A DNA stretch of 64,000 nucleotides from Crocinitomix sp. (GCA_013138735.1 WTCE01000013.1:1-64000); one strand, 5' to 3'. Numbered from the stretch's first letter, positions 1-64,000 are shown. Translations and numbers: made by a program. Notes: a model not told the origin generated them from the letters alone.

Positions 1-63
1 AAAAAACTGAAGTTAACACTCATCAAAGATCATTTACTCCGATTTGTCAATCAGATATATTAA
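1..63 (+). CDS. possible 3' end of an upstream ORF (partial)
   Basis: Frame 1 is open from the first base to a TAA at 61-63, giving 20 codons that end in RFVNQIY. The mixed hydrophobic and basic composition would suit a protein C-terminus, but the stretch is too short to assign to any family and could be chance. No start is visible because the window begins here. Confidence 0.22.
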   Translation, partial: KKLKLTLIKDHLLRFVNQIY

Positions 64-336
64 TAATGTATATCTTCAATCCTGAATCGAAGCAAACGAC
101 GCTAACGCTATCTTTGCTTCAATGTTACCCACAAGCAAAAAAAAGCCCACCGCACAAATAGCTCATTTGATTTTCCCCAACGCATAATCCAACTCTAAAA
201 AAACCAAAAGAGCTATTTTTTCCCACCGCTCCCTGACTGTTGATAAATTCAGAATACAAAATCATTGATTATTTAAAAACTCTAATTATATTTGACCTTA
301 ATTGTCAAGTTAAATTAATCAATTGGTATTTCACAA
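64..336. other. gene-free palindromic left flank of the restriction operon
   Basis: No convincing gene lies here. Two inverted repeats are visible. An 8-bp pair at 89-96 and 113-120 (GAAGCAAA/TTTGCTTC) encloses ACGCTAACGCTA. A 19-nt pair at 156-174 and 200-218 matches at 17 of 19 positions with a 25-nt loop. GTTACCCAC at 124-132 is the reverse complement of GTGGGTAAC at 7164-7172 on the far side of the operon. The layout resembles the ends of a cassette or mobile unit. The stretch just before 337 (AT-rich, with no clear TAnnTTTG box) must carry the operon promoter. Confidence 0.5.
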
Positions 337-654
337 ATGAAAAATAACAAATCTACAGGCGAAATTCTTAGAGAAAAAAGAGAAGAAAAAGGACTGCTAT
401 TGAGACACGTTTCTGCTGAACTCGATATTGACACTGCCATACTCAGTAAAATTGAAAGAAGCGAACGAAAAGCTACAAAAGAACAAATTCTAAAACTTGC
501 CGAAATATTAGATTTAGACAAAGACAATTTACTTGTTCAATATTTAAGTGAAAGAATACTTTACGAAATAAGAGATGAAGAACTTGGTAGTAAAGCATTA
601 AAAGTGGCTGAACAGAAAATGAAGTACATTAATAACCAGAAAAGCCAAGATTAA
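337..654 (+). CDS. XRE-family helix-turn-helix regulator of the restriction operon
   Basis: This 105-aa protein is a single-domain Cro/CI-type DNA-binding regulator. Residues 6-60 form the HTH_3 fold: GEILREKREEKGLLLRHVSA (first helices), then LDIDTAILSKIERSERKATK carrying the recognition helix, then LLVQYLSERILYEI. The C-terminal tail is charged and helical and may serve for dimerisation. Its stop overlaps the start of the Res gene by one base (TAATG), so the two are translationally coupled. By analogy with C proteins and other XRE regulators leading restriction-modification operons, it probably autoregulates the operon and delays nuclease expression. That role is inferred from position. Confidence 0.85.
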   Translation: MKNNKSTGEILREKREEKGLLLRHVSAELDIDTAILSKIERSERKATKEQILKLAEILDLDKDNLLVQYLSERILYEIRDEELGSKALKVAEQKMKYINNQKSQD

Positions 655-3371
655 TGGAAATTAAATTAGAATTATTAGAATATCAGGAAACGGCTATAAA
701 GTCTGTTGTTGATGTATTTGACGGAAACGACAAAAACTCATTTGACAATGCTTGTAAAGATGGTATTCGCTCAAATATATGTTCACTTTCTGCTAAACAA
801 TTAACAGAAAATATAAAATCTGTTTTAGTTGAAAACGGAGTTGATGAAGAAGTTGCAAAACTGACTAACGAACAGGAATTAACCATTGAAATGGAAACAG
901 GAACAGGAAAAACACTTGTTTATGTTAAATCTATTTATGAGTTATTTAAACAATACGGATTTACAAAATTTATTATACTCGTTCCTTCGGTTGCTATTCG
1001 CCAAGGAGTTTTAAGTACACTTTCAACTTTTGAAAAACAATTGGAAGAAATTTATGGATTTACACCTAAATCATTTGAATACAGTAGTAAGAAGTTAAAT
1101 AAAGTAACGAACTTTATTGAAGAGCAACATCCTCAAATAATGGTAATGACTTTGGCTTCTTTTAACTCGGAAGACAAAATTTTAAACCAAGCCAAAAGAG
1201 AAGACCTTTTTGCAAACATTCCATTTATTGAAGCCATTGGACGAACTAATCCAATTATCATAATGGATGAACCACAAGAAGGAATGGATACAACCAACTC
1301 TATAAATCAAATAGGGAAGTTAAATCCACTATTTAAGATTAGATATTCGGCAACGCATAAAGTTTTTAAAAACAAACTGTACCGTTTAACTCCTTATGAC
1401 AGTTACAAACAAGGATTAGTAAAAAAGATTGAGGTTTTAACAGTTACAGAAAAAAATGATGAAGCCACATTAAAACTGGAACTTTCAGAAACTAAAAACG
1501 GAAAGAATCCTATTCAAGTAAAAATTAAAGCTTGGCATCAATTGGCTAGTGGGAAAATTGAATTTAAAAACACAAAATGGTTAAAGGATGGCGATAATCT
1601 AGGAGAAGTCACCAAAAACCCGAGTTATTTAAAATACAAAATTGACAGAATTAAAAAAAGTCTAAGAACTCAAAAATGGTCAGTTTCATTTACAAACGGA
1701 ACCGAGATTTTTGAAAATCACGCTTCTGGAAATGTTCAAAGTATTTGGAATCTACAAATAGAATGGCTCATCATTCGACACTTTACAAAAAAACAAAAAC
1801 TACAAGAAAAAGGCATAAAATGCCTTTCGCTTATCTTCATTGATAAAGTTGCTAATTATGTTAGTGATGAACCAATTATTAAAAACCTATTTATAGGAAA
1901 GTACAAGGAATTATATCCTGAATTTCACGAAAACAAACAACCAACAGCTGAACACATTGAAAATATTCAAGGTTCTTATTTTGCTAAAACAGGCAAAAAT
2001 GAATTTACAGACAATGAAAGTTCAATGCGAAAAAACAAAGATGTTTTTGATGCCATTTTAAAAGACAAAGAAGGTTTACTAAGTTATGGCGATTCTGTAG
2101 CCAATAAAATAGAATTCATTTTTTCGCACTCCGCTTTAGGTGTTGGTTGGGATAATCCTAACATTTTTAATATTGCAACATTGAGTAACTCGTTTTCTGA
2201 AATTAAGAAACGTCAAGAAATTGGAAGAGGATTACGTATTTGTGTAAATACAGACGGACAACGTGTTTATGATAAATTGAACGTTTCAGATGATGAAAGA
2301 ATCAATCAATTAACCGTAATTCCTAATGAGAGTTACGAAACTTTTGTAACGCAATATCAAGAAGAAATTAAAGAAGTGTACGGAACTTCAGTTGCTGGTG
2401 CAGGAATGACACATACACATAAAGGAGAAAAGCAAAATGAAGTTCACTTTAAACGCAATGCCAACGACACTATCAATAAAGCATTTAAACGCTTTTGGGA
2501 TGCTTTAGCTAAAAAAACAAATTACACTGTAGGTTTTGATGAACAAGCTTTAATTGACAGAAGCAAAGAAGCGCTGAATGCCATTAAAATTGCAGATTAT
2601 GAAGCAGAAGTAAGCAGCCGTTCTATTGGAGCAATTACAGAAGATGGTATTGAGGATGAATTTGGAGGTACGGAAAGCTATAAATTGAAAGCTCATTTTA
2701 CCGCTTTAGATTTAGTAGAAGAAATTAGCGAGAACACAGGCTTAAGCTATCTCACAACCTTTAATATTATTAACGGAATTACGTACGAAAATTTCGCTAA
2801 AAATCCACCTCAATTTATTCATCAAGCGTCTGCTCTGATTAAAAATATTGAATTAGAAGAAATGATAAGAGGATTGGATTATCATTTAACAGAGGACTCT
2901 TTTCCTTTTGAGTTTAACAATTTCAAAAAACAAATTGAGTACAGTAATTATACAGATACGCCAAAGAGAGGTGTGTATGATAGAATAATTCACGATAGTG
3001 ATGTAGAACATCAATTTGCTATGGCTACAGATAATGATGATGAAGTCATTTGTTTTTTAAAGCTTCCAGCTTACTACAAAATAAAAACACCCATTGGCGA
3101 TTACAATCCTGATTTTGGTGTAGTAATGAAACGTAAAAGTTTACGAGACGGAAAAGAAAGTGAATTCTATTTTATAATTGAAACCAAAGGAACAAACGAT
3201 ATTAATAATAAGAAAGCCCTAAAAGAAAGTGAAGTCTACAAAATAAAATGTGCCATTAAGCATTTTGCCACTTTAGGCGTAGATGTTCAATACAAAGCTC
3301 CTGTAAAAGATTATCAATATTTTAAAACAGAAGCCAATACTACTATTAATACATTAATTGAAGAAGCATAG
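654..3371 (+). CDS. res: type III restriction enzyme, Res subunit (helicase-nuclease)
   Basis: This 905-aa protein translocates or diffuses on DNA using ATP and cuts it together with Mod. Walker A is METGTGKT near residue 80, the DEAD-like Walker B is IIMDEPQEGM near 203, and helicase motif VI is QEIGRGLRICV near 523. The C-terminal PD-(D/E)xK endonuclease shows as YNPDFGVV near residue 818 and FIIETKG near 842, so every catalytic block looks intact. The length matches the Res family (about 850-1000 aa). The start ATG overlaps the regulator's stop, and the Mod gene follows after 4 bases. Here Res precedes Mod, whereas mod precedes res in the classical EcoP1I and EcoP15I loci. Confidence 0.93.
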   Translation: MEIKLELLEYQETAIKSVVDVFDGNDKNSFDNACKDGIRSNICSLSAKQLTENIKSVLVENGVDEEVAKLTNEQELTIEMETGTGKTLVYVKSIYELFKQYGFTKFIILVPSVAIRQGVLSTLSTFEKQLEEIYGFTPKSFEYSSKKLNKVTNFIEEQHPQIMVMTLASFNSEDKILNQAKREDLFANIPFIEAIGRTNPIIIMDEPQEGMDTTNSINQIGKLNPLFKIRYSATHKVFKNKLYRLTPYDSYKQGLVKKIEVLTVTEKNDEATLKLELSETKNGKNPIQVKIKAWHQLASGKIEFKNTKWLKDGDNLGEVTKNPSYLKYKIDRIKKSLRTQKWSVSFTNGTEIFENHASGNVQSIWNLQIEWLIIRHFTKKQKLQEKGIKCLSLIFIDKVANYVSDEPIIKNLFIGKYKELYPEFHENKQPTAEHIENIQGSYFAKTGKNEFTDNESSMRKNKDVFDAILKDKEGLLSYGDSVANKIEFIFSHSALGVGWDNPNIFNIATLSNSFSEIKKRQEIGRGLRICVNTDGQRVYDKLNVSDDERINQLTVIPNESYETFVTQYQEEIKEVYGTSVAGAGMTHTHKGEKQNEVHFKRNANDTINKAFKRFWDALAKKTNYTVGFDEQALIDRSKEALNAIKIADYEAEVSSRSIGAITEDGIEDEFGGTESYKLKAHFTALDLVEEISENTGLSYLTTFNIINGITYENFAKNPPQFIHQASALIKNIELEEMIRGLDYHLTEDSFPFEFNNFKKQIEYSNYTDTPKRGVYDRIIHDSDVEHQFAMATDNDDEVICFLKLPAYYKIKTPIGDYNPDFGVVMKRKSLRDGKESEFYFIIETKGTNDINNKKALKESEVYKIKCAIKHFATLGVDVQYKAPVKDYQYFKTEANTTINTLIEEA

Positions 3372-3375
3372 AACA

Positions 3376-5358
3376 ATGGAAAATATAAACGAACATATGC
3401 CTTTGAGCAACGATTGGAACAAAGAAAGATTGGAGCAATTAAAACAATTAATGCCAGACCTTTTTACCAATGATGGAGAGTTAAACATAAACGAACTTAA
3501 AAAAGTAGTTGACCCTAAAAGCGTAAACGAAACCGAACATTACGAATTTAGATGGTTTGGAAAAAGTAACGCCAAAAGAGAAGCTTTTACACCCACAGAT
3601 GCAACACTTGTTTATGATGATGAAAGAAGTGTAAACCCAAATAAAAGTGAAAACTTAATTATAGAAGGAGAAAATTTAGCAGTACTTAAACTATTAAGTA
3701 ATAGTTACCGTGAGCAAGTAAAGTGTATTTACATTGACCCTCCTTACAACACAGGAAAAGACTTTGTGTATTCTGATAAATTTAACCAAGATAAAAAGGA
3801 ATATTGGGAAGATGCAGAAGTAACAGAAAACGGATACAAGATTGATAGCAATACAGAAACAGATGGGCGATTCCATAGTAATTGGCTAAATATGATGTAC
3901 AGTCGATTACTGATTTCAAGGCAATTATTAAAAGAAGATGGAGTCATTTTTATTTCTATTGATGATAATGAAGTTCATCATTTAAGAAAATTATGTGATG
4001 AAGTTTTTGGAGAAGAAAACTTTATGGCACAATTCTCATGGCGAACTGATGGCAATTTTGATAATCAAGCAAAATTCAAAAATGTTCATGAATATATTTT
4101 AGTGTATGCCAAAATTGCAGAGATATTCCCTGCGCCTCCTGTTGTTGATCCAAGTACACCAGAAGATAGTAAGTTATTTCTTGATGAAATTCGGAATACT
4201 ATTGTTAAAAATGGTCCAAAAAACCCAATTAGCGAAATAACATTACCAATTGGATTTCCTTCGGCAATAAAGGATGGTTCTATTCAGAAAAGAACTGAAT
4301 CATGGCCACATTATAATATTGATGCAATAATTAAGAGTGGCAAGCTTACCAATGAAGTTATCATAAAAAGTGGATGGAGTTCGAAAGAATTGTTGGAGAA
4401 ATTCATTGAAAATAAATGTACAGTGATATTAGATTCTAAAGGACAGGAAACCACCTTTATTATATCAAATTCAGGAGCAATAGAAACGGTTAAAAATAGA
4501 ACATCTGAACAAAGCCATGTAATTACTGTCCTGAATGGATTAGGTGGTCCTCAAAAAGCTTCTGGAATATTGGAAAGTATGGGGATTGTTTTTGACGGAT
4601 ATCCTAAACCTGTTGATCTTATAAAATATCTCGCTAAAATGAATACAATTAACGAGAATGATATTTTTCTCGATTTCTTCTCTGGATCAGGAACTACTGG
4701 GCAAGCCATAACAGAACTCAACCAAGAAGATGGAGGTAACAGGAAGTACATTTTAGTACAACTACCAGAACAAACAGACGAAAAAAGTGAAGCCTACAAA
4801 GCGGGTTACAAAAAAATAAGCGACATCACAATTGAGCGAAACAAACGAGTAGTTGAAAAAATCATCAAAGAAAAGAAAGAAGCTACTCCAGATTTATTTA
4901 AAAAAGAAGAAAGCGAACAAGAGCAATTAAAAGGCTTAGGTTTTAAAGTATTTAAACTACAAAAATCAAACTTTCCAAGAGTAGAGTTTGCACCAGACCC
5001 AGAAAAAACAGAAGAAGAAAATATTGAGCTACTTAAAAAGTACATTAAAGACAAGGAAGCTCAATTGGTAAATGCTTTTAACCGAGACGAATTAATTACC
5101 GAAATATTAATAAAAAACGGTTTTAAACTCAATTATACGTTAACAAAGCAAGAGGAGTTTAAAAAGAATGAGATTCTATTCGTTACAGATGGAGACAAAG
5201 AAACCTTAATCTGTTTAGACGTTATTATTGCAGACGAAACTGTAGAACATTTTAAAACCAATATTGACCAAAAATTAATTGTACTCGAACGTGCTTTAGA
5301 CACAACAAAAAAATGGAATTTAAAACACGCTATGGGCGATAAGTTTAATGCTTTTTAA
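3376..5358 (+). CDS. mod: type III DNA-methyltransferase, Mod subunit (adenine-specific, beta class)
   Basis: This 660-aa protein should methylate adenine in the recognition site and provide specificity for Res. The catalytic motif IV is CIYIDPPYNTG near residue 120. The SAM-binding motif I, FLDFFSGSGTTGQA, lies C-terminal to it near 435. This DPPY-first order defines beta-class N6-adenine methyltransferases. The roughly 300 residues between the motifs should hold the target-recognition domain. I chose ATG 3376 (MENINEHMPLSNDW) over a TTG six codons upstream because ATG is the normal start and it lies just after the Res stop. The SWIM gene starts two bases after the stop, so all four genes form one operon. 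Confidence 0.93.
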   Translation: MENINEHMPLSNDWNKERLEQLKQLMPDLFTNDGELNINELKKVVDPKSVNETEHYEFRWFGKSNAKREAFTPTDATLVYDDERSVNPNKSENLIIEGENLAVLKLLSNSYREQVKCIYIDPPYNTGKDFVYSDKFNQDKKEYWEDAEVTENGYKIDSNTETDGRFHSNWLNMMYSRLLISRQLLKEDGVIFISIDDNEVHHLRKLCDEVFGEENFMAQFSWRTDGNFDNQAKFKNVHEYILVYAKIAEIFPAPPVVDPSTPEDSKLFLDEIRNTIVKNGPKNPISEITLPIGFPSAIKDGSIQKRTESWPHYNIDAIIKSGKLTNEVIIKSGWSSKELLEKFIENKCTVILDSKGQETTFIISNSGAIETVKNRTSEQSHVITVLNGLGGPQKASGILESMGIVFDGYPKPVDLIKYLAKMNTINENDIFLDFFSGSGTTGQAITELNQEDGGNRKYILVQLPEQTDEKSEAYKAGYKKISDITIERNKRVVEKIIKEKKEATPDLFKKEESEQEQLKGLGFKVFKLQKSNFPRVEFAPDPEKTEEENIELLKKYIKDKEAQLVNAFNRDELITEILIKNGFKLNYTLTKQEEFKKNEILFVTDGDKETLICLDVIIADETVEHFKTNIDQKLIVLERALDTTKKWNLKHAMGDKFNAF

Positions 5359-5360
5359 AA

Positions 5361-7043
5361 ATGAAAATACCTTTAAACGAATTTGAACAAGTTATAGACG
5401 AAACTATTTTAAAAAGAGGTTTAGCCTACTTTAAAGGTGGTGCGATAACTGATTTTTCAGAAACTTCAAACGGAGAATATGAAGCCACTGTTTCGGGTAC
5501 GGAAGAATACACTGTTCTATTAGAAGTTAGTAACAATACCATTACTGAACACAATTGCGATTGCCCTTACGATATGGGGGCAGTTTGTAAACACGTAGTT
5601 GCAGTAATTTTTCATTTACAACAAGATGAATTAGAACTAAATCAACCGAGTATTTCTAAACCAAGAAAGAAAAAAACAAAGTCCGTTTCTCAGCAAGTCA
5701 AAGAATTACTAAAGGCAATTTCACATAATGAACTAATAGAATTTGTACAGGAGAATAGTAAAAAAGACAAGAAATTTAGAAATTATTTTTTAGCATCATT
5801 TGGACATTTAAGTCAAAATCAATCGAAAGAGTTTTATCAAAAACAAATTCATTCCATTTTACAATCAGCAGCAGGAAGAGATGGCTGGATAGGATGGTCG
5901 GATATGAAATATGTAGTAAACACAACCGAACCGTTTTTAGAAAATGCCAATAAGTATTTGGTAAATAATAATTTTGAAAATGTATTCTTCATCAGCACCG
6001 CTTTACTAGAAGAAATGACGGAAGCGTTTCAATATGGAGATGACAGTAATGGAGATTTAGGCTATTTTATAGAGTCGGCTATGGAGTTACTCTCGAAATT
6101 AACCCAAGAAGAACTGCCAAAAGACTTAAAAGAGAGAATATTTGAATACTGTATTTCTGCTTTTAAACAAAAACTATTTGAAGGTTGGGATTGGCACTTA
6201 GGAATGCTTCATACTGCTTGTGAATTAATTGATAAAGAAAGTGATGCAGATATAATTCTTGATTGTTTAGATTCCGTTAATGGAGATTATGAAAGAGAAA
6301 GAGCTCAATCCTTTAAATTAGATTTACTGAGAAAGTTTAAGAATGAAAAAGAAGTTGAGAAATATATCAATAAGCACATTTCAAATTCATCAATAAGAAC
6401 AAAAGAGATTGAAAAAGCATTTAAAAACAAAGATTTTAAAAGGGTAATACAGCTTTCAGAGGACGGAATTAAATGTGACAAAAAAGACAAACCAGGGTTG
6501 GTAAAGGTTTGGTACAATTGGTTGCTAAAGGTAGCACAGTTTAAAAAGGAAACTTCAAAAATTATTGAATATTCAAGGTTTCTGTTTATTGATAATTTTC
6601 ATCCCGAACAAGATTATTATCAAATTCTTAAAGAGAATATTGAAGATAAAAAGTGGCATCCCTTTTTAGAAGAAATAATAAAAGAAATTACACCTAAAAA
6701 TAGGTGGACTTACACGGAATTAGTTCGTCAAATTTACATAAAAGAAGAATGGTGGGATAGATTATTTCTTATGTTAAAACAAAATTTATCTATGGAGAAT
6801 ATTCAGCAGAACGAACCCTATTTATCAAAAGATTATTCTGCTGAATTGATAGAATTATACAGCGAACGAATCACTAATTATGTAGAAAAATATATTGGGC
6901 GAAATCATTACCAAACAGCTTGTAGATATTTACGTAGAATGAAAAAACTAGGTGGGAATGAAAGAGTCAATGAATTAATAGAATTGTTTAGAAAGCAATA
7001 TCCACAACGAAGAGCATTAATGGATGAATTAACCAGAGTGTAA
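5361..7043 (+). CDS. SWIM zinc-finger protein, fourth gene of the restriction operon
   Basis: This 560-aa protein carries a SWIM zinc finger near its N-terminus with the pattern CxCx7CxH (C66, C68, C76, H78, in HNCDCPYDMGAVCKHVVA). The remaining 480 residues are a charged, helix-rich region with several LxxLL-like and Glu/Lys-rich helices, probably alpha-solenoid. I see no nuclease or ATPase motif. SWIM fingers bind DNA or protein partners and occur in MULE transposases, SWI2/SNF2 helicases and bacterial uncharacterised proteins. The 2-bp gap from mod and shared flanks tie it to the type III system. It could be a DNA-binding accessory factor or a separate defence component. Neither is shown by sequence alone. 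Confidence 0.75.
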   Translation: MKIPLNEFEQVIDETILKRGLAYFKGGAITDFSETSNGEYEATVSGTEEYTVLLEVSNNTITEHNCDCPYDMGAVCKHVVAVIFHLQQDELELNQPSISKPRKKKTKSVSQQVKELLKAISHNELIEFVQENSKKDKKFRNYFLASFGHLSQNQSKEFYQKQIHSILQSAAGRDGWIGWSDMKYVVNTTEPFLENANKYLVNNNFENVFFISTALLEEMTEAFQYGDDSNGDLGYFIESAMELLSKLTQEELPKDLKERIFEYCISAFKQKLFEGWDWHLGMLHTACELIDKESDADIILDCLDSVNGDYERERAQSFKLDLLRKFKNEKEVEKYINKHISNSSIRTKEIEKAFKNKDFKRVIQLSEDGIKCDKKDKPGLVKVWYNWLLKVAQFKKETSKIIEYSRFLFIDNFHPEQDYYQILKENIEDKKWHPFLEEIIKEITPKNRWTYTELVRQIYIKEEWWDRLFLMLKQNLSMENIQQNEPYLSKDYSAELIELYSERITNYVEKYIGRNHYQTACRYLRRMKKLGGNERVNELIELFRKQYPQRRALMDELTRV

Positions 7044-7358
7044 AAATAGCCAACGCTAAAAGCCATACACATTGCCAAGTCGCTAAAAAATCAGCCGCAC
7101 GAGCCAAAACTTGTCAAAGAGTATGTCTTCTGCCAACGCTAGCTGGTTTACGGAAAGTAGCCAGTGGGTAACAATGTATAAAAAACATAGGGCGTTTGTG
7201 CTAGCTTCAAAGGTCTGTGAGTTTTAATGAAGTCCGCTAAATATAAAATTTGGCGTTTAAGAAGAAAAGATAAAAGCAAAATATTTATATTTAGCTAAGT
7301 GATAAACTGAAACGATAGTGCTTTTTAACTGCCCTACGTTTCTTATACTAGGCGTTAC
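7044..7358. other. gene-free, repeat-containing right flank of the restriction operon
   Basis: These 315 bases have no credible ORF. They are richer in GC than the coding DNA around them in places. GCCAACGCTA occurs twice (7049-7058 and 7132-7141). TACACATTG near 7066 is nearly the reverse complement of CAATGTATA at 7172-7180. GTGGGTAAC at 7164-7172 mirrors GTTACCCAC at 124-132 on the left flank. A weak hairpin (CTGG...CCAG) sits around 7143-7164. I read this as the end of an accessory cassette that was later invaded or bordered by the IS3 element. No gene function is implied. Confidence 0.5.
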
Positions 7359-7395
7359 TGGAACTACCACATTAAATCGGAGAGTAAGTTAAGAT
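7359..7395 (+). repeat. left terminal inverted repeat of the IS3 element
   Basis: The repeat begins TGGAACTACCACATTAAATC and continues to GTTAAGAT. Aligned without gaps to the reverse complement of 8593-8629 it matches at about 27 of 37 positions, including the terminal TGGA, TACCA, GGAGA and AGTTAAG blocks. The terminal TG agrees with IS3-family ends. Confidence 0.85.
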
Positions 7396-7422
7396 ACTGT
7401 TGCTAGAAATTAACTTAGCAAA

Positions 7423-7731
7423 ATGAGTAGAAGAAAATACACAGCTCAATACAAAGAAAAGGCAATAGCGTTGAGCGAAGAAAAAGGTAATGTAGCGGCA
7501 GCTGCAAGAGAATTAGGGATTGGACCACCAATGATTCACCGTTGGAAAAAGGAGAAGGAACAATATTCTCAGAACAGTTTCCCAGGTCATGGGAAAGCAA
7601 AAATGACAGATCAGGAACGAGAAATAGATCGATTAGAAAAAGCGTTGAAAGATGCCCAACTTGAAACTGAGATATTAAAAAAGGCCATCAGCATTTTCTC
7701 CAAGAGCGACAAGGGAAGTTTCGGTTTATGA
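7423..7731 (+). CDS. IS3-family transposase OrfA
   Basis: This 102-aa protein binds the element's ends. Residues 5-50 form a transposase_8 helix-turn-helix (YKEKAIALSEEKGNVAAAAR followed by ELGIGPPMIHRWKKE). It is followed by a leucine-zipper-like heptad region, REIDRLEKALKDAQLETEIL, used for dimerisation. OrfA overlaps OrfB by ATGA. A slippery A-AAA-AAG run near its 3' end would allow the fused OrfAB transposase to be made by -1 frameshifting, as established for this family. Confidence 0.93.
   Translation: MSRRKYTAQYKEKAIALSEEKGNVAAAARELGIGPPMIHRWKKEKEQYSQNSFPGHGKAKMTDQEREIDRLEKALKDAQLETEILKKAISIFSKSDKGSFGL
7677..7683 (+). promoter_or_regulatory. A-AAA-AAG slippery heptamer for -1 programmed frameshifting
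   Basis: The heptamer is phased correctly in OrfA (TTA AAA AAG, zero-frame codons). A shift into the -1 frame gives KKGHQHFLQERQGKFRF and joins directly to MKQHKLKYPVEKM of OrfB without a stop. IS3-family elements are known to make OrfAB this way. Actual use here is inferred. Confidence 0.7.
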
Positions 7732-8594
7732 AGCAGCATAAACTAAAATACCCAGTTGAGAAAATGTGTAAACTTTTAGAAGTGAGTAGCAGTGGTTATT
7801 ATCATTGGTTAAAAAATGGGCCATCAAAAATGTGGTTAGAGAATGAAAATATCATATCGACAATAGAAGTGATTTTCGAAGAAAGTCATCAAAGTTATGG
7901 CGCACCAAGAATGGCTGTTGAATTAGAAAAACGAGGATTTAAGGTTTCAAGACCCCGAACAGGACGAATGATGAAGGGACTTGGAATTAAAGCAAGAAGA
8001 AGGCGTAAATTTAAAGCTACAACAGACTCGAACCACAACTATCCTATTGCTCAAAACTTATTAAATCGAAACTTTTCAACCTCAAGAAAAAATCAAGTAT
8101 GGGTGTCCGATATAACTTATATTGAAACATCAAAGGGCTGGGCTTATTTGACTGTTATTATTGATTTGTTTGATAGAAAAGTAATTGGATGGTCGATAAG
8201 TCAAAACTTGACTGCCGAATCAACTGTGATCAGAGCATGGTATATGGCTGTTGGGAACAGACCAATTAAAGATGAATTAATTTTTCATTCTGACAGAGGA
8301 AGTCAGTACGCTTGTGAAACGTTCAGAAACATTCTTAAAAGCTATAAATTGGTCAAGCAAAGTATGAGTCGAAAAGGCAATTGCTGGGACAATGCTGTAG
8401 CCGAAAGTTTTTTTAAGAGCCTGAAAACTGAATGGGTTTACAAAAATAACTACAATCATTTTTCTGATGCCGAAATGTCAATCTTTAAGTGGATAGAAAC
8501 TTGGTACAACAGGAACCGCAGACACTCGGCTTTAAATTACAAAACCATTAATGAATTTGAATTAGAAATAAATAATCATAATTTAGCAGCATAG
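7728..8594 (+). CDS. IS3-family transposase OrfB, DDE integrase core
   Basis: This 288-aa protein has the HTH_21 segment (HQSYGAPRMAVELEKRGFKV) followed by an rve integrase domain. The catalytic triad is visible as D in WVSDITYIET (about residue 127), D in LIFHSDRGSQYAC (about 187) and E in WDNAVAESFFKSLKTEW (about 225). The D-D spacing of about 60 and the D(35)E-type interval agree with IS3. The C-terminus YNRNRRHSALNYKTINEFE is the usual family tail. The gene is complete and overlaps OrfA by four bases. As an independent product it may regulate; as OrfAB it should catalyse copy-out transposition. Confidence 0.94.
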   Translation: MKQHKLKYPVEKMCKLLEVSSSGYYHWLKNGPSKMWLENENIISTIEVIFEESHQSYGAPRMAVELEKRGFKVSRPRTGRMMKGLGIKARRRRKFKATTDSNHNYPIAQNLLNRNFSTSRKNQVWVSDITYIETSKGWAYLTVIIDLFDRKVIGWSISQNLTAESTVIRAWYMAVGNRPIKDELIFHSDRGSQYACETFRNILKSYKLVKQSMSRKGNCWDNAVAESFFKSLKTEWVYKNNYNHFSDAEMSIFKWIETWYNRNRRHSALNYKTINEFELEINNHNLAA

Positions 8595-8629
8595 CTTAAC
8601 TGAGTCTCCAGTTTTGTATGGTATGTCCA
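8593..8629 (-). repeat. right terminal inverted repeat of the IS3 element
   Basis: Read on the minus strand it begins TGGACATACCATACAAAACT and ends in AGTTAAGCT, matching the left repeat at about 27 of 37 positions. It overlaps the last two bases of OrfB. The next base, 8630, is the A of the start codon of the following gene. Confidence 0.85.
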
Positions 8630-9061
8630 ATGAAAACTAGCCTCTTGTTTCTTTTATTGAGCTTAACAACATATTCTGACGCATGCACTTGTTTTAACGT
8701 TCCGGAAGCCATTGACAGTGCAATAGTAAATAACCCACAAGTCGAACTGTTTACTGGGAGAATTATTTCGCGGAAAAGAATGTCAATCGAATCAGGTCGA
8801 TCATATTTCGTTTACACCGTCAAAATAAAAAAGAGGTTTACTTTGAATTCCGAAGAACGAAAAATTCAGATAATTAGTGCAACGCAATCATCCGCTTGCG
8901 GCTATCGATTTGCAGTTGGTAAAAAATATTTAATCTCAACAGGTAAAGTTAACGAAGCAAGCGGAATGCGACATACAAGTATTTGCAGAAGGAATGTTCT
9001 TGTAAAAGAGACTCAGAAAGAATTAGAATTAATTCAATCCATTGTAGAAAACGGCTCCTAA
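8630..9061 (+). CDS. secreted TIMP/netrin-like (NTR fold) protein, 5' side replaced by IS3
   Basis: This 143-aa protein begins with a signal peptide (MKTSLLFLLLSLTTYSDA) followed directly by CTCFNVPEAIDSAI. An N-terminal Cys-x-Cys right after signal cleavage, a beta-rich middle (VELFTGRIISRK, YTVKIKKRF) and CGYRFAVGKKYLIST are the hallmarks of bacterial TIMP-like/NTR domains. Animal TIMPs inhibit metalloproteases; the function in bacteria is unproven. An ATG at 8618 inside the IS repeat would add MVCP, but 8630 gives the clean signal peptide. The IS insertion has removed the native ribosome-binding site and promoter, so the gene may be silent or driven from the IS. Confidence 0.7.
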   Translation: MKTSLLFLLLSLTTYSDACTCFNVPEAIDSAIVNNPQVELFTGRIISRKRMSIESGRSYFVYTVKIKKRFTLNSEERKIQIISATQSSACGYRFAVGKKYLISTGKVNEASGMRHTSICRRNVLVKETQKELELIQSIVENGS

Positions 9062-9206
9062 CATACCAAGCAAAGTTCACATCACCCTTTGCCTACGCAA
9101 AAGACTCCCATTTTCTTGTCCAAAGTCCTGGGGCGCGTGCGACTGGAACGCCAACGCACTCCGAGCGGCATTTGAAAAAATGCCTAACTTTAAGGTTAAT
9201 TGAGAT

Positions 9207-9617
9207 ATGAAGAAATCTGGAATTATAATCACAACTTGTTTGATAATCGTTGCTTTGATAAGCTGCTCAATTATCCCTGACGAGAAAGTCGACCACAGAA
9301 TTGGCACTTTTAAATACGCAGACAAACTGGATGACATTACTATACACAGGACTGAGCATAAGCAATACGAATATAATTCTGACTCCACTCAGATCTTGAT
9401 TTATGACGTGAAATGGATTAATGACGAGGAGTTTTGGTTGACTTTTAGTCATGACATTGGTTATAAGGGAAAGAAATGTCTTGATCCTGGAGATGTTATC
9501 CAATCGACAATTACTGATATTGATAAAATAGGCTATACTTGTAATTGGACTACAGAAAATTGTGGAAATGGTAAGTCATCATTCAGAAAAATCAGTAATA
9601 CCCCTAACAAAAAGTAA
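9207..9617 (+). CDS. hypothetical lipoprotein
   Basis: This 136-aa protein has a lipoprotein signal, MKKSGIIITTCLIIVALISC, with lipobox ISC at residue 20. The mature part is short, beta-strand-like and rich in charged residues (IDKIGYTCNWTTENCGNG near the end, with two Cys that could form a disulfide). I recognise no family. It follows a 145-bp gene-free stretch that has unusually GC-rich patches (GGGGCGCGTGCGACTGG) and a small hairpin at 9167-9184 (GGCATTT/AAATGCC). This suggests that the gene arrived as an accessory unit. Confidence 0.65.
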   Translation: MKKSGIIITTCLIIVALISCSIIPDEKVDHRIGTFKYADKLDDITIHRTEHKQYEYNSDSTQILIYDVKWINDEEFWLTFSHDIGYKGKKCLDPGDVIQSTITDIDKIGYTCNWTTENCGNGKSSFRKISNTPNKK

Positions 9618-9724
9618 ACATCATTTAAAATGGTGCTTATTCAAGTGTTAAATGCCAATTTAAAAATGATTGCTGAGCCTTCATCATCCTACTTAAACAA
9701 ATGCCATAAAAACTAGAAATATAC

Positions 9725-10714
9725 ATGAACCACCCCGTTATTGATCTCCATTGCGATTTGCTCGCATATATGCTAAACATGCCCGACCCAGACCCTTTCA
9801 AACAAGAAGGAATTGGCTGTTCTTTTCCAGCACTGGCTGAAGGAAATGTGAAACTGCAAGTGATGGCCATTTTTACGCTTACCAAAAAGGGAAGTGCAGC
9901 ATTGGCTCTAAGACAGAGCGAAATCTTTGAATCCTTCCTTTCCAAATACCCGACTCATTGCACCTTGGTACATGACGTAAGTACCTTGAGTCAAATTGCA
10001 ACTTCATCCAAATTGGGGATGATTGCAGCGATTGAAAATGCCTCTGGATTTTGCGAAGAGGATGAGCCGCTGGAAATTGGGTTTGAGCGATTGGAGCAAA
10101 TCATCAGCAACACTGCACGTATCTTATACATTGGATTTACGCACAATACGGAAAACAGATTTGGCGGAGGAAATTACAGCGAAATAGGATTAAAGGAAGA
10201 TGGAAAAAAATTGCTCCAGTATTTGAATGGAAAAAAAATTGCGGTCGATTTCTCACATAACAGTGATGCCTTATCCAAAGACATCCTAGATTACCTTTCA
10301 AAACACAATTTGGAAGTGCCTATCTTAGCCAGTCATTCGAATTACCGCAAGGTCCTTAATCATGTGCGTAACCTGCCGGACGACATTGCAAAAGATATCA
10401 TCCAACGAGGAGGAATCATTGGAGTTAATTTTTTGAGGGCATTTGTAAACAACGAGGACCCCAATGCGCTTTACCGTCATATCAACCACGGAATTGAACT
10501 TGGAGGTGTCAACTCTATTTGCTTTGGAGCTGATTATTTCAGTACAGACCGTCATCCTGACCAATCAAGAATTCCATTTTACTTTAAGGAGCATGCTAAT
10601 GCAAGTTGTTACCCGTCCATTATTGAAGAGGTATCCCGTCAGGTTTCACCAGAAGTCATTGAGGGTATCAGTAATAAAAATGTGATGAATTATCTAATTA
10701 ACCTTTGGAAGTAA
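9725..10714 (+). CDS. membrane dipeptidase, peptidase family M19
   Basis: This 329-aa zinc hydrolase would cleave dipeptides. The metal-site motif HxD appears at residues 9-11 (VIDLHCDLLAYML). The bridging Glu region is MIAAIENASGFCEE near 102, and the later His ligands and loops are YIGFTHNTENRFGGG, VDFSHNSD and PILASHSNYRKV. The TIM-barrel end is GVNSICFGADYFS. No signal peptide is seen, so it is probably cytoplasmic, as in many Bacteroidota homologues. Length is close to the family's usual 320-400. It stands alone between unrelated genes. Confidence 0.9.
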   Translation: MNHPVIDLHCDLLAYMLNMPDPDPFKQEGIGCSFPALAEGNVKLQVMAIFTLTKKGSAALALRQSEIFESFLSKYPTHCTLVHDVSTLSQIATSSKLGMIAAIENASGFCEEDEPLEIGFERLEQIISNTARILYIGFTHNTENRFGGGNYSEIGLKEDGKKLLQYLNGKKIAVDFSHNSDALSKDILDYLSKHNLEVPILASHSNYRKVLNHVRNLPDDIAKDIIQRGGIIGVNFLRAFVNNEDPNALYRHINHGIELGGVNSICFGADYFSTDRHPDQSRIPFYFKEHANASCYPSIIEEVSRQVSPEVIEGISNKNVMNYLINLWK

Positions 10715-10892
10715 ATTTCAGACCAACATTATTAGGGGAAAGCAAAAAGAAACTAGTCCTATATATTTAAATAAACACTTGGCTGGTCGGCAGTATTTTA
10801 AAATTGGAAGAGAACAGTCTACAATGCCGTATAAAATTCATAACTTCGATTCAAATCATATGCAAAACCACTCTGCCTGATAATCGAATCAA

Positions 10893-11198
10893 ATGAAAAA
10901 CTGCTTATTACTAGGCCGAAAGGTCACCGTTTTAGCGACTTTAAAAGAACAAATTGAACGAAAAGATATCAATCTAACTTTTGGTACTTCCTTAGAAGAA
11001 GTCGAAAACGCATTTAAAAAGAATCAATTTGAAGTTGTGATAATGGGGGCAGGTCTTGAATTAGTTGATAGACTTGAGATTATTAACTACATTTTTACGA
11101 CTAGTAAATCAACAACCGTTCACATGAAAGATTGGGATTCTGGACCAGGCGGTATGATCCCATTTGTTAATGGCATCCTAAATGGTTTGACTGATTAG
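10893..11198 (+). CDS. hypothetical protein, small Rossmann-like fold
   Basis: The 101 residues read as alternating strands and helices: KVTVLATLKEQIERK, then TFGTSLEEVENAFKKNQFEV, then VVIMGAGLELVDRLEI, and finally TVHMKDWDSGPGGMIPFVNG. The pattern resembles a receiver or Rossmann half-domain, but the Asp phosphorylation site is not present. Similar short proteins occur in Bacteroidota near environmental-response genes. I cannot assign a function. A start at 10893 fits, with no other ATG upstream in frame. Confidence 0.6.
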   Translation: MKNCLLLGRKVTVLATLKEQIERKDINLTFGTSLEEVENAFKKNQFEVVIMGAGLELVDRLEIINYIFTTSKSTTVHMKDWDSGPGGMIPFVNGILNGLTD

Positions 11199-11232
11199 GA
11201 TAAAAAACATTATTGCAATCAATCAAAATCCC

Positions 11233-12009
11233 ATGAGAAAATCCTTATTACTTATTTTAACCTGTTTTCAACTCTTTAGTTGTAATAACACCATAAAAGA
11301 CTCAGAACCACCTAAAAATGAGGACATCTCTAAAATTAATTATCAAGAAAAAATTGACTCACTAAAAATTTTAGAGATTGAACTTGAAAAAAAGTGGGTA
11401 ACCTCTAAAGCTCTTGGAGAACCTGAAGAACACATAGATTCCTTAAGCGATCAGCTATCGATAGTCCTACATTTAAAGGATAGTTATAAAATGCAACTAA
11501 GGGGTGAATTCCCAATCATGATACAAACTGACACTAATAATTGCGGTCCTACTTGTATCAAAATGATTTCAGAACATTACGGTATTCATAGAGAGATAGC
11601 CGTATTTAATGAAATAGTTAAACTTGATTCAAATGGCACTACAATAGATAAATTAGTCGCTGCGGGGAGACAATTAAATTTCACGTCTGAAAAACACATC
11701 ATTACTTATAAGCAGCTTCTCGAATTGAACGCTTTTCCGTTGATCATTCATTGGAACAGTAATCATTTTGTTGTCGTGTATAAAGCCAATGAAAATAAAG
11801 TTTGGGTGGCTGATCCTGTACTAGGCCATGTGGAATATTCAAGGAGTTATTTTTGTAAACATTGGGTGCATCTTGATGGCCCTGCTATAGGCCACGGAAA
11901 AGCAATAACCTTTATCCCAAATGAGACATTTTATAAACGAGGACTGCAATTGGACTTAGATCAAGACTTATTTGATAAGTTTTTAACTGATTCGACGAAG
12001 GTGGATTGA
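11233..12009 (+). CDS. lipoprotein with a C39-like cysteine peptidase domain
   Basis: This 258-aa protein has a lipoprotein signal (MRKSLLLILTCFQLFSCNN, Cys17) and a coiled segment (residues 35-80). A papain-like C39 domain follows: catalytic Cys in TNNCGPTCIKMISEHYG, His in HWNSNHFVVVYKA and Asp in KVWVADPVLGHVEYS. The family (bacteriocin-processing peptidase) usually cuts double-Gly leaders inside ABC exporters. This one has no ABC or membrane domain and is lipid-anchored, so it probably acts in the periplasm. It could be a processing or degrading enzyme, or a catalytically altered relative. It lies 32 kb from the Gly-Gly precursor in this window. Confidence 0.75.
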   Translation: MRKSLLLILTCFQLFSCNNTIKDSEPPKNEDISKINYQEKIDSLKILEIELEKKWVTSKALGEPEEHIDSLSDQLSIVLHLKDSYKMQLRGEFPIMIQTDTNNCGPTCIKMISEHYGIHREIAVFNEIVKLDSNGTTIDKLVAAGRQLNFTSEKHIITYKQLLELNAFPLIIHWNSNHFVVVYKANENKVWVADPVLGHVEYSRSYFCKHWVHLDGPAIGHGKAITFIPNETFYKRGLQLDLDQDLFDKFLTDSTKVD

Positions 12010-12088
12010 TAAAAAGAAATTTCGTAAACAGAAAGTTGAATTTATTGATATTCCTTACTTTGTATAATTGAAGTTATAACCATAGAAG

Positions 12089-12661
12089 ATGGTAAAACTA
12101 ACAGTAGAAAAAAGAATGGAAAACCTGAAAGAAGTAAAGAATTTTATAGGACAATTTTTGAAAAAAGAAGCTGACTGCTGGGATAAACATGACCTCAATG
12201 ATTTAGACGATTATAATCAGTCCGTAAGTGCATTATACGCTATGGCAATTGATGATTTGAATGAAGGTTTTGGGATTTTGAGAAAAAAAAAGCTCCGTCA
12301 AAAGGATGAACCGCAGAAATATATGCCAGGCCATTTATTCAAACTGAGTTTGTATAGTAATGACATCTATGGTGATATGTGGATAGCTTATGCTTCTGGT
12401 AGAAGCTCCATAAGTGATCCTAAAGGACATGGCTTTTGGCGCGGTTATATCATTTCAACAATTGATGATAAGCTAAAAATCATTGGTTTAATGTCTGTTG
12501 TCTTAAGCGAGATGGACATGGAGCCAGTGGGCTGGGGAAAAAGTCTTTACAATCCAGCCAATCTGAATATCAACGATTTTGGAGAATTCGTAGGAACCGA
12601 GCGATATGATACCCCAGAGGATGATGGGTTTTCGATTCAGGATTATTTAGAAGATAAATGA
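12089..12661 (+). CDS. hypothetical cytoplasmic protein
   Basis: This 190-aa protein has no signal peptide or membrane segment. It starts with a helical part (residues 1-65) and then a beta-rich part (HLFKLSLYSNDIYGDMWIAY, FWRGYIISTIDDKLKIIGLM). The second half resembles the NTF2/SnoaL-type immunity-like folds found in Bacteroidota small hypothetical proteins, but no defining motif is visible. It ends DGFSIQDYLEDK. Nearest neighbours are of unknown function, so context does not help. Confidence 0.6.
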   Translation: MVKLTVEKRMENLKEVKNFIGQFLKKEADCWDKHDLNDLDDYNQSVSALYAMAIDDLNEGFGILRKKKLRQKDEPQKYMPGHLFKLSLYSNDIYGDMWIAYASGRSSISDPKGHGFWRGYIISTIDDKLKIIGLMSVVLSEMDMEPVGWGKSLYNPANLNINDFGEFVGTERYDTPEDDGFSIQDYLEDK

Positions 12662-12768
12662 CACTTGCTACCGCGAGACCTGTATCTCATCCGCATAGAT
12701 AGCTAAGGCAGCACTCCAACGGCATAAATGCTTAAATTTATTCAACCATTAGCAATAATAGAAGAAAT

Positions 12769-13875
12769 ATGAAAAGATTAATCTTTATTATAGCATTGTT
12801 TTATCTTTCAATACCACTCTTGCACGCTCAGAAGGGCAATAACATAAACTTCATTAAGGGGCCAGAGCGCGTTGTTTACATTGATAATTCGTATCTGACT
12901 TGGGTCACAATTGAATTCGAAGGAGATAGTTTAAAAGGTAGTTCAGTTCCAAATAGCTATGAGATAGGAGGAGAAAACTATCAGATTATAAAGTATCGTT
13001 ACCCAGTCACCCAATATGGGAATACCTCAAGCACCGAAAAGGAAATTGAATTGCTCAAGTACTATATGGATTACGAACTTGATTATTTGCAAGACTCAGT
13101 TTTTGAAAAGCAAGTGAAGTCCGACCATGAAATATTTCTCAACACAAGCGGAAAACGATTTCTCCTATGGAAGTATAAAATGCCAAAGGTTGATGTCAAA
13201 GACGCTCCAGAAATAACCGATTTTGTGGAATGGCATTTGTTTCTGAGTTGCGTATGCAACGGATATGTTTGTGGCGTAAATATTCAATCGTATGAGTCTG
13301 ACAAAATAGACGAGAAAATTGCAAAAATTAAGGCTGTGGCTGAGCGGTTTAGCATATATGGATCTGAAATTGATACTGACGCGCTGTGGTACATGATTGA
13401 TGCGCGTAAGGACACTTCTGACATGCAGTTAACTGACACACTCAAAAACTATGAACTAGACATTCCGAAATGGGCTAACATATGCAAAACCAATGCGGAA
13501 AATTTCTGGATTGCCACATTGCCAAACATAGACAACGTAAAAAATGCGGTAACTCTTAAGTCGTTTGACAAGGCGGATTATGATTCATTTGAAGCCTTTA
13601 ATAAAAAACATATTACGGGAATAACTATTGGTGATAAAACAGGTAAATCTGGGACTTGGATTTTAAGAAAGGAGCTTGAAAAACCCGCGAATTGTAACGG
13701 TGTTTCCTACAAAGTAGACATCATGAATGGTAAAATGCTCTATCAATGTCAATACGTGACATTTTACTCTAAATCAACGTACTTTTTATTAACCTTTTTT
13801 TCTACTGAAAAGACCTATACGGCTAACGTAGGTAAATTCAATGAATTCATTAATGGGTTTAGAGTCTTCAATTAG
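12769..13875 (+). CDS. secreted hypothetical protein
   Basis: A signal peptide (MKRLIFIIALFYLSIPLLHA, cut before QKG) precedes a 348-residue mature domain with no recognised motif. The body alternates beta-rich segments and contains a Cys-rich patch, LFLSCVCNGYVCGVNIQ, near residue 162. The end is strand-rich. The next gene, a small membrane protein, starts 17 bases after its stop, so they probably share a transcript. No T9SS sorting domain is present at the C-terminus, so it should stay in the periplasm. Confidence 0.65.
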   Translation: MKRLIFIIALFYLSIPLLHAQKGNNINFIKGPERVVYIDNSYLTWVTIEFEGDSLKGSSVPNSYEIGGENYQIIKYRYPVTQYGNTSSTEKEIELLKYYMDYELDYLQDSVFEKQVKSDHEIFLNTSGKRFLLWKYKMPKVDVKDAPEITDFVEWHLFLSCVCNGYVCGVNIQSYESDKIDEKIAKIKAVAERFSIYGSEIDTDALWYMIDARKDTSDMQLTDTLKNYELDIPKWANICKTNAENFWIATLPNIDNVKNAVTLKSFDKADYDSFEAFNKKHITGITIGDKTGKSGTWILRKELEKPANCNGVSYKVDIMNGKMLYQCQYVTFYSKSTYFLLTFFSTEKTYTANVGKFNEFINGFRVFN

Positions 13876-13892
13876 TAAAGCACGCATGATTT

Positions 13893-14303
13893 ATGGATCT
13901 TATAATTATTGGACTTAGTATTGGATTAGGACTCCCCTTCTTTCTTCTGTATTCTAGAAAAAAGACATGGTTTAAGGAAACATACATCTATGTTTTAAAC
14001 GCATTGCTTTGTGTAATTGGGCTTATATTGGCATTCGCTGAACAAAGTCAAGAATTCTATTTGCTTGCATGGTGCTTAATGTGTCCAATTGTTGTTTTTC
14101 TATTTGACAGAATTTTTAAGAAATACTCAGAGAAAAAGAACGGACGTGACTTTATTCTTTGGCTTAGATATTCAGATGAAATTAATTGGAGCGTTGCTGC
14201 TAAAAATCCGCATGTTATGGTTTTGGATAAAATCATTTCAGTTACGCTACTTACTGTCCTAATTGGACTTGTAAGTGCTGGGGCGGTCATTTTTGGGAAA
14301 TAA
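13893..14303 (+). CDS. small integral membrane protein
   Basis: The 136 residues contain four likely transmembrane helices: IIIGLSIGLGLPFFLLY, IYVLNALLCVIGLILAF, FYLLAWCLMCPIVVFLF and VTLLTVLIGLVSAGAVIFG. A cytoplasmic basic loop (RIFKKYSEKKNGRD) lies between helices 3 and 4. No family is recognised. It follows the secreted hypothetical protein with a 17-bp gap. Confidence 0.65.
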   Translation: MDLIIIGLSIGLGLPFFLLYSRKKTWFKETYIYVLNALLCVIGLILAFAEQSQEFYLLAWCLMCPIVVFLFDRIFKKYSEKKNGRDFILWLRYSDEINWSVAAKNPHVMVLDKIISVTLLTVLIGLVSAGAVIFGK

Positions 14304-14313
14304 AAAACTTTGA

Positions 14314-14344
14314 TTGGGGACAGCCGTACAAATGGCTACATTTG
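14314..14344 (+). promoter_or_regulatory. Bacteroidota-type promoter upstream of 14375
   Basis: TTG at 14314-14316 is followed after 20 bases by TACATTTG at 14337-14344, matching the -33 TTG / -7 TAnnTTTG pattern of flavobacterial housekeeping promoters. It lies 30 bases before the start of the next gene. Confidence 0.5.
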
Positions 14345-14374
14345 CTAAACCATTAAGAAGCAATTATTAATACA

Positions 14375-15274
14375 ATGAAAAATATTATTCTTTTATTCGC
14401 CACTTTGCTAAGCTTCTGCTCTTTTGGTCAAGGGCAGTATGTTGATATCCCTCGAACAAAAATTTCAATTCCCCAATTAGAAGGATTCAAATTAGATTCT
14501 ATCTCGGCGGTATTAATAAATACTAAGAATAATACGGAGGTCATTCAGTTTTATGATCTTGATGGCGGTAATTTCGAGTCGAACACAAGAAGTTTTTCAA
14601 AAGAAGGTCTTGAAGAAAAAGGAGTGTCAGTACCCTTAATCAAAGATACAGTTGTTGCTCAATATCAAGCTGTTTTTGCAGTAGTTTCGAGTGAATACAA
14701 AGGTATAGAAATGGCAATGCTTGTGTTTGGAAACGAACATTTTTCCGCAATGGTCAACGCTATTTATTCTTTTGACAGAAGTGACGCGGACAAAGAAAAA
14801 ATACAAGAGGCTATGCTCGGCATAAAATATGACATTCATAAAAATGTAAATCCTTTTGAAGGCGTAAAGTTCAAATCCGTAAATAACGAAGACTTTCAAT
14901 ATGAATCATTTGCAACCAACCTTTATATTTACTCAAACCAAAAGGATACTAGCGAAAAAGTAATTGTATTACAATTGCCATATAGCCCAGGTCAAACATT
15001 GATGCAAGTAGCAGCTAATTCACTTTTACAGGGTAAGTCTGAAGGTTGGGAAGACCTTAATCTTACATCTGAAACCTATTGTCATGCCGATAAAACAACT
15101 TGCTACGCCATAGGTGGGACATGCACTATAAAAGGAGAAAAAAGAGTGTTCCATTACCAATTCATAACAGACAAAAAGTCTGTCGTCATAGCCGTGCTCG
15201 CCGGGATTACTGGATCAAAATCAGCCATTTCTGATCAAGCTAAATATTTTACGGAAGGAATTCTTCTGAAATAG
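14375..15274 (+). CDS. secreted hypothetical protein
   Basis: This 299-aa protein has a signal peptide (MKNIILLFATLLSFCSFGQG) and an otherwise unassigned periplasmic domain. The region VDIPRTKISIPQLEGFKLDS opens the mature part. Two halves can be seen, with the second starting near NVNPFEGVKFKSV, and a Cys pair in YCHADKTTCYAIGGTC. It resembles small chaperone-like or dimeric ferredoxin-like secreted proteins of Bacteroidota, but this is guesswork. It has its own promoter and is not part of the operon upstream. Confidence 0.6.
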   Translation: MKNIILLFATLLSFCSFGQGQYVDIPRTKISIPQLEGFKLDSISAVLINTKNNTEVIQFYDLDGGNFESNTRSFSKEGLEEKGVSVPLIKDTVVAQYQAVFAVVSSEYKGIEMAMLVFGNEHFSAMVNAIYSFDRSDADKEKIQEAMLGIKYDIHKNVNPFEGVKFKSVNNEDFQYESFATNLYIYSNQKDTSEKVIVLQLPYSPGQTLMQVAANSLLQGKSEGWEDLNLTSETYCHADKTTCYAIGGTCTIKGEKRVFHYQFITDKKSVVIAVLAGITGSKSAISDQAKYFTEGILLK

Positions 15275-15307
15275 AAATGACTAATTTTAATCAAGCCGTC
15301 ATAATCA

Positions 15308-15391
15308 ATGAGACAAAAAACTTTCACTAAAGAAAATGGAGAAGTGATTTCACTTCCTCTCGTCGAATTAGAACGAACGCCATTACAATGA
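15308..15391 (+). CDS. short ORF overlapping the broken dioxygenase gene
   Basis: An ATG-started frame of 27 codons (MRQKTFTKENGEVISLPLVE and seven more residues) ends in a TGA that overlaps the next ATG (ATGA at 15388-15391). The arrangement would couple translation to the downstream gene. It could be an upstream leader peptide, a residue of a deleted gene or chance. The amino-acid composition looks coding, but I recognise no family. Confidence 0.3.
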   Translation: MRQKTFTKENGEVISLPLVELERTPLQ

Positions 15392-16079
15392 ATAAGATAA
15401 CAGAATTTGATCTAAAAGGCTTTGCAGTATATCTGAAGTTTATAATTCTGTTGAAATTAATCAGTTACGAAGCATTCTTGACGCCTATTGCGCGCAATTA
15501 GATCAAAATAAACCGGTTCATGCTATTCGACGAGCTGTAGAAAAAATTCTAGCATTAAATACGATTCTCTGGAATGAGAATTTAAAAAGTCTAATTTCAG
15601 AAATTGGAGGATCTGACTTCTTCTTATGCAAAGCAATTTATTTTGATAAACCAGCCGAATCTAACTGGTTTGTAGGATATCATCAAGACCTAAGCATTTC
15701 GGTTAGTGAAAAACACGAATTGAAGAACTATAAAAATTGGACAAAAAAAGAGGAACAAATAAGTGTTCAACCGCCTCTTGATATACTCGAAAATATTTTG
15801 ACCCTGCGCGTTCATTTAGATGACACAAACGAAAATAATGGTGCCTTGAAACTAATACCTTCGTCGCATAAATGGGGTGTAAAAAGAATTCAAGAAATTT
15901 CAAAAGAAACTGAGGAATTGTGTGACGTTCCAGCAGGTGCCGTCATGTTAATGAAACCACTCACCTTTCATGCTTCAAGTCGCTCGAAAGTTCAGAAAAG
16001 AAGGCGTGTATTGCACCTTGAATTCAGTAATCGTGAATTGCAAACACCATTGGAGTGGAATGAAAAATTGGTAATTTGA
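15388..16079 (+). pseudogene. phytanoyl-CoA dioxygenase-family gene with a one-base frameshift
   Basis: Members of this Fe(II)/2-oxoglutarate-dependent family hydroxylate small metabolites. Frame 1 starts MNKITEFDLKGFAV and then runs into a stop at about 15500. A different frame carries the rest from about 15441 (ISEVYNSVEINQLRSILDAY) to 16079. The second frame contains the iron ligands YHQD and a distal H in TFHASSR followed by basic residues, so only the joint at 15430-15441 is damaged, by the loss of one base (or the gain of two). Either the gene is newly inactive or this is a sequencing error. No function should be assumed for the present locus. Confidence 0.8.
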
Positions 16080-16236
16080 AAAGCACCATAGTGCTTAACA
16101 CCCCAAATATTTATCCAATAAACCAATGAGTTTTACGCTAGGATGACTTTGTAGCCAGTTTTTGGTTGTTCGATCTTAAGCGATTACGTTTCTGCACTTT
16201 AATATTCAAGACAACAATCCTCCTACTCTTCCGTTA

Positions 16237-16857
16237 TTGGTAAATACCATAACTCACCCCCTGTTAAAAGGCTATAAATTGCCATTATTGCTTGCTTTGC
16301 TTTTATGTTTGGAAGGAATCATTTATTTATGGGCCGTTTGGACAGTAGAAGATCCTGACTTTATATTTGAAAAATGTACCCGTAATTCAGGCAGAGTTTC
16401 TGCAGCACTTAATCTAATGATTCTTGTCATGGTGGGTTATTATGGTCTTAAAAAAATGTATGCACATGAGCGTTTAAAAAATACATTTTGGAAGTTAATG
16501 ACCTTGTTCGCCGTCAATCATATCATCCATTTTTTCTACATTTTTAAGAATTTCAAAAGCAAAGAAGTCGAACTCGTACTTTCCGAAAATAAGCATGGCA
16601 TAATTACATTTGTTTTCATTTTATTGTTCCCGATTATTCTGTGGTCTTATAAGAAATTGAATAAAATACTCTATATCGCTATCATCCTGCATCTTTTCAA
16701 TGCAACGTCCTTCATGATTAAGACCTTTTATGGTAAAATAAAACCTGAAAAGCCAGCCTATCTCCACCAAATTGGAATTGGTATAATGTGCGCAGTTTTA
16801 GTTTATATTTTGTACAGGGTCCTGCGTGAAAACAAAAAGGACGCACGTTTGAATTAG
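16237..16857 (+). CDS. multi-pass membrane protein of unknown function
   Basis: This 206-aa protein has about six transmembrane helices: PLLLALLLCLEGIIYLWAVW, ALNLMILVMVGYYGL, LMTLFAVNHIIHFFYIF, IITFVFILLFPIILWSY, ILYIAIILHLFNATSF and IGIMCAVLVYILYRVL. The apparent start is TTG at 16237 (LVNTITHP in the sequence, initiated as Met). There is no better ATG before the first helix. No motif identifies a family. Confidence 0.6.
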   Translation: MVNTITHPLLKGYKLPLLLALLLCLEGIIYLWAVWTVEDPDFIFEKCTRNSGRVSAALNLMILVMVGYYGLKKMYAHERLKNTFWKLMTLFAVNHIIHFFYIFKNFKSKEVELVLSENKHGIITFVFILLFPIILWSYKKLNKILYIAIILHLFNATSFMIKTFYGKIKPEKPAYLHQIGIGIMCAVLVYILYRVLRENKKDARLN

Positions 16858-16966
16858 CAATATAAAATTTAAGGAACGCTTCCTCTGATTGAATCAAATG
16901 TCAAAATTTATGTCAAATATTTTATAGACAAATGATTAATTACAGCTTCAAAAAACATAAAACATC

Positions 16967-16974
16967 TATATTTG
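16967..16974 (+). promoter_or_regulatory. TAnnTTTG promoter box upstream of the symporter
   Basis: TATATTTG at 16967-16974 fits the flavobacterial -7 box exactly and lies 30 bases before the ATG of the symporter gene. The -33 element is weak (TTC at 16946-16948 is the nearest approximation). Confidence 0.5.
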
Positions 16975-17003
16975 CCTGAAGGTTTCCAAATAAACCGTAG
17001 AAC

Positions 17004-18338
17004 ATGCTTGAATACAGACCACTGAATCATTTATCTGTCTATCTAGATCGTTTGATCAAAGGTCGCTTATGGCTTAAAGTAATTATTGGACTTGTTTTAG
17101 GGGCAGGATTAGGTCTTCTGCTCAATCCTTCAACGGGTTTACTTTCTGAGGAAAGTAGTTTACGTTTAGCTGAATGGTTCGACCTTCCTGGGCAAATTTT
17201 TATGCGCCTAGTTCAAATGATCATGATTCCATTGATATTTACCTCCATCATTTCTGGAATTGTAAGTAACTCTTCAGAGAACCTTAAGAAATTTGGACTG
17301 CGCTTATTACTGTACTTCGTTTTTACAACAGCTGTCGCCATAACTATTGGTTTGATTGTAACGCTAATATTGAAACCTGGGGAGTATATTTTTAAGCATG
17401 GTGGATTTCCAAACAGTAGTGAAACTATTGCCTCAAGCGAACCGGTCAACCTATTGGAGAACATTCCAACTACTATTTCTAACCTTGTTCCTAACAACCC
17501 GCTAGAATCCATTCTAACAGGAGAAATGTTAGGAGTTGTCATTTTTACGATCATCATTGGCGTGGCCATTACCCAATTGCAGGCAAAAACCGCAGACCCA
17601 ATCATTCGTTTTTCTGAAGCCGTACAAAAAATTTGCATGATCGTTGTTTCATGGGCAATGCGACTCGTACCTTTCGCCGTTTTTGGTTTAATGGCTGCTT
17701 TATTATCTAGAACTGGCGCCGAAGTATTTCTTGGTTTAGGATACTATATCCTTGTAGTTATTTTGGGACTAATGATCTTAATGACCTTCTATTTAGCATT
17801 GGTTTATTTATTCACTAAAAGGAGTCCCATAGCATTTTTACGATCCATTAAAGAACCGCAATTATTGGCGTTTTCAACCGCCAGCTCTGCAGCTGTTATG
17901 CCATTATCTATGAAAACGGCAGATGAAAAACTAGGCGTATCATCTAATATTAGCGATTTTGTTATTCCGGTTGGGGCCACAATTAATATGGACGGTACTG
18001 CATTATTTCAATGTGTGACGACTCTATTTATGGCCCAAGCTTATGGCATTGAATTGACCATTATGAATCTGCTATTAATTACGTTCACAGTTGTTGCAGC
18101 GTCTATTGGTACTCCTGCCATTCCTGGTGGCGGTGTTATTATCTTAGCCTCCGTATTGTCTAGTGCAGGAATTCCAATTGATGGTTTAATCATTATAATT
18201 GGAATTGACCGAATACTGGGAATGTTTAGAACGGCCGTAAATGTGACGGGCGACCTAACAGCCTGTCTCATTTTTAATAAACTTTACGGAACTGAATTTA
18301 ACAAAAATGCGGTTGACAAAAAATCTAAGACAGAATGA
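17004..18338 (+). CDS. dicarboxylate/amino acid:cation symporter (DAACS family)
   Basis: This 444-aa inner-membrane protein imports C4-dicarboxylates or glutamate/aspartate with H+ or Na+. Family features are visible: multiple hydrophobic helices, AFSTASSAAVMPLSM (the serine-rich re-entrant loop HP1), FVIPVGATINMDGTALFQ (the NMDGT cation motif), TPAIPGGGVIILASVL (HP2) and VNVTGDLTACLIFNKL. Length fits the GltP/DctA group. The 18335 gene starts inside its last codons (ATGA overlap), so a secreted protein is co-expressed. Substrate cannot be read from the sequence. Confidence 0.92.
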   Translation: MLEYRPLNHLSVYLDRLIKGRLWLKVIIGLVLGAGLGLLLNPSTGLLSEESSLRLAEWFDLPGQIFMRLVQMIMIPLIFTSIISGIVSNSSENLKKFGLRLLLYFVFTTAVAITIGLIVTLILKPGEYIFKHGGFPNSSETIASSEPVNLLENIPTTISNLVPNNPLESILTGEMLGVVIFTIIIGVAITQLQAKTADPIIRFSEAVQKICMIVVSWAMRLVPFAVFGLMAALLSRTGAEVFLGLGYYILVVILGLMILMTFYLALVYLFTKRSPIAFLRSIKEPQLLAFSTASSAAVMPLSMKTADEKLGVSSNISDFVIPVGATINMDGTALFQCVTTLFMAQAYGIELTIMNLLLITFTVVAASIGTPAIPGGGVIILASVLSSAGIPIDGLIIIIGIDRILGMFRTAVNVTGDLTACLIFNKLYGTEFNKNAVDKKSKTE

Positions 18339-19669
18339 TCAAACTATCCTGCTTATTTTCACTCTTATTGATCTCTTTCATTACTCAAGCACAAGAGGTT
18401 GATTTAATCATTAATTCAACTGGAGGAGAAGCTTCAAATTTCGAGACACCTGTTGCGGAAATCTCCAAATCTGTTGTGTTAAATGGAAAAACTTATTTTG
18501 CCTATGAGAGCCTTGAAGCCATGATGGTAATCATGACGGATATAAAACGAAATATTGGCACCGCCACTTTTTTTGAACTGGACGAAATAACAATGAAATT
18601 AACCCGGGTCACAGATAAAAATCTGCTTTATGAATTATTTATTCGGACACATTATAAAACCGAATTTAACCGGATGCTATTTGATGACAAGTGGATTTAT
18701 TCGGAAAATTATAGCTATAAGGACAGAGCTGACGTGGAGTTAAAAACTGTTGATGTTTTCAGATATGAAAATGGCGTAAAATATAATGACACACTTTATG
18801 TCGAAAAACGATCCTTCGATAATCCTTCCTATTGCGGATTCACGATTTCAGATGAAAAAACTCAAAAAGGACTCTTGTACACAAACACACAAGTTGACAC
18901 CGATTTTGCAAAACTATTCTTTATTGAAATAGACCACGAAAATGAAAAATTAAGCACAAACGAAAAAGTCATTCTATATTCGGAATTAGGATTCGAGTAT
19001 GAGCATATCGAGTTGCTGGAGTCCTATGATAACGACGGAATGATTAATGGCGAACATCATATCACACTCTTTTTTAATATCGACAAAGGAAAAAAACTTG
19101 GTGTTTCGACAATTTATATTGATTTTGAAAATGAAACTTATCACATTCGGTCTGAAGAAATTATTGATCCAGAAAGGGCATTCCCTGAAGGCATGTACAC
19201 CGTGTACGCTAAACGTCAATTTAGCAATGGTGAACTTACTTATTTTATGGAATTTTCTGATAGTAAAAACGTCTACATGTTATCCCTTAAATCTGAAGGG
19301 ATTGAAACTGCTATATTCAGAAATGCTGGACCAAACTTAGCTTGTGTTTTTAAAGAGGCTGATCAATACATCTTTATTTATGATGGTTTGTGCGAAATCG
19401 ATACGTTTGCGCAAGAAAGTGTGACAACATTATCTGAGTCTTTTGATTTCGATATTGTTGTTTATGAGGATCAAAAAGCGCATTTATACAGACAATCACT
19501 CCACCAATTAAACGCGCTCCAGGAGTATAAACAATACGGTAGAATTCATGCCATATCAGATCAAAACATCTCTGATGGAATTACTTTCTATTATTCTTTT
19601 AAGGGAGACGCTTATGAAGATGAAACAGATTACAACTTATATAAATTTGACCTTAAATTGAAAAATTGA
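18335..19669 (+). CDS. secreted hypothetical protein, coupled to the symporter gene
   Basis: This 444-aa protein has a signal peptide (MIKLSCLFSLLLISFITQAQ). The mature part is beta-rich with repeating strand blocks, each with Asp/Glu-aromatic patterns (FAKLFFIEIDHENEKLS, HHITLFFNIDKGKKLGVSTI), consistent with a beta-propeller-like surface or periplasmic protein. No T9SS tail or lipobox is present. It overlaps the symporter stop by four bases. A partner role in uptake or sensing of the transported substrate is only a guess. Confidence 0.65.
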   Translation: MIKLSCLFSLLLISFITQAQEVDLIINSTGGEASNFETPVAEISKSVVLNGKTYFAYESLEAMMVIMTDIKRNIGTATFFELDEITMKLTRVTDKNLLYELFIRTHYKTEFNRMLFDDKWIYSENYSYKDRADVELKTVDVFRYENGVKYNDTLYVEKRSFDNPSYCGFTISDEKTQKGLLYTNTQVDTDFAKLFFIEIDHENEKLSTNEKVILYSELGFEYEHIELLESYDNDGMINGEHHITLFFNIDKGKKLGVSTIYIDFENETYHIRSEEIIDPERAFPEGMYTVYAKRQFSNGELTYFMEFSDSKNVYMLSLKSEGIETAIFRNAGPNLACVFKEADQYIFIYDGLCEIDTFAQESVTTLSESFDFDIVVYEDQKAHLYRQSLHQLNALQEYKQYGRIHAISDQNISDGITFYYSFKGDAYEDETDYNLYKFDLKLKN

Positions 19670-19700
19670 TTTTTTGAATAACAGCTTTTCTTCTTTTGAT

Positions 19701-21305
19701 TCACTCTGAACAATTCTCAAGAATCAATTTTTTAATCTCCTCCGTTTCTCTCTCAAATGCTTCTGCTTTTTTCAAATACTTGCATGCATTGTCCTTATCA
19801 TCTAATTCGATATAATTAAGTGCAATATAGTAGGACGTTCCTGCGTCACTGCCAACGAGATTAGCTACTTTTAAAAAGCTCTTGCTGGATGCCTGATAAT
19901 TCCCTAATTCGTGATCCGTCACACCCAATTGAAAGAGGCTATAATAATCTTGAGAATCCATTAAAACTGCATTTTCTAAATTGTCTTTGGCCGCCTCAAA
20001 TTGGCCTAACAGTAATAATGACTCCCCTTTTACAGCATAAATAATTGAGGTTGTGATTCCATCATTGGCAAGAACAGATTTGTTGAAGCAAGTAATTGCT
20101 GTGTCATATTGCTCTAGGGCCATACAGATATAACCCTTCGCATATAAATATGAAGGATCTTGAAAATAAATAAGCGCAGAATCAGCCTCTTGCAAAGCCC
20201 TTTCATAATCTGAATTTTCAATCAATTGATTCGCTCTGTCGAAATGGACATTCCCTAAAACCTCATTAATCCCTTCATAATCAGAACAATTTGCGGCAAT
20301 GTAAACGTTTACCTCATTAATATTCCCTGACACTAATGAAAGAATATCTTCACATGCTCCAACTTGATCGCCTAATGAATCTTTACAAACTCCCCGAGCA
20401 TACATGCATGATTTATCCATTTCATTGGCTAAATCGCCCCGGGTATAATATAAAATAGCCTTTTCAAAATTTCCCTGAAGTTGATTCGTATAACCTAATT
20501 GATAAAACAAGCGATAATCATCACTAAATTGATCCATCTTTGATTCAAGTAGCCCGTTTGATTCTTCGTAGCGCTCTAGAATTGTTAATGCAATCGCCTT
20601 TTGAACATAAGCATAGCTAGAATTTGGTGACAATTCTATTGCCTTTTCACAATCCAAGATTCCTTCGTTGAAATTCTCCAAGGAAAATTGCGCCGTCCCT
20701 CTCAATGAAAATGAATTGGCGTTTGATTGATCTACCTCAATGTACATAGTACAATATTTCACCGTCTCTTCATACATCATTAAATCTGCATATAAACTTG
20801 CGATTTTGTATAAAGCGAATATCCTTTCAGAATCATAAGACAAGGCCATTTTATAATCGAGAATTGCAGCTTCTTCATCTATCAAATGTTCTTCATAAAT
20901 AGCAGCTCTTAGCAACCATGCATCAACATAAGTTGAATCAATTTGAATAGCCTCTGTAAATTCCTCTATTCCTTTTTGATAATCTCCACGATCGACATAA
21001 AGCCTGCCCAATAATCCTTTTGCTTCTGCATATTTAGGATCGTATTTCAAAGCACTATTACAATCCATTACTCCCCCAAATAAATCCTCATTTTCAAATT
21101 TAAATGTTGCACGCAAAAAATACGATTTTGCATAGGTCGGCTCATAGGCTATTGCATCATCCAAAGCACTAATCGCATCATTTATTGAACCTATCGCATA
21201 ATAACGTGTTGCTTCATTTATAAATTTTGATGTTTTCTTTTTTTGCCCGTATAAAACGGATGTCGAGCAAACTAAAATGAAGAAAACTGCCACTAATTTT
21301 TGCAT
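19701..21305 (-). CDS. secreted tetratricopeptide-repeat (TPR) protein
   Basis: This 534-aa protein starts with a signal peptide (MQKLVAVFFILVCSTSVLYG). ATG 21305 is preferred over a GTG three codons upstream. The rest consists of about a dozen TPR units, for example INDAISALDDAIAYEPTYAK, YQKGIEEFTEAIQIDSTYVD, YERALQEADSALIYF and YDTAITCFNKSVLAND. Each has the canonical A-x(6)-G/A helix-pair spacing. TPR scaffolds bind partner proteins, and in Bacteroidota they often belong to envelope complexes. Partners are unknown. It is convergent with the upstream secreted gene. Confidence 0.85.
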   Translation of the reverse strand: MQKLVAVFFILVCSTSVLYGQKKKTSKFINEATRYYAIGSINDAISALDDAIAYEPTYAKSYFLRATFKFENEDLFGGVMDCNSALKYDPKYAEAKGLLGRLYVDRGDYQKGIEEFTEAIQIDSTYVDAWLLRAAIYEEHLIDEEAAILDYKMALSYDSERIFALYKIASLYADLMMYEETVKYCTMYIEVDQSNANSFSLRGTAQFSLENFNEGILDCEKAIELSPNSSYAYVQKAIALTILERYEESNGLLESKMDQFSDDYRLFYQLGYTNQLQGNFEKAILYYTRGDLANEMDKSCMYARGVCKDSLGDQVGACEDILSLVSGNINEVNVYIAANCSDYEGINEVLGNVHFDRANQLIENSDYERALQEADSALIYFQDPSYLYAKGYICMALEQYDTAITCFNKSVLANDGITTSIIYAVKGESLLLLGQFEAAKDNLENAVLMDSQDYYSLFQLGVTDHELGNYQASSKSFLKVANLVGSDAGTSYYIALNYIELDDKDNACKYLKKAEAFERETEEIKKLILENCSE

Positions 21306-21432
21306 TGCGTACACTTATTTCAGACTAAAATACAAATTAAGACTAATGCTGCTCTTATTGTAAGCACTGAAACGGTAATTTGTGATTAAAATGCGCCTAT
21401 ATCGAGGTCTAATATTAATTCATGAGATCGTC

Positions 21433-21461
21433 TTGACATAAATGTGAAATATCTATATTTG
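21433..21461 (+). promoter_or_regulatory. consensus Bacteroidota promoter of the RNA ligase gene
   Basis: TTG at 21433-21435 and TATATTTG at 21454-21461 are separated by 18 bases, a very good match to the TTG / TAnnTTTG consensus. Transcription should start about 7 bases downstream, leaving a leader of about 70 nt before ATG 21540. Confidence 0.6.
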
Positions 21462-21539
21462 GCTCAGCGGTTGCTGAAAATTATTTACGATCCAGTTTCT
21501 TAACTACTATAAAAAATTGAAATATTTAAAATAAGAGTG

Positions 21540-22577
21540 ATGAGTGAGTTCTCAGGGTATGAGAAAATGCCAACTAGTTTAAAAAAGTTGGGGTTGGATG
21601 AAAATGACTTTTCAAAATTAGAGAAGTTTAAATGGGTCGTTACGGAAAAAGTTCACGGGGCTAACTTCAGTTTCATCTATGAAGAAGGAACTTTGAAATA
21701 TGCCAAAAGAAAGGCCTATCTAAATTGGGAGGACGACTTTTTTGGTTTTCAATTGGTTGTTAACCAAATTGAGGATAATATCATTCGTTTGTTTGAGGAC
21801 ATCAGTTCGCAAATAAGTGGAAATAAATATATCATCTATGGCGAATTATTTGGTGGCAAATATCCACATCCTGACGTTGATGCAAACCCTGAAGTACAAG
21901 CGATTCAAACAGGAGTATACTATTCTCCTACGATTAATTTTTGCGCTTTTGATATCGCAATAGAGAATTCTGAGACTAAATATTATCTCGACTTTGAAAC
22001 GTCACTCTCCTATTTTGAAAGCCATAAAATTTTTCACGTAAAACCATTATTGGTTGGCAAATTTGCAGATGCCTTGAATTTCAATACGCGCATCAATTCA
22101 ACAATTCCAAAACAGTTAGAATTACCTGAACTGAATGAGAATTTAATTGAAGGAGTCGTTATAAAACCCTATAATCAATTGGATTCTGTAGCTACAGCTG
22201 TTCGGCCAATTGTTAAGCTAAAGAATAAAGAATTTGATGAAGAGAAGAAATTTCATCAAGCAGAAAAATGGAATTATGTGCCTAATGTCACCTCAAAATC
22301 AGAAGATCTTACCTTCATTCTAGATGAACTTAGAAATTATATCACACTAAGCAGACTAGAGAGCGCTATTTCAAAAATTGGCGCATTAAACTTCAATGAT
22401 CAAGACAGAGTCTCAGAAATTAAGAATGAATTTTTAAGAGACACATTAGTTGATTTTAATGAAAACAATGATGACCTGTTAATTGAATTGTCGCAAGAAG
22501 AAAAGGATTGGTTGAATGAGCGTGTACAGTCAGAAATCAATAAAATTGTGAGTCTATCAAATCCGAATAAAAAGTAA
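21540..22577 (+). CDS. RNA ligase, T4 Rnl2-type nucleotidyltransferase
   Basis: This 345-aa enzyme should seal 3'-OH/5'-phosphate nicks in RNA with ATP. The nucleotidyltransferase motifs are in order: motif I EKVHGANFSF with the nucleophile Lys37, then YAKRKAYLN, motif III YIIYGELFGGKYP, motif IIIa NFCAFDIAIEN, motif IV LIEGVVIKPYNQ and motif V VRPIVKLKNKEF. The C-terminal 100 residues are helical as in Rnl2. ATG 21540 was taken over an adjoining GTG at 21537. It is a single-gene unit with its own strong promoter. No Pnkp or Hen1 repair partner lies beside it. Confidence 0.9.
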   Translation: MSEFSGYEKMPTSLKKLGLDENDFSKLEKFKWVVTEKVHGANFSFIYEEGTLKYAKRKAYLNWEDDFFGFQLVVNQIEDNIIRLFEDISSQISGNKYIIYGELFGGKYPHPDVDANPEVQAIQTGVYYSPTINFCAFDIAIENSETKYYLDFETSLSYFESHKIFHVKPLLVGKFADALNFNTRINSTIPKQLELPELNENLIEGVVIKPYNQLDSVATAVRPIVKLKNKEFDEEKKFHQAEKWNYVPNVTSKSEDLTFILDELRNYITLSRLESAISKIGALNFNDQDRVSEIKNEFLRDTLVDFNENNDDLLIELSQEEKDWLNERVQSEINKIVSLSNPNKK

Positions 22578-22598
22578 TCTATTTGAAACCATTTCTAC

Positions 22599-22701
22599 AA
22601 GGAACGAACTTGTATGATTTTGAATTTAAGCGTAAAGCGATTGTAAAGGAAGCTAAAGCGCAATAGACTGCTGCTGACAAAGCCTATCGCAACGAGTTTT
22701 A
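22599..22701 (+). pseudogene. possible decayed coding remnant
   Basis: Downstream of the ligase gene one frame reads LQGTNLYDFEFKRKAIVKEA then KAQ, a TAG stop, TAADKAYRNEF and a TAA. The composition looks like the tail of a real protein interrupted by a stop. No start codon or family can be identified and this may be chance. Confidence 0.2.
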
Positions 22702-22721
22702 ACCTTTTTTGATTAAAGAAA

Positions 22722-23453
22722 TCAATTTTTAAGCTTATTACTAATCAACATTAAACTCACCCCCAACACAATCAGTATTGAACCAACAAGTAAACCGACT
22801 AAGTAACCTCCGATTGCTTCTACAATAAATGCAAACAGAAAAACAGCAATAAGAATAATCAGAAACAAAAGAAAGCCCAAGACGCCAACTAAAAATCCAT
22901 TACCACTGAAAACCAGCGTGCCAAATAAATTAGCAAGGCCATTAAAACCAAAATAAAGAAATAGACTTCCGATAATTAATAAGATCCCTAAAAAAAGCAT
23001 GATTTTGCCTATATCTCCCAGGATTTTGCCAATCGAATCGCTTTTTTCTTTAACCACCGTATCGCTATCATGATTAACGCTTTCTTCAATCGGGGGACCT
23101 CGATCGACCTGCGCAATTGGGAGATTATCTTGGCCTATCGAGTGATCATCCTCAATTTGACTGTCTCGTGTATTTGACACTGAAAGCCCCTCTTCTTGAA
23201 CAGCAGCATTAATCGTTTCATTCTCCTCAGAATATTCAACAGTTGAATCTACAACCTCATCCGCATAAGTAAGTTCTGGAACTAAATCATCTTGATCCGT
23301 TTCATTCGCCTGATTTTCAATCCTGTCTTCAGAACTCGTTTTATTACCGTACTTCTTATTCCATTCAATATGATAGCCGCTTCTATGGATCCTTTTTGTC
23401 ATTGTACAGTTGCACAAAAACAAGAGAATTATAAGCGTGATAAGTTGTCTCAT
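22722..23453 (-). CDS. lipoprotein with C-terminal membrane segments
   Basis: This 243-aa protein has a lipoprotein signal (MRQLITLIILLFLCNCTMTK, Cys16) followed by RIHRSGYHIEWNKKYG, a short post-lipobox motif seen in other Bacteroidota lipoproteins. An acidic linker rich in Glu/Asp/Ser runs to residue 145. Then come three or four hydrophobic helices (IMLFLGILLIIGSLFLYFGF, LVGVLGFLLFLIILIAVFLF and GYLVGLLVGSILIVLGVSLM). A lipid-anchored N-terminus combined with several helices is unusual. Function unknown. Confidence 0.65.
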   Translation of the reverse strand: MRQLITLIILLFLCNCTMTKRIHRSGYHIEWNKKYGNKTSSEDRIENQANETDQDDLVPELTYADEVVDSTVEYSEENETINAAVQEEGLSVSNTRDSQIEDDHSIGQDNLPIAQVDRGPPIEESVNHDSDTVVKEKSDSIGKILGDIGKIMLFLGILLIIGSLFLYFGFNGLANLFGTLVFSGNGFLVGVLGFLLFLIILIAVFLFAFIVEAIGGYLVGLLVGSILIVLGVSLMLISNKLKN

Positions 23454-23609
23454 AGGATTGATTTAGACTTCAGTTAGGATGACAATAGTACAATAATTCC
23501 TCACATAAACATTTTAATTCAGCTTATTAATGGAATGAAGACTAGTCCAAAATAAATTTATCTTTGAAACTCCCGAAAGTTGATCTTATGAAGCAATTAA
23601 CTTCTTCTT

Positions 23610-23636
23610 TTGATGTAATAAAAAGTAGTATATTTG
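23610..23636 (+). promoter_or_regulatory. Bacteroidota promoter upstream of 23686
   Basis: TTG at 23610-23612 and TATATTTG at 23629-23636 are spaced by 16 bases. The predicted transcript would carry a leader of about 43 nt before the ATG. Confidence 0.5.
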
Positions 23637-23685
23637 AATCCATACCTACAACCCTTTATTTATTGAATAAGAAAATTGATTTGAG

Positions 23686-24213
23686 ATGAAAAAAATACTG
23701 TTGGTTGCCATTCTTTTTATGAATTTAATCGCCGTGCAAACTTATGCGCAGTGCGAAGGGACACATTTGCTTTGCAAAAAACAGCTATCAAAAGAAGACA
23801 AAAAAGCGGGTTGGAATGTCAACAAACAATCTGAAAGTTTATCTGTTGAAAAAGGCGAAACGTTTGAAATGTTTGTGACAGCCTATCAAGGATTAGAATA
23901 TCGTCTGTCAGTTTGTACAGATATTCATGGAGGAACTCCCGTTCCATTTCAGGTGGCACAAGACATGATGGTCAACGTTACTGATTCAACGGGGAATACT
24001 AAAATTGAAAAGCAACGCAAGGTTATTTTCGATAACGCAATTGAAACTGAGGAACTATACGTCCTTTTTAGAAGTAATAAAACAGAAAAATTCTACTTAA
24101 CAATCGGCATCCCTTCAACAGGTATAAGTGCCAGCAAAAAATTAAAGAAAACCGATTTTGTTTGCCTTGGCGTATTATTAGAGCACCGTAAGACGAAAAA
24201 ATCTGCGCTTTAA
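23686..24213 (+). CDS. secreted hypothetical protein
   Basis: The 175 residues begin with a signal peptide (MKKILLVAILFMNLIAVQTYA) and CEGTHLLCKKQLSKEDKKAG, with two early Cys. The mature part is strand-rich (VEKGETFEMFVTAYQGLEYR, KIEKQRKVIFDNAIETEELY), similar to small beta-sandwich envelope proteins. The family is not identified. It is monocistronic behind its own promoter. Confidence 0.6.
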   Translation: MKKILLVAILFMNLIAVQTYAQCEGTHLLCKKQLSKEDKKAGWNVNKQSESLSVEKGETFEMFVTAYQGLEYRLSVCTDIHGGTPVPFQVAQDMMVNVTDSTGNTKIEKQRKVIFDNAIETEELYVLFRSNKTEKFYLTIGIPSTGISASKKLKKTDFVCLGVLLEHRKTKKSAL

Positions 24214-24344
24214 TTCCCCATAAGCTACAACAGTAATCTAATTTCTGCTGCTTAACCCTGAAAGACAGCAGACTGCCCAAATTCAACATTAGTAATTGGA
24301 AAACCTATAATCTCATAGATAAGTATTTTATCCATTAAGTTCAA

Positions 24345-24911
24345 ATGAAAAAACCGAATAACTTAATTGTAGAACTAAAAAAATTCTTGCTAGAAAACAA
24401 GAACGTTGATGGAGACTTTTGGCATTGTTCGGGACATGGTTATATTCTCAAAATATTCGAAAAAAATTATTCAGAAGAAAATTTGAAGGAGTTAGAATTA
24501 GATTTGATTAATTGGAATGAAAATGATTTAGATATTCTCACAATAGCCTTGCCAAAGATTGCTCATTACACCTATTATGACCAATTAACAGATATTAATG
24601 CATTAGAAAATAATCGTTTGGGAAAATATTACTCCGCAATCATCCCCAGATTCCGGTTAATGAGTTACATAACAGATTGGGCGATTGAAACCAATGACAA
24701 GTATGAACTTCTTGAAACGATTGCATGTAATCTTAACTTTTTAATTTACCACTTCAATTTTATTGTAAATAATGATGGAAAAGGAATCGAAAAAATTACA
24801 TCTTTCATTCAAAGAATCAAAGATGTGGATAGAACCAAAATTGACGTCCCAAAAATAAATGAGGAAATCACACAACTTGAAACACTAGTTAAACAAGTTC
24901 CCAAGCCATGA
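24345..24911 (+). CDS. hypothetical cytoplasmic protein
   Basis: This 188-aa protein has no signal or membrane segment. It is mostly helical, with several Trp and aromatic residues (DGDFWHCSGHGYILKIFEKN, LDLINWNENDLDILTIALPK). The pattern resembles immunity-like (SMI1/HEAT-type) proteins, but no diagnostic motif is present. Function is unknown. Confidence 0.55.
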   Translation: MKKPNNLIVELKKFLLENKNVDGDFWHCSGHGYILKIFEKNYSEENLKELELDLINWNENDLDILTIALPKIAHYTYYDQLTDINALENNRLGKYYSAIIPRFRLMSYITDWAIETNDKYELLETIACNLNFLIYHFNFIVNNDGKGIEKITSFIQRIKDVDRTKIDVPKINEEITQLETLVKQVPKP

Positions 24912-24985
24912 ATTGTCGAATTTATACAAATGCAGGACACTTTAAATTAATCAATACGTCTCTTTAAAATTAGTAACCCTAAACA

Positions 24986-25372
24986 ATGAACTATTTCGAT
25001 TTAATGTCTCTCCACTTGGCAACAGTAATACCCAGCTTTATAATAGGAACGGTATTATTAATCATAAAAAAAGGAACAAAAATCCATAAAATATTTGGTA
25101 GAGTCTACATGATTCTGATGTTGATAACAGCTATGATTACTTTGTTTATGCCTGCTCAAGTTGGGCCAACCTTAATGAATCACTTTGGTTGGATTCATAG
25201 TTTTAGTTTTCTAACAATTTATACGGTCCCAACAGCCTATTTGGCAATCAAAAAAGGGAACGTAAAGTCGCATAAACGAAAAATGATCTTATTGTACTTT
25301 GGAGCAATCATAATTGCAGGAGGGTTTACATTTATGCCAGGTAGATATTTGCACAGTGTGTTTTTTGGTTAG
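24986..25372 (+). CDS. DUF2306-like membrane protein
   Basis: This 128-aa protein has four predicted transmembrane segments (LATVIPSFIIGTVLLII, VYMILMLITAMITLFMP, SFSFLTIYTVPTAYLAI, ILLYFGAIIIAGGFTF) and the family-like signature HKIFGRVYMILM in the first loop. DUF2306 proteins have an unknown function. The His residues at the membrane edges (IHKIFGR, NHFGWIHSF, KSHKRKM) resemble those of haem-binding membrane proteins, though that is a weak analogy. Confidence 0.7.
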   Translation: MNYFDLMSLHLATVIPSFIIGTVLLIIKKGTKIHKIFGRVYMILMLITAMITLFMPAQVGPTLMNHFGWIHSFSFLTIYTVPTAYLAIKKGNVKSHKRKMILLYFGAIIIAGGFTFMPGRYLHSVFFG

Positions 25373-25499
25373 AACAAAAATATAACTCCCCCCTTCTCAT
25401 ATCTGCTACTATTTAACCAAATAAACTATTTTTTTCAAAATAACTGTAACCACTTTAAAAGAAATTGCGACTAACGTAATAAACAGTAAATTTAAAATT

Positions 25500-25844
25500 A
25501 TGGAAGATTTAGTACACGTCTTAATTCCCATTGCCGGATGTGCAATGATTTTTGGAATAGTATATGTCGTTATTACTGCAAACAATAGAGAAAACATGGC
25601 CATGATAGAAGCAGGAATGAATCCGAAGGGGCATAAAACAAATCGACATTCAAGATTGCGAATTGCACTACTACTCTTTATGGTTCCCATTGGAATTTTA
25701 GTTGGAAATTTTATCCATAATTTATTTGGAATGGATGCCGAACCTGCGGCTGTCGTATTTGCCTTTCTTTTTGGAGGACTAGCTTTAACCGCGACATACT
25801 TTATCGAAGATGCACGCATGCGTAAATTTGGTGAAGAAGAGTAA
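25500..25844 (+). CDS. small membrane protein (DUF6249-like) leading the sigma-factor unit
   Basis: The 114 residues contain three helices (LIPIAGCAMIFGIVYVVITA, LLLFMVPIGILVGNFI, AVVFAFLFGGLALTATYFI) separated by a basic loop, ENMAMIEAGMNPKGHKTNRH. The MIEAGMNP-like loop resembles that of DUF6249 membrane proteins found upstream of ECF sigma factors in Bacteroidota. The sigma gene starts 11 bases downstream, so they are likely co-transcribed. Confidence 0.65.
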   Translation: MEDLVHVLIPIAGCAMIFGIVYVVITANNRENMAMIEAGMNPKGHKTNRHSRLRIALLLFMVPIGILVGNFIHNLFGMDAEPAAVVFAFLFGGLALTATYFIEDARMRKFGEEE

Positions 25845-25855
25845 GCCCATCATTT

Positions 25856-26422
25856 GTGAAAAACGAAGAAATATTACATATAATTTCGCAGATCAAAGCA
25901 GGTGATTCTAATGCTTTTGCACAATTGGTGGATACCTACAAAGACATGGTTTATTCCTTGTGTTTGAAGATGACTAATTCAACCGAAAATGCAGAAGAAA
26001 TTGCGCAAGACTCATTTGTGAAGGCCTTCCAAGGATTGCAGAGGTTCAAAGGAAAAGCGAAATTTTCAACGTGGTTATATCAAATCACGTACTATACTTG
26101 CATTAATTTTTTGAGAAAAAATAAGCTCGACACAAGTGACGTTCCATTAGAAAATTTTGAAGATAACTCGGCAGAAATATTAGACCAAATTCAACAAACA
26201 GAGCGCCGCGAATATATTTCAAAAGCAATGGCTTACTTAAGCCCCACAGAACGAGCTCTAATCACCTTCTATTATTTAGAAGAACGCACAATCAAAGAAA
26301 TCGCGATAATCACGAAAATGTCTATCGCTAATGTAAAGGTAAAATTACACCGCACACGCAAAAAGCTTTATGGAAAGCTTGAGCTTTTATTAAAAAATGA
26401 GGTAAATTCGTTAGTAGATTAA
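25856..26422 (+). CDS. ECF-type RNA polymerase sigma-70 factor
   Basis: This 188-aa protein recruits RNA polymerase to a special promoter set. Region 2 is FAQLVDTYKDMVYSLCLKMT and AQDSFVKAFQGLQRFKGKAK FSTWLYQI; region 4 is LSPTERALITFYYLEERTIK EIAIITKMSIANVKVKLHRT. It starts at GTG 25856, right after the membrane protein gene. A 112-aa membrane protein follows and could act as its anti-sigma partner. Target genes cannot be deduced. Confidence 0.9.
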   Translation: MKNEEILHIISQIKAGDSNAFAQLVDTYKDMVYSLCLKMTNSTENAEEIAQDSFVKAFQGLQRFKGKAKFSTWLYQITYYTCINFLRKNKLDTSDVPLENFEDNSAEILDQIQQTERREYISKAMAYLSPTERALITFYYLEERTIKEIAIITKMSIANVKVKLHRTRKKLYGKLELLLKNEVNSLVD

Positions 26423-26447
26423 TGCTACTGGCGCAAAACAATATGTT

Positions 26448-26786
26448 ATGGAGAAGGAAGATCAACAATTAAAAAACACATTACAAGAAGCGCATGATCA
26501 CGACTCACCATCCTTGAGTTTTACAGCCAATGTAATGCGTAAGGTAGAAGCGAAGCGTGCTGCTAAATTGAAACCAATTATAGGGAAATGGGCCTGGATA
26601 TTAATTGCCGTTTTATTGCTTGGTGTAATTTCAACGCCTGTCCTATCTAATTGGTCATCTCTATCTTCAGAAACAATTGACATGCTCATTCCGCACATAA
26701 AATTAGGACTAACAATTACCATAATGAGTGGGCTCTTCATTCTATTTGATGAATTTTTTCTTCGCAAAAGAAAAACCACTACTTAG
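26448..26786 (+). CDS. putative membrane anti-sigma or sigma-associated protein
   Basis: The 112-aa protein has a soluble N-terminal half (residues 1-45, LKNTLQEAHDHDSPSLSFTA and NVMRKVEAKRAAKL) and two hydrophobic segments (WAWILIAVLLLGVISTPVL, LGLTITIMSGLFILF). It lies 25 bp downstream of the ECF gene. The topology and order resemble the anti-sigma genes that follow ECF sigma genes in Bacteroidota, but no zinc-binding anti-sigma motif is seen. The assignment rests on context. Confidence 0.5.
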   Translation: MEKEDQQLKNTLQEAHDHDSPSLSFTANVMRKVEAKRAAKLKPIIGKWAWILIAVLLLGVISTPVLSNWSSLSSETIDMLIPHIKLGLTITIMSGLFILFDEFFLRKRKTTT

Positions 26787-26802
26787 TCAGTAACCAGCAC
26801 AA

Positions 26803-27309
26803 ATGAAAATTCAAAAAGCCATTGCCACAGATACGGAACTTATTTTTACACTCTTAAAATCTGTTGCGGCGCACATGCGTGAACAAGGCATTATGCAATG
26901 GAATGAAAACTATCCAACACTAGAACATGTTATTGGGGATATAGTCGCTGAAAACGTCTATTTAGGCATGGAGGATGGAATTATAATGGGCGTTATCTCC
27001 ATTGATGCCAATCAAAGTCCAGAATATGACGAAATGCCTTGGAAGTATACTGATGGAAAAGTTTTAGTCGTTCACCGATTAGCCGTTTCGCCAAGCGCTC
27101 AAAAAAAAGGAATTGGCAAACAATTAATGGACTTTGCGTTGAACACAGCAATTGAGGAAGGCTACACTGCTATTCGATTAGATGCCTATAGCAAAAACCA
27201 AGGCACCTTGCATTTTTACGAAAATAGAGGATATCAAAAAAGAGGTGAAATTTACTTTCCGTATCGAGATGAACCGTTTTATTGCTATGAAAAATTGGTG
27301 AGGCAATAG
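26803..27309 (+). CDS. GNAT-family N-acetyltransferase
   Basis: This 168-aa protein uses acetyl-CoA to acylate an amine. The GNAT signature is visible as VLVVHRLAVSPSAQKKGIGK QLMDFALNTA, with the Q/RxxGxG/A pyrophosphate loop KKGIGKQL, and the last strand is FYENRGYQKRGEI. Substrate unknown. Its stop codon lies inside a 22-bp tandem repeat. Confidence 0.88.
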   Translation: MKIQKAIATDTELIFTLLKSVAAHMREQGIMQWNENYPTLEHVIGDIVAENVYLGMEDGIIMGVISIDANQSPEYDEMPWKYTDGKVLVVHRLAVSPSAQKKGIGKQLMDFALNTAIEEGYTAIRLDAYSKNQGTLHFYENRGYQKRGEIYFPYRDEPFYCYEKLVRQ

Positions 27310-27353
27310 GGGATTAGGCAAGAGGCAATAGGGGATTAGGCAAGAGGCAATAG
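27300..27353. repeat. 22-bp direct tandem repeat overlapping a stop codon
   Basis: The unit GAGGCAATAGGGGATTAGGC plus AA occurs twice exactly (27300-27321 and 27322-27343), followed by a 10-bp partial copy (27344-27353). The first copy contains the last two codons and TAG stop of the acetyltransferase. In each unit the same TAG recurs. A change in repeat number would leave the protein unchanged. Confidence 0.9.
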
Positions 27354-27430
27354 TTTGATAGACAATTATTGATTGTTTAATGGGAATAATCAAATTCCAA
27401 AAACATTACACTGCATGCCTATTGTCTAAA

Positions 27431-28348
27431 TCAAATAAAAGTCCCTGCCGCCTTCAACTTTGGCTTCCAATAGGTTGAGTTTTCAATTTCAGTAATGATC
27501 ACGCCTTTACTTGTTGAGGCATGCACCATGATTAATTTTTCTCCTTTTTTATTGATTACCAAACCAACGTGTGAGATGTTTTTGCCTGATGAAAAGAACA
27601 ATAAATCTCCGCGATAAGCATCATTCACTTTTACCTTTTTTGCCCCATTTAATTGAGCAGAAGCTGTGCGAGGAATCACGAATCCATATTTCTTATGCAC
27701 ATAACCAACTAAACCTGAACAATCAAAGCCTTTTGGATCTGTACCCGCCCAAGCATATTTAACACCTACCAATGACTTTGCATAAACCACCATTTTTTCG
27801 CGAATGCTGTTATTGCCTGAATTGTTATTTGTATTTGTTGAAGAACCATCTGCTACAACGACTGGATCATCCTCATCAGGTTCTTCAAACTTCATGTCTG
27901 GCTTGGCCTTAATTCCTTTTAATTCATTTAATCTAAAGGATTGAATTTGATCTGCCGAACCATTTAATCGTAGCTTTTTAAACTTCGTTTCTAACTCAAC
28001 CAAATAAGTTTTTAAACTAGCAATTTCATGATAATGTGCCGCCAAATAATCTTTGATACTTTCACTATCCATAAAATCTTTATAGGAAATTACGGCTTCA
28101 TTAATGGCATAATCATGTCGCTTAAACCATTGATCATCATTAGACAAACGGAATAAAGCCAAAGATTTATAAAAAGACGGTAGCCCACTATAATCATAGG
28201 CAGGCATGGCAATTAACTTGGAAGATTTGCGCAACACTTTCGTATAATAACCTTGGTCATATAGAATTTCTAATTGATCAATTTTTCGATCTTGACTCAT
28301 TCCGAGAAAAGAACAAAAAACAAAGCCGATTAAAAACAGGTATCTCAT
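27431..28348 (-). CDS. secreted NlpC/P60 (C40) peptidoglycan hydrolase
   Basis: The 305 residues start with a signal peptide (MRYLFLIGFVFCSFLGMS). After an N-terminal helical region (residues 20-170), the C40 domain shows catalytic Cys in GFDCSGLVGYVHKKYGF, His in ISHVGLVINKKGEKL and a third residue, His, in IMVHASTSKGV. It should cleave D-Glu-meso-DAP type bonds in cell-wall peptides. The PG-binding or targeting role of the helical part is unknown. Confidence 0.88.
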   Translation of the reverse strand: MRYLFLIGFVFCSFLGMSQDRKIDQLEILYDQGYYTKVLRKSSKLIAMPAYDYSGLPSFYKSLALFRLSNDDQWFKRHDYAINEAVISYKDFMDSESIKDYLAAHYHEIASLKTYLVELETKFKKLRLNGSADQIQSFRLNELKGIKAKPDMKFEEPDEDDPVVVADGSSTNTNNNSGNNSIREKMVVYAKSLVGVKYAWAGTDPKGFDCSGLVGYVHKKYGFVIPRTASAQLNGAKKVKVNDAYRGDLLFFSSGKNISHVGLVINKKGEKLIMVHASTSKGVIITEIENSTYWKPKLKAAGTFI

Positions 28349-28518
28349 ATTACAAATTTAGATTGAAAAATGCCTGATTCCCTTTAAAATCAGAACATGT
28401 ATCCACAACTTTTTGTTAATTCTATATACAGATAAAATCATGCCAACTCTATTTTGTCTTACTTTTGTAGATTAGGGTGCGCAGAAAGCGTTCTCGATCC
28501 AACAAAATTTAGGCTGTT

Positions 28519-29637
28519 TTGAAATATTACATAATAGCAGGCGAAGCTTCAGGTGATTTGCACGGAAGCAATTTATTAAAAGCTTTAAAGGCAAAAGATC
28601 CACACGCTGAAATTCGTTTTTGGGGAGGTGATCAAATGCAAGCTATTGCCGGAAAACCGGTTAAGCACATCAAAGATTTGGCCTTTATGGGCTTTGTTGA
28701 AGTTATTGCCAATTTGCGTACCATTCTATCTAATATTTCATTTTGTAAGCAAGACATTTTAGACTTTGCTCCCGACAAATTAGTGCTGATAGATTACCCT
28801 GGATTCAATTTACGCATAGCTGATTTCGCTACAAAAAATAATATTGAAGTACACTATTATATCTCTCCACAAATTTGGGCGTGGAAACAGAATCGCGTGC
28901 ATAAAATTAAGCGAACGGTTAACGAAATGTACTGCATTTTGCCATTTGAACAAGCATTTTACAAAAAGTTCGACATGGATGTTCATTATGTCGGACACCC
29001 TTTGGTGGATGCGATTCAAAATTTTAAAGAGACGGCTTTATCTAGCACCGAGTTTCAAACTGAATTTGACTTAAACGGCCATCCAATAATGGCTTTATTA
29101 CCGGGCAGTCGTTTGCAAGAAATTAAGACCAAACTTCCCATAATGCTTGAAGCCGCAAAGGCTTATGAAAATATGGAGATCTTAATTGGAGGTGCGCCAA
29201 ATATTCCAGAAAAATTCTATTTGGATTTAGCTAAAAACATCCCTATAAAAGTAATCCCTAATCGGACTTATGATTTATTAAACCAGGCCCATTTAGCCAT
29301 GGTTACTTCAGGAACGGCAACGTTGGAAACAGCTTTATTCAAAGTGCCTCAGGTTGTTTGTTATAAAGGCAATCCTATTTCTGTCGCCATTGCCCGCAAG
29401 TTAATTAAAGTGGATTATATCTCTTTAGTTAATTTGATAATGGGCAAAGAAGTGGTAAAAGAATTGATTCAAAAAGAATTGACTGCAAAGCAAATCAACG
29501 CAGTACTTTTACCCATGCAAGATCCAAATAATGAAGCTAGAAAGAATTTGATTGCGTCCTATAATGAATTAGAAACATTATTAGGCGGTGGCGGTGCTTC
29601 TGATAAAACAGCATCATTATTGGTAGGTAATACATAA
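28519..29637 (+). CDS. lpxB: lipid-A-disaccharide synthase
   Basis: This 372-aa glycosyltransferase joins UDP-2,3-diacylglucosamine and lipid X to make the lipid A disaccharide. The family motifs are YYIIAGEASGDLHGSNLL at the N-terminus, WGGDQM, ISPQIWAWKQNRVHKIKR, VGHPLVDAI, LLPGSRLQEIK and VTSGTATLETALF. The first codon is TTG 28519 (no better ATG). The SpoIID-like gene begins one base past the stop. Presence of lpxB shows an outer-membrane-bearing organism. Confidence 0.95.
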   Translation: MKYYIIAGEASGDLHGSNLLKALKAKDPHAEIRFWGGDQMQAIAGKPVKHIKDLAFMGFVEVIANLRTILSNISFCKQDILDFAPDKLVLIDYPGFNLRIADFATKNNIEVHYYISPQIWAWKQNRVHKIKRTVNEMYCILPFEQAFYKKFDMDVHYVGHPLVDAIQNFKETALSSTEFQTEFDLNGHPIMALLPGSRLQEIKTKLPIMLEAAKAYENMEILIGGAPNIPEKFYLDLAKNIPIKVIPNRTYDLLNQAHLAMVTSGTATLETALFKVPQVVCYKGNPISVAIARKLIKVDYISLVNLIMGKEVVKELIQKELTAKQINAVLLPMQDPNNEARKNLIASYNELETLLGGGGASDKTASLLVGNT

Positions 29638-29638
29638 T

Positions 29639-30826
29639 ATGCGAAATCTGACCTATATTTTACTTGTATTGTTTTCTTTCAGGGGAATGGCACAAGAATT
29701 GGATATTGGTGTGATGCGTGATTATACCTTGGGCACGATAGAAATCTCTTATCTCAAAGGAAATTATGAAGTGATTGGAGACACCAATTTAATCACGAAT
29801 ATTTGGAAAGGACAATCCCTTTTATTAAAGCGAAGTGGCGAAAAGATTAAGGTAGTAAAAGCAGACAAAACCATTGGCTTTTATGATAGCTTGAGCATTC
29901 GTTCTATGACGGATGATAATAGTTTAAAACTGCAATGCTTAGCACCCTCCTCGAAAAAAACGAGGCGCTATATGGATGATTTCATACTCACGCCTGAAGG
30001 TGACAATGCTATCCGCTTGATTAACCGCGTTGAAATGAAGAACTATTTAGGCGGTGTTGTTGAGAGTGAAGGCGGCGGTGGTAAACATTTGGAATATTAT
30101 AAAGTTCAGGCGATTTTAAGTCGTACTTATGTTTTAGGGCACTTATACAAACACAGAAAGGAAGGCTTTCAAGTCTGCGACCGTGTGCATTGTCAAGCCT
30201 ATCACAATATGTTGATTCACACGCCACGGATCACAGAAGCCGTTGAAGCTACACGCGGTGTTGTGATGCTCAATAAAGCTTTAAAACTGGCACAAGGCTT
30301 TTATTTCGCAAACTGCGGTGGACAAACCAGTGAATCTGATTTTGTTTGGAATGAATCTGTGTCACATTGTAAAAGCATTATTGATACATTCTGCATTAAA
30401 TCAAGACAAGCCAATTGGACCAAAGAAATCAATGCGAGTGATTGGAAAAACTATTTGGTCACTCATTTTGGCTATCCAGCGGACGATCCTGTATTTGGAC
30501 CAATGATGTTTAATTTTTCGCAACCTACCCGCAAAGCTTTTTATCAATATCCCCAATTAGGAATTCCATTACGAGATTTGCGTATCAAATTTCGCTTAAA
30601 GTCAACCTGGTTTTCTTGTAAAAAAGTAGGAGATAAAATTGTGCTAACGGGTAAAGGATTTGGACATGGTGTTGGCGTTTGTCAAGAAGGTGCCATGGGC
30701 ATGGCTCGGAATGGTTTCACAGCCGATCAAATCTTAAACTTCTATTTTACAGACATCCATTTAATGAATTATTTTAATTGGAGTTTTTATAAGCAGAAGG
30801 AATCTGTTGAAGAGCCGAGTTTTTAA
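29639..30826 (+). CDS. SpoIID/LytB domain protein
   Basis: This 395-aa secreted protein carries a signal peptide (MRNLTYILLVLFSFRGMAQ) and the SpoIID/LytB domain: YLGGVVESEGGGGKHLEYYK, AILSRTYVLGHLYKHR, CQAYHNM, YFANCGGQTSESDFVW and GKGFGHGVGVCQEGAMGMA. SpoIID is a lytic transglycosylase of Gram-positive sporulation. Bacteroidota have non-sporulating relatives linked to cell-wall turnover. The gene starts one base after the lpxB stop, so both are likely transcribed together. Confidence 0.85.
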   Translation: MRNLTYILLVLFSFRGMAQELDIGVMRDYTLGTIEISYLKGNYEVIGDTNLITNIWKGQSLLLKRSGEKIKVVKADKTIGFYDSLSIRSMTDDNSLKLQCLAPSSKKTRRYMDDFILTPEGDNAIRLINRVEMKNYLGGVVESEGGGGKHLEYYKVQAILSRTYVLGHLYKHRKEGFQVCDRVHCQAYHNMLIHTPRITEAVEATRGVVMLNKALKLAQGFYFANCGGQTSESDFVWNESVSHCKSIIDTFCIKSRQANWTKEINASDWKNYLVTHFGYPADDPVFGPMMFNFSQPTRKAFYQYPQLGIPLRDLRIKFRLKSTWFSCKKVGDKIVLTGKGFGHGVGVCQEGAMGMARNGFTADQILNFYFTDIHLMNYFNWSFYKQKESVEEPSF

Positions 30827-30903
30827 GTTAATTTAATTGCTTTTGATTGAACGCATCATCCTTAGCCATAATTTCTTTACTTTAGACTATTAAATAATAG
30901 CCC

Positions 30904-31730
30904 TTGATTAAACATATATTCATAATAATTTCCTTTCTCGTATCATTCTCTTGTGAAAAGCAGGGAAATTTCGAACCTAAAAGTGGAGTAATAAAAGGTG
31001 AAAGAAATATTGATTTTCAACACTTTGGGATAAGTCTGAAAATGTTATTTTCAGACTTATCCCAAAAGACTATGATGTCGAGTATTTCAATCCGAGTTTG
31101 CTAATAAATTTAGATTTTAGTAGAAGCCGTTTCTCGACAGGAATTGATTGGTATTTTGAGTCTATTCACTATAGTCTTATGACGCCCAAAAAGCTCGACA
31201 TCTATGTAGGCTCTCTACCGACAAAATTGAAATATTATTATGTTAACGAAGAGCTTTATGCTGAAATTGATTTTGGAATAATATTTAGCCAAAATGAGCT
31301 GAAGGAAATTTCACTTATTAATAATCGAAATTATTTTAATAATAACTATGGTGCGATTAATGAACTAGAAATCACAAATGAAAATCTATTTAATAATTTT
31401 TCAAATCAATTTGCCGCAATAGAATCACAGGACTTTTCTCGCCCTAATGACACCCTGAAAATGACTGGAAATGGCTACCAATGTTTGAATGATTCTTATA
31501 TGATTTATAAACGGAGGCTACTCATGAAGAACAACGGTACAAGCATGGAGTTTTCGTGGTTAGGGGATGCTGATTTTTCTTATTATAACGGTACTGCAAT
31601 CGTAAACACGAATATACTTATTCAAGAAAATGCAGACATTCCTTCAAAGGTTAACCTCGATAAAGAGAGGGATTGTCGCCCAATGAGTGGCACACAGGCC
31701 TCGAGCGCTCTTTATTACGCACCGCATTAA
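30904..31730 (+). pseudogene. hypothetical lipoprotein gene broken by a frameshift
   Basis: Frame 1 encodes a lipoprotein start (MIKHIFIIISFLVSFSCEK, Cys17) and continues to a stop at 31104. The remaining coding quality moves to another frame from about 31022 (TLWDKSENVIFRLIPKDYDV) to 31730. The codon phase changes from 1 to 0, as after the loss of one base around 31018-31023, immediately before a perfect 19-bp hairpin. The C-terminus ends ASSALYYAPH. No family is recognised. It may be a sequencing error or a recent inactivation. Confidence 0.65.
31024..31066. repeat. perfect 19-bp inverted repeat inside the broken lipoprotein gene
   Basis: TTTGGGATAAGTCTGAAAA (31024-31042) and its exact reverse complement (31048-31066) are separated by TGTTA. 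Such long perfect palindromes are rare in coding DNA. The frameshift in the gene falls within a few bases of its left edge. Both arms are read as codons in the second frame. Confidence 0.9.
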
Positions 31731-31784
31731 GCGTTAATAACATGCTTGCGGTTTGGGAATTGGCAAATAAGAATTTGGTCTTAA

Positions 31785-31877
31785 ACTAATCCTTCAAGAG
31801 TTAATCTGAATAAAGAAAAAATTAACCGCCGGAAGAGTGGCAGTTTTAATCCAGTTCTTTATATTGTCCCAAATTAA
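31785..31877 (+). pseudogene. decayed partial copy of the preceding lipoprotein's C-terminus
   Basis: A stop-free run of 30 codons ending in TAA at 31877 reads TNPSRVNLNKEKINRRKSGS then FNPVLYIVPN. It parallels the end of the gene just upstream (IPSKVNLDKERDCRPMSGTQ then ASSALYYAPH): P-S-K/R-V-N-L-x-K-E, then R, S-G, and L-Y-x-x-P. It is a short, divergent tail of a tandem paralogue with no start or 5' part left. Confidence 0.6.
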
Positions 31878-32008
31878 ATTTGGATTAATCTTTAGTCTAA
31901 TCGAACTAACAAAAATTTCAATATATTCACACAGAAATTCAGTACATCACAATCTTTTCAATTGAAAGAGATAACAATTACTAGGTGTGAAAACAAAAAA
32001 CAAAAACC

Positions 32009-32395
32009 ATGGAAAATAAAATTACAGTTAAAAGCGAATACAACTCATTAGATAAACTTATTGATTTTTTAAAAGGTGAAGCTTCTTATGAAAGTTCTAT
32101 AGATTATGATATTTGGGATATTAGAACAGATGCGAATGGGCAAATGGAAAAATGCGTGCTCATTAAGAAGAGTTCAATGCATGGCATGAAAGTATATTTC
32201 AGTCAAGAAAATGAGTTAATGATGTCTTACATTATACCAAATAAAGTGATGAATGCCTATTTTGGGAAAAGTGTAAAAGCGCGTAGAAATATCCTTGAAG
32301 TTATTACAGGAGGCATAAAGAATGTAATGCTTTCTGGATCACAAAAAAAAGCATTTCAAGAAATGGAATTAATATTCCAGAAAATAGCGGCCTAA
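32009..32395 (+). CDS. hypothetical protein
   Basis: This 128-aa protein has a start supported by a clear ATG after a 278-bp gene-poor interval. It is mixed alpha/beta: LDKLIDFLKGEASYESSIDY then DIWDIRTDANGQMEKCVLIK, a beta-hairpin YFSQENELMMSYIIPNKVM and two C-terminal helices. No family could be recognised and no motif suggests a function. Confidence 0.55.
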   Translation: MENKITVKSEYNSLDKLIDFLKGEASYESSIDYDIWDIRTDANGQMEKCVLIKKSSMHGMKVYFSQENELMMSYIIPNKVMNAYFGKSVKARRNILEVITGGIKNVMLSGSQKKAFQEMELIFQKIAA

Positions 32396-32436
32396 TATAT
32401 TCAGTCAAAAATAACTACGTATTAATTAAGTTGCTA

Positions 32437-34344
32437 TTACAGCACATTTGCTTTAATTGACGCGACCACCTCAGGATTCAATAGTGTTGAAATATCACCT
32501 AAATTATCCACTTCTCCGCAGGCGATTTTTCTTAAAATTCGGCGCATAATTTTACCTGAACGTGTTTTAGGTAAACCATTTGTAAATTGAATCTTATCCA
32601 ACTTTGCAATGGGTCCAATTAAATCTGCAATGAGTTGATTGATTTCCTTTTTTAGATCTTCCTCATTTTTGGATAGGCCCTCCCCTTTCAAAGTCACATA
32701 ACCATAAAGCGCGCTTCCTTTTATATCATGTGGAAAACCAACAATAGCAGATTCTGCAACCAACGGATGCTCATCAATCGCATCTTCAATTGGTGCGGTT
32801 CCTAGATTATGACCAGAAACGATTATGACGTCATCCACTCTTCCCGTAATTCTATAAAGGCCATTTTCATCTCGCAAGGCGCCATCACCCGTAAAATAAT
32901 TCCCTGGAAAAGCAGAAAAGTAAGTCTCGCGATAGCGATCATGATTGCCCCAAATAGTTCGGGCAATAGAAGGCCACGGATATTTTATACATAAGCTACC
33001 TTCTTGCTTATTCCCTTCCAATTCTAGCCCATCTTTGTCGAACAAGGCAGGTTGAATTCCGGGTAATGGTAAGGTCGCATAAGTTGGTTTTGTTTCCGTC
33101 ACATTTGGAATTGGAGAAATTAAAATTCCGCCTGTTTCTGTTTGCCACCAAGTATCCACAATTGGGCAATTTTTCTTTCCAATATGATCATTATACCAAT
33201 GCCACGCCTCTTCATTTATTGGCTCGCCCACCGTGCCTAATATTTTTAAACTCGATAAATCATAGCCCTTTACATTGTCTAAACTTTCTTTTGCCAAGGC
33301 TCGAATTGCTGTTGGCGCCGTATAAAATTGATTGACTTTATGTTTTTCAACAATCGCCCAAAAGCGACCACAATCTGGGTAACTTGGCGTTCCCTCAAAC
33401 ATGACTGTTGTAGCGCCATTCGCGAGGGGGCCATAAACGATATAACTGTGTCCGGTAATCCACCCAATATCTGCAGTGCACCAATACACATCATCCGCCT
33501 CATATTGGAAGACGTTTTTAAATGTATAAGCTGAGTAAACCATATAACCTGCAGTTGTATGCACCATTCCTTTCGGCATTCCTGTAGAACCTGAAGTATA
33601 TAAAATGAATAAAGGATCCTCTGCATCCATAATTTCTTGTGCACAAATGGGAGATGCAGCATCCAATTCAGGTTGCAACCATTTATCTCGTCCACTTTTT
33701 AGTTGAATATTAGAATCAATTCTTTTGGCGACCAAGACCGTTTCAACAACGGCACATTCTAATAAGGCTTCATCAACAATCCCTTTCAAATCAATGGTTT
33801 TATCACCACGAAAAGATCCGTCTGAAGTGATGACCATTTTACAATCGCTGTCATTAATTCGAGTCGCCAAAGCAGTGGAAGAAAAGCCAGCAAAAACCAC
33901 CGAATGAATTGCTCCAATGCGAGCACAAGCCAAAACAGATACTGCTAATTCAGGAATCATGGGTAAATAAATACAAACCCGATCTCCTTTGCCTACTCCA
34001 TTACTTTTTAAAACATTCGCAAAGCGATTTACCCGATTGGATAATTCCTTATAACTAATATGCAAAGCCGCTTCATTCGGATTATTTGGCTCAAATAAAA
34101 TGGCCGTTTTATCACCCCGCTTTTCAAGGTGTCGATCGATACAATTTTCTGTAATATTTAATTGAGCGCCTTCGAACCATTTCACCTCAGGCTTTGCAAA
34201 GTCCCACTCTAAAACCTTGTCCCATTTCTTATGCCAAACAAAATTATCTTCCGCAATAGCAGCCCAAAAGGCTTCTGGTTCGGCTACAGATTTTTGATAA
34301 GTGCTTTTATAGTTTGCAAGGCTTTTTATTTGGTAGTCGCTCAT
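32437..34344 (-). CDS. acs: acetyl-CoA synthetase (AMP-forming)
   Basis: This 635-aa enzyme activates acetate to acetyl-CoA through acetyl-AMP. The ANL-superfamily motifs are visible: LFILYTSGSTGMPKGMVHTT (A3, P-loop), VDTWWQTETGGILISP (A5), YFTGDGALRDENGLYRITGR (A7/A8), and the catalytic Lys region LPKTRSGKIMRRILRKIA (A10). The length is typical (about 630-650). It is a single-gene unit, convergent with the hypothetical gene at 32009. Acetylation of the A10 Lys is the usual regulation in the family. Confidence 0.95.
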   Translation of the reverse strand: MSDYQIKSLANYKSTYQKSVAEPEAFWAAIAEDNFVWHKKWDKVLEWDFAKPEVKWFEGAQLNITENCIDRHLEKRGDKTAILFEPNNPNEAALHISYKELSNRVNRFANVLKSNGVGKGDRVCIYLPMIPELAVSVLACARIGAIHSVVFAGFSSTALATRINDSDCKMVITSDGSFRGDKTIDLKGIVDEALLECAVVETVLVAKRIDSNIQLKSGRDKWLQPELDAASPICAQEIMDAEDPLFILYTSGSTGMPKGMVHTTAGYMVYSAYTFKNVFQYEADDVYWCTADIGWITGHSYIVYGPLANGATTVMFEGTPSYPDCGRFWAIVEKHKVNQFYTAPTAIRALAKESLDNVKGYDLSSLKILGTVGEPINEEAWHWYNDHIGKKNCPIVDTWWQTETGGILISPIPNVTETKPTYATLPLPGIQPALFDKDGLELEGNKQEGSLCIKYPWPSIARTIWGNHDRYRETYFSAFPGNYFTGDGALRDENGLYRITGRVDDVIIVSGHNLGTAPIEDAIDEHPLVAESAIVGFPHDIKGSALYGYVTLKGEGLSKNEEDLKKEINQLIADLIGPIAKLDKIQFTNGLPKTRSGKIMRRILRKIACGEVDNLGDISTLLNPEVVASIKANVL

Positions 34345-34608
34345 GGTTTAAAAATTTATGCTCTCTAAATAGTGCCTGGTTGGCAATAGACGAACTTTTA
34401 CAAATCAAATAAATTTTGAGAAATAGTTTTCGTTTTTTCTTTAGGAGATACCTAAGCATCAGACGACAAGAAAAAACGGAAAATAGACTCGAAAGAGTTG
34501 ATTTTAATTTTGCTGTATTTCCCGACCAGACACTAAATATAAGGACTTGAATAAAAATATTGAAAAATGAAGGAGATAATGTTTCTCATTCGTTCATTAT
34601 GCAATCGC

Positions 34609-34815
34609 TTATTTCTTCATAAACCGAGTTGTGATAATTTGAGAATCTGAAAATAATTGAACCGAATAAATTCCAACAGTCAAATCTTGTACATCAATCT
34701 GTCCTAAATCTGGGATCGCTATAATTTCATTCGTTGTAGGATTGAAATAACTATCCATTCCGCTATCCATATTTTGCGCAATTTCTCTAATTATATTTTT
34801 GTCTGAATTAGCCAT
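34609..34815 (-). pseudogene. chimeric remnant: UPF0158-like start fused to a T9SS sorting-domain end
   Basis: The 68-residue frame begins MANSDKNIIREIAQNMDSGM DSYFNPTTNEIIAIPD, matching the N-terminus of UPF0158-type proteins (helix, then a GMxxYxNxxTxEIxxIPD strand pair). It then continues LGQIDVQDLTVGIYSVQLFS DSQIITTRFMKK, which is the tail of a T9SS type A sorting domain (D-V-x-x-L-x-x-G-I-Y-x-V). The protein is far too short for either parent. The best explanation is a deletion joining the 5' end of one gene to the 3' end of another. A purpose for the fusion is unlikely. Confidence 0.6.
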
Positions 34816-34964
34816 AAAAACAACTGTGTTTATCCTCTTTTATAAGATCTAATACTTTATGCAAACCTGAACCTACGGCTATGGGAATTCGCTCATAAAA
34901 ATATAGCCTTTCACTATTTCCCAGCCTTTATTACGCCATTTTTATACTATCACAGGTTATTAAC

Positions 34965-37025
34965 TTAAAGGATTACATGTCCCTGTTTATTGATAAAGAC
35001 ATACTTGTTTTTCAAGTTAGTGAATAAGACAGCACCTTTCGGGAAAGTTATGTTTTCGTCATAAAAAAAGCTAATTCTTTCAATCTCCGAATATTGAATG
35101 GGCAAAACAATTTCTCCTGCATAATTCATGACGCCATAAAGCCATGCTTGAGTGGCTTCCCCAAAATCGCCAATTCCTGGTGTATAAACTCCTGGTTTAT
35201 TGCTTTCTTTTTTGATAATCAAAAGTTTAGGGTAGGTTTTTTTATCTATTTCAAAATCGACAATTTCCTTTTCGTTTGTAATTAGATTGTAAAGCGTTTT
35301 TTTTCTTTTCTCTTTGCAAAGGATTAAATGACTGCCATAAAAGGATAACTGGTCATAGATCGCCTTGCTTTTTTGCAGGTTAACAAGGTCTAGAAATCCG
35401 CGTTTTCCAGTGGAATCAATTTTGTAGGGGTAAACACCCGAGCTAAAAACTCTTCCATGGCTAGGATAATCCAAATCGATTGAGTCGACTGTGAATTTTA
35501 GATTAAATTCGCTATCATAGAGTCTAAGGCTTCGTTCTCTTTCTATGATGAATCCTTTATTTGTGATTGCAACAATTCTTTGCTTTTCATGAGGCACCTT
35601 TAGCTCACCCTCCAAATTATAAATGCCAATTTCGTCATTTTTAGTTGCCTGAATATAATATTCACACATAGTGATACGCTCAAAATTAGTGGGTAGAATT
35701 TCTTTCGCATCAGCATTGATTAACCCTCTTTTACCCTCTTTTAGCGTTTTCAGAAAGCCAAACCTATTAAATTCAGGTAGGATTGTATAATTTGAGATCA
35801 TTTTGGCGCGTATTGAAGCATTATCCTTAATTCGCATTAATTTTTCCCCCTTTTTATTCATTAACCAAATTGCATTATTATCCCTTACCATTATATAGCC
35901 TTGATCAATTTTGACATTGTCATAAATTGGAGGTATAATTTCGTTTCCTAATCTGTCAATAATGCCTTGTTTACCATTCAGTTTAATTCGCGCTAAACCT
36001 TCTATGTAATAGATCATACTCGGATGATCTTCATATTTAAAGTCAAACAGTTTTTTTCCGTTTTTGTCTTCGTAGACAACTCCATTTCCATATTGCATAA
36101 AACGGTGACCTCCTTCAAACTCAAATTGTTGGTTTATATACTCCTTTCCGTTCGGGTCTATGATATATGATTTTCCATTTTCTTCTACTTTCGCGAATCC
36201 TCGCGAAAAATTGCTTGCTTTGTCATATTTGGGTGGAATTTTTATACTACCGCTTGTATCGATATATGCAAATTTTCCAATTGTCGAATCCTTGTATCTG
36301 CAAAGTCCGCTGGAATAAATAGACTGCGCTGGAATCATACTGGTAAATGGCGTTATAAAATTTCCTTGCTTATCAATAATCGCTCTTTTTTCATTTAATC
36401 CAACTATTCCTCTCTCATTACTAAAGTAAGTGCAAAAGTCATATTTAATCGGAAGAATTGTTTCCCCTTTCTTATTGATATAGCCATATTTTTTAGTCTT
36501 CCAATGCCCGTTATTAATCGCTGCAATTCCCTGAACAAAGCTGATTCTTATGTTATCAGGTATATCAGCAATAAATTTCCCATCAAAATCGTAAAGCGTA
36601 TTTCCATGCTGATAAATTCTGTCAATTGTATTGCTGTTATATTGCTCTATGTTTACATAGCGTTGCCAAACATCAAAAAAGAGAACCCCTTTTCTTTTAA
36701 TGACAAAATCGAAGCGTGGTTGATCAATTAATTCACCTGTATTAGAAAAAACAAAATGGGTATTTTTGTTATAGGCGTATAGCAGAGAGTCAGTAATCAG
36801 AACTTCGTCATACTCCATTGGAAGTATTATTTTGCCTTGTTTATTGATGATCCCATAATATCCAGATTTTGAAAATTTCGCAAAATCACCTTCGAACTCG
36901 CTAATCCAATAGCTGTTCCCTTTTTGTTGAAATAGATTAGATTCTGAATCATACTTACCCTTTATCAATTCTTGACCATAAAGCAAATTGCTAATTAATA
37001 GGAAAAACAGAAAAAAGTACTTCAT
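34965..37025 (-). CDS. secreted WG-repeat protein
   Basis: This 686-aa protein has a signal peptide (MKYFFLFFLLISNLLYG) and about nine WG-type repeats of the form G-x-x-x-I-N-K-x-G-K-x-I-x-P-x-x-Y-D. Examples are YGIINKQGKIILPMEYDEV, YGYINKKGETILPIKYDF, FAYIDTSGSIKIPPKYDK, QGIIDRLGNEIIPPIYDN and the C-terminal VFINKQGHVIL. WG repeats form beta-structures of unknown function, common in Bacteroidota envelope proteins. No T9SS tail is present. It is separated from the chimeric remnant by a 149-bp gap. Confidence 0.85.
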   Translation of the reverse strand: MKYFFLFFLLISNLLYGQELIKGKYDSESNLFQQKGNSYWISEFEGDFAKFSKSGYYGIINKQGKIILPMEYDEVLITDSLLYAYNKNTHFVFSNTGELIDQPRFDFVIKRKGVLFFDVWQRYVNIEQYNSNTIDRIYQHGNTLYDFDGKFIADIPDNIRISFVQGIAAINNGHWKTKKYGYINKKGETILPIKYDFCTYFSNERGIVGLNEKRAIIDKQGNFITPFTSMIPAQSIYSSGLCRYKDSTIGKFAYIDTSGSIKIPPKYDKASNFSRGFAKVEENGKSYIIDPNGKEYINQQFEFEGGHRFMQYGNGVVYEDKNGKKLFDFKYEDHPSMIYYIEGLARIKLNGKQGIIDRLGNEIIPPIYDNVKIDQGYIMVRDNNAIWLMNKKGEKLMRIKDNASIRAKMISNYTILPEFNRFGFLKTLKEGKRGLINADAKEILPTNFERITMCEYYIQATKNDEIGIYNLEGELKVPHEKQRIVAITNKGFIIERERSLRLYDSEFNLKFTVDSIDLDYPSHGRVFSSGVYPYKIDSTGKRGFLDLVNLQKSKAIYDQLSFYGSHLILCKEKRKKTLYNLITNEKEIVDFEIDKKTYPKLLIIKKESNKPGVYTPGIGDFGEATQAWLYGVMNYAGEIVLPIQYSEIERISFFYDENITFPKGAVLFTNLKNKYVFINKQGHVIL

Positions 37026-37212
37026 ATTTTAATGTTGCGTTTAACATTCACTAAACTGCCTCTTATGTTACATGGGACGTGTAATTGTCGATTCTAAGTC
37101 GTATATCTACCATTCATTCTCGTTTCCAACTGACGAAAAACGTTTTCGTTATGCCTCTAATTCAACATCCTAAAATAAGTAAAATAATGCTTGCTCATTG
37201 TTACTCGCTTTT

Positions 37213-38613
37213 TTATTCTATCAGATTTCCCTTCAAGTCAAAGTGTTGACATGCATATCGAATGCTTGGCCCGCTTAGTCCAAAGTCTTCATCTGTATAT
37301 TTATAGGCACTTGTATGTTGATAGTAGATCAAAATCACATCCAAATCAGGCGTAATTAGCCAGTTTGAACCATTACCAAATTCGTTTCTCAAAATAAAAG
37401 CCACACACCTGTTCAAGTAGCTCTCACTTTTACCATTAAGGCAAATTCCATTTGCCCATGTATTCTCTCCAGATTGAAATTTTTTCATCTTTTCGCTCAA
37501 AGAATTGCTATTGTCAAATGAAATTTCAATGCTTCTTTTCTGATCTTCATCTAAATAGTCTAAAAGAAAGGGAATTTGATTCACTAGTTTTAAACAGTAG
37601 TCACTTTTCAAGCGTATTGAGTCTCTTGAATAAAGACTATTGCCTTCCCTCGCGAGACATAACTTAAAGCGAATTTTTCTTAACTCATTTGTATCCTTTA
37701 CAAACATGCAAAGTCTTTTTTCTCCATCCCAATTATAGGAGGCTGAACCTTCCTCTTTAAAACTCCAAAGTTTATACCTGCCCTTCAATTCATCAATTTC
37801 TCTTTTATAACTATGAAATGCGAGTGATGCTACTGTTGATTCACAATCATCCTTATAGATTTGATCGATTATCGACTCCAAAATATCCTTATCACTCAAT
37901 CCTTTTAAGTTGCGTTTGTTAAACCCTCTATTTTGGGGAAGAATATTGTAGATAATAGTGGAGATTTCCTGATTATACAAAAATTCACCATCCTCTGTTT
38001 TCCATGGCAGTCTTCGGAAATTACCTCCTGATTCTATTACCATAGTGCTGTCACTATAAATAATTTCAACCCGCAATGGATTCCTTTCTGGGTTATGCAT
38101 TGTGACGTTTCCTCTATACAAAAATCTGCGCCTTACTGCATCTGAAATATTGACCGGATTTATCAGCTGTTTTTGAATAAAATCTATTTGTTCTGTATTC
38201 CATCCAGGTGAATCTGGCCACCTACTTACCCATATCTTCCTTGCTATGTCAAGTGCTAAGTCGTTATTTTCATTGAACCATTTATAATCATAACCCAACT
38301 CATTAATTGTTAACGTGTCTTTACTGTTTACGATCTCTTCAACTAATTGTTTGATGCTAGCAACCGACACTTCACCAAGGGTCTTTGATCTTGTTTTCTT
38401 CTTTTCTTTTCTAAAACCAAATTCACACAAATATTCTTGGATTAAATCATACTTACCTTTCTTTAACACTAAGGCGTATCTATAGTCATACATTCCGCCG
38501 TAATTATCACGTGAAAAATCGTAGATGACTATTTTTTCTGGGAGCGATTCTTGCCCATTTGTATTTTCACAGAACAGGCATAAAAGCAATAAACTTAGCC
38601 ATCTTAGGTTCAT
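37213..38613 (-). CDS. secreted hypothetical protein
   Basis: The 466 residues begin with a signal peptide (MNLRWLSLLLLCLFCENTNG). The mature part is charged with few hydrophobic runs. It contains Cys-x-x-Cys-free segments such as YRYALVLKKGKYDLIQEYLC and DGEFLYNQEISTIIYNILPQ, and no recognised domain. No T9SS tail or lipobox is seen. The function cannot be read. It lies with neighbours in the same orientation but is separated by 187 bp on one side. Confidence 0.6.
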   Translation of the reverse strand: MNLRWLSLLLLCLFCENTNGQESLPEKIVIYDFSRDNYGGMYDYRYALVLKKGKYDLIQEYLCEFGFRKEKKKTRSKTLGEVSVASIKQLVEEIVNSKDTLTINELGYDYKWFNENNDLALDIARKIWVSRWPDSPGWNTEQIDFIQKQLINPVNISDAVRRRFLYRGNVTMHNPERNPLRVEIIYSDSTMVIESGGNFRRLPWKTEDGEFLYNQEISTIIYNILPQNRGFNKRNLKGLSDKDILESIIDQIYKDDCESTVASLAFHSYKREIDELKGRYKLWSFKEEGSASYNWDGEKRLCMFVKDTNELRKIRFKLCLAREGNSLYSRDSIRLKSDYCLKLVNQIPFLLDYLDEDQKRSIEISFDNSNSLSEKMKKFQSGENTWANGICLNGKSESYLNRCVAFILRNEFGNGSNWLITPDLDVILIYYQHTSAYKYTDEDFGLSGPSIRYACQHFDLKGNLIE

Positions 38614-38655
38614 TTCATCTTTTTATTAATGTGCAGAACGGTTGGTTATTCCGTT

Positions 38656-39879
38656 TCAATGTTGCTTCGGTTTTGTGATATAACGTTCTTTATACCACTC
38701 TTCGTGCACATAATCTTCATTTCTTGCATTCATTTCTCGATTCTTAATGATCAGATGCGTTTTATCTAAGGTTTGATTTCGATATCCCAATATGTGCAAA
38801 AATTGTTTGGCCAAAAAGCGCGCTATTTTTTGGTTGACGATTAACGTACCTGGCATAGATGGATCCCTTCGGACACCAGGCATGAAACGCAGCATTCGAT
38901 CAAATCGTAACTTGCGAAATAAGCTAGAGAGTCTTAAAAAAAATGCTGGCACTCTTCTGATTTGAAAAAAGCCATCATTCCCTTGCGCTTGATAAAGCGG
39001 CATAAAAATAGTTGAATTCCCAGCTGCCTTTATGGGTTTACCATTGTTTTTAGCCAAGAGCTGATTTTTAATAATCTTTTGAAAATTGATAAAGCCAGGC
39101 TCCATTAAAAATCGTTCGTCCTTTTCTATTGCATAGCGATAATAGATCTCATAGAAATCACCTGATAAATCGCCCAAACTCTCAAAATAGTGGTCATAAT
39201 TTATGCTTTCTGCACTAATCGCTCCAGAAAAAACAAGTGATAAATAAGTGAAAGCAACATGGTTATCTACAGAAGCAATTGCATCATGTTGACCTGATTC
39301 AAATCCAAAAGACACATAACCCAATTCATTAATGTAACTTAATAATGGGCCATCTAAGTATTCTTCGATACCCAAAATTACCGGTGCAGGATATTGTTGA
39401 GAGAATTTCCGATTCAATAAACTATCATTTACGGTTAGGAAAGGAATGGTTTCGCTAGATGTAGTATGCAAATCCAAAAAATAAAAAGGCCCCGTTTCTG
39501 TTTCTAGCAGATTTTTAATGATTCCAAATATTTCTTCCTGTTCCTTTTCGTCTTCATTAGATGGCACAAACGATTCATCTTTTAATGCAGCCACCCGCTC
39601 ATGCGTCCAAACACGATTTAAATCTTCTTTATCAAAGCGCTTTGATCTTTCAAGTGCCCATAAATTTCCTGCAAGGGCGATAATAGAACCTTTAACTGGC
39701 ACCTTTTGTTCTTTCAACTCTTCCAATACACGGTTCAATGCAAACACGCCTGATGGTTCATTTCCATGAATCCCGCCAAAAAAAATCATGCAAGGTCCAG
39801 GTTCGGATCCTTTAATTCTTCCAATATGTCGTTCGACTTCCAGATGCTGATCTAGTGCTTCGCTATAAACTTTACTCAT
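38656..39879 (-). CDS. succinylglutamate desuccinylase/aspartoacylase-family (M14) protein
   Basis: This 407-aa protein belongs to the carboxypeptidase-like amidohydrolases. The zinc-site motif is IFFGGIHGNEPSGVFAL near residue 35 (HxxE), and a later ligand is YFLDLHTTSSETIPFL near 134. The C-terminal half is the family's usual beta-barrel plus helices. ATG 39879 was chosen over TTG 39885. It overlaps the 3' end of the upstream GCS2-CBS gene by 8 bases (ATGAGTAA), so the two are translationally coupled and probably act on related gamma-glutamyl or acyl-amino compounds, which is inferred. Confidence 0.8.
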   Translation of the reverse strand: MSKVYSEALDQHLEVERHIGRIKGSEPGPCMIFFGGIHGNEPSGVFALNRVLEELKEQKVPVKGSIIALAGNLWALERSKRFDKEDLNRVWTHERVAALKDESFVPSNEDEKEQEEIFGIIKNLLETETGPFYFLDLHTTSSETIPFLTVNDSLLNRKFSQQYPAPVILGIEEYLDGPLLSYINELGYVSFGFESGQHDAIASVDNHVAFTYLSLVFSGAISAESINYDHYFESLGDLSGDFYEIYYRYAIEKDERFLMEPGFINFQKIIKNQLLAKNNGKPIKAAGNSTIFMPLYQAQGNDGFFQIRRVPAFFLRLSSLFRKLRFDRMLRFMPGVRRDPSMPGTLIVNQKIARFLAKQFLHILGYRNQTLDKTHLIIKNREMNARNEDYVHEEWYKERYITKPKQH

Positions 39880-41743
39880 GATCAAATTGTAACAAATTTT
39901 TAACTGTAACGATACCTACCAATTTTCCCTTTTCAACAACAGGCAAACATCCAATACTATTCTCCTTCATCAGGGAAATTGCTTCTTGAATCCCCGTTGA
40001 AGTATTGACCGTCAACACTTCTTTTACCATAATACCAGAAACTGGCAGTAAGTTGATATCCTCTGGCGCATTTTTACTCAAATGCTGCAAATGCGTCCAT
40101 GTTAATAAACCAACAAGATTATCATTTGTATCAACAATTGGCAAATGATGAATATTCTTCCATTGCATGATTCGGAGAGTGAGTTCAGCCAAATCATTTT
40201 CCAAAATAGTTAATAAGCGCGTATGCATAATGTGCCCTACTGTACTGGCGGAACTATTTGATTCAGGAATAGCAATATCGTTGCTCCATTTATGAACCGG
40301 TTGATTCTGTCGTTGGTTCTCACAGATCGATTTTGTAAGAACAACCAATGCTTCATCACGTTTTAGTTTCTTTCTTAATTTGCGGTAACTTTTGACCATC
40401 CATTGCGAGCCCGTTTGACCAACTGTTCTTTCTTTGATTACATTCAATAATCTGTCAATATCTGTTTGATCAATGTTCATACGTTGCAAGCCTGCATGAG
40501 CTATTGGAAGTAATTTATCCAATACAAGTTCCTTCAATGGTATTTCTTCACCCATCCAACACATCACAGATTCTGATCCGTTGCGCGCGGCTTTGATGAA
40601 ATTTAATTTCACATCTTTAAAATCCATTACCTCAGGTAGGTTGTCAAACGCTTGTGGTCGTCCAACCATCAATCCAACCCAAAAAGCAAAGTTTGCCATT
40701 TCATCAATCACAGTTGGACCTGCCGGCATATAACGGTTCTCAATACGTACATGTGCTTTTCCATTTCCTACTCCGTAACAAGGACGATTCCATCTATAAA
40801 TGGTTCCATTGTGAAGGTTCAGCGCTTTTAATTTTGGAGTACGTCCGTCTTTTAAAACATCCAATGAATTTTCTTCAATCTCTTTTGATATTAATATTTT
40901 ATAACGCGAAATCTCATTTTTGAAAAGATCAATAATAGTTCCCTCTGCCCAACTGTCGCCAAATGTCACACGCGCTTGTTGATTCATCATAGCATGCGAA
41001 ACATCACGCATATCAATGCTTTGTTGTAATAGCGCAATACGTGTTTCATTCCACAATTCTCGTCCAAATAAAAGGGGAGCATTAACAGATAGTGCAAGCA
41101 CCGGCCCTGCAATTGCCTGTGCCCAATTATAACTGCTTACAAAATCTTCAGGCTCAATTTGAAGGTGTGTCTGAAAACTGGTATTACACGCCTCAAAAAG
41201 GATGGAATCATGCTTAATTGAAAGATCGTCAACACCAGTAAGATGCATTCGGAATTCAGACCCTCCTAATTCCAGCATCCTATCGTTTAATGCATAATAC
41301 CTTGGATTAGGTGTCATGAAATCAAGTTTCAATTCAGCCTTCGATATTGTTGGTAGAATCCCTGTAAGCACAATACGTGTATCATCTTCAGCCGCCGCCT
41401 TGTATGCTAATTCCAAAAGTTCTTTTAACTGCTTTTCCATTTTCGAAAACGCATTGGTTTTCAACTCAAAAGGATCAAGATTAATTTCAAGATTATAAAG
41501 AGCCAATTCTGTTGTGAAATGTGGATCATTAACCGCCTTCAATACGCCCAATGCTTTGTTTGATGGCCGCCAATTTTCGTTTACCAAGCAAAATTCTTGT
41601 TCGGCTCCAATACGAACAATGCCGCTTTCAATTTTACCCTCTTCGTACATTTGCTGCAAGGCTGCAATATCATCCAATAAATGTTTGATAAACTCAAGCC
41701 TTGTGCGGTCGTCTGTTTCTTTATTTATATTATGATCTCCCAT
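39872..41743 (-). CDS. GCS2-type carboxylate-amine ligase fused to a CBS-domain pair
   Basis: This 623-aa protein has an N-terminal glutamate-cysteine ligase (GCS2/YbdK-like) domain of about 490 residues, starting with VRIGAEQEFCLVNENWRPSN and including QTHLQIEPEDFVSSYNWAQA and HVRIENRYMPAGP. Two CBS repeats follow: LAELTLRIMQWKNIHHLPIV then DTNDNLVGLLTWTHLQHL, and GIMVKEVLTVNTSTGIQEAI then SLMKENSIGCLPVVEKGKLV and GIVTVKNLL. CBS pairs bind adenosine nucleotides and often regulate the attached enzyme. It shares an 8-bp overlap with the aspartoacylase-like gene. The substrate is not known; glutathione synthesis is not proven. Confidence 0.8.
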   Translation of the reverse strand: MGDHNINKETDDRTRLEFIKHLLDDIAALQQMYEEGKIESGIVRIGAEQEFCLVNENWRPSNKALGVLKAVNDPHFTTELALYNLEINLDPFELKTNAFSKMEKQLKELLELAYKAAAEDDTRIVLTGILPTISKAELKLDFMTPNPRYYALNDRMLELGGSEFRMHLTGVDDLSIKHDSILFEACNTSFQTHLQIEPEDFVSSYNWAQAIAGPVLALSVNAPLLFGRELWNETRIALLQQSIDMRDVSHAMMNQQARVTFGDSWAEGTIIDLFKNEISRYKILISKEIEENSLDVLKDGRTPKLKALNLHNGTIYRWNRPCYGVGNGKAHVRIENRYMPAGPTVIDEMANFAFWVGLMVGRPQAFDNLPEVMDFKDVKLNFIKAARNGSESVMCWMGEEIPLKELVLDKLLPIAHAGLQRMNIDQTDIDRLLNVIKERTVGQTGSQWMVKSYRKLRKKLKRDEALVVLTKSICENQRQNQPVHKWSNDIAIPESNSSASTVGHIMHTRLLTILENDLAELTLRIMQWKNIHHLPIVDTNDNLVGLLTWTHLQHLSKNAPEDINLLPVSGIMVKEVLTVNTSTGIQEAISLMKENSIGCLPVVEKGKLVGIVTVKNLLQFDHE

Positions 41744-42133
41744 TTGTATTGTAACTTAAGGTTTATTCTAAAATACATTTTCACTCTAGTTCCTAACTCG
41801 CTACTATTTTATGAATTTCATGAAAGGAGGCATTCCTTTTGATCTGATTTTTTTAATTGCATCATTCCAGAAACTCATCATTCCGTGCTTGTTTTTGTAT
41901 CGCATACTGTCTAACTAAATATAACAATAATGCCCTACAAATTAGATTTATTGTCTGTGATTTTTATCATTTTTATTTACAAAAAGAAAAACCGAAAGCT
42001 ATTAAAAGGCTTGTATTTAAGTTCAACTTGCTAAACATTTCAGCGCCTTTTCTTTGCAATCGTCGCACCAAAACAATTTGTAAAAGCCGGGAAAAAAGAG
42101 CACACCTAATTTTGTAAATCTAATTGGCATGCT
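41744..42133. other. gene-free stretch
   Basis: No believable gene is seen in these 390 bases. The frames present are short and lack coding features. The region supplies the upstream sequence of the minus-strand GCS2-CBS gene (start 41743) and the flank of the T9SS remnant that follows. Confidence 0.6.
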
Positions 42134-42352
42134 GATTTCAAATTATACCCAAATCCATCTAATTACATTTTAAACTTAGAAATTAAAGATGAATTACAGT
42201 TTCTTAATATCTATGATCAATTTGGGAAATTAGTAATGGAGTTAACAGATGGTTCAATTGTTGTAAATATTAGTCATTTACCTGTAGGGATCTATTATGT
42301 AAGAATTGTTTCAGAAAATGGGATTGGAGTCCAAAAGTTTGTTAAGAACTAG
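42134..42352 (+). pseudogene. orphan T9SS type A sorting-domain fragment
   Basis: An open frame of 72 codons without a start codon reads FKLYPNPSNYILNLEIKDEL, NIYDQFGKLVMEL and LPVGIYYVRIVSENGIGVQK FVKN followed by TAG. These are the classic YPNP, IYD-x-x-G-K and L-P-x-G-I-Y-x-V blocks of a type A C-terminal secretion signal. A stop lies just upstream, so the cargo part is missing. This is the remnant of a deleted secreted protein gene. Confidence 0.8.
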
Positions 42353-42464
42353 GCCTTTTAAACAGCTTTGATTCAACGTAATTCTGTTGAAAGGTAAATG
42401 TGATACAGCCCGAGCTAAAAACTAGGGAGAAGGTTTGAAATATTTAGGGCTTAAAGATCATGAG

Positions 42465-43715
42465 CTAAGGTATCTCAACCGCTATATGATACATAATCGC
42501 TTCGGCCTTTTGATTGGTAATGACAATATTATAAGATCCTTCTTTAAGAATTAAATTTGCAGGTTCCGTATTGTTTTCTAATTCAATAAGGTCAATTGGA
42601 ACTCCATCATAAATGTCCTCATCAGACTTAAAAGCCATGATCATGACTGGGTAATCAATTTCGATTTTTTCTAGATCTATTGGAATACTTTTGTTTTCCG
42701 CGTTAAACAACCAATCCGGTCTTCCTGAAATATATTCAGTAATTGGATGAAGGACGACAAGATCTGCCCAGTAATTATTCTCCGAGTCATTTACCTCATA
42801 GTTTAAAGGAGATTTATTGGAGTCGAGTAAAACAATCGCCTCTTTTGGTTGAAATGCGTTAAGCGTGGGGTGGTTGAATTTTATTTCACTTTTCTCAGAA
42901 AAAGCAGTTTGATCAATCGTAAACGGATTGATTCCTGTATATTCTGTCAATCTCCCAGCCATAGATTTTTCCCAACTAAATAAGTCACCCTCATAGACAT
43001 GCGAAAACCCACAATGGATTAAAAACTTAGCATCAGGATTTGAACTGATTATTTTTTCAATGTTTTGGGCTTGGGCTATTTCCCGCTCTTTTCCATTTAC
43101 ATTATAGTCGGCAACTTCATAATCAAACAAAACATAACCAATCTCTAAAGCCGTTCTTACCAATTCACCGAATTGAGGATTTTTGGTATACGTTCCAGAT
43201 TCTTGAATTGGATATTTTCGACTATTCAATAAAGTGTCCTGATGCATTAAAGTTTCCAATCCCAAATGGGTATAGCCATTATCATATAAGCTTTGGAGCA
43301 AGGATTTTGTAAAAATCCTATGCGACGAATTATGATGTTCTTCATTAATGATAATGATTTGGTTTGATTTCGAAATTTCGCTAATATACTCCAGTGCAGA
43401 AGTTGCCGTGTATCTCGCACGAATTGAATCAAGTTCAGCCTCAGAAGGAGAACTTGGCGCTCTTTGAAAAGCTGAATCCCAATATTTTAAGGCGTTTTGA
43501 TGATCTCCTTTCAAGGCATATTCATCTGAAAAAATTTGATCCCTCCAATCGGCTGGGTACTTTTCGCATTCTTCCTTTATTTTTTGATTAAACTTATAAG
43601 GGGAATCAAAGGTAAGCGTGTCGATTTGTTCTTCTGCCATGTCTGGATTGGTAGAGCCGTCACCACATGAAAACAGAATTAAAAGGGGAGAGAAGGCCAT
43701 GATTTTTCTTAGCAT
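42465..43715 (-). CDS. lipoprotein with a ChaN/Tiki/EreA-type domain, downstream of the peptide cluster
   Basis: This 416-aa lipoprotein (MLRKIMAFSPLLILFSCGDG, Cys17) has a domain of the ChaN/EreA/Tiki group: IIIINEEHHNSSHRIFTKSL followed by YTHLGLETL, and near residue 230 KFLIHCGFSHVYEG (a GxxH motif). Clan relatives include erythromycin esterases, haem-binding ChaN and Tiki-type metalloproteases. The gene starts 26 bases after the stop of the SPASM maturase gene, in the same orientation. The spacing suggests one transcript and a role in processing, sensing or resisting the modified peptide in the periplasm. This role is inferred. Confidence 0.65.
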   Translation of the reverse strand: MLRKIMAFSPLLILFSCGDGSTNPDMAEEQIDTLTFDSPYKFNQKIKEECEKYPADWRDQIFSDEYALKGDHQNALKYWDSAFQRAPSSPSEAELDSIRARYTATSALEYISEISKSNQIIIINEEHHNSSHRIFTKSLLQSLYDNGYTHLGLETLMHQDTLLNSRKYPIQESGTYTKNPQFGELVRTALEIGYVLFDYEVADYNVNGKEREIAQAQNIEKIISSNPDAKFLIHCGFSHVYEGDLFSWEKSMAGRLTEYTGINPFTIDQTAFSEKSEIKFNHPTLNAFQPKEAIVLLDSNKSPLNYEVNDSENNYWADLVVLHPITEYISGRPDWLFNAENKSIPIDLEKIEIDYPVMIMAFKSDEDIYDGVPIDLIELENNTEPANLILKEGSYNIVITNQKAEAIMYHIAVEIP

Positions 43716-43741
43716 TGATTAATGAATTAATTAAATGTTTA

Positions 43742-44782
43742 CTACGAAATCCAGGCTGCTTTTTCTGGATCGTAATTACATTTTTTAGGTTTAGCGTAAA
43801 TATCCTTATCATCTTCTGTGTAAGCACGGCAATCGGTACAAACCAATCTGAATTCGCACGTTTTACACGTACTTATTTGATCCTTTGTGATATTCCAATA
43901 CCGTTTCAATTTTGGATCAAGGATAGCATCAGCAAGCGTCATTGAATTAATATTTCCAAGTGACTCTTTGAGCGAAGGGCAATTTTTAATTTCTCCTGTT
44001 ACGTCTACTGATACTTTTTTATACAAACAGGTGTTGTTATTTTGACCAATTGTATAAGTGTAGTAGTTTTTCTCAAAATAATACGGAGAAATAACACCGC
44101 ACGAACTACAATCATTTATGACAGTTGAACTGTATGTGAAATTTTTGTTACCTACTTTTTCTGTCTCAGCATCAACCATTGGGGCAGAATGAATATTAAT
44201 ATCCAAAATCCTGCAGTAATCTTTGCGGAGTAGTTCTTTTAAGTCGTCATGATGCTCAGGGGAAACGTACTTCATTATAATACTGACATTCCTAATTGCC
44301 GTATTATTGGTTAATTCAATAATTGCTTTGAAATTTGCAATGGTTATTTCATCATAAAAACGCAATTGTAGTGCATTACAACCTAACACATTAAGCTCGT
44401 TGATAATGTTTTTTATCGGATGATCCGTATCCTTATTAAAATCGATTATACATGAATTTATATGATAAGGCGATTCATAAGAGGTATCCATAATGACCTT
44501 AGAAATATTCACATCCTCTTTTTCAGTCAGGTATACAAACTCTTTCTGCACTAAAAACTCAAAGTATTCGCAAATCACATCATAACTGCCTTCAAGTTCT
44601 TCGTATGCTTTAAAGACTTTTTCAATTTGCGATCCGTTATAATCTAATAAAATGTCACACATTTCATTTGGAACTAATTCTAAGGTCTCCCTTTGAAAGT
44701 CGCAAATAGAACTGCGGACAATTCCTTTTACGGGAATACACCATTTGTGTAAATAAAAGAATTGCTGATCTAAATTATTCAT
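43742..44782 (-). CDS. gwsS: grasp-with-spasm system SPASM-domain peptide maturase
   Basis: This 346-aa protein is the SPASM partner of an ATP-grasp peptide maturase. The C-terminal third has the Cys-rich SPASM pattern: DCSSCGVISPYYFE, NNTCLYKKVSV, EIKNCPSL, then CKTCEFRLVCTDCRAY and KKCNYDP. These should bind one or two auxiliary 4Fe-4S clusters. The N-terminal part (residues 100-190) has the shape of a radical SAM barrel (NELNVLGCNALQLRFYDEIT), but the CX3CX2C cluster motif expected near residue 115 is not seen. The start overlaps the end of the 67-aa gene by 8 bases. It should modify or present the precursor at 46055. Confidence 0.88.
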   Translation of the reverse strand: MNNLDQQFFYLHKWCIPVKGIVRSSICDFQRETLELVPNEMCDILLDYNGSQIEKVFKAYEELEGSYDVICEYFEFLVQKEFVYLTEKEDVNISKVIMDTSYESPYHINSCIIDFNKDTDHPIKNIINELNVLGCNALQLRFYDEITIANFKAIIELTNNTAIRNVSIIMKYVSPEHHDDLKELLRKDYCRILDINIHSAPMVDAETEKVGNKNFTYSSTVINDCSSCGVISPYYFEKNYYTYTIGQNNNTCLYKKVSVDVTGEIKNCPSLKESLGNINSMTLADAILDPKLKRYWNITKDQISTCKTCEFRLVCTDCRAYTEDDKDIYAKPKKCNYDPEKAAWIS

Positions 44783-44978
44783 TATCGACTATTTTAGATA
44801 GAACAGGAACGGTACAGTAAACTTCGAATTTATCCGCTTTATATAGTTTCACTTCATCTGTATAAAGAAAACTTTCAAGTTCTGCTTCTTTAGTTGATTC
44901 AGTTGCTTTTAGTGGTTTCGTAACATAAAAGCTAAACTGTAAGAGGTGTTTGTTTTTCAATTCTTCAAATGAGATCAT
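44775..44978 (-). CDS. 67-aa protein between the two peptide maturase genes
   Basis: The gene overlaps gwsG by ATGA (44975-44978) and gwsS by 8 bases, so all three are translationally coupled. The protein, MISFEELKNKHLLQFSFYVT KPLKATESTKEAELESFLYT DEVKLYKADKFEVYCTVPVL SKIVDNE, is acidic. It has an early strand-like segment (HLLQFSFYVT) and a final one (FEVYCTVPVL), with no known domain that I recognise. A leader-binding or scaffold role (like the small RRE-type proteins in other peptide-modification systems) is a guess from position. Confidence 0.65.
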   Translation of the reverse strand: MISFEELKNKHLLQFSFYVTKPLKATESTKEAELESFLYTDEVKLYKADKFEVYCTVPVLSKIVDNE

Positions 44979-45976
44979 ACGCGACTATATTTTATTAATG
45001 TTTCGGCTACAATTTTATCAAGCTTCAAATTTCCCATATCTGAAATGCCCATAAATTGTCCAACTGGGTTAATTTCCAAAAAATAATAATCATCATCCTC
45101 TAAGGATTTTATTAAATCGATTGAACCACAAACCATATTCATACGTGCCATAAAGAGATGTAATTTCTCTTTGATTTCGTTAGGCAGGTCTATGATTTCC
45201 ATTCTATTTGGGTTTTCAGTATTATAATTTCGATAATCGATCTCTGTTTCCTTATTGATCTGAGAAAAAATGGCCGTGGGATAAATCACGCCATCCAAAT
45301 AGAACACCCTAACTTCATATGCTTTGCTAATTTCACCTTGAAAAAAAGAAGGAAAAAAAAGTTCATTCGGTAATTTGTCCAATGAAGTTGCATTGACTCT
45401 TTCTGTTAGTCCCGAAATAAATTCCTTCCCGATTTTAAAACTCTCAGCCTCTCGACATGCTTTTGTAATCGCTTTTGGGTGTTTTTCTAAAAATTGTTTG
45501 AGGTGCTTTTTATTATTGACGACAATAGAAGGTGGTGTTTTTATTCCGACCTCCTCAGCAATTTGTAAATTATTAAACTTATTTGTTGAATCGGACGGAC
45601 GGTTAATCCAATATACATCTCTTAAGGATTTTTCTATAAGACCGTATGTCGCCCAAGCTTCTGATCGCAAATATTTATTTAATTTGTTAACCAAAATAAA
45701 TTCTTCAACGTCCTTTGTCTCTACATCAACTATTTTATAACTATCAAAAGCTCTTCTGAACCAAACGGCGCTAATTTCAGAACTCTTAATATTTATTTCG
45801 CCCTCTACTATTTCAAATTCCCATTTGCCATTATCAAATTTGAATTGAATTTCAACATCTCCATTAAACAAATCGTTACCGTTTAACCGATAGTATTTTT
45901 CGTTCTTATGTCTCAGCCAATCAATTACATTATCTGTAGTACTCTCCGCTTCTTTTCTACTTAAAATAAGGATCAT
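44975..45976 (-). CDS. gwsG: grasp-with-spasm system ATP-grasp peptide maturase
   Basis: This 333-aa ATP-grasp enzyme is of the kind that makes ester or amide links between side chains in ribosomally made peptides (graspetide-type chemistry). The family shape is visible: MILILSRKEAESTTDNVIDW at the start; ATP-binding Lys regions HPKAITKACREAESF and GKEFISGLTERVNATSL; substrate strand AYEVRVFYLDGVIYPTAIFS; and the Mg-binding end YYFLEINPVGQFMGISDMG. Length and motifs agree with MvdC/MvdD-like enzymes and the GwsG family. The precursor gene lies 78 bp upstream. Confidence 0.9.
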   Translation of the reverse strand: MILILSRKEAESTTDNVIDWLRHKNEKYYRLNGNDLFNGDVEIQFKFDNGKWEFEIVEGEINIKSSEISAVWFRRAFDSYKIVDVETKDVEEFILVNKLNKYLRSEAWATYGLIEKSLRDVYWINRPSDSTNKFNNLQIAEEVGIKTPPSIVVNNKKHLKQFLEKHPKAITKACREAESFKIGKEFISGLTERVNATSLDKLPNELFFPSFFQGEISKAYEVRVFYLDGVIYPTAIFSQINKETEIDYRNYNTENPNRMEIIDLPNEIKEKLHLFMARMNMVCGSIDLIKSLEDDDYYFLEINPVGQFMGISDMGNLKLDKIVAETLIKYSRV

Positions 45977-45994
45977 TTGTTATTCAAAAATAAA

Positions 45995-46021
45995 TGAGAC
46001 CTCATTAAAAATGAGGCCTCA
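45995..46021 (-). terminator. hairpin between the precursor and maturase genes (possible attenuator)
   Basis: TGAGACCTCAT (45995-46005) pairs with ATGAGGCCTCA (46011-46021) with one mismatch, around a five-base loop. In the direction of transcription (minus strand) it is followed by a run rich in T (ATTTATTTTTG). It sits in the 78-bp gap between the precursor stop and the gwsG start. It could partly terminate transcription so that more precursor than enzyme is made. Confidence 0.6.
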
Positions 46022-46054
46022 AATATGGTTAATCAGTTATTGAATTAGCCGTTA

Positions 46055-46234
46055 CTATGCGATTTCTTTATTCAATGGATCTCCATCATGACCATCACAA
46101 TGCCAATGATCTCCACATCTAGTCATTAAATGAGAACGGCCACCAGTACCTTCTGCTGCACCACCTTTAATTTCGCTATAACTTTCTTTTTTCAACTCAT
46201 TTGCTGAAAATAAATCAAATTTTAAACTCTTCAT
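46055..46234 (-). CDS. precursor peptide of the grasp-with-spasm system, 59 aa
   Basis: The ORF reads MKSLKFDLFSANELKKESYS EIKGG (leader, 25 residues) followed by AAEGTGGRSHLMTRCGDHWH CDGHDGDPLNKEIA (core, 34 residues). The leader has the L-x-x-x-E-L-x-K-x-S-Y-x-x-I-K-G-G shape known from Bacteroidota modified-peptide precursors with double-Gly cleavage sites. The core holds Ser/Thr, many acidic residues, two Cys and four His, so cross-linking and metal binding are plausible. It lies first in the cluster in the same orientation as the ATP-grasp and SPASM genes. ATG 46234 has an AT-rich leader with no strong ribosome-binding site. Confidence 0.85.
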   Translation of the reverse strand: MKSLKFDLFSANELKKESYSEIKGGAAEGTGGRSHLMTRCGDHWHCDGHDGDPLNKEIA

Positions 46235-46667
46235 AATATTATAAGTTTTGTATATTAATAAAATGTGCTGTCAATATTTGCAGCACCCCTTTTTTTATTC
46301 ATTTGCAATTTGTCCGTACGCTACTTCATGAAATGAATAAGTGTTATTTGCTAAATAATATATATAGAATTTCTTTTAATAAGCGCATTTTTTTACACTA
46401 AATCGCGAAATATCAGCGAATTAGAGTTAAACACCTAGGCTCTTAAACCTAATAATCTCATTGAATTACGTATTTAAACTAGTGCGCCCGAAATGAAAAA
46501 TAAATTTCATGAAAATATGAGCGTTTTATCACTCATTTAAAGATAGCGACTTGTAAAAATTCTACTTTTAAGAGTGAATTAAGGAAGCTAGGGTTTCTTG
46601 TGCAAAATGTGTCTTGCAATAAAAATTTATTTCCTAATGTGTTAGAGTAAAATTCGTCCATTTAAAT
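46235..46667. other. gene-free stretch upstream of the peptide cluster
   Basis: No believable ORF is seen in either direction. A hairpin with arms GTGCTG (46265-46270) and CAGCAC (46281-46286) lies 30 bases before the precursor start. It is followed on the plus strand by CCCTTTTTTTATT. Read on the minus strand it falls in the probable 5' leader of the precursor. I found no TAnnTTTG box for the precursor promoter. Confidence 0.55.
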
Positions 46668-47561
46668 TTAGTCAACCAATATCGACTTCCTTAGAACCCT
46701 CTCATTAGCAATTACTGTGACGTAATAAATCCCCTTCGGAATATCACTGACAGAAAAACTTATCCCATCATTATTATGCGTCCAATTTATTGAGACTACT
46801 CTTCCTTCTGCACTCGTCAAAAGGACCTCTTTAATATTGATATCAAACGAAAAGCTACAGTTAACTATATTTTTTGAAGGATTCGGATAAACTGAAAATT
46901 GAACGGATTTCTCTACTTCTTCTATCCCAACACTAAGTGAACAGCTTCCTAAAGTATAGGTAACTCCTTCACTTTCCGTATAAAAAGTTGTATCTCCCAC
47001 ACTCATACAATACAATTTTTTTCCATACTCCGAAGCTCCATCCAGAAATTCCGCGAAGAATCCTTTTTCACATCCAATTCCTTCTATCCATCTGCCCCCA
47101 CCTAAATAAATCACTCGCCGTGTCACTCCTTCAACTTCAATAGAAGAAATAGACGTTACTTTATAATTTGCAGGATTTTCGCCCAATCCACCTTCAGAAT
47201 AAATATTATACACCGTATCACCTACATTGGTTGTAAAATCATAAAGTACAAATTCATCTGTAGAATCTTTTGGCACAAAATAGACCGTGCCACCAGCATC
47301 TCTTAAGGCTCCTTTATAGTCCCCTCCGCAAAATCGTATAATTTTATAGGCCTCTGATCCAATTAAAGTATCTTCTCCTGATCCACAATAATTGCTTGTA
47401 CCATAGAGATCGTAATAATAGCCTCCCCATTCATTTTCCTCAACGGTATAGAGTCCATTACTCCAAATAACATCTTCAGTGGGGAAAGGCAAGTACTCCT
47501 GCGCTGAAGCTATGTTTGAAGCAGACACAATAAATAACACAATAATTTTTAAAATATTCAT
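46668..47561 (-). CDS. T9SS-exported secreted protein
   Basis: This 297-aa protein has a signal peptide (MNILKIIVLFIVSASNIASA, ATG 47561 chosen over an upstream in-frame ATG because it gives a clean signal) and a type A sorting domain at the C-terminus: VYPNPSKNIVNCSFSFDINI KEVLLTSAEGRVV then DIPKGIYYVTVIANERVLRK. The central 180 residues are beta-rich with many Gly and Thr, and two or more Cys. The protein is sent to the cell surface or medium. Its cargo function is not identified. Confidence 0.85.
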   Translation of the reverse strand: MNILKIIVLFIVSASNIASAQEYLPFPTEDVIWSNGLYTVEENEWGGYYYDLYGTSNYCGSGEDTLIGSEAYKIIRFCGGDYKGALRDAGGTVYFVPKDSTDEFVLYDFTTNVGDTVYNIYSEGGLGENPANYKVTSISSIEVEGVTRRVIYLGGGRWIEGIGCEKGFFAEFLDGASEYGKKLYCMSVGDTTFYTESEGVTYTLGSCSLSVGIEEVEKSVQFSVYPNPSKNIVNCSFSFDINIKEVLLTSAEGRVVSINWTHNNDGISFSVSDIPKGIYYVTVIANERVLRKSILVD

Positions 47562-47693
47562 AACTAATCCAAAAAACGGATAATCCAATCAGTTGGTTGG
47601 TCACTATATTTACTCAATTTTCAATTAGGAATCAAAAAAGCGACTCCAACAAAATGTCAAAGCCGCTTTAAACCTAAAAGAATCCGTCAACCC

Positions 47694-48035
47694 CTATCCG
47701 GCCTTTTTTGGGTTTATTAATAATATTTCGTTCACCTGAATTTCTGTTACACGGCGATTGGCGCCACCATTATCTTGATAGACACGATTAACCAGTTTAC
47801 CATCCACCGCTATAAGTTGTCCTTTTTTGACGAATTTTTCTATGAGCTCAGCTTTCTTACCCCAGGCGATTATATTGTGCCATTGTGTTAAGGTTTTTTT
47901 GCCATTTACTTCTTTAATTGTTTCGTTGGTGGCTAATGAGAACTTGGCTAGTTTTACGCCGTTTTCGAATGTTCGTACTGTCGGATTGATTCCTGTTCTT
48001 CCGATTAAGTTGACTGCGTTTTGTAATTTGTTCAT
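47694..48035 (-). CDS. single-stranded DNA-binding protein (paralogue 1)
   Basis: This 113-aa OB-fold protein shows the SSB pattern: NLIGRTGINPTVRTFENGVK LAKFSLATNE, then QWHNIIAWGKKAELIEKFVK KGQLIAVDGKLVNRVY and VTEIQVNEILLIN. It lacks the long disordered region and acidic DDxIPF tip of replicative SSBs, so it may be an accessory protein of phage or recombination type. About half of its residues match the second SSB at 48235. Confidence 0.88.
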   Translation of the reverse strand: MNKLQNAVNLIGRTGINPTVRTFENGVKLAKFSLATNETIKEVNGKKTLTQWHNIIAWGKKAELIEKFVKKGQLIAVDGKLVNRVYQDNGGANRRVTEIQVNEILLINPKKAG

Positions 48036-48048
48036 TGTTTTAGTGTTA

Positions 48049-48220
48049 AGTGTTATGTGTATAGTGTTAAGTTCTGTGGTTCGTGTTTTGTGTTTTGAGG
48101 ATTGTCTGTTCGGCTAGGATCTTTTTATGGTAGTTGATGAATCCATTTCTATCAAATTTAAATGCTGGTTTAAGTGTTATGCGTCTCGCTCTTAAAACTT
48201 AACACGACACACATAACACT
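48049..48220. repeat. inverted repeat (25-bp arms) between the two SSB genes
   Basis: AGTGTTATGTGT-ATA-GTGTTAAGTT at 48049-48073 pairs with its inverted copy at 48196-48220 with 23 of 25 matches. The arms are simple-sequence-like (repeated GTGTTAAG and TGTTATGTG). The 122 bases between contain no gene. The whole lies between the two SSB genes and might be a recombination or duplication scar. Confidence 0.75.
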
Positions 48221-48234
48221 AAAAACCCGCTCCT

Positions 48235-48585
48235 CTACTTCTTCTCCTCTTCTTTTCTACCAAGCAGTAAAATGTCATTAATTTGAACTTCCGTTTTCAC
48301 TCGCTTATCACCCTCTTTTGTTTCATAAGTACGAGTCACCAATTTTCCTTCAATTGCAATTTCTTGTCCTTTCACGACGTATTTCTCAATGATCTCCGCT
48401 TGACCGTTCCATGCAACTGCATTGTGCCAGGTAACTTGATCTACTTTTTCACCTTCGGGTGTTTTATATGATTCGTTTGTTGCTATACTAATTTTGGCCA
48501 ATTTTTTTCCATTCTCAAATGAAATGATTTCTGGCGTTTGTCCTAAATTTCCAATTAATTGTACTTTGTTTCTTAATGCATTCAT
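48235..48585 (-). CDS. single-stranded DNA-binding protein (paralogue 2)
   Basis: This 116-aa OB-fold SSB has KVQLIGNLGQTPEIISFENG KKLAKISIATNESYKTPEGE, then WHNAVAWNGQAEIIEKYVVK GQEIAIEGKLVTRTYE and VQINDILLLGRKEEEKK. Like paralogue 1 it ends in basic and acidic charges without the usual acidic SSB tip. The two genes are 199 bp apart in the same orientation, so a local duplication is likely. The chromosomal SSB is probably elsewhere. Confidence 0.88.
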   Translation of the reverse strand: MNALRNKVQLIGNLGQTPEIISFENGKKLAKISIATNESYKTPEGEKVDQVTWHNAVAWNGQAEIIEKYVVKGQEIAIEGKLVTRTYETKEGDKRVKTEVQINDILLLGRKEEEKK

Positions 48586-49082
48586 AATGTTTAATTTTTA
48601 AAAGTTTGTATTTGTTTACAGTCGTTGTTTGTAATCGACAGTGCAAAGGAAAGGCAACATCAAAAGTTTATTCGTCTATTAAATGATTGTAAACGAATAA
48701 AATACATTTGTAAATGTTTGAAAACGTTTTTATATCTGACTATCAATATATTATAACAATTTTAAGATTTAATATATTTTCGCTTATTTTTCAGAAATTC
48801 TGCCAATCGGTTGTTTTTGACAGCTTTTTCATGACACATCTGAAGAAAAAAAGACGCCTTATTGACAAAAAATAGCTATTGATGAACCTTTTCTTGAAAC
48901 CAACAAATAATTACTCAAGAACCGAGGGCGACAGAAGATATTGCATTTAATAAGAGCAGAGAAGTATTGTTTCTGATCTCTTGTAGCAGCCTCTTTTTGA
49001 TACGTAAAAAAGATTGATTTGAAAACATACAAATAGTTTTGGGCATTCTAATTACCTTACAGTCTGAAATGAATCAAAAGAT
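48586..49082. other. gene-free stretch between SSB and VOC genes
   Basis: No credible ORF. Upstream of the minus-strand SSB start lies a T-rich tract with several related motifs (TGTTTACAGTCG, TGTAAACG, TGTAAATG) that could be binding sites, though this is weak. The rest is AT-rich, without clear hairpins or repeats. Confidence 0.5.
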
Positions 49083-49763
49083 ATGAAACCAATAATCCAA
49101 ACGCCAACGCCCAATTATAAAGAGAGCTGTAATTTTTATGAAAAAATCGGCTTTGAAATCATTAAAAATGATGGAAAAACATACGCTTATTCAAAAGGGA
49201 TTACCATTGAGATAAACGAAGATCGTTATAGTCGTGCAGGACTCAAATGTTTTGGTGAAAATTGGACAGCCTTCTTACTTGATTGCGGCTTAATGTACAA
49301 CGCAACAAAAACGCCTACCGGTTTTATGCTCCTCGCCCCTAGTGGCTGTCGTATTTATCTTGAGGATGAATGCGATAATATTCCAGCAAGTGATACGGCA
49401 CCCTTAATTGGCAATTATGGTGGTTTTTCGCTTGAAACGAATCATATTGAGGATTCTATCAAATTTTGGTCACTATTTGGTTATAAACAAACCATGGGAA
49501 ATCTTGAACATGGATGGGTTGCTCTATCAAATGAAGCAGGTTTCTCGATTAGCTTAATGAAATATCAATGTTGCCCTCACCTCTTTTTTAATCCTTCCCT
49601 ATCCTACTTTAATGGCAAGGACAACCTAGCCATTATTGACCAAGTAAAAGCAGCCAATATTGGAATCACGGAAGAAATTACACAATTTAATCCTGAGGGA
49701 ATTGCTGACAATATAATTATTAGAGATCCAGGTGGTTTAGGTTTTTTCATCTTCAATGATTAA
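49083..49763 (+). CDS. VOC-family (glyoxalase-like) protein
   Basis: This 226-aa protein contains two tandem VOC (vicinal oxygen chelate) halves. The first starts PIIQTPTPNYKESCNFYEKI GFEII and the second GNYGGFSLETNHIEDSIKFW SLFGY; each ends in an aromatic strand with Glu/Asp (YLEDE, FFIFND). Members include glyoxalases, dioxygenases and fosfomycin- or bleomycin-type resistance proteins. Metal ligands are not obvious enough to choose a subfamily. Confidence 0.75.
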   Translation: MKPIIQTPTPNYKESCNFYEKIGFEIIKNDGKTYAYSKGITIEINEDRYSRAGLKCFGENWTAFLLDCGLMYNATKTPTGFMLLAPSGCRIYLEDECDNIPASDTAPLIGNYGGFSLETNHIEDSIKFWSLFGYKQTMGNLEHGWVALSNEAGFSISLMKYQCCPHLFFNPSLSYFNGKDNLAIIDQVKAANIGITEEITQFNPEGIADNIIIRDPGGLGFFIFND

Positions 49764-49869
49764 ACATTTTTGCCCGCTAGTGAGTCCTGTTGCGTGAAAA
49801 ATAATTCCAAAAAAGCCCATTCGTCATATATTAATAGTACTTTTATGCTCTAATATTATTTTTATTACA

Positions 49870-50061
49870 ATGAAAAACGGAACAGTAAAATTCTTCAATG
49901 AATCAAAAGGATTTGGATTCGTCACGGATGACGCAGACAATCAAGAGTATTTTGTACACGTAAGTGGCTTAATCGACGAAATTAACGAAGGCGACAAAGT
50001 TGAATTCGATTTAAAAGATGGTAGAAAAGGACTTAACGCAGTGGACGTTAAAGTTATCTAA
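49870..50061 (+). CDS. cold-shock protein
   Basis: This 63-aa OB-fold protein carries RNP1 (SKGFGFVT) and RNP2 (EYFVHVSGL) of cold-shock domain proteins, in the standard order after MKNGTVKFFNE. It binds single-stranded RNA or DNA. A good rho-independent terminator follows at 50083-50117, so it is a single-gene unit. Confidence 0.94.
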   Translation: MKNGTVKFFNESKGFGFVTDDADNQEYFVHVSGLIDEINEGDKVEFDLKDGRKGLNAVDVKVI

Positions 50062-50082
50062 TTGATACTTTACAATCTTATT

Positions 50083-50117
50083 AAAAAGCCTAGAGATTAA
50101 TCGTCTAGGCTTTTTTT
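50083..50117 (+). terminator. rho-independent terminator of the cold-shock gene
   Basis: AAAAAGCCTAGA (50083-50094) pairs with TCTAGGCTTTTT (50104-50115) around a nine-base loop (50095-50103) and runs into further T. Confidence 0.85.
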
Positions 50118-50198
50118 ATGCCATCTATTTGCTATGCTCAAAGTAGGGGTAATGGTTTTATAACTCGTAAATAGAATGTCAACCATTAAACTACCAAT

Positions 50199-51542
50199 AT
50201 GAAACGTACTGCTACCATTTTCACTTTAATTTTACTTTTAGTACAATACTCGGCAATGGCCCAACTGGCTAAAGGCGATCGCGTTTTAGCCTGGCAGGTT
50301 GATGTTGCTGAAAATGACGATTATGATATCGCATTCGGATTTGCAGAAGATGCTTGTCAAGAATCTACACATTTAGCATTATCATGGTCAGCATTGGAGC
50401 CAGATGACGGAGTTTTTGATCCAGCTTATATTGCTTCACCATTAGATATTATCAATATTTATTATCCATTGAAGGCCGTTCAGTTGGAATTGCAAATTGC
50501 CGTTACCAATACAACTAACAAAGAGGTACCAGCTGATCTCGCAGCTGTTCCGTTTGATTCCCCAGAGATGATTGAACGCTTTAAAATTGCACTGGACACC
50601 ATTTTTGAGCACATACCAGATGTTGACTTGGCAGCATTAAATATTGGCAATGAAAGTGATATTTTATTTGGAACTGATGAAAGCCAATACAATGCGTTTA
50701 AAACATTTTTAGACGCTATTGTTCCTTACGCCAAGACTACTTATTTTGATTTACATGGTACAGAATTGAAAGTTGGAACAGCACTGACTTTAAGCGGCTT
50801 AACCAATCCAGACCTATCAGCTTATTGTCAAATATTAAATGAAGGTTTAGACATAGTTACGGTAACTTATTATCCGTTAGGGCCAGCCTTCACCATGGAA
50901 CACCCTTCAGTTGTTGAAGGAAATTTTGATGAATTAGTGGCACATTATCCATCCGTAGACCAGCCCATTTACTTTGCCGAATGTGGCTATTCATCAAGCG
51001 AAACATGTCTCAGTTCAGAAGCTTTACAAGCAGAATTTTATACCGCGGTTTTTGAGGCATGGGATAAACATTACGATAACATAAAATACCTCACAATTTT
51101 TAAATCAACTGATTGGTCAAATGCAGATGTTGAATTTTTGTCTGAGTACTATGGAATTGATGATCCCATTTTCCTCGAATATTTAAGAACACTTGGTGTA
51201 CGCACATGGGATGGTGATGGCACCAACAAATTGGCTTATGAATTTATTTTATGCGAATTAAAAGCACGCGACTGGTGTGCTGTTGACTGTGCTTTAACAG
51301 AAGTTCAATCATTGACGTCGCCATCTGCAGTACGGTTGTTTCCAAATCCTGCGTCTGATAGGGTCAGTATTCAGTCGGAAATTGAAATTGCCGAAATAAA
51401 TATCTATAATTCATTGGGCGAGGCTATTATTACAACTAATGACAGCGACATTGAGGTAAACACATTGCCGGCAGGCATTTACTTCGTCTATATTACCTTC
51501 GCCGATCATTCATTTACCAATTTAAAATTCACGAAGCAATAA
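50199..51542 (+). CDS. T9SS-secreted glycoside hydrolase-like TIM-barrel protein
   Basis: This 447-aa protein has a signal peptide (MKRTATIFTLILLLVQYSAMA), a TIM-barrel of about 330 residues, and a T9SS sorting domain (VRLFPNPASDRVSIQSEIEI and LPAGIYFVYITFADHSF). The barrel resembles clan GH-A hydrolases (GH53-like). The acid/base Glu is in AALNIGNESDI (about residue 150) and the nucleophile Glu in YFAECGYSSSE (about 264). It should act on a surface or extracellular polysaccharide. The substrate is not known. Confidence 0.72.
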   Translation: MKRTATIFTLILLLVQYSAMAQLAKGDRVLAWQVDVAENDDYDIAFGFAEDACQESTHLALSWSALEPDDGVFDPAYIASPLDIINIYYPLKAVQLELQIAVTNTTNKEVPADLAAVPFDSPEMIERFKIALDTIFEHIPDVDLAALNIGNESDILFGTDESQYNAFKTFLDAIVPYAKTTYFDLHGTELKVGTALTLSGLTNPDLSAYCQILNEGLDIVTVTYYPLGPAFTMEHPSVVEGNFDELVAHYPSVDQPIYFAECGYSSSETCLSSEALQAEFYTAVFEAWDKHYDNIKYLTIFKSTDWSNADVEFLSEYYGIDDPIFLEYLRTLGVRTWDGDGTNKLAYEFILCELKARDWCAVDCALTEVQSLTSPSAVRLFPNPASDRVSIQSEIEIAEINIYNSLGEAIITTNDSDIEVNTLPAGIYFVYITFADHSFTNLKFTKQ

Positions 51543-51747
51543 TTCAAAGACGCTCTCGGTTTTTTGTCGATAATTATTGTCTTTTCAGCGATAATTTCAC
51601 GGATTTTTTGCCCAAAGTTGGAAAATATTATGATATTTAAGTCAATTAAGCAACTAGGCGAACTCCCACAAAGTATCGAACTAACTCCCTCATTACGCCA
51701 TTGATACATCTTAAAGCGTAACATAATTTAAACTAAAATAAATACCT

Positions 51748-52452
51748 ATGAAAAAGTTAATAGCAGAGTTTATTGGGACAATGTGGCTTGTGATTGGCGG
51801 TTGTGGAGCCGCATATTTCGCGTGTAATTTTCCCGAAGCAGGAATTGGTTTCCTCGGCGTATCGCTAGCATTTGGTTTAACCGTAGTGACTATGGCGTAT
51901 GCAATTGGGCACATCTCAGGATGTCATCTGAATCCAGCAGTTTCTATTGGATTGTGGGCTGGTGGAAGATTTGAAGGAAAAGAATTACCCGGGTATATAG
52001 GGGCACAATTATGCGGCGGCATTGCCGGCGCAGGAATTCTCTACCTCATTGCAAGTGGACAAGATGGATTCGAAACAGTTGGGAATTTTGCAGCGAACGG
52101 TTATACTGATGGAGCAGCCGAAGGTTCTCCTAATGGATTCGGAATGGTTTCTGCCTTGGTCATTGAAGTTGTAATGACGTTTATGTTTTTAATTATTATT
52201 CTAGGATCAACGCATTCAAAAGCCCCTAAATATCTTGCTGGTCTTGCTATTGGTTTAGGTTTGACTTTAATTCACTTAATCAGTATTCCGGTAACAAATA
52301 CATCTGTTAATCCTGCTCGTAGTACGAGTCAGGCATTATTTGCAGATAATGATTGGGCAATGGGACAATTATGGTTATTCTGGGTAGCACCTATTGTTGG
52401 AGCAGTCCTTGCTGGTATTGTTTATAAATATATGTCTCCAGAAAAGAAATAG
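51748..52452 (+). CDS. aqpZ: aquaporin Z
   Basis: This 234-aa water channel has six transmembrane segments and the two NPA boxes: [20 protein letters not shown] and [20 protein letters not shown]. The NPA-adjacent Arg (NPARS) and residues typical of the AqpZ selectivity filter (F and H in TM2/TM5) are consistent with water specificity. The N-terminus [20 protein letters not shown] is also AqpZ-like. A terminator follows at 52469-52504. Confidence 0.93.
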
Positions 52453-52468
52453 TAAATGATTTTTTATT

Positions 52469-52504
52469 AAACCGAGTAGGAAAGTATTCTTACTCGGTTT
52501 TTTG
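52469..52504 (+). terminator. rho-independent terminator after aqpZ
   Basis: AAACCGAGTAGGAA (52469-52482) pairs with TTCTTACTCGGTTT (52487-52500) with one mismatch and a short loop, followed by TTTTG. Confidence 0.8.
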
Positions 52505-52524
52505 TTTCCCGAATTTGGGATGAT

Positions 52525-52532
52525 TACATTTG
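52525..52532 (+). promoter_or_regulatory. TACATTTG box overlapping the putative RluA start
   Basis: TACATTTG at 52525-52532 matches TAnnTTTG. It overlaps the apparent TTG start at 52530-52532. If it works as a -7 box, that start could not be used from its transcript, so the box may be chance. Confidence 0.25.
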
Positions 52533-53432
52533 GATAAAAACATCCGAGTTAAATTTGAACATATCGTAAACACACCTGGAATTGCAGAACGTTTCAATAC
52601 GTATTGCGAAAAAAACCTCACAATTATCCCGAGTCGAAAAGGAATTAAAAAAGCCATCAAAAAGGGTGAATTACGTTTAAATGGTGCCGTTGTTGAAGGT
52701 GGTAGATGGCTGAAAGAAAACGACATTATAACGCTTGTTGCTTTAGAATTGACACCACCCAAAACCTATCACAAAACATTAGAAATTTGTTACGAGGATG
52801 AGGATTTGGCAGTAATTATTAAACCTGCAGGAATAAATGTCAGCGGGAACCAATTCAAAACCATTCAAAACGCCTTGCAATATAATTTGCGCCCTTCAAC
52901 AAAAGAAGATGCCTTGCAATGGCCTTTACCCGCTCACCGTTTAGATAATCAAACCACCGGACTCTTAATAATTGCAAAAACTAAAACAAGCCGCGTTCGA
53001 CTAGGCCAGGCTTTTGAAAATAAAACGATTCATAAAACATATCAAGCCGTTGTAATTGGCAAAACACCACATTCCGGCCGAATACATGTTCCAATCGCTA
53101 ATAAATCATCATTTTCTGCCTATCGTACTTTGAAAACTTTGCCCTCTCTCAAAAATGAATTTCTAAGTTTAGTAGAATTGGTTCCTGAAACTGGTCGAAC
53201 ACATCAACTAAGGATTCATTGTGCACATATGGGGCACCCAATATTGGGAGATAAACTATACGGAAGTCCTGATCTAATTCTAAAGCACAAAGGCTTATTT
53301 CTTTGCGCAACTAAACTTCAATTTCATCATCCCATTTCTGATGAAAAACTTGAATTCAACATTCCTGCTCCTAAAAAATTTGAAACAAGAATGGATAATG
53401 AAGCACGACGATTTGCCCTTAAAAACGCATAA
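52530..53432 (+). CDS. RluA-family pseudouridine synthase
   Basis: This 300-aa protein isomerises uridines in rRNA or tRNA. An N-terminal S4-like RNA-binding domain is seen as IPSRKGIKKAIKKGELRLNG. The catalytic motif HRLDNQTTGLLIIAK has the active-site Asp near residue 137. Later motifs are YQAVVIGKTPHSGRI and ETGRTHQLRIHCAHMGHPIL GDKLYG. No better start than TTG 52530 was found upstream of the S4 segment. It follows the aqpZ terminator. Target site unknown. Confidence 0.9.
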   Translation: MDKNIRVKFEHIVNTPGIAERFNTYCEKNLTIIPSRKGIKKAIKKGELRLNGAVVEGGRWLKENDIITLVALELTPPKTYHKTLEICYEDEDLAVIIKPAGINVSGNQFKTIQNALQYNLRPSTKEDALQWPLPAHRLDNQTTGLLIIAKTKTSRVRLGQAFENKTIHKTYQAVVIGKTPHSGRIHVPIANKSSFSAYRTLKTLPSLKNEFLSLVELVPETGRTHQLRIHCAHMGHPILGDKLYGSPDLILKHKGLFLCATKLQFHHPISDEKLEFNIPAPKKFETRMDNEARRFALKNA

Positions 53433-53486
53433 AACCTACATTAGTTTCATCAATTAAAATGAATTAAATTTAAAGAAAATGACGCT

Positions 53487-54038
53487 ATGAATAAATTGAT
53501 TCTTCCAATAATTTCCGCAATTCTACTCGGAGCATGCTCAGGTGCTCCTGCAGCAAACGAGAATATTGAAATGGTTGCAATTGACACAACTATTGAACAA
53601 GAGACTGAAACACAGTTAAATGAGGACACATTAGATACATTAGTGATTCCTGATGAGCTGGCTGAAATAGTTGAGTTAACAGACCTAAATGATAACGCCG
53701 CTTTAGCGGATTATATCGATTATATGAAGGAGGCTATGGAAAATGTCACTAATCCTGTCCGGGTGAAATATGTTGGATGTGATTTTGGGGATTATTTTCA
53801 CCTTTCGTTTACCGGTGCAAATGATTTGTATTTAGATTTTGGTGATGGCAATAATGACTTTGGTGCTTATCAATTATACGATCATTTAACATTTGAAGAC
53901 AATCCAGCCTATCTTGATAAAACCTTTGATTTGTATTGGGAATTCAAAGCTTCATCATTTTACTGCTGCGAAGGTGAGATGGAAAATGTCACCGCAATTA
54001 TACCATCAATTGTTAAACTTGAGTTGATTCAAGACTAG
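53487..54038 (+). CDS. hypothetical lipoprotein
   Basis: This 183-aa protein has a lipoprotein signal (MNKLILPIISAILLGACSG, Cys17) and an acidic, Thr-rich linker to residue 60. A beta-rich domain follows with an unusual pattern of Asp/Gly and aromatics (YLDFGDGNNDFGAYQLYD) and a CC pair near residue 158 (FYCCEGEMENV). No family is recognised. It has its own terminator at 54155-54187. Confidence 0.65.
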   Translation: MNKLILPIISAILLGACSGAPAANENIEMVAIDTTIEQETETQLNEDTLDTLVIPDELAEIVELTDLNDNAALADYIDYMKEAMENVTNPVRVKYVGCDFGDYFHLSFTGANDLYLDFGDGNNDFGAYQLYDHLTFEDNPAYLDKTFDLYWEFKASSFYCCEGEMENVTAIIPSIVKLELIQD

Positions 54039-54154
54039 AAATTGTCCATTCCTAAACAAAATCATGCCGTTAATAAAACATTGGCTTGTTTAAACATTCA
54101 ATTAGCCTACATTGCTCATGTAATTCAACCCTCCTACCTAACATTTAGTGAATT

Positions 54155-54187
54155 AAACCTTGTCATATCGACAGGGTTTTGTTTTTT
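54155..54187 (+). terminator. rho-independent terminator after the lipoprotein gene
   Basis: AAACCTTGTC (54155-54164) pairs with GACAGGGTTT (54170-54179) with one mismatch or G-U pair and a five-base loop, then TGTTTTTT. Confidence 0.75.
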
Positions 54188-54240
54188 CCGAACAATATGT
54201 TTTTCTAATTGTTCTATCTTAGAATCAAAAAGGTACACAA

Positions 54241-54408
54241 ATGTTTAAGCTCTTTAAAAAGAAATCACCTGTCGATAAAATGTATAACCAATACGAAAAA
54301 TTACTGGCAGAAGCGCATCAACTTTCGACAATAAACAGAACAGCAAGTGATGAGAAGACAGCTGAAGCGAATGCCATTTTGGATAAAATTGACGCCCTAA
54401 AGAATTAA
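54241..54408 (+). CDS. Lacal_2735-family small protein, 55 aa
   Basis: The ORF starts MFKLFKKKSPVDKMYNQYEK LLAEAHQLSTINRTASDEKT and ends AILDKIDALKN. The order (basic amphipathic start, K-K-x-x-x-Y-E-K-L-L, A-H-x-L-S-T-x-N-R-x-A-S-D-E-K) is that of the small Lacal_2735 proteins known in Flavobacteriales, which have no assigned function. It ends five bases before the SRPBCC gene. Confidence 0.8.
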   Translation: MFKLFKKKSPVDKMYNQYEKLLAEAHQLSTINRTASDEKTAEANAILDKIDALKN

Positions 54409-54413
54409 TAAGT

Positions 54414-54884
54414 ATGGCCTTTTATCAGAAAGAAGTTAGCCAAGTCGTTAATGGGAGTTTAGACGAAGTTTGGGATTTCATTTCATCTCCAAAAAACCTA
54501 AAAGAAATAACACCTGATTACATGGGCTTTGACGTTACGTCAAAAAATACACCCGAAAAAATGTACCCCGGTTTAGTTATTAGCTATAAAGTAAAACCTG
54601 TGGCAGGCATTAAGACAACTTGGGTAACAGAAATCACTCAAGTCAGTCATAAAAAATATTTTGTAGATGAACAACGGATTGGTCCTTATAAAATGTGGCA
54701 TCACCAACACATGATTGAGCCAATGGAAAATGGATATGTATTGATGACCGATATTGTTAGCTATAGTCCTCCATTTGGTTTTTTAGGAGCGATTGCCAAT
54801 GGACTTATAATAAAGAAAAAGTTGAACGAGATTTTTGACTATCGCAGAGTGGCATTGGAAAAAAGATTTCCGCCGTTAGACTAA
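54414..54884 (+). CDS. SRPBCC-family (START-like) protein
   Basis: This 156-aa protein has the helix-grip fold: GSLDEVWDFISSPKNLKEIT PDYMGFDVTS with a hydrophobic ligand pocket, and the C-terminal helix GFLGAIANGLIIKKKLNEIF DYRRVALEKRF. Relatives bind lipids or polyketides and are often annotated as cyclase or cell-division inhibitor-like (SRPBCC). It lies five bases behind the Lacal_2735 gene, so they may be co-expressed. Ligand unknown. Confidence 0.75.
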   Translation: MAFYQKEVSQVVNGSLDEVWDFISSPKNLKEITPDYMGFDVTSKNTPEKMYPGLVISYKVKPVAGIKTTWVTEITQVSHKKYFVDEQRIGPYKMWHHQHMIEPMENGYVLMTDIVSYSPPFGFLGAIANGLIIKKKLNEIFDYRRVALEKRFPPLD

Positions 54885-54888
54885 CGTT

Positions 54889-55650
54889 TTAAAATTCCAA
54901 AGGTTTATTACTAATTGCTGATCTTTTAATTTCTAATTTGTTTTCATCCATTAAAAGAATTTCTATCCAGCCAATTGAATAACATTCAGTCGTCTCAAAT
55001 TTTCTGAAAATTAAATACGTTGTTTCATCTGTTGGAATTGGAAAACATGTTGGCTCAGTGATTGTAATGTCACAAATTAGACTATCAGAATCATCTGTAA
55101 ATCTACATTCCATATATTCAGAACCAGAGGTTGCCAATTCTAAATAGCCATAGCCATTTGTAGACCAATCAACCTGCTTAGGTTGAAATGCATCTCCTTC
55201 AGAGTAGGTTTTAGGATTATTAGCTTCGATACCTGAAAACATAGCTCCCTCTCTTTGACAACCAGTGGTCAACCTACGTTCCAATCTTGGAAAACCTACC
55301 CCATTTAACCAATAAGGCGTTTCTGTATAATAATTATCTCCCGAATTTGAAATTTCCAAGACTGAAAACAAAGGATTTGTAGTTTCTAAAAAAACGCCCC
55401 ATACCTCGATACCAGTACCAGAATCAATACTGTCTCGTGTGCTCGTGAGTTTCAAATCCGCAACATCATCACAATCTAAATCAATATTCGCAATATCAGC
55501 TTCTAAACCTTCCAAGTTAATTCCTTCAATCATTATATCATGCGTTAAAACCGTCATTCGCTTTTCAGAACCTGCAGCATACTTATCGTAGTTACTTTTT
55601 TTACAAGAAAAAAATACGAGTGCGATTAGAAAAAAAGAATAATATTTCAT
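54889..55650 (-). CDS. hypothetical lipoprotein
   Basis: This 253-aa protein has the lipoprotein signal MKYYSFFLIALVFFSCKKSN. An upstream ATG at 55674 (MSNTKLER) is in frame but lies within the promoter's -7 box region, which supports the start at ATG 55650. The mature part carries Asp-rich strands (IANIDLDCDDVADLKLTSTR), Cys residues in TTGCQREGAMFSG and repeated beta-strands. No domain is identified. Confidence 0.65.
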   Translation of the reverse strand: MKYYSFFLIALVFFSCKKSNYDKYAAGSEKRMTVLTHDIMIEGINLEGLEADIANIDLDCDDVADLKLTSTRDSIDSGTGIEVWGVFLETTNPLFSVLEISNSGDNYYTETPYWLNGVGFPRLERRLTTGCQREGAMFSGIEANNPKTYSEGDAFQPKQVDWSTNGYGYLELATSGSEYMECRFTDDSDSLICDITITEPTCFPIPTDETTYLIFRKFETTECYSIGWIEILLMDENKLEIKRSAISNKPLEF

Positions 55651-55671
55651 GCGTTCAAGTTTTGTGTTACT

Positions 55672-55702
55672 CAAATATAGTTGAAAGTGTACGTATTAAC
55701 AA
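55672..55702 (-). promoter_or_regulatory. Bacteroidota promoter of the minus-strand lipoprotein
   Basis: On the minus strand, TTG at 55700-55702 is followed after 20 bases by TATATTTG at 55672-55679. The start of transcription would be near 55665, about 15 bases before ATG 55650. This decides that the upstream ATG at 55674 is not the real start. Confidence 0.55.
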
Positions 55703-55767
55703 AAGGCTTTTTTGACAAAAAAAAGAATTTTATACCTTTCAAGCAAATCGATTTGCTACTTAAGCTT

Positions 55768-56004
55768 ATGAAAAACGCCAATAAATGTCCTAAATGTGGC
55801 AGCAAAGAAATCTATACGGATGAAGGCCAAAAGAAACGTGGAGAACCCGAAACAATTGCTATTTCAAATTGGTCGCGCCTTTTTATTGACACCTATATTT
55901 GTACAAATTGTGGATATACGGAAGAATATGTGCGGCAAACAGATCTGCAAGATTCAAAAAAAATGCAGAAGCTAAAAGACAGTTATAAAAAAAAGATCTT
56001 GTAA
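55768..56004 (+). CDS. small zinc-ribbon protein
   Basis: The 78-aa product, MKNANKCPKCGSKEIYTDEG QKKRGEPETIAISNWSRLFI DTYICTNCGYTEEYVRQTDL then a basic helix, has two CxxC knuckles (CPKC and CTNC), a zinc ribbon like transcription-factor or ribosome-associated mini-proteins. I chose ATG 55768 rather than a TTG 29 codons upstream, which has no good start context and overlaps the divergent promoter. Function unknown. Confidence 0.65.
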   Translation: MKNANKCPKCGSKEIYTDEGQKKRGEPETIAISNWSRLFIDTYICTNCGYTEEYVRQTDLQDSKKMQKLKDSYKKKIL

Positions 56005-56117
56005 TAAAAATGAACAATTTGCGTCCAATAATAGTTATCTTAGTACAACACAAATTTGATCACCCTCAATACTAACACACCTCAACTATTTCTTGGCTCT
56101 TTTCGCCAAGTGCAATT

Positions 56118-57242
56118 ATGAAAAAATTGAAGCCTCAATCAGGATTTGTCTTTACCGAATATATTGAACCTAATCAGGAACCTTTTGATAAATTTTTTGA
56201 CATTTTTAAGGAGATCATTACCTACACTTCAGGTGATGTGGATGAAGCCTTGGATTGGTTAGCGCATTTGGACAAAGAATATAAAATAAGTACAGACGAT
56301 TATAATTTAGATGATTTTATTGCTGATTTGAAGAAAAGAGGTTTCTTGAAAGATGATGACGATCCAGATAAAAAAGGCGGAATGGTGATTACTGCAAAGA
56401 CGGAAAGAGCAATTCGTAAAAATGCCTTGAATCAAATTTTTGGCAAATTGCGTAAATCTGGCCGTGGAAATCACAACACTAAACATGTAGGTGACGGCGG
56501 TGAACAAAGTGGTGAGTTTCGAAATTATGTTTTTGGTGATGCCTTGGGGCAAATTGCAGTGACTGAAAGTATCAAAAACGCACAAATCAATAATGGTATG
56601 GATACATTCCAATTAAATGAAAGCGATTTAGTTGTTAATGAAACACATCATAAAGCTCAAATGAGCACTGTGCTAATGATTGACATTAGTCATAGTATGA
56701 TTTTATATGGTGAAGATCGAATTACACCAGCCAAAAAAGTGGCCATGGCGCTTGTAGAATTAATTCGTAGTAGGTATCCAAAAGACACACTTGACATTCT
56801 GGTTTTTGGGAATGATGCTTGGCCAATAAAAGTGAAAGATTTGCCTTATTTACAAGTGGGACCTTATCATACCAATACCGTTGCTGGAATTCAACTGGCT
56901 TTAGATTTATTGAGAAGAAAAAAGAATACAAACAAACAAATTTTCATGATTACAGATGGGAAGCCAAGTTGTTTACGTTTACCAAATGGAGAGTATTATC
57001 AAAATAGCTTTGGACTGGATGATTTTATTACAGACAAATGCTACAATATGGCTAGACAAGCCAGAAAATTACAAATTCCAATTACCACATTTATGATCGC
57101 TCAAGATGATTATTTGATGGAGTTTGTAGAAAAATTTACTAAAGAGAATCGTGGTAAAGCTTTTTATACAGGCTTAAAAGGTTTGGGTGAAATGATTTTT
57201 GAAGATTATGAAACGAATCGAAAAAAGAGACTAAAAGGGTAA
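56118..57242 (+). CDS. VWA-domain protein, partner of a MoxR-like ATPase
   Basis: This 374-aa protein has a C-terminal von Willebrand A domain. The MIDAS motif is DISHSM in MSTVLMIDISHSMILYGEDR (about residue 193), with Thr and Asp at TVAGIQLALD and FMITDGKPSC. The N-terminal 180 residues are helical. VWA proteins in bacteria work with MoxR-type AAA ATPases to insert metals or mature enzymes. The ATPase gene follows 163 bp downstream in the same orientation. No signal peptide, so cytoplasmic. Confidence 0.8.
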   Translation: MKKLKPQSGFVFTEYIEPNQEPFDKFFDIFKEIITYTSGDVDEALDWLAHLDKEYKISTDDYNLDDFIADLKKRGFLKDDDDPDKKGGMVITAKTERAIRKNALNQIFGKLRKSGRGNHNTKHVGDGGEQSGEFRNYVFGDALGQIAVTESIKNAQINNGMDTFQLNESDLVVNETHHKAQMSTVLMIDISHSMILYGEDRITPAKKVAMALVELIRSRYPKDTLDILVFGNDAWPIKVKDLPYLQVGPYHTNTVAGIQLALDLLRRKKNTNKQIFMITDGKPSCLRLPNGEYYQNSFGLDDFITDKCYNMARQARKLQIPITTFMIAQDDYLMEFVEKFTKENRGKAFYTGLKGLGEMIFEDYETNRKKRLKG

Positions 57243-57405
57243 AAGAGTATTTAGTCGTTAGTCCCTAGGATTTAGAAAAAAAGCACTAGGCACCGTAATA
57301 ATTACATATCGACAATCATTATTTATCATTGAAATTTGAATAATTGCTAAAACGAACGACTTAATAAAATTGACTAAGTACTAACGACTTGAGAATAAAG
57401 ACTAA

Positions 57406-58854
57406 ATGAACAAAATAAAAACATTAGGCGAATTAAAGGCCGCGGGATATTCAACCCAAAGTATAAAAGCTGAATTGCGTAAAAATTTAATTGAGAAACT
57501 ACAAGCCAACGAACCTGCTTTTGAAGGAATAATTGGATACGATAGCACTGTTCTACCACAATTAGAACGCGCAATCTTATCGCAGCATAACATTAACTTA
57601 TTAGGATTGCGAGGGCAAGCCAAAACAAGGCTAGCACGCGGACTCGTAAACCTGTTAGATGAATGGATGCCAATAATTGATGGATCAGAAGTGAATGACG
57701 ATCCTTTTGAACCTATCTCTAATTTTGGAATTGAAAAAGTTAAGGAACTAGGCGACAAAACACCAATTGCTTGGATTCACCGCAGTCAACGGTTTTTTGA
57801 AAAGCTCGCTACACCAGACGTAACGGTGGCTGACTTAATCGGGGATGTTGATCCGATTAAAGCCGCGAATCTAAAACTATCTTATGCGGATGAAAGGGTG
57901 ATTCATTATGGAATGATTCCACGTGCTAACCGTTGTATCTTCGTAATTAATGAATTACCAGATTTACAGGCTCGCATCCAAGTTGCACTCTTCAATATCT
58001 TACAAGAAGGAGATATTCAAATTCGTGGATTTCAAATTCGATTGAATTTGGATTTGCAATTTATTTTCACTGCAAACCCTGAAGATTATACGAATCGTGG
58101 AAGTATTGTTACCCCACTAAAGGATCGAATTGGATCTCAAATTCTAACGCACTACCCGATTAATCGGGATATTGCAAGAGCGATTACCACGCAAGAATCC
58201 AAAATCAATGAAACTTTAATTGAAAAGATTCATGTTCCAGAATTAGTAAAGATTCTTATAGAACAAATTAGTTTTGAAGCTAGAACTAGTGAATTTATTG
58301 ATGTGAAAAGTGGTATTTCTGCCCGAATGGCAATTACCGCTTATGAAAATTTAATGAGTTCAGCCGAGTTACGCTTAATCAAAAGTGGTGAAAAATCAAC
58401 TACAGTTCGCATGAACGATTTGTTGGGTGTCATTCCTGCAATTACAGGTAAAGTAGAGTTGGTTTATGAAGGCGAGCAAGAAGGTTCAGAGGAAGTAGCG
58501 CTATTATTAATTGGAAGTGCAATTAAAACGCTTTTTGCAGAATACTTCATGGAGATAAAGAAATTGGCAAAACCAGGTGAATACGAATCTTTTGATCAAC
58601 TCACAGAATGGTTTATCAATAATCCTGGGTTTGAATTAATTAATGAAAGCAAGAATGAAGAATTTAATGCGGCAATTAATTCGATCACTCCACTGACGGA
58701 TATCCTTGAAAAATTTCAGTCCAATTTGCCAGAAGCAGACAAAATATTTGTCAAGGAATTTGTGCTTTGGGCCATGGTAGAATATAAAAAATTAGCCAAA
58801 AAGAAATTTGATGAAGGCTACGAATTCGAAGATACGATTATGCAGGGATACTAA
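57406..58854 (+). CDS. MoxR/magnesium-chelatase-like AAA+ ATPase
   Basis: This 482-aa ATPase has a Walker A loop LLGLRGQAKTRLARGL (about residue 66) and Walker B RCIFVINELPDLQARIQ (about 178). A Mg-chelatase I-like sensor follows (LQFIFTANPEDYTNRGSIVT PLKDRIGSQI), and the lid runs to residue 340. The C-terminal 140 residues are helical. The partner VWA protein lies just upstream. Together they resemble MoxR-VWA chaperone pairs. The client is unknown. Confidence 0.85.
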   Translation: MNKIKTLGELKAAGYSTQSIKAELRKNLIEKLQANEPAFEGIIGYDSTVLPQLERAILSQHNINLLGLRGQAKTRLARGLVNLLDEWMPIIDGSEVNDDPFEPISNFGIEKVKELGDKTPIAWIHRSQRFFEKLATPDVTVADLIGDVDPIKAANLKLSYADERVIHYGMIPRANRCIFVINELPDLQARIQVALFNILQEGDIQIRGFQIRLNLDLQFIFTANPEDYTNRGSIVTPLKDRIGSQILTHYPINRDIARAITTQESKINETLIEKIHVPELVKILIEQISFEARTSEFIDVKSGISARMAITAYENLMSSAELRLIKSGEKSTTVRMNDLLGVIPAITGKVELVYEGEQEGSEEVALLLIGSAIKTLFAEYFMEIKKLAKPGEYESFDQLTEWFINNPGFELINESKNEEFNAAINSITPLTDILEKFQSNLPEADKIFVKEFVLWAMVEYKKLAKKKFDEGYEFEDTIMQGY

Positions 58855-58925
58855 ATTGGCTGTTTCATCTAACATGTGCAAAATCAATTGTAAATTATTT
58901 TGTGTATCTTTTCTGTAGATTATTT

Positions 58926-59330
58926 ATGAAGAAATGCATTTTTTCAGGTGGTGTAATTGAGAAAATCAGTGATTTTATTATGCTGATTACCTTTGATAAC
59001 AAAAGAGCAATTACGGTCGCGGACATGAAGGAAATCACAAAAATTCGGCATGAATTATTTGGCGATAAAAAATATTGTACACTCATAGATTGTCGGAAAG
59101 ACTTTATAAACTTCTCTTCTGATGCCACTACCTATATTGCAAATCATCCACGGATAAATGAACAAAGAATAGCAGAAGCGGTATTCGTGAAAAATGTCGG
59201 TCAAAGTCTCGGTGGACAACTTTATATTAAATTGTTTAAACCTAAAAGCGAGACAAAATTATTCTACAAGGAAGAAAATGCAATCGCGTGGTTAAATAAA
59301 CAATATGCAGCATTCAATAAAGAGGCCTAA
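58926..59330 (+). CDS. DUF7793-like (STAS-type) hypothetical protein
   Basis: This 134-aa protein (MKKCIFSGGVIEKISDFIML) has a strand-helix pattern like STAS/SpoIIAA proteins: FDNKRAITVADMKEITKIRH, YCTLIDCRKDFINFSSDATT, and ALKNV-like strands around IAEAVFVKNVGQSLGGQLYI. It ends with a helix EENAIAWLNKQYAAF. ATG 58926 chosen over an upstream ATG at 58902. Function is unknown. Confidence 0.55.
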   Translation: MKKCIFSGGVIEKISDFIMLITFDNKRAITVADMKEITKIRHELFGDKKYCTLIDCRKDFINFSSDATTYIANHPRINEQRIAEAVFVKNVGQSLGGQLYIKLFKPKSETKLFYKEENAIAWLNKQYAAFNKEA

Positions 59331-59488
59331 AGAATTTTAAAATTCGAGTTTTTGACTTTTATGTAAAACGAATGTCCTTCCTCTCAGGTTCTCCATTAAA
59401 TCGAAAACATATTGGGCGTTCTGACTTCTCTTCAGTTTGAATGTCTTGTAAAAATGAACCTTGTTATAACTGCGCTGTATAAATTGAT

Positions 59489-59953
59489 ATGAAACATCTG
59501 TTAATCTTGGTTCTCTTTATGCTTGCCGGGGTCACAGTTATGGCTCAAAATGAATTAAAAAACATTACACTAGGCAAATCACAGATGGCCGGCGGAACGG
59601 AATCTAGTGGTATAACAACAACATTGACTTATACATTTATATCTAATGAGGCAGTTAAAATGTTGCATATCCAATTTAAAGAAAAACCGCTAATGCTTGA
59701 TGCAAAGGACACCATTGTGATCTTTTTCATTACTCATAGTCCTTACGGCGGTAGTTTAGGCGGGCCTCCTGTGCACGGCGTATATGAAGACAAGACTTCC
59801 TTTTCAGCCTATTATAGAAATGGAAGCTATCGCGTTAGCGTGAATACGGAATTAGAATTTAAACGTGCGGCCACATATCGCTATAAGAAAAAGAAATATA
59901 TCGCTAAGCGCAAAACAGAAATTGATTTTGATAATTATAACTATGCCCCTTAA
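59489..59953 (+). CDS. secreted hypothetical protein
   Basis: A signal peptide (MKHLLILVLFMLAGVTVMA) precedes 135 residues with strand-rich composition (TTTLTYTFISNEAVKMLHIQ, KDTIVIFFITHSPYGGSLGG) and a basic C-terminal part (RYKKKKYIAKRKTEID). No family recognised. No T9SS tail. Confidence 0.6.
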   Translation: MKHLLILVLFMLAGVTVMAQNELKNITLGKSQMAGGTESSGITTTLTYTFISNEAVKMLHIQFKEKPLMLDAKDTIVIFFITHSPYGGSLGGPPVHGVYEDKTSFSAYYRNGSYRVSVNTELEFKRAATYRYKKKKYIAKRKTEIDFDNYNYAP

Positions 59954-60099
59954 GGTTTTTTAACGCAAATCGGCTAAACAAAATCAGTTGAATTGTAACT
60001 CTCTACATTTTTAACATTTGTCAACATCCTTTAACAATTCTTTAGAATTCGGGGTAACCGCTTGTCATATCTTTAACTAAACACATTAACACAAAAGAT

Positions 60100-60591
60100 A
60101 TGTCCATTAGAAAATTATTCATCACGTTAGTAGCCTTAAGCGCTTTATTTGCATGTGAAAAATATAAAGAAGGCCCCAACATTAGTTTAAAATCTGAAGA
60201 AGCGCGACTTGCTCGTAAATGGCAGGTTCAAACTGCTCACTATTCTTTATTCTCAGATAATCCCACCGCCGGAGATGATCAAACTTATATCTGGCAAAAC
60301 CTTAAAATCGAAATCAAAAAAGACAAATCCTATTCCTTAGAAAACTTTAATATAGCGCTAACCGAAAAAACAATTGAAACGGGCACTTGGGAATTTACCG
60401 AAGATTTGTTAATGTTAAAAACTTCAGGAACCGCTAAGCGCTATAATGTGGAAACCGATAACCTTTTAAGCGAAGGAGGTAAAAATAGCACTTGGCGCAT
60501 AACCCGACTAACTAAAAAAGATTGGTGGGTTTGGTATCAAAATCAAGTTGATCCCCCATGGGTTTATTTTAAAATGAAGGCTTTTAAATAG
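60100..60591 (+). CDS. hypothetical lipocalin-like lipoprotein
   Basis: This 163-aa lipoprotein (MSIRKLFITLVALSALFACE, Cys19) has a beta-barrel-like mature part: LARKWQVQTAHYSLFSDN, YIWQNLKIEIKKDKSYSLEN, TIETGTWEFTEDLLMLKTSG, STWRITRLTKKDWWVWYQNQ. The G-x-W opening (ARKWQV) and repeated strands resemble lipocalin-like DUF4923/DUF5004-type lipoproteins of Bacteroidota. Ligand unknown. Confidence 0.65.
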   Translation: MSIRKLFITLVALSALFACEKYKEGPNISLKSEEARLARKWQVQTAHYSLFSDNPTAGDDQTYIWQNLKIEIKKDKSYSLENFNIALTEKTIETGTWEFTEDLLMLKTSGTAKRYNVETDNLLSEGGKNSTWRITRLTKKDWWVWYQNQVDPPWVYFKMKAFK

Positions 60592-60666
60592 TGATTAGTT
60601 TTACGTGTTAGGTGTATTGCTTTTAACATTTAAGTGAGTCACTAGACAAAAAAATGTGAACTCTTT

Positions 60667-60757
60667 GTACTTCGACGGACTCAAAACAGTGCTGAACATT
60701 AACTCATTTACCCAGCGTCAAATCGAATTGAACATTGAACATTCATAATTGAACCTA
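60667..60757. repeat. interspersed-repeat remnants and AACATTG tandem
   Basis: GTACTTCGACGGACTCAAAACAG and following bases (60667-60697) look like a damaged copy of the CTTCGAC-GAGCTC intergenic repeat found in many bacteria. Near 60725-60757 TTGAACATTGAACATTCATAATTG is a short degenerate tandem. A better-preserved copy of both elements occurs at 61421-61498. Confidence 0.5.
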
Positions 60758-61240
60758 AATCACATCAAAATCATCAATCACACCATCTCCTACCCCCGCC
60801 GTTACAGGACTTTTAGTCCCTTTAAAATCACGAACAGCTTGCACAAGTAATACGATTGAAAAAGCTAAAGAAGTTAAGCCAAACAACAACCATAATACGT
60901 ACATGACCGGCAGACTATTTGATGTTCCGCTGGCAATATAGAAAACATTAATTAGCGCAAATAAAACGCTTATAATAATACCCAAAATTGAAATAACCTT
61001 AACGGTTAGCCTATTAATCTTTTTGAAGTTTCCGATATACAAACCCACAAAAAATAAACCTATCAGAATCATAAAAAAGGCACCATTCTTACCTATGTTT
61101 TTCATACCAGCGTGAATTTCCTCATATTGATAATACCCTCCAGAGCTCCACATTAGCTCTTGTAATTGATTATTAATATAAGAGCCATACTTGAAAATCC
61201 CAAAACTTGCTATGATTCCAATTATATTTAATGCTCTCAT
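60755..61240 (-). CDS. small multi-pass membrane protein
   Basis: The 161-aa protein has four hydrophobic segments (ALNIIGIIASFGIFKYG, GAFFMILIGLFFVGLYIG, VISILGIIISVLFALINVFY, YVLWLLFGLTSLAFSIVLLV) and a short acidic C-terminus ending in DGVIDDFDVI. No family is recognised. Confidence 0.6.
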   Translation of the reverse strand: MRALNIIGIIASFGIFKYGSYINNQLQELMWSSGGYYQYEEIHAGMKNIGKNGAFFMILIGLFFVGLYIGNFKKINRLTVKVISILGIIISVLFALINVFYIASGTSNSLPVMYVLWLLFGLTSLAFSIVLLVQAVRDFKGTKSPVTAGVGDGVIDDFDVI

Positions 61241-61420
61241 TTCGTCTTTTTTTAAGGTCTATTTTTATTTTTGCTGAACCAAAGTTAATCACTCGGCTGA
61301 AAATACAATTAGCGAATCAAAAGTTGCTTCGTTGAATATGCAATGGTAATTTAAAAAGGCTATTTTAAATTTACAGGACTAGAATTAATCCAAATGCGAA
61401 TTCTGCCCTAACTAAGTCAA

Positions 61421-61498
61421 ATCGAATTGTACATTGAAAATTGTACATTGCACATTGCACATTGATAAATACACACTTCGACGAGCTCAGGGCGACGC
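61421..61498. repeat. tandem GTACATTG/GCACATTG repeats and a CTTCGAC-GAGCTC element
   Basis: ATTGTACATTGAAAATTGTA at about 61425 continues as GTACATTG and two GCACATTG copies, then CACTTCGACGAGCTCAGGGC plus GACGC at 61474-61498. The latter is the palindromic intergenic repeat common in bacterial genomes. The acetyltransferase gene begins 8 bases downstream. Confidence 0.6.
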
Positions 61499-61506
61499 AT
61501 TGAAAA

Positions 61507-62058
61507 ATGACATTTTTATTTACAACAGAACGATTACAAGTACGTCCATTAAACATTGGTGACATAGTTGCCTTGCACAAAATGCATAGTAACCCAAAAG
61601 TAATGCAGTATACTGACAGCACCACAAATTCAATCGAAGAAGAGCGAGTTAATTTAAAAAAGATTCTGGATTGCTACGAGAAACCGAATAATGACTATTG
61701 GATTTGGGGAGTAGAACGCAAAAGCAATAATGAATTGATAGGAACTTGTGCTATGCTAAAATCAAAAATTGCCGATTCGGATTTTCCGAAAGATGAAATT
61801 GGCTATCGCTTTTTAGAGGATTGTTGGGGCAATGGATTCGGAAATGAGATTACAAAAGGACTCTTAAACTATGCTTTTACACAATGTGGTAAGACGGAAA
61901 TTGTTGCAGAAGTAGATGAATTAAATGTAGCATCTATCAAAATATTAGAGAAACATCTGATTTTTGTTAAGGCCTATTATAGTGAAGAATATAAGTCAAA
62001 TGACAGAAAGTATCGCATTGATAAAACAACGTTTTTAAGCCGTAATCAAGAGCAGTAA
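61507..62058 (+). CDS. GNAT-family N-acetyltransferase (RimJ/RimL-like)
   Basis: This 183-aa protein opens TERLQVRPLNIGDIVALHKM HSNPKVMQYTD, typical of the RimJ/RimL subgroup (Acetyltransf_3). Later come EIGYRFLEDCWGNGFGNEITKG in the acetyl-CoA loop and EVDELNVASIKILEKHLIFV at the end. It would acetylate a protein N-terminus, an amine or an antibiotic. It follows an interspersed repeat element directly. Confidence 0.85.
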   Translation: MTFLFTTERLQVRPLNIGDIVALHKMHSNPKVMQYTDSTTNSIEEERVNLKKILDCYEKPNNDYWIWGVERKSNNELIGTCAMLKSKIADSDFPKDEIGYRFLEDCWGNGFGNEITKGLLNYAFTQCGKTEIVAEVDELNVASIKILEKHLIFVKAYYSEEYKSNDRKYRIDKTTFLSRNQEQ

Positions 62059-62087
62059 TCTTTGCAAAAACAAAAAGAGCTGATTTT

Positions 62088-63749
62088 TTAAAAATTGCCA
62101 ATAAACTTTCCTTTTGGCTTTTTCACTTCGTAAATAATGGCATGTTCCTTTTCTTCCCCCGGAGCAAGTTCATAAGCCCATGTTAACGTTCCGGTTTTGC
62201 CATTTTGTTTCGCTCTAGATACATTCTTGACATTGACCACAATTTCTTCACTTTTTGAAATTGGAACTTGGTCTTTAATCACTAGATCAATTGGAAATTT
62301 CTTCTTGCTTTTTACGATCAATTCAATTCCGATTTCGGTCGTCTCAATCCCACCACTTAACTTCATTTTTTTCTCGCTGTACTGCTTAATTTTTCTTCGT
62401 TCAACTGTGATTTCATTATCTTTTCCCAACATCAATTGCAAATCTTTTTCAACCTTGGAAGGATCAATAAATAACTTGCCAACATAGGATCCTTCTAAAA
62501 AGACATTTCCAAATGCTGGGATTAAATCATACTGTTTCCATTTGCTGATTTCAGCCAATAAATAAACATTACAATCATATTTTGGCACCGCATAATAGAT
62601 GTATTTCGTTTCCATCTCAAACTCCTCCAAAACCATTACAGCCACTCCCCCATCTCCACTTATACTGTATTTCATAGTACTTTCATATTCCTTATTTATC
62701 ATTTTATGGGTAGCATGTTTGAATTGCTCCAGATAATCCGTTGTATTCGGGGTTGAAGGCCCAGTGTTTACATTCTGATAACTACCAGAAAGTTCTAAGG
62801 GTAATGATGCATTGGATATGGAAGCATTGGATATAGCACCCGAATACATGAGTTGATTCGAATTTGAATAATCGGTTCGTTTATTTTGGAAGTATAAGGC
62901 CCAAGGATGCACTTTTGGAATTGCTGCCAATATTTCTGGCTTTTTAGTGGACAGAGTTACGTTAACATCCTTCCATTCAATACCAGTATTTTGACTCACA
63001 GTTGCTTTACAAACGGTGTTCAAGGGATGCTCAAATCCTTTTGATTTTATTTCATAAAATGGTGTCCAACTTACATTGTCAACCAAATAATTTAATTCCA
63101 AATTAACAGTCATTGCTTTTTGCGCATAGATCTTCGTTTCAATAACTCCCATATTTGTGGTTCGCTCAAGTACCGAAAGACGCTTATTCAAACCGCCTGT
63201 AAGGTTCGATAAGTGCCGGTTTTCAGCTTCCAGTTTCATTATTAACACATCAATTTCATTTGTTCGATTTCTATAAAAATCTGCCAACTCTCCTAGTCTT
63301 GCTACAAATGTTTCACCGGCTTGGCCTTCAATTTTATTATGATTTTGAACCAGTTGTTTCTCCTTTTGTAAATTCGATATCTTATTATTTCTAGTGGTCA
63401 TTTTAGACGCTACGGCTTGAATGGAATCTCTAATTGCTTTAACAGCCTTATCTATGCCTATTTTAGGTTTTGATTCCTGAAAATAGCTGGTGTAGATTAC
63501 CGTAAATCCTTCGTTCCTTTGCATTCCATACAATTGAATGGAATTGGCATTAATAGCTTGTTCTAAGTCTACAAACCGGAAAACGTTTTCTCCTTTTTTA
63601 AGACTAATTCTTTTTTCACGGGTGAGTTGTGCGCCTTGTGTAAAAACTGTTGCCTCATCCACCTTCGTAGTCAAATCCACAGTTGGATTTGCTAAAAGTG
63701 ATGGGCTAAAAAGAAACAGTGCAAAGGTGATGGAAAGTATAAATTTCAT
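62088..63749 (-). CDS. DUF4139 (mucoidy inhibitor MuiA-like) secreted protein
   Basis: This 553-aa protein has a signal peptide (MKFILSITFALFLFSPSLLA). The N-terminal DUF4140-like part (VDLTTKVDEATVFTQGAQLT RE) and coiled-coil region (SIQAVASKMTTRNNKISNLQ) precede a DUF4139 beta-domain: MTVNLELNYLVDNVSWTPFY EIKSKGF, WKDVNVTLSTKKPEI, and the closing GTLTWAYELAPGEEKEHAII YEVKKPK. These proteins were named from a mucoidy inhibitor and are common in Bacteroidota envelopes. Biochemical role unclear. Confidence 0.85.
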   Translation of the reverse strand: MKFILSITFALFLFSPSLLANPTVDLTTKVDEATVFTQGAQLTREKRISLKKGENVFRFVDLEQAINANSIQLYGMQRNEGFTVIYTSYFQESKPKIGIDKAVKAIRDSIQAVASKMTTRNNKISNLQKEKQLVQNHNKIEGQAGETFVARLGELADFYRNRTNEIDVLIMKLEAENRHLSNLTGGLNKRLSVLERTTNMGVIETKIYAQKAMTVNLELNYLVDNVSWTPFYEIKSKGFEHPLNTVCKATVSQNTGIEWKDVNVTLSTKKPEILAAIPKVHPWALYFQNKRTDYSNSNQLMYSGAISNASISNASLPLELSGSYQNVNTGPSTPNTTDYLEQFKHATHKMINKEYESTMKYSISGDGGVAVMVLEEFEMETKYIYYAVPKYDCNVYLLAEISKWKQYDLIPAFGNVFLEGSYVGKLFIDPSKVEKDLQLMLGKDNEITVERRKIKQYSEKKMKLSGGIETTEIGIELIVKSKKKFPIDLVIKDQVPISKSEEIVVNVKNVSRAKQNGKTGTLTWAYELAPGEEKEHAIIYEVKKPKGKFIGNF

Positions 63750-63774
63750 AATTCGATTAATTGATTAACTCTAA

Positions 63775-63804
63775 CAAACCTATGGCTCCTCATCCGTTTA
63801 TCAA
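63775..63804 (-). promoter_or_regulatory. Bacteroidota promoter of the DUF4139 gene
   Basis: On the minus strand TTG at 63802-63804 is followed after 19 bases by TAGGTTTG at 63775-63782, a full match to TTG / TAnnTTTG. Transcription would begin about 20 bases before ATG 63749. Confidence 0.6.
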
Positions 63805-63942
63805 AGGTAGAAAAAGGCATTGTCGGACTTGCTTGAGAGAACGCCGCGAATGAAAGAGGTAAATGGAATTTCAATTTTACTAAAAGGGACTTTAAAGTGA
63901 TTTTTTTTTCAATAATAATTCCTAAACTCTTAAATTTAGTCT

Positions 63943-64000
63943 ATGAAAAATTTGGCATTAAGCACCTCCCCCGATTATTACAAAGGCTATATTGAATTGG
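63943..64000 (+). CDS. 5' end of a gene, probably DinB-family (partial)
   Basis: The frame from ATG 63943 reads MKNLALSTSPDYYKGYIEL up to the window edge. The pattern (short lead, then PDYYKGYIEL) resembles the first helix of DinB-like proteins in Bacteroidota. With only 19 residues the call is tentative. Confidence 0.4.
   Translation, partial: MKNLALSTSPDYYKGYIEL

Follow-up and report, generated by a model that had tools for sequence, protein, structure and literature searches.

The window analysed here is the whole stretch of 64,000 nucleotides from Crocinitomix sp. (GCA_013138735.1 WTCE01000013.1:1-64000). On its minus strand, positions 46234-42465 hold a grasp-with-spasm graspetide cluster, a genuine member of the grasp-with-spasm/branch 5 graspetides. 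As the first-pass annotation had proposed, the cluster comprises five open reading frames, all of which were confirmed at the given positions and in the given order, with GwsG and GwsS scoring above the NCBI cut-offs. Its features are as follows:

46055-46234, minus strand: RiPP precursor of 59 aa (first of 450 by leader profile; homologues in Aquimarina)
45995-46021, minus strand: hairpin of 12 bp followed by a T run (z -4.9; counterparts at Aquimarina and other loci)
44975-45976, minus strand: GwsG, ATP-grasp graspetide synthetase with an MvdD-type pre-ATP-grasp domain (TIGR04192, PF21068)
44775-44978, minus strand: partner protein of 67 aa at the "LPL" position (profile of small proteins from the same position)
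43742-44782, minus strand: GwsS, SPASM protein (TIGR04193; AlphaFold2 (AF2) model; fold matches)
42465-43715, minus strand: lipobox protein with a predicted erythromycin-esterase/ChaN (Tiki superfamily) domain and an Ig/FnIII-like sandwich (AF2 model; weak PF04187 matches in the family)

The GwsG stop and the start of the 67-aa gene overlap by 4 bases, the stop of the latter and the GwsS start by 8 bases, and the lipoprotein gene begins 26 bases past GwsS; hence, the four genes from GwsG to the lipoprotein look like one coupled unit. The order recurs across loci: GwsS follows shortly after GwsG in 144 of 153 cases, and 138 of these 144 pairs have a small open reading frame between the two. This architecture, inclusive of the 67-aa protein, is already published (PMC8939145). 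Within the literature searched, neither a chemistry nor a product has been reported for any grasp-with-spasm system. Such clusters are common in Bacteroidota: of 395 genomes sampled from across the class, 28 encode a GwsS that scores above cut-off. Relatives of GwsG were also seen outside Bacteroidota (loci L173, L175, L180, L185, L200 and L203), on contigs labelled Acidobacteria, Gemmatimonadetes, Aminicenantes and Thermoanaerobaculum. Elsewhere in the window, a glutamate-cysteine-ligase-like part (weak match) is fused to CBS domains at 39872-41743 (minus strand), and a pair of open reading frames at 7423-8594 (plus strand) resembles an IS3-type transposase, as judged by eye from the translation.

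GwsG is assigned to TIGR04192 marginally, with 232.1 bits against a cut-off of 230 (only 2 bits above). It carries the MvdD pre-ATP-grasp domain and aligns over its full length with AMdnB (7m4s), 5ig8 and CdnC (7mgv). K133, K172, D287, E301 and N303 are invariant in 28 GwsG sequences and, by reference to the ATP-grasp family, are putative ATP/Mg binders, which would thus be intact in the window protein. A scan of the genome contigs with the single GwsG sequence returned no relatives; a profile scan found them. The closest GwsG belongs to Aquimarina macrocephali (52% identity), followed by three other Aquimarina genomes (45%), and in the tree the window protein groups with these Aquimarina proteins (support 100/98). 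Since the genome of the window belongs to another family, the cluster has probably moved between families.

The precursor (46055-46234) consists of the leader MKSLKFDLFSANELKKESYSEIKGG, ending in YSEIKGG, and the core AAEGTGGRSHLMTRCGDHWHCDGHDGDPLNKEIA with two Cys and four His. The leaders of 125 precursors at other loci, without that of the window, were combined into a profile. Among the 450 open reading frames of the window the precursor ranks first by this profile (16.6 bits; runner-up 8.4), and its score was reached by none of 1000 shuffled leaders. The precursor is real and more than a chance open reading frame. The first-pass annotation had called it too short for standard gene calls, which is not borne out: 59 codons do not fall below the usual length limits of gene callers. 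Against TIGR04149 it scores 14.8 bits, below the cut-off of 25, and it has no match to the microviridin model NF033738. It shows the GG leader and the Thr/Ser and Asp/Glu residues in the core by which branch 5 precursors are defined (PMC8939145).

Homologous short peptides beside other GwsG/GwsS pairs, proposed in the first-pass annotation as a check, were found in Aquimarina: in four genomes, one or two short peptides lie directly upstream of each of the closest GwsG genes and align with the window precursor. A further homologous copy is located at L164:319-489. D47, G48 and D52 are invariant across seven aligned precursors, and the motif [CHT]D[GN][HDE]xxD[PD] is present in the core of the window and in the five distinct cores from Aquimarina. 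Of 20000 shuffled versions of the window core, 11 contain it, a figure to be read with the motif having been defined after viewing the alignment. Thr38 is matched in some relatives only (L161 and L162a have no Thr there), and donor residues are poorly conserved. Compared on its own with 127 other cores by local alignment, the window core gives weak scores, the best being with Chitinophaga (L193), a score that 3 of 300 shuffles reach; the cores from Aquimarina are not outstanding in this comparison. That these are homologous is concluded from the alignment over the full length, the gene neighbourhood and the tree. Precursors of Chitinophaga, Olivibacter and Pedobacter, some belonging to an adjacent GwsG clade, contain similar stretches (GDQFFCDH, DGHFYCDH and GDHCCTDNKPDP); this likeness is weak and suggestive only. 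The core is clearly common only to the window and a few Aquimarina clusters. A precursor profile run against 349 genomes of one Flavobacteriia family returned chance-level matches only (best E 0.015), and against 66 genomes of the genus Aquimarina it gave no strong matches beyond the clusters already known.

The gap between precursor and GwsG measures 78 bases and holds the hairpin with its T run. Equally strong hairpins occur at the same place in Aquimarina, unrelated to that of the window. Stems of at least 11 pairs were found in 33 of 66 precursor-to-GwsG gaps (L087-L240 and the window), with 0.1 expected from shuffles. Long perfect hairpins thus occupy half of the grasp-with-spasm gaps without evident sequence similarity. 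The element may act as a terminator-like attenuator or as a stabiliser of the 3′ end; in the simplest reading, partial termination or mRNA protection would yield more precursor than enzyme. No excess of sigma-70-like promoters was found, and a TAnnTTTG box was not found upstream of the precursor.

Published branch 5 loci contain "LPL" proteins encoded directly upstream of the SPASM gene, for which a PqqD-like nature has been considered (PMC8939145). The 67-aa protein lies at this position without containing the literal sequence LPL (it has HLLQF). Against a profile made from 121-125 of the proteins encoded there in other loci, it scores 14.5-16.6 bits, a value reached by none of 1000 shuffles, and its Aquimarina counterparts are clear homologues.

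The unexpected part of the locus is GwsS, which combines an RRE and a radical-SAM fold, as predicted, with the lack of a SAM-cluster motif in all 151 homologues sampled. The protein matches TIGR04193 with 275.3 bits (cut-off 175) and the SPASM model TIGR04085 with 29.6 bits (cut-off 27), and contains 8 Cys. A CxxxCxxC motif within the first 200 residues was found in 0 of 151 GwsS homologues and a PF04055 match in 0 of 72, 40 of which match the Pfam SPASM domain. By its sequence, GwsS is hence not a canonical radical-SAM enzyme. None of the 151 sequences lacks C306, C309, C315 or C335. Another four, C228, C252, C268 and C318, occur together in 102 sequences and are missing together in 46, with a mixed pattern in 3. 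Such all-or-none behaviour would be expected of sets that each hold one Fe-S cluster. The AF2 model (pLDDT 95.1, pTM 0.89) matches RRE domains at residues 7-92 (TbiB1 5v1v, Z 9.5, rmsd 2.9 over 82; TruD, Z 8.0; MccB, Z 7.5) and TigE, PqqE, CteB, SuiB and anSME at about 100-339 (Z 10-12; about 12 for TigE, PqqE and CteB). It confidently predicts an N-terminal, leader-binding RRE, a radical-SAM fold and a C-terminal SPASM domain. GwsS looks like an enzyme of the SuiB/CteB type in which RRE and SPASM Cys were kept and the SAM cluster was lost. In the literature the protein is called a radical SAM enzyme, with thioethers suggested (PMC8939145), or described as SPASM-containing (PMC13097080); the NCBI name of TIGR04193 omits "radical SAM". 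The first-pass annotation had considered a cross-linked product with a -2 Da shift, and the absence of both CxxxCxxC and PF04055 makes such a radical-SAM cross-link by GwsS unlikely.

GwsS proteins fall into two Cys classes, with 8 and with 4 Cys. The core contains Cys in 27 of 31 loci with a 4-Cys GwsS and in 39 of 65 with an 8-Cys GwsS (p 0.009, relatedness not corrected). The idea that a two-cluster GwsS goes with Cys in the core was rejected, as the trend is opposite. Another GwsS-like protein of the same genome (L086:7409-8512, contig C31) scores 103 bits against TIGR04193, below cut-off, and no GwsG was recognised beside it.

The first-pass annotation had described the last protein as a ChaN/Tiki-like lipoprotein, and the predicted fold agrees. 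In the AF2 model (pLDDT 87.6), residues of about 91-325 match EreC (Z 16.1) and ChaN (Z 14.2), which gives the protein a predicted erythromycin-esterase/ChaN (Tiki) fold, with an Ig/FnIII-like sandwich C-terminal to it. Its match to PF04187 (13.6 bits) is below the gathering score of 27.7; 7 of 11 family members match this model weakly (best 9e-4). NExHHxPxHR and GxxHxxE are conserved stretches of the family, which occurs in 13 loci including the window (12 other GwsG loci) and lies directly behind GwsS in 9. It is suggestive that a predicted esterase fold accompanies a system predicted to form esters. Other lipoproteins, of about 280 aa and with the sequence RYTDNNxVY, are located near GwsS loci of Aquimarina and of another cluster of the window's genome (L161:8605-9462, L163:9120-9977, L085:8593-9423) and have no Pfam or NCBIfam match. 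Behind one Aquimarina cluster lies a DUF6624 protein (L162:8479-9498, 82.7 bits); DUF6624 has been reported with other graspetide groups (PMC13097080).

A C39 peptidase or exporter was not found within the cluster. The peptidase that cleaves at GG is usually encoded outside ATP-grasp loci (PMC8939145), and C39 domains are present in the genome, one in an open frame of 749 aa and three in shorter frames. One of these three is in the window itself, at 11233-12009 on the plus strand (PF03412, 97.6 bits); the protein has a signal resembling that of lipoproteins and lacks a transporter part. A separate, true microviridin-type cluster is located on contig C70 of the same genome (L242:5269-8116). Its two precursors score 68.6 and 72.9 bits against NF033738, and its MvdC/MvdD-like ligases are arranged in tandem.

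Overall, the data are best explained by the formation of graspetide ester or amide rings by GwsG with GwsS as leader-binding partner, to which we assign a probability of about 0.6. Sequence and models support the genes, families, conservation and predicted folds, and we infer the ring pattern, the scaffold role, the protease and the role of the lipoprotein. The precursor leader would be bound by the N-terminal RRE of GwsS, probably helped by the 67-aa protein. GwsG would then activate Asp/Glu side chains of the core with ATP and couple these to the side chains of Ser/Thr (or Lys). Rings would most likely link Thr38 and/or Ser34 to Asp47 and Asp52 as omega-esters (or amides), at -18 Da each. 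GwsS would keep its radical-SAM-like fold and the SPASM Cys for Fe-S clusters, and is most likely a partner or scaffold instead of a radical enzyme, since it is without the cluster motif that cleaves SAM. A C39-type peptidase encoded elsewhere in the genome may cut after GG, and the lipoprotein with the predicted Ere/ChaN fold may act on the product outside the cytoplasm, by ester opening, trimming or immunity.

A different role for GwsS would be that of a working maturase, adding a second modification (e.g. at Cys) via its SPASM Fe-S clusters or an unusually ligated SAM, with a product that is both ester- and Cys-modified. The complete sets of SPASM Cys, the presence of Cys in 80 of 127 cores and the published view of GwsS as a radical SAM enzyme forming thioethers speak for it; however, the lack of CxxxCxxC and PF04055 in the homologues and the occurrence of Cys-free cores beside a two-cluster GwsS in 26 of 65 loci do not, and we consider it unlikely. 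It is somewhat unlikely that the peptide is a microviridin-like protease inhibitor carrying esters only, with GwsS needed merely for stability. GwsG is related to the microviridin ligases, and all graspetides characterised as of 2022 were protease inhibitors (PMC8939145), but the precursor has no NF033738 match and the genome holds its microviridin cluster separately.

The His/Cys/Asp-rich core had been taken in the first-pass annotation as a hint of metal binding. That the peptide mainly binds a metal (Zn, Cu, Fe or Ca), with modification being secondary, would suit the CxxHxHCxxH spacing of the window core, its His content (12% compared to 1.8% on average), and the variation among relatives at position 46 (C/H interchange) and 49 (D/E/H), which would be compatible with metal ligands. 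However, the Aquimarina relatives do not strictly conserve Cys40, Cys46, His43 and His45, whereas they do conserve the two Asp. This speaks for Asp residues as graspetide acceptors more than for a metal site that is obligatory. The peptide may still bind metal, but we regard a mainly metal-binding peptide as very unlikely.

Returning to ring formation by GwsG with GwsS as partner, a more specific version may be put forward tentatively: GwsS could be a SAM-independent, Fe-S-binding RRE scaffold that evolved from a radical enzyme of the SuiB/CteB type and is indispensable to GwsG, and the Ere-fold lipoprotein could be an esterase dedicated to the macrolactone, opening or trimming it outside the cell for immunity or release. 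As the radical-SAM motif is absent in all GwsS examined, the search by mass spectrometry shifts to ring closures of -18 Da formed with a required partner, in place of cross-links of -2 Da. With this locus it could be tested cheaply whether a radical-SAM fold that has no SAM cluster can be the leader-binding scaffold of an ATP-grasp ligase.

Compared with the grasp-with-spasm system of NCBIfam (TIGR04192/TIGR04193), the window shares GwsG and GwsS above cut-off as neighbours, a small protein between them and a GG-leader precursor; it differs by the additional lipoprotein of predicted Ere/ChaN fold and by a core that lies below the cut-off of every NCBIfam/Pfam model. Graspetide branch 5 (PMC8939145) and the SPASM-associated group 14 (PMC13097080) likewise combine a Bacteroidetes ATP-grasp enzyme, a SPASM protein, an LPL protein and diverse Cys-containing GG precursors; the SPASM protein of branch 5 is, however, called a radical SAM enzyme, and GwsS of the window is without the SAM-cluster motif. 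RRE, barrel and SPASM fold, as predicted for GwsS, are those of the RRE-radical SAM-SPASM maturases of the SuiB/CteB/TigE type, from which the missing CxxxCxxC cluster motif sets it apart. The lipoprotein domain resembles EreC and ChaN in its predicted fold, but is under the Pfam gathering score. In rosaritide biosynthesis, the graspetide ligase MirB needs the partner MirC (PMC13097080). MirC is a PpiC-type isomerase and MirB belongs to another ligase group, but both systems would pair a ligase with a partner protein and use Ser/Thr donors and Asp acceptors.
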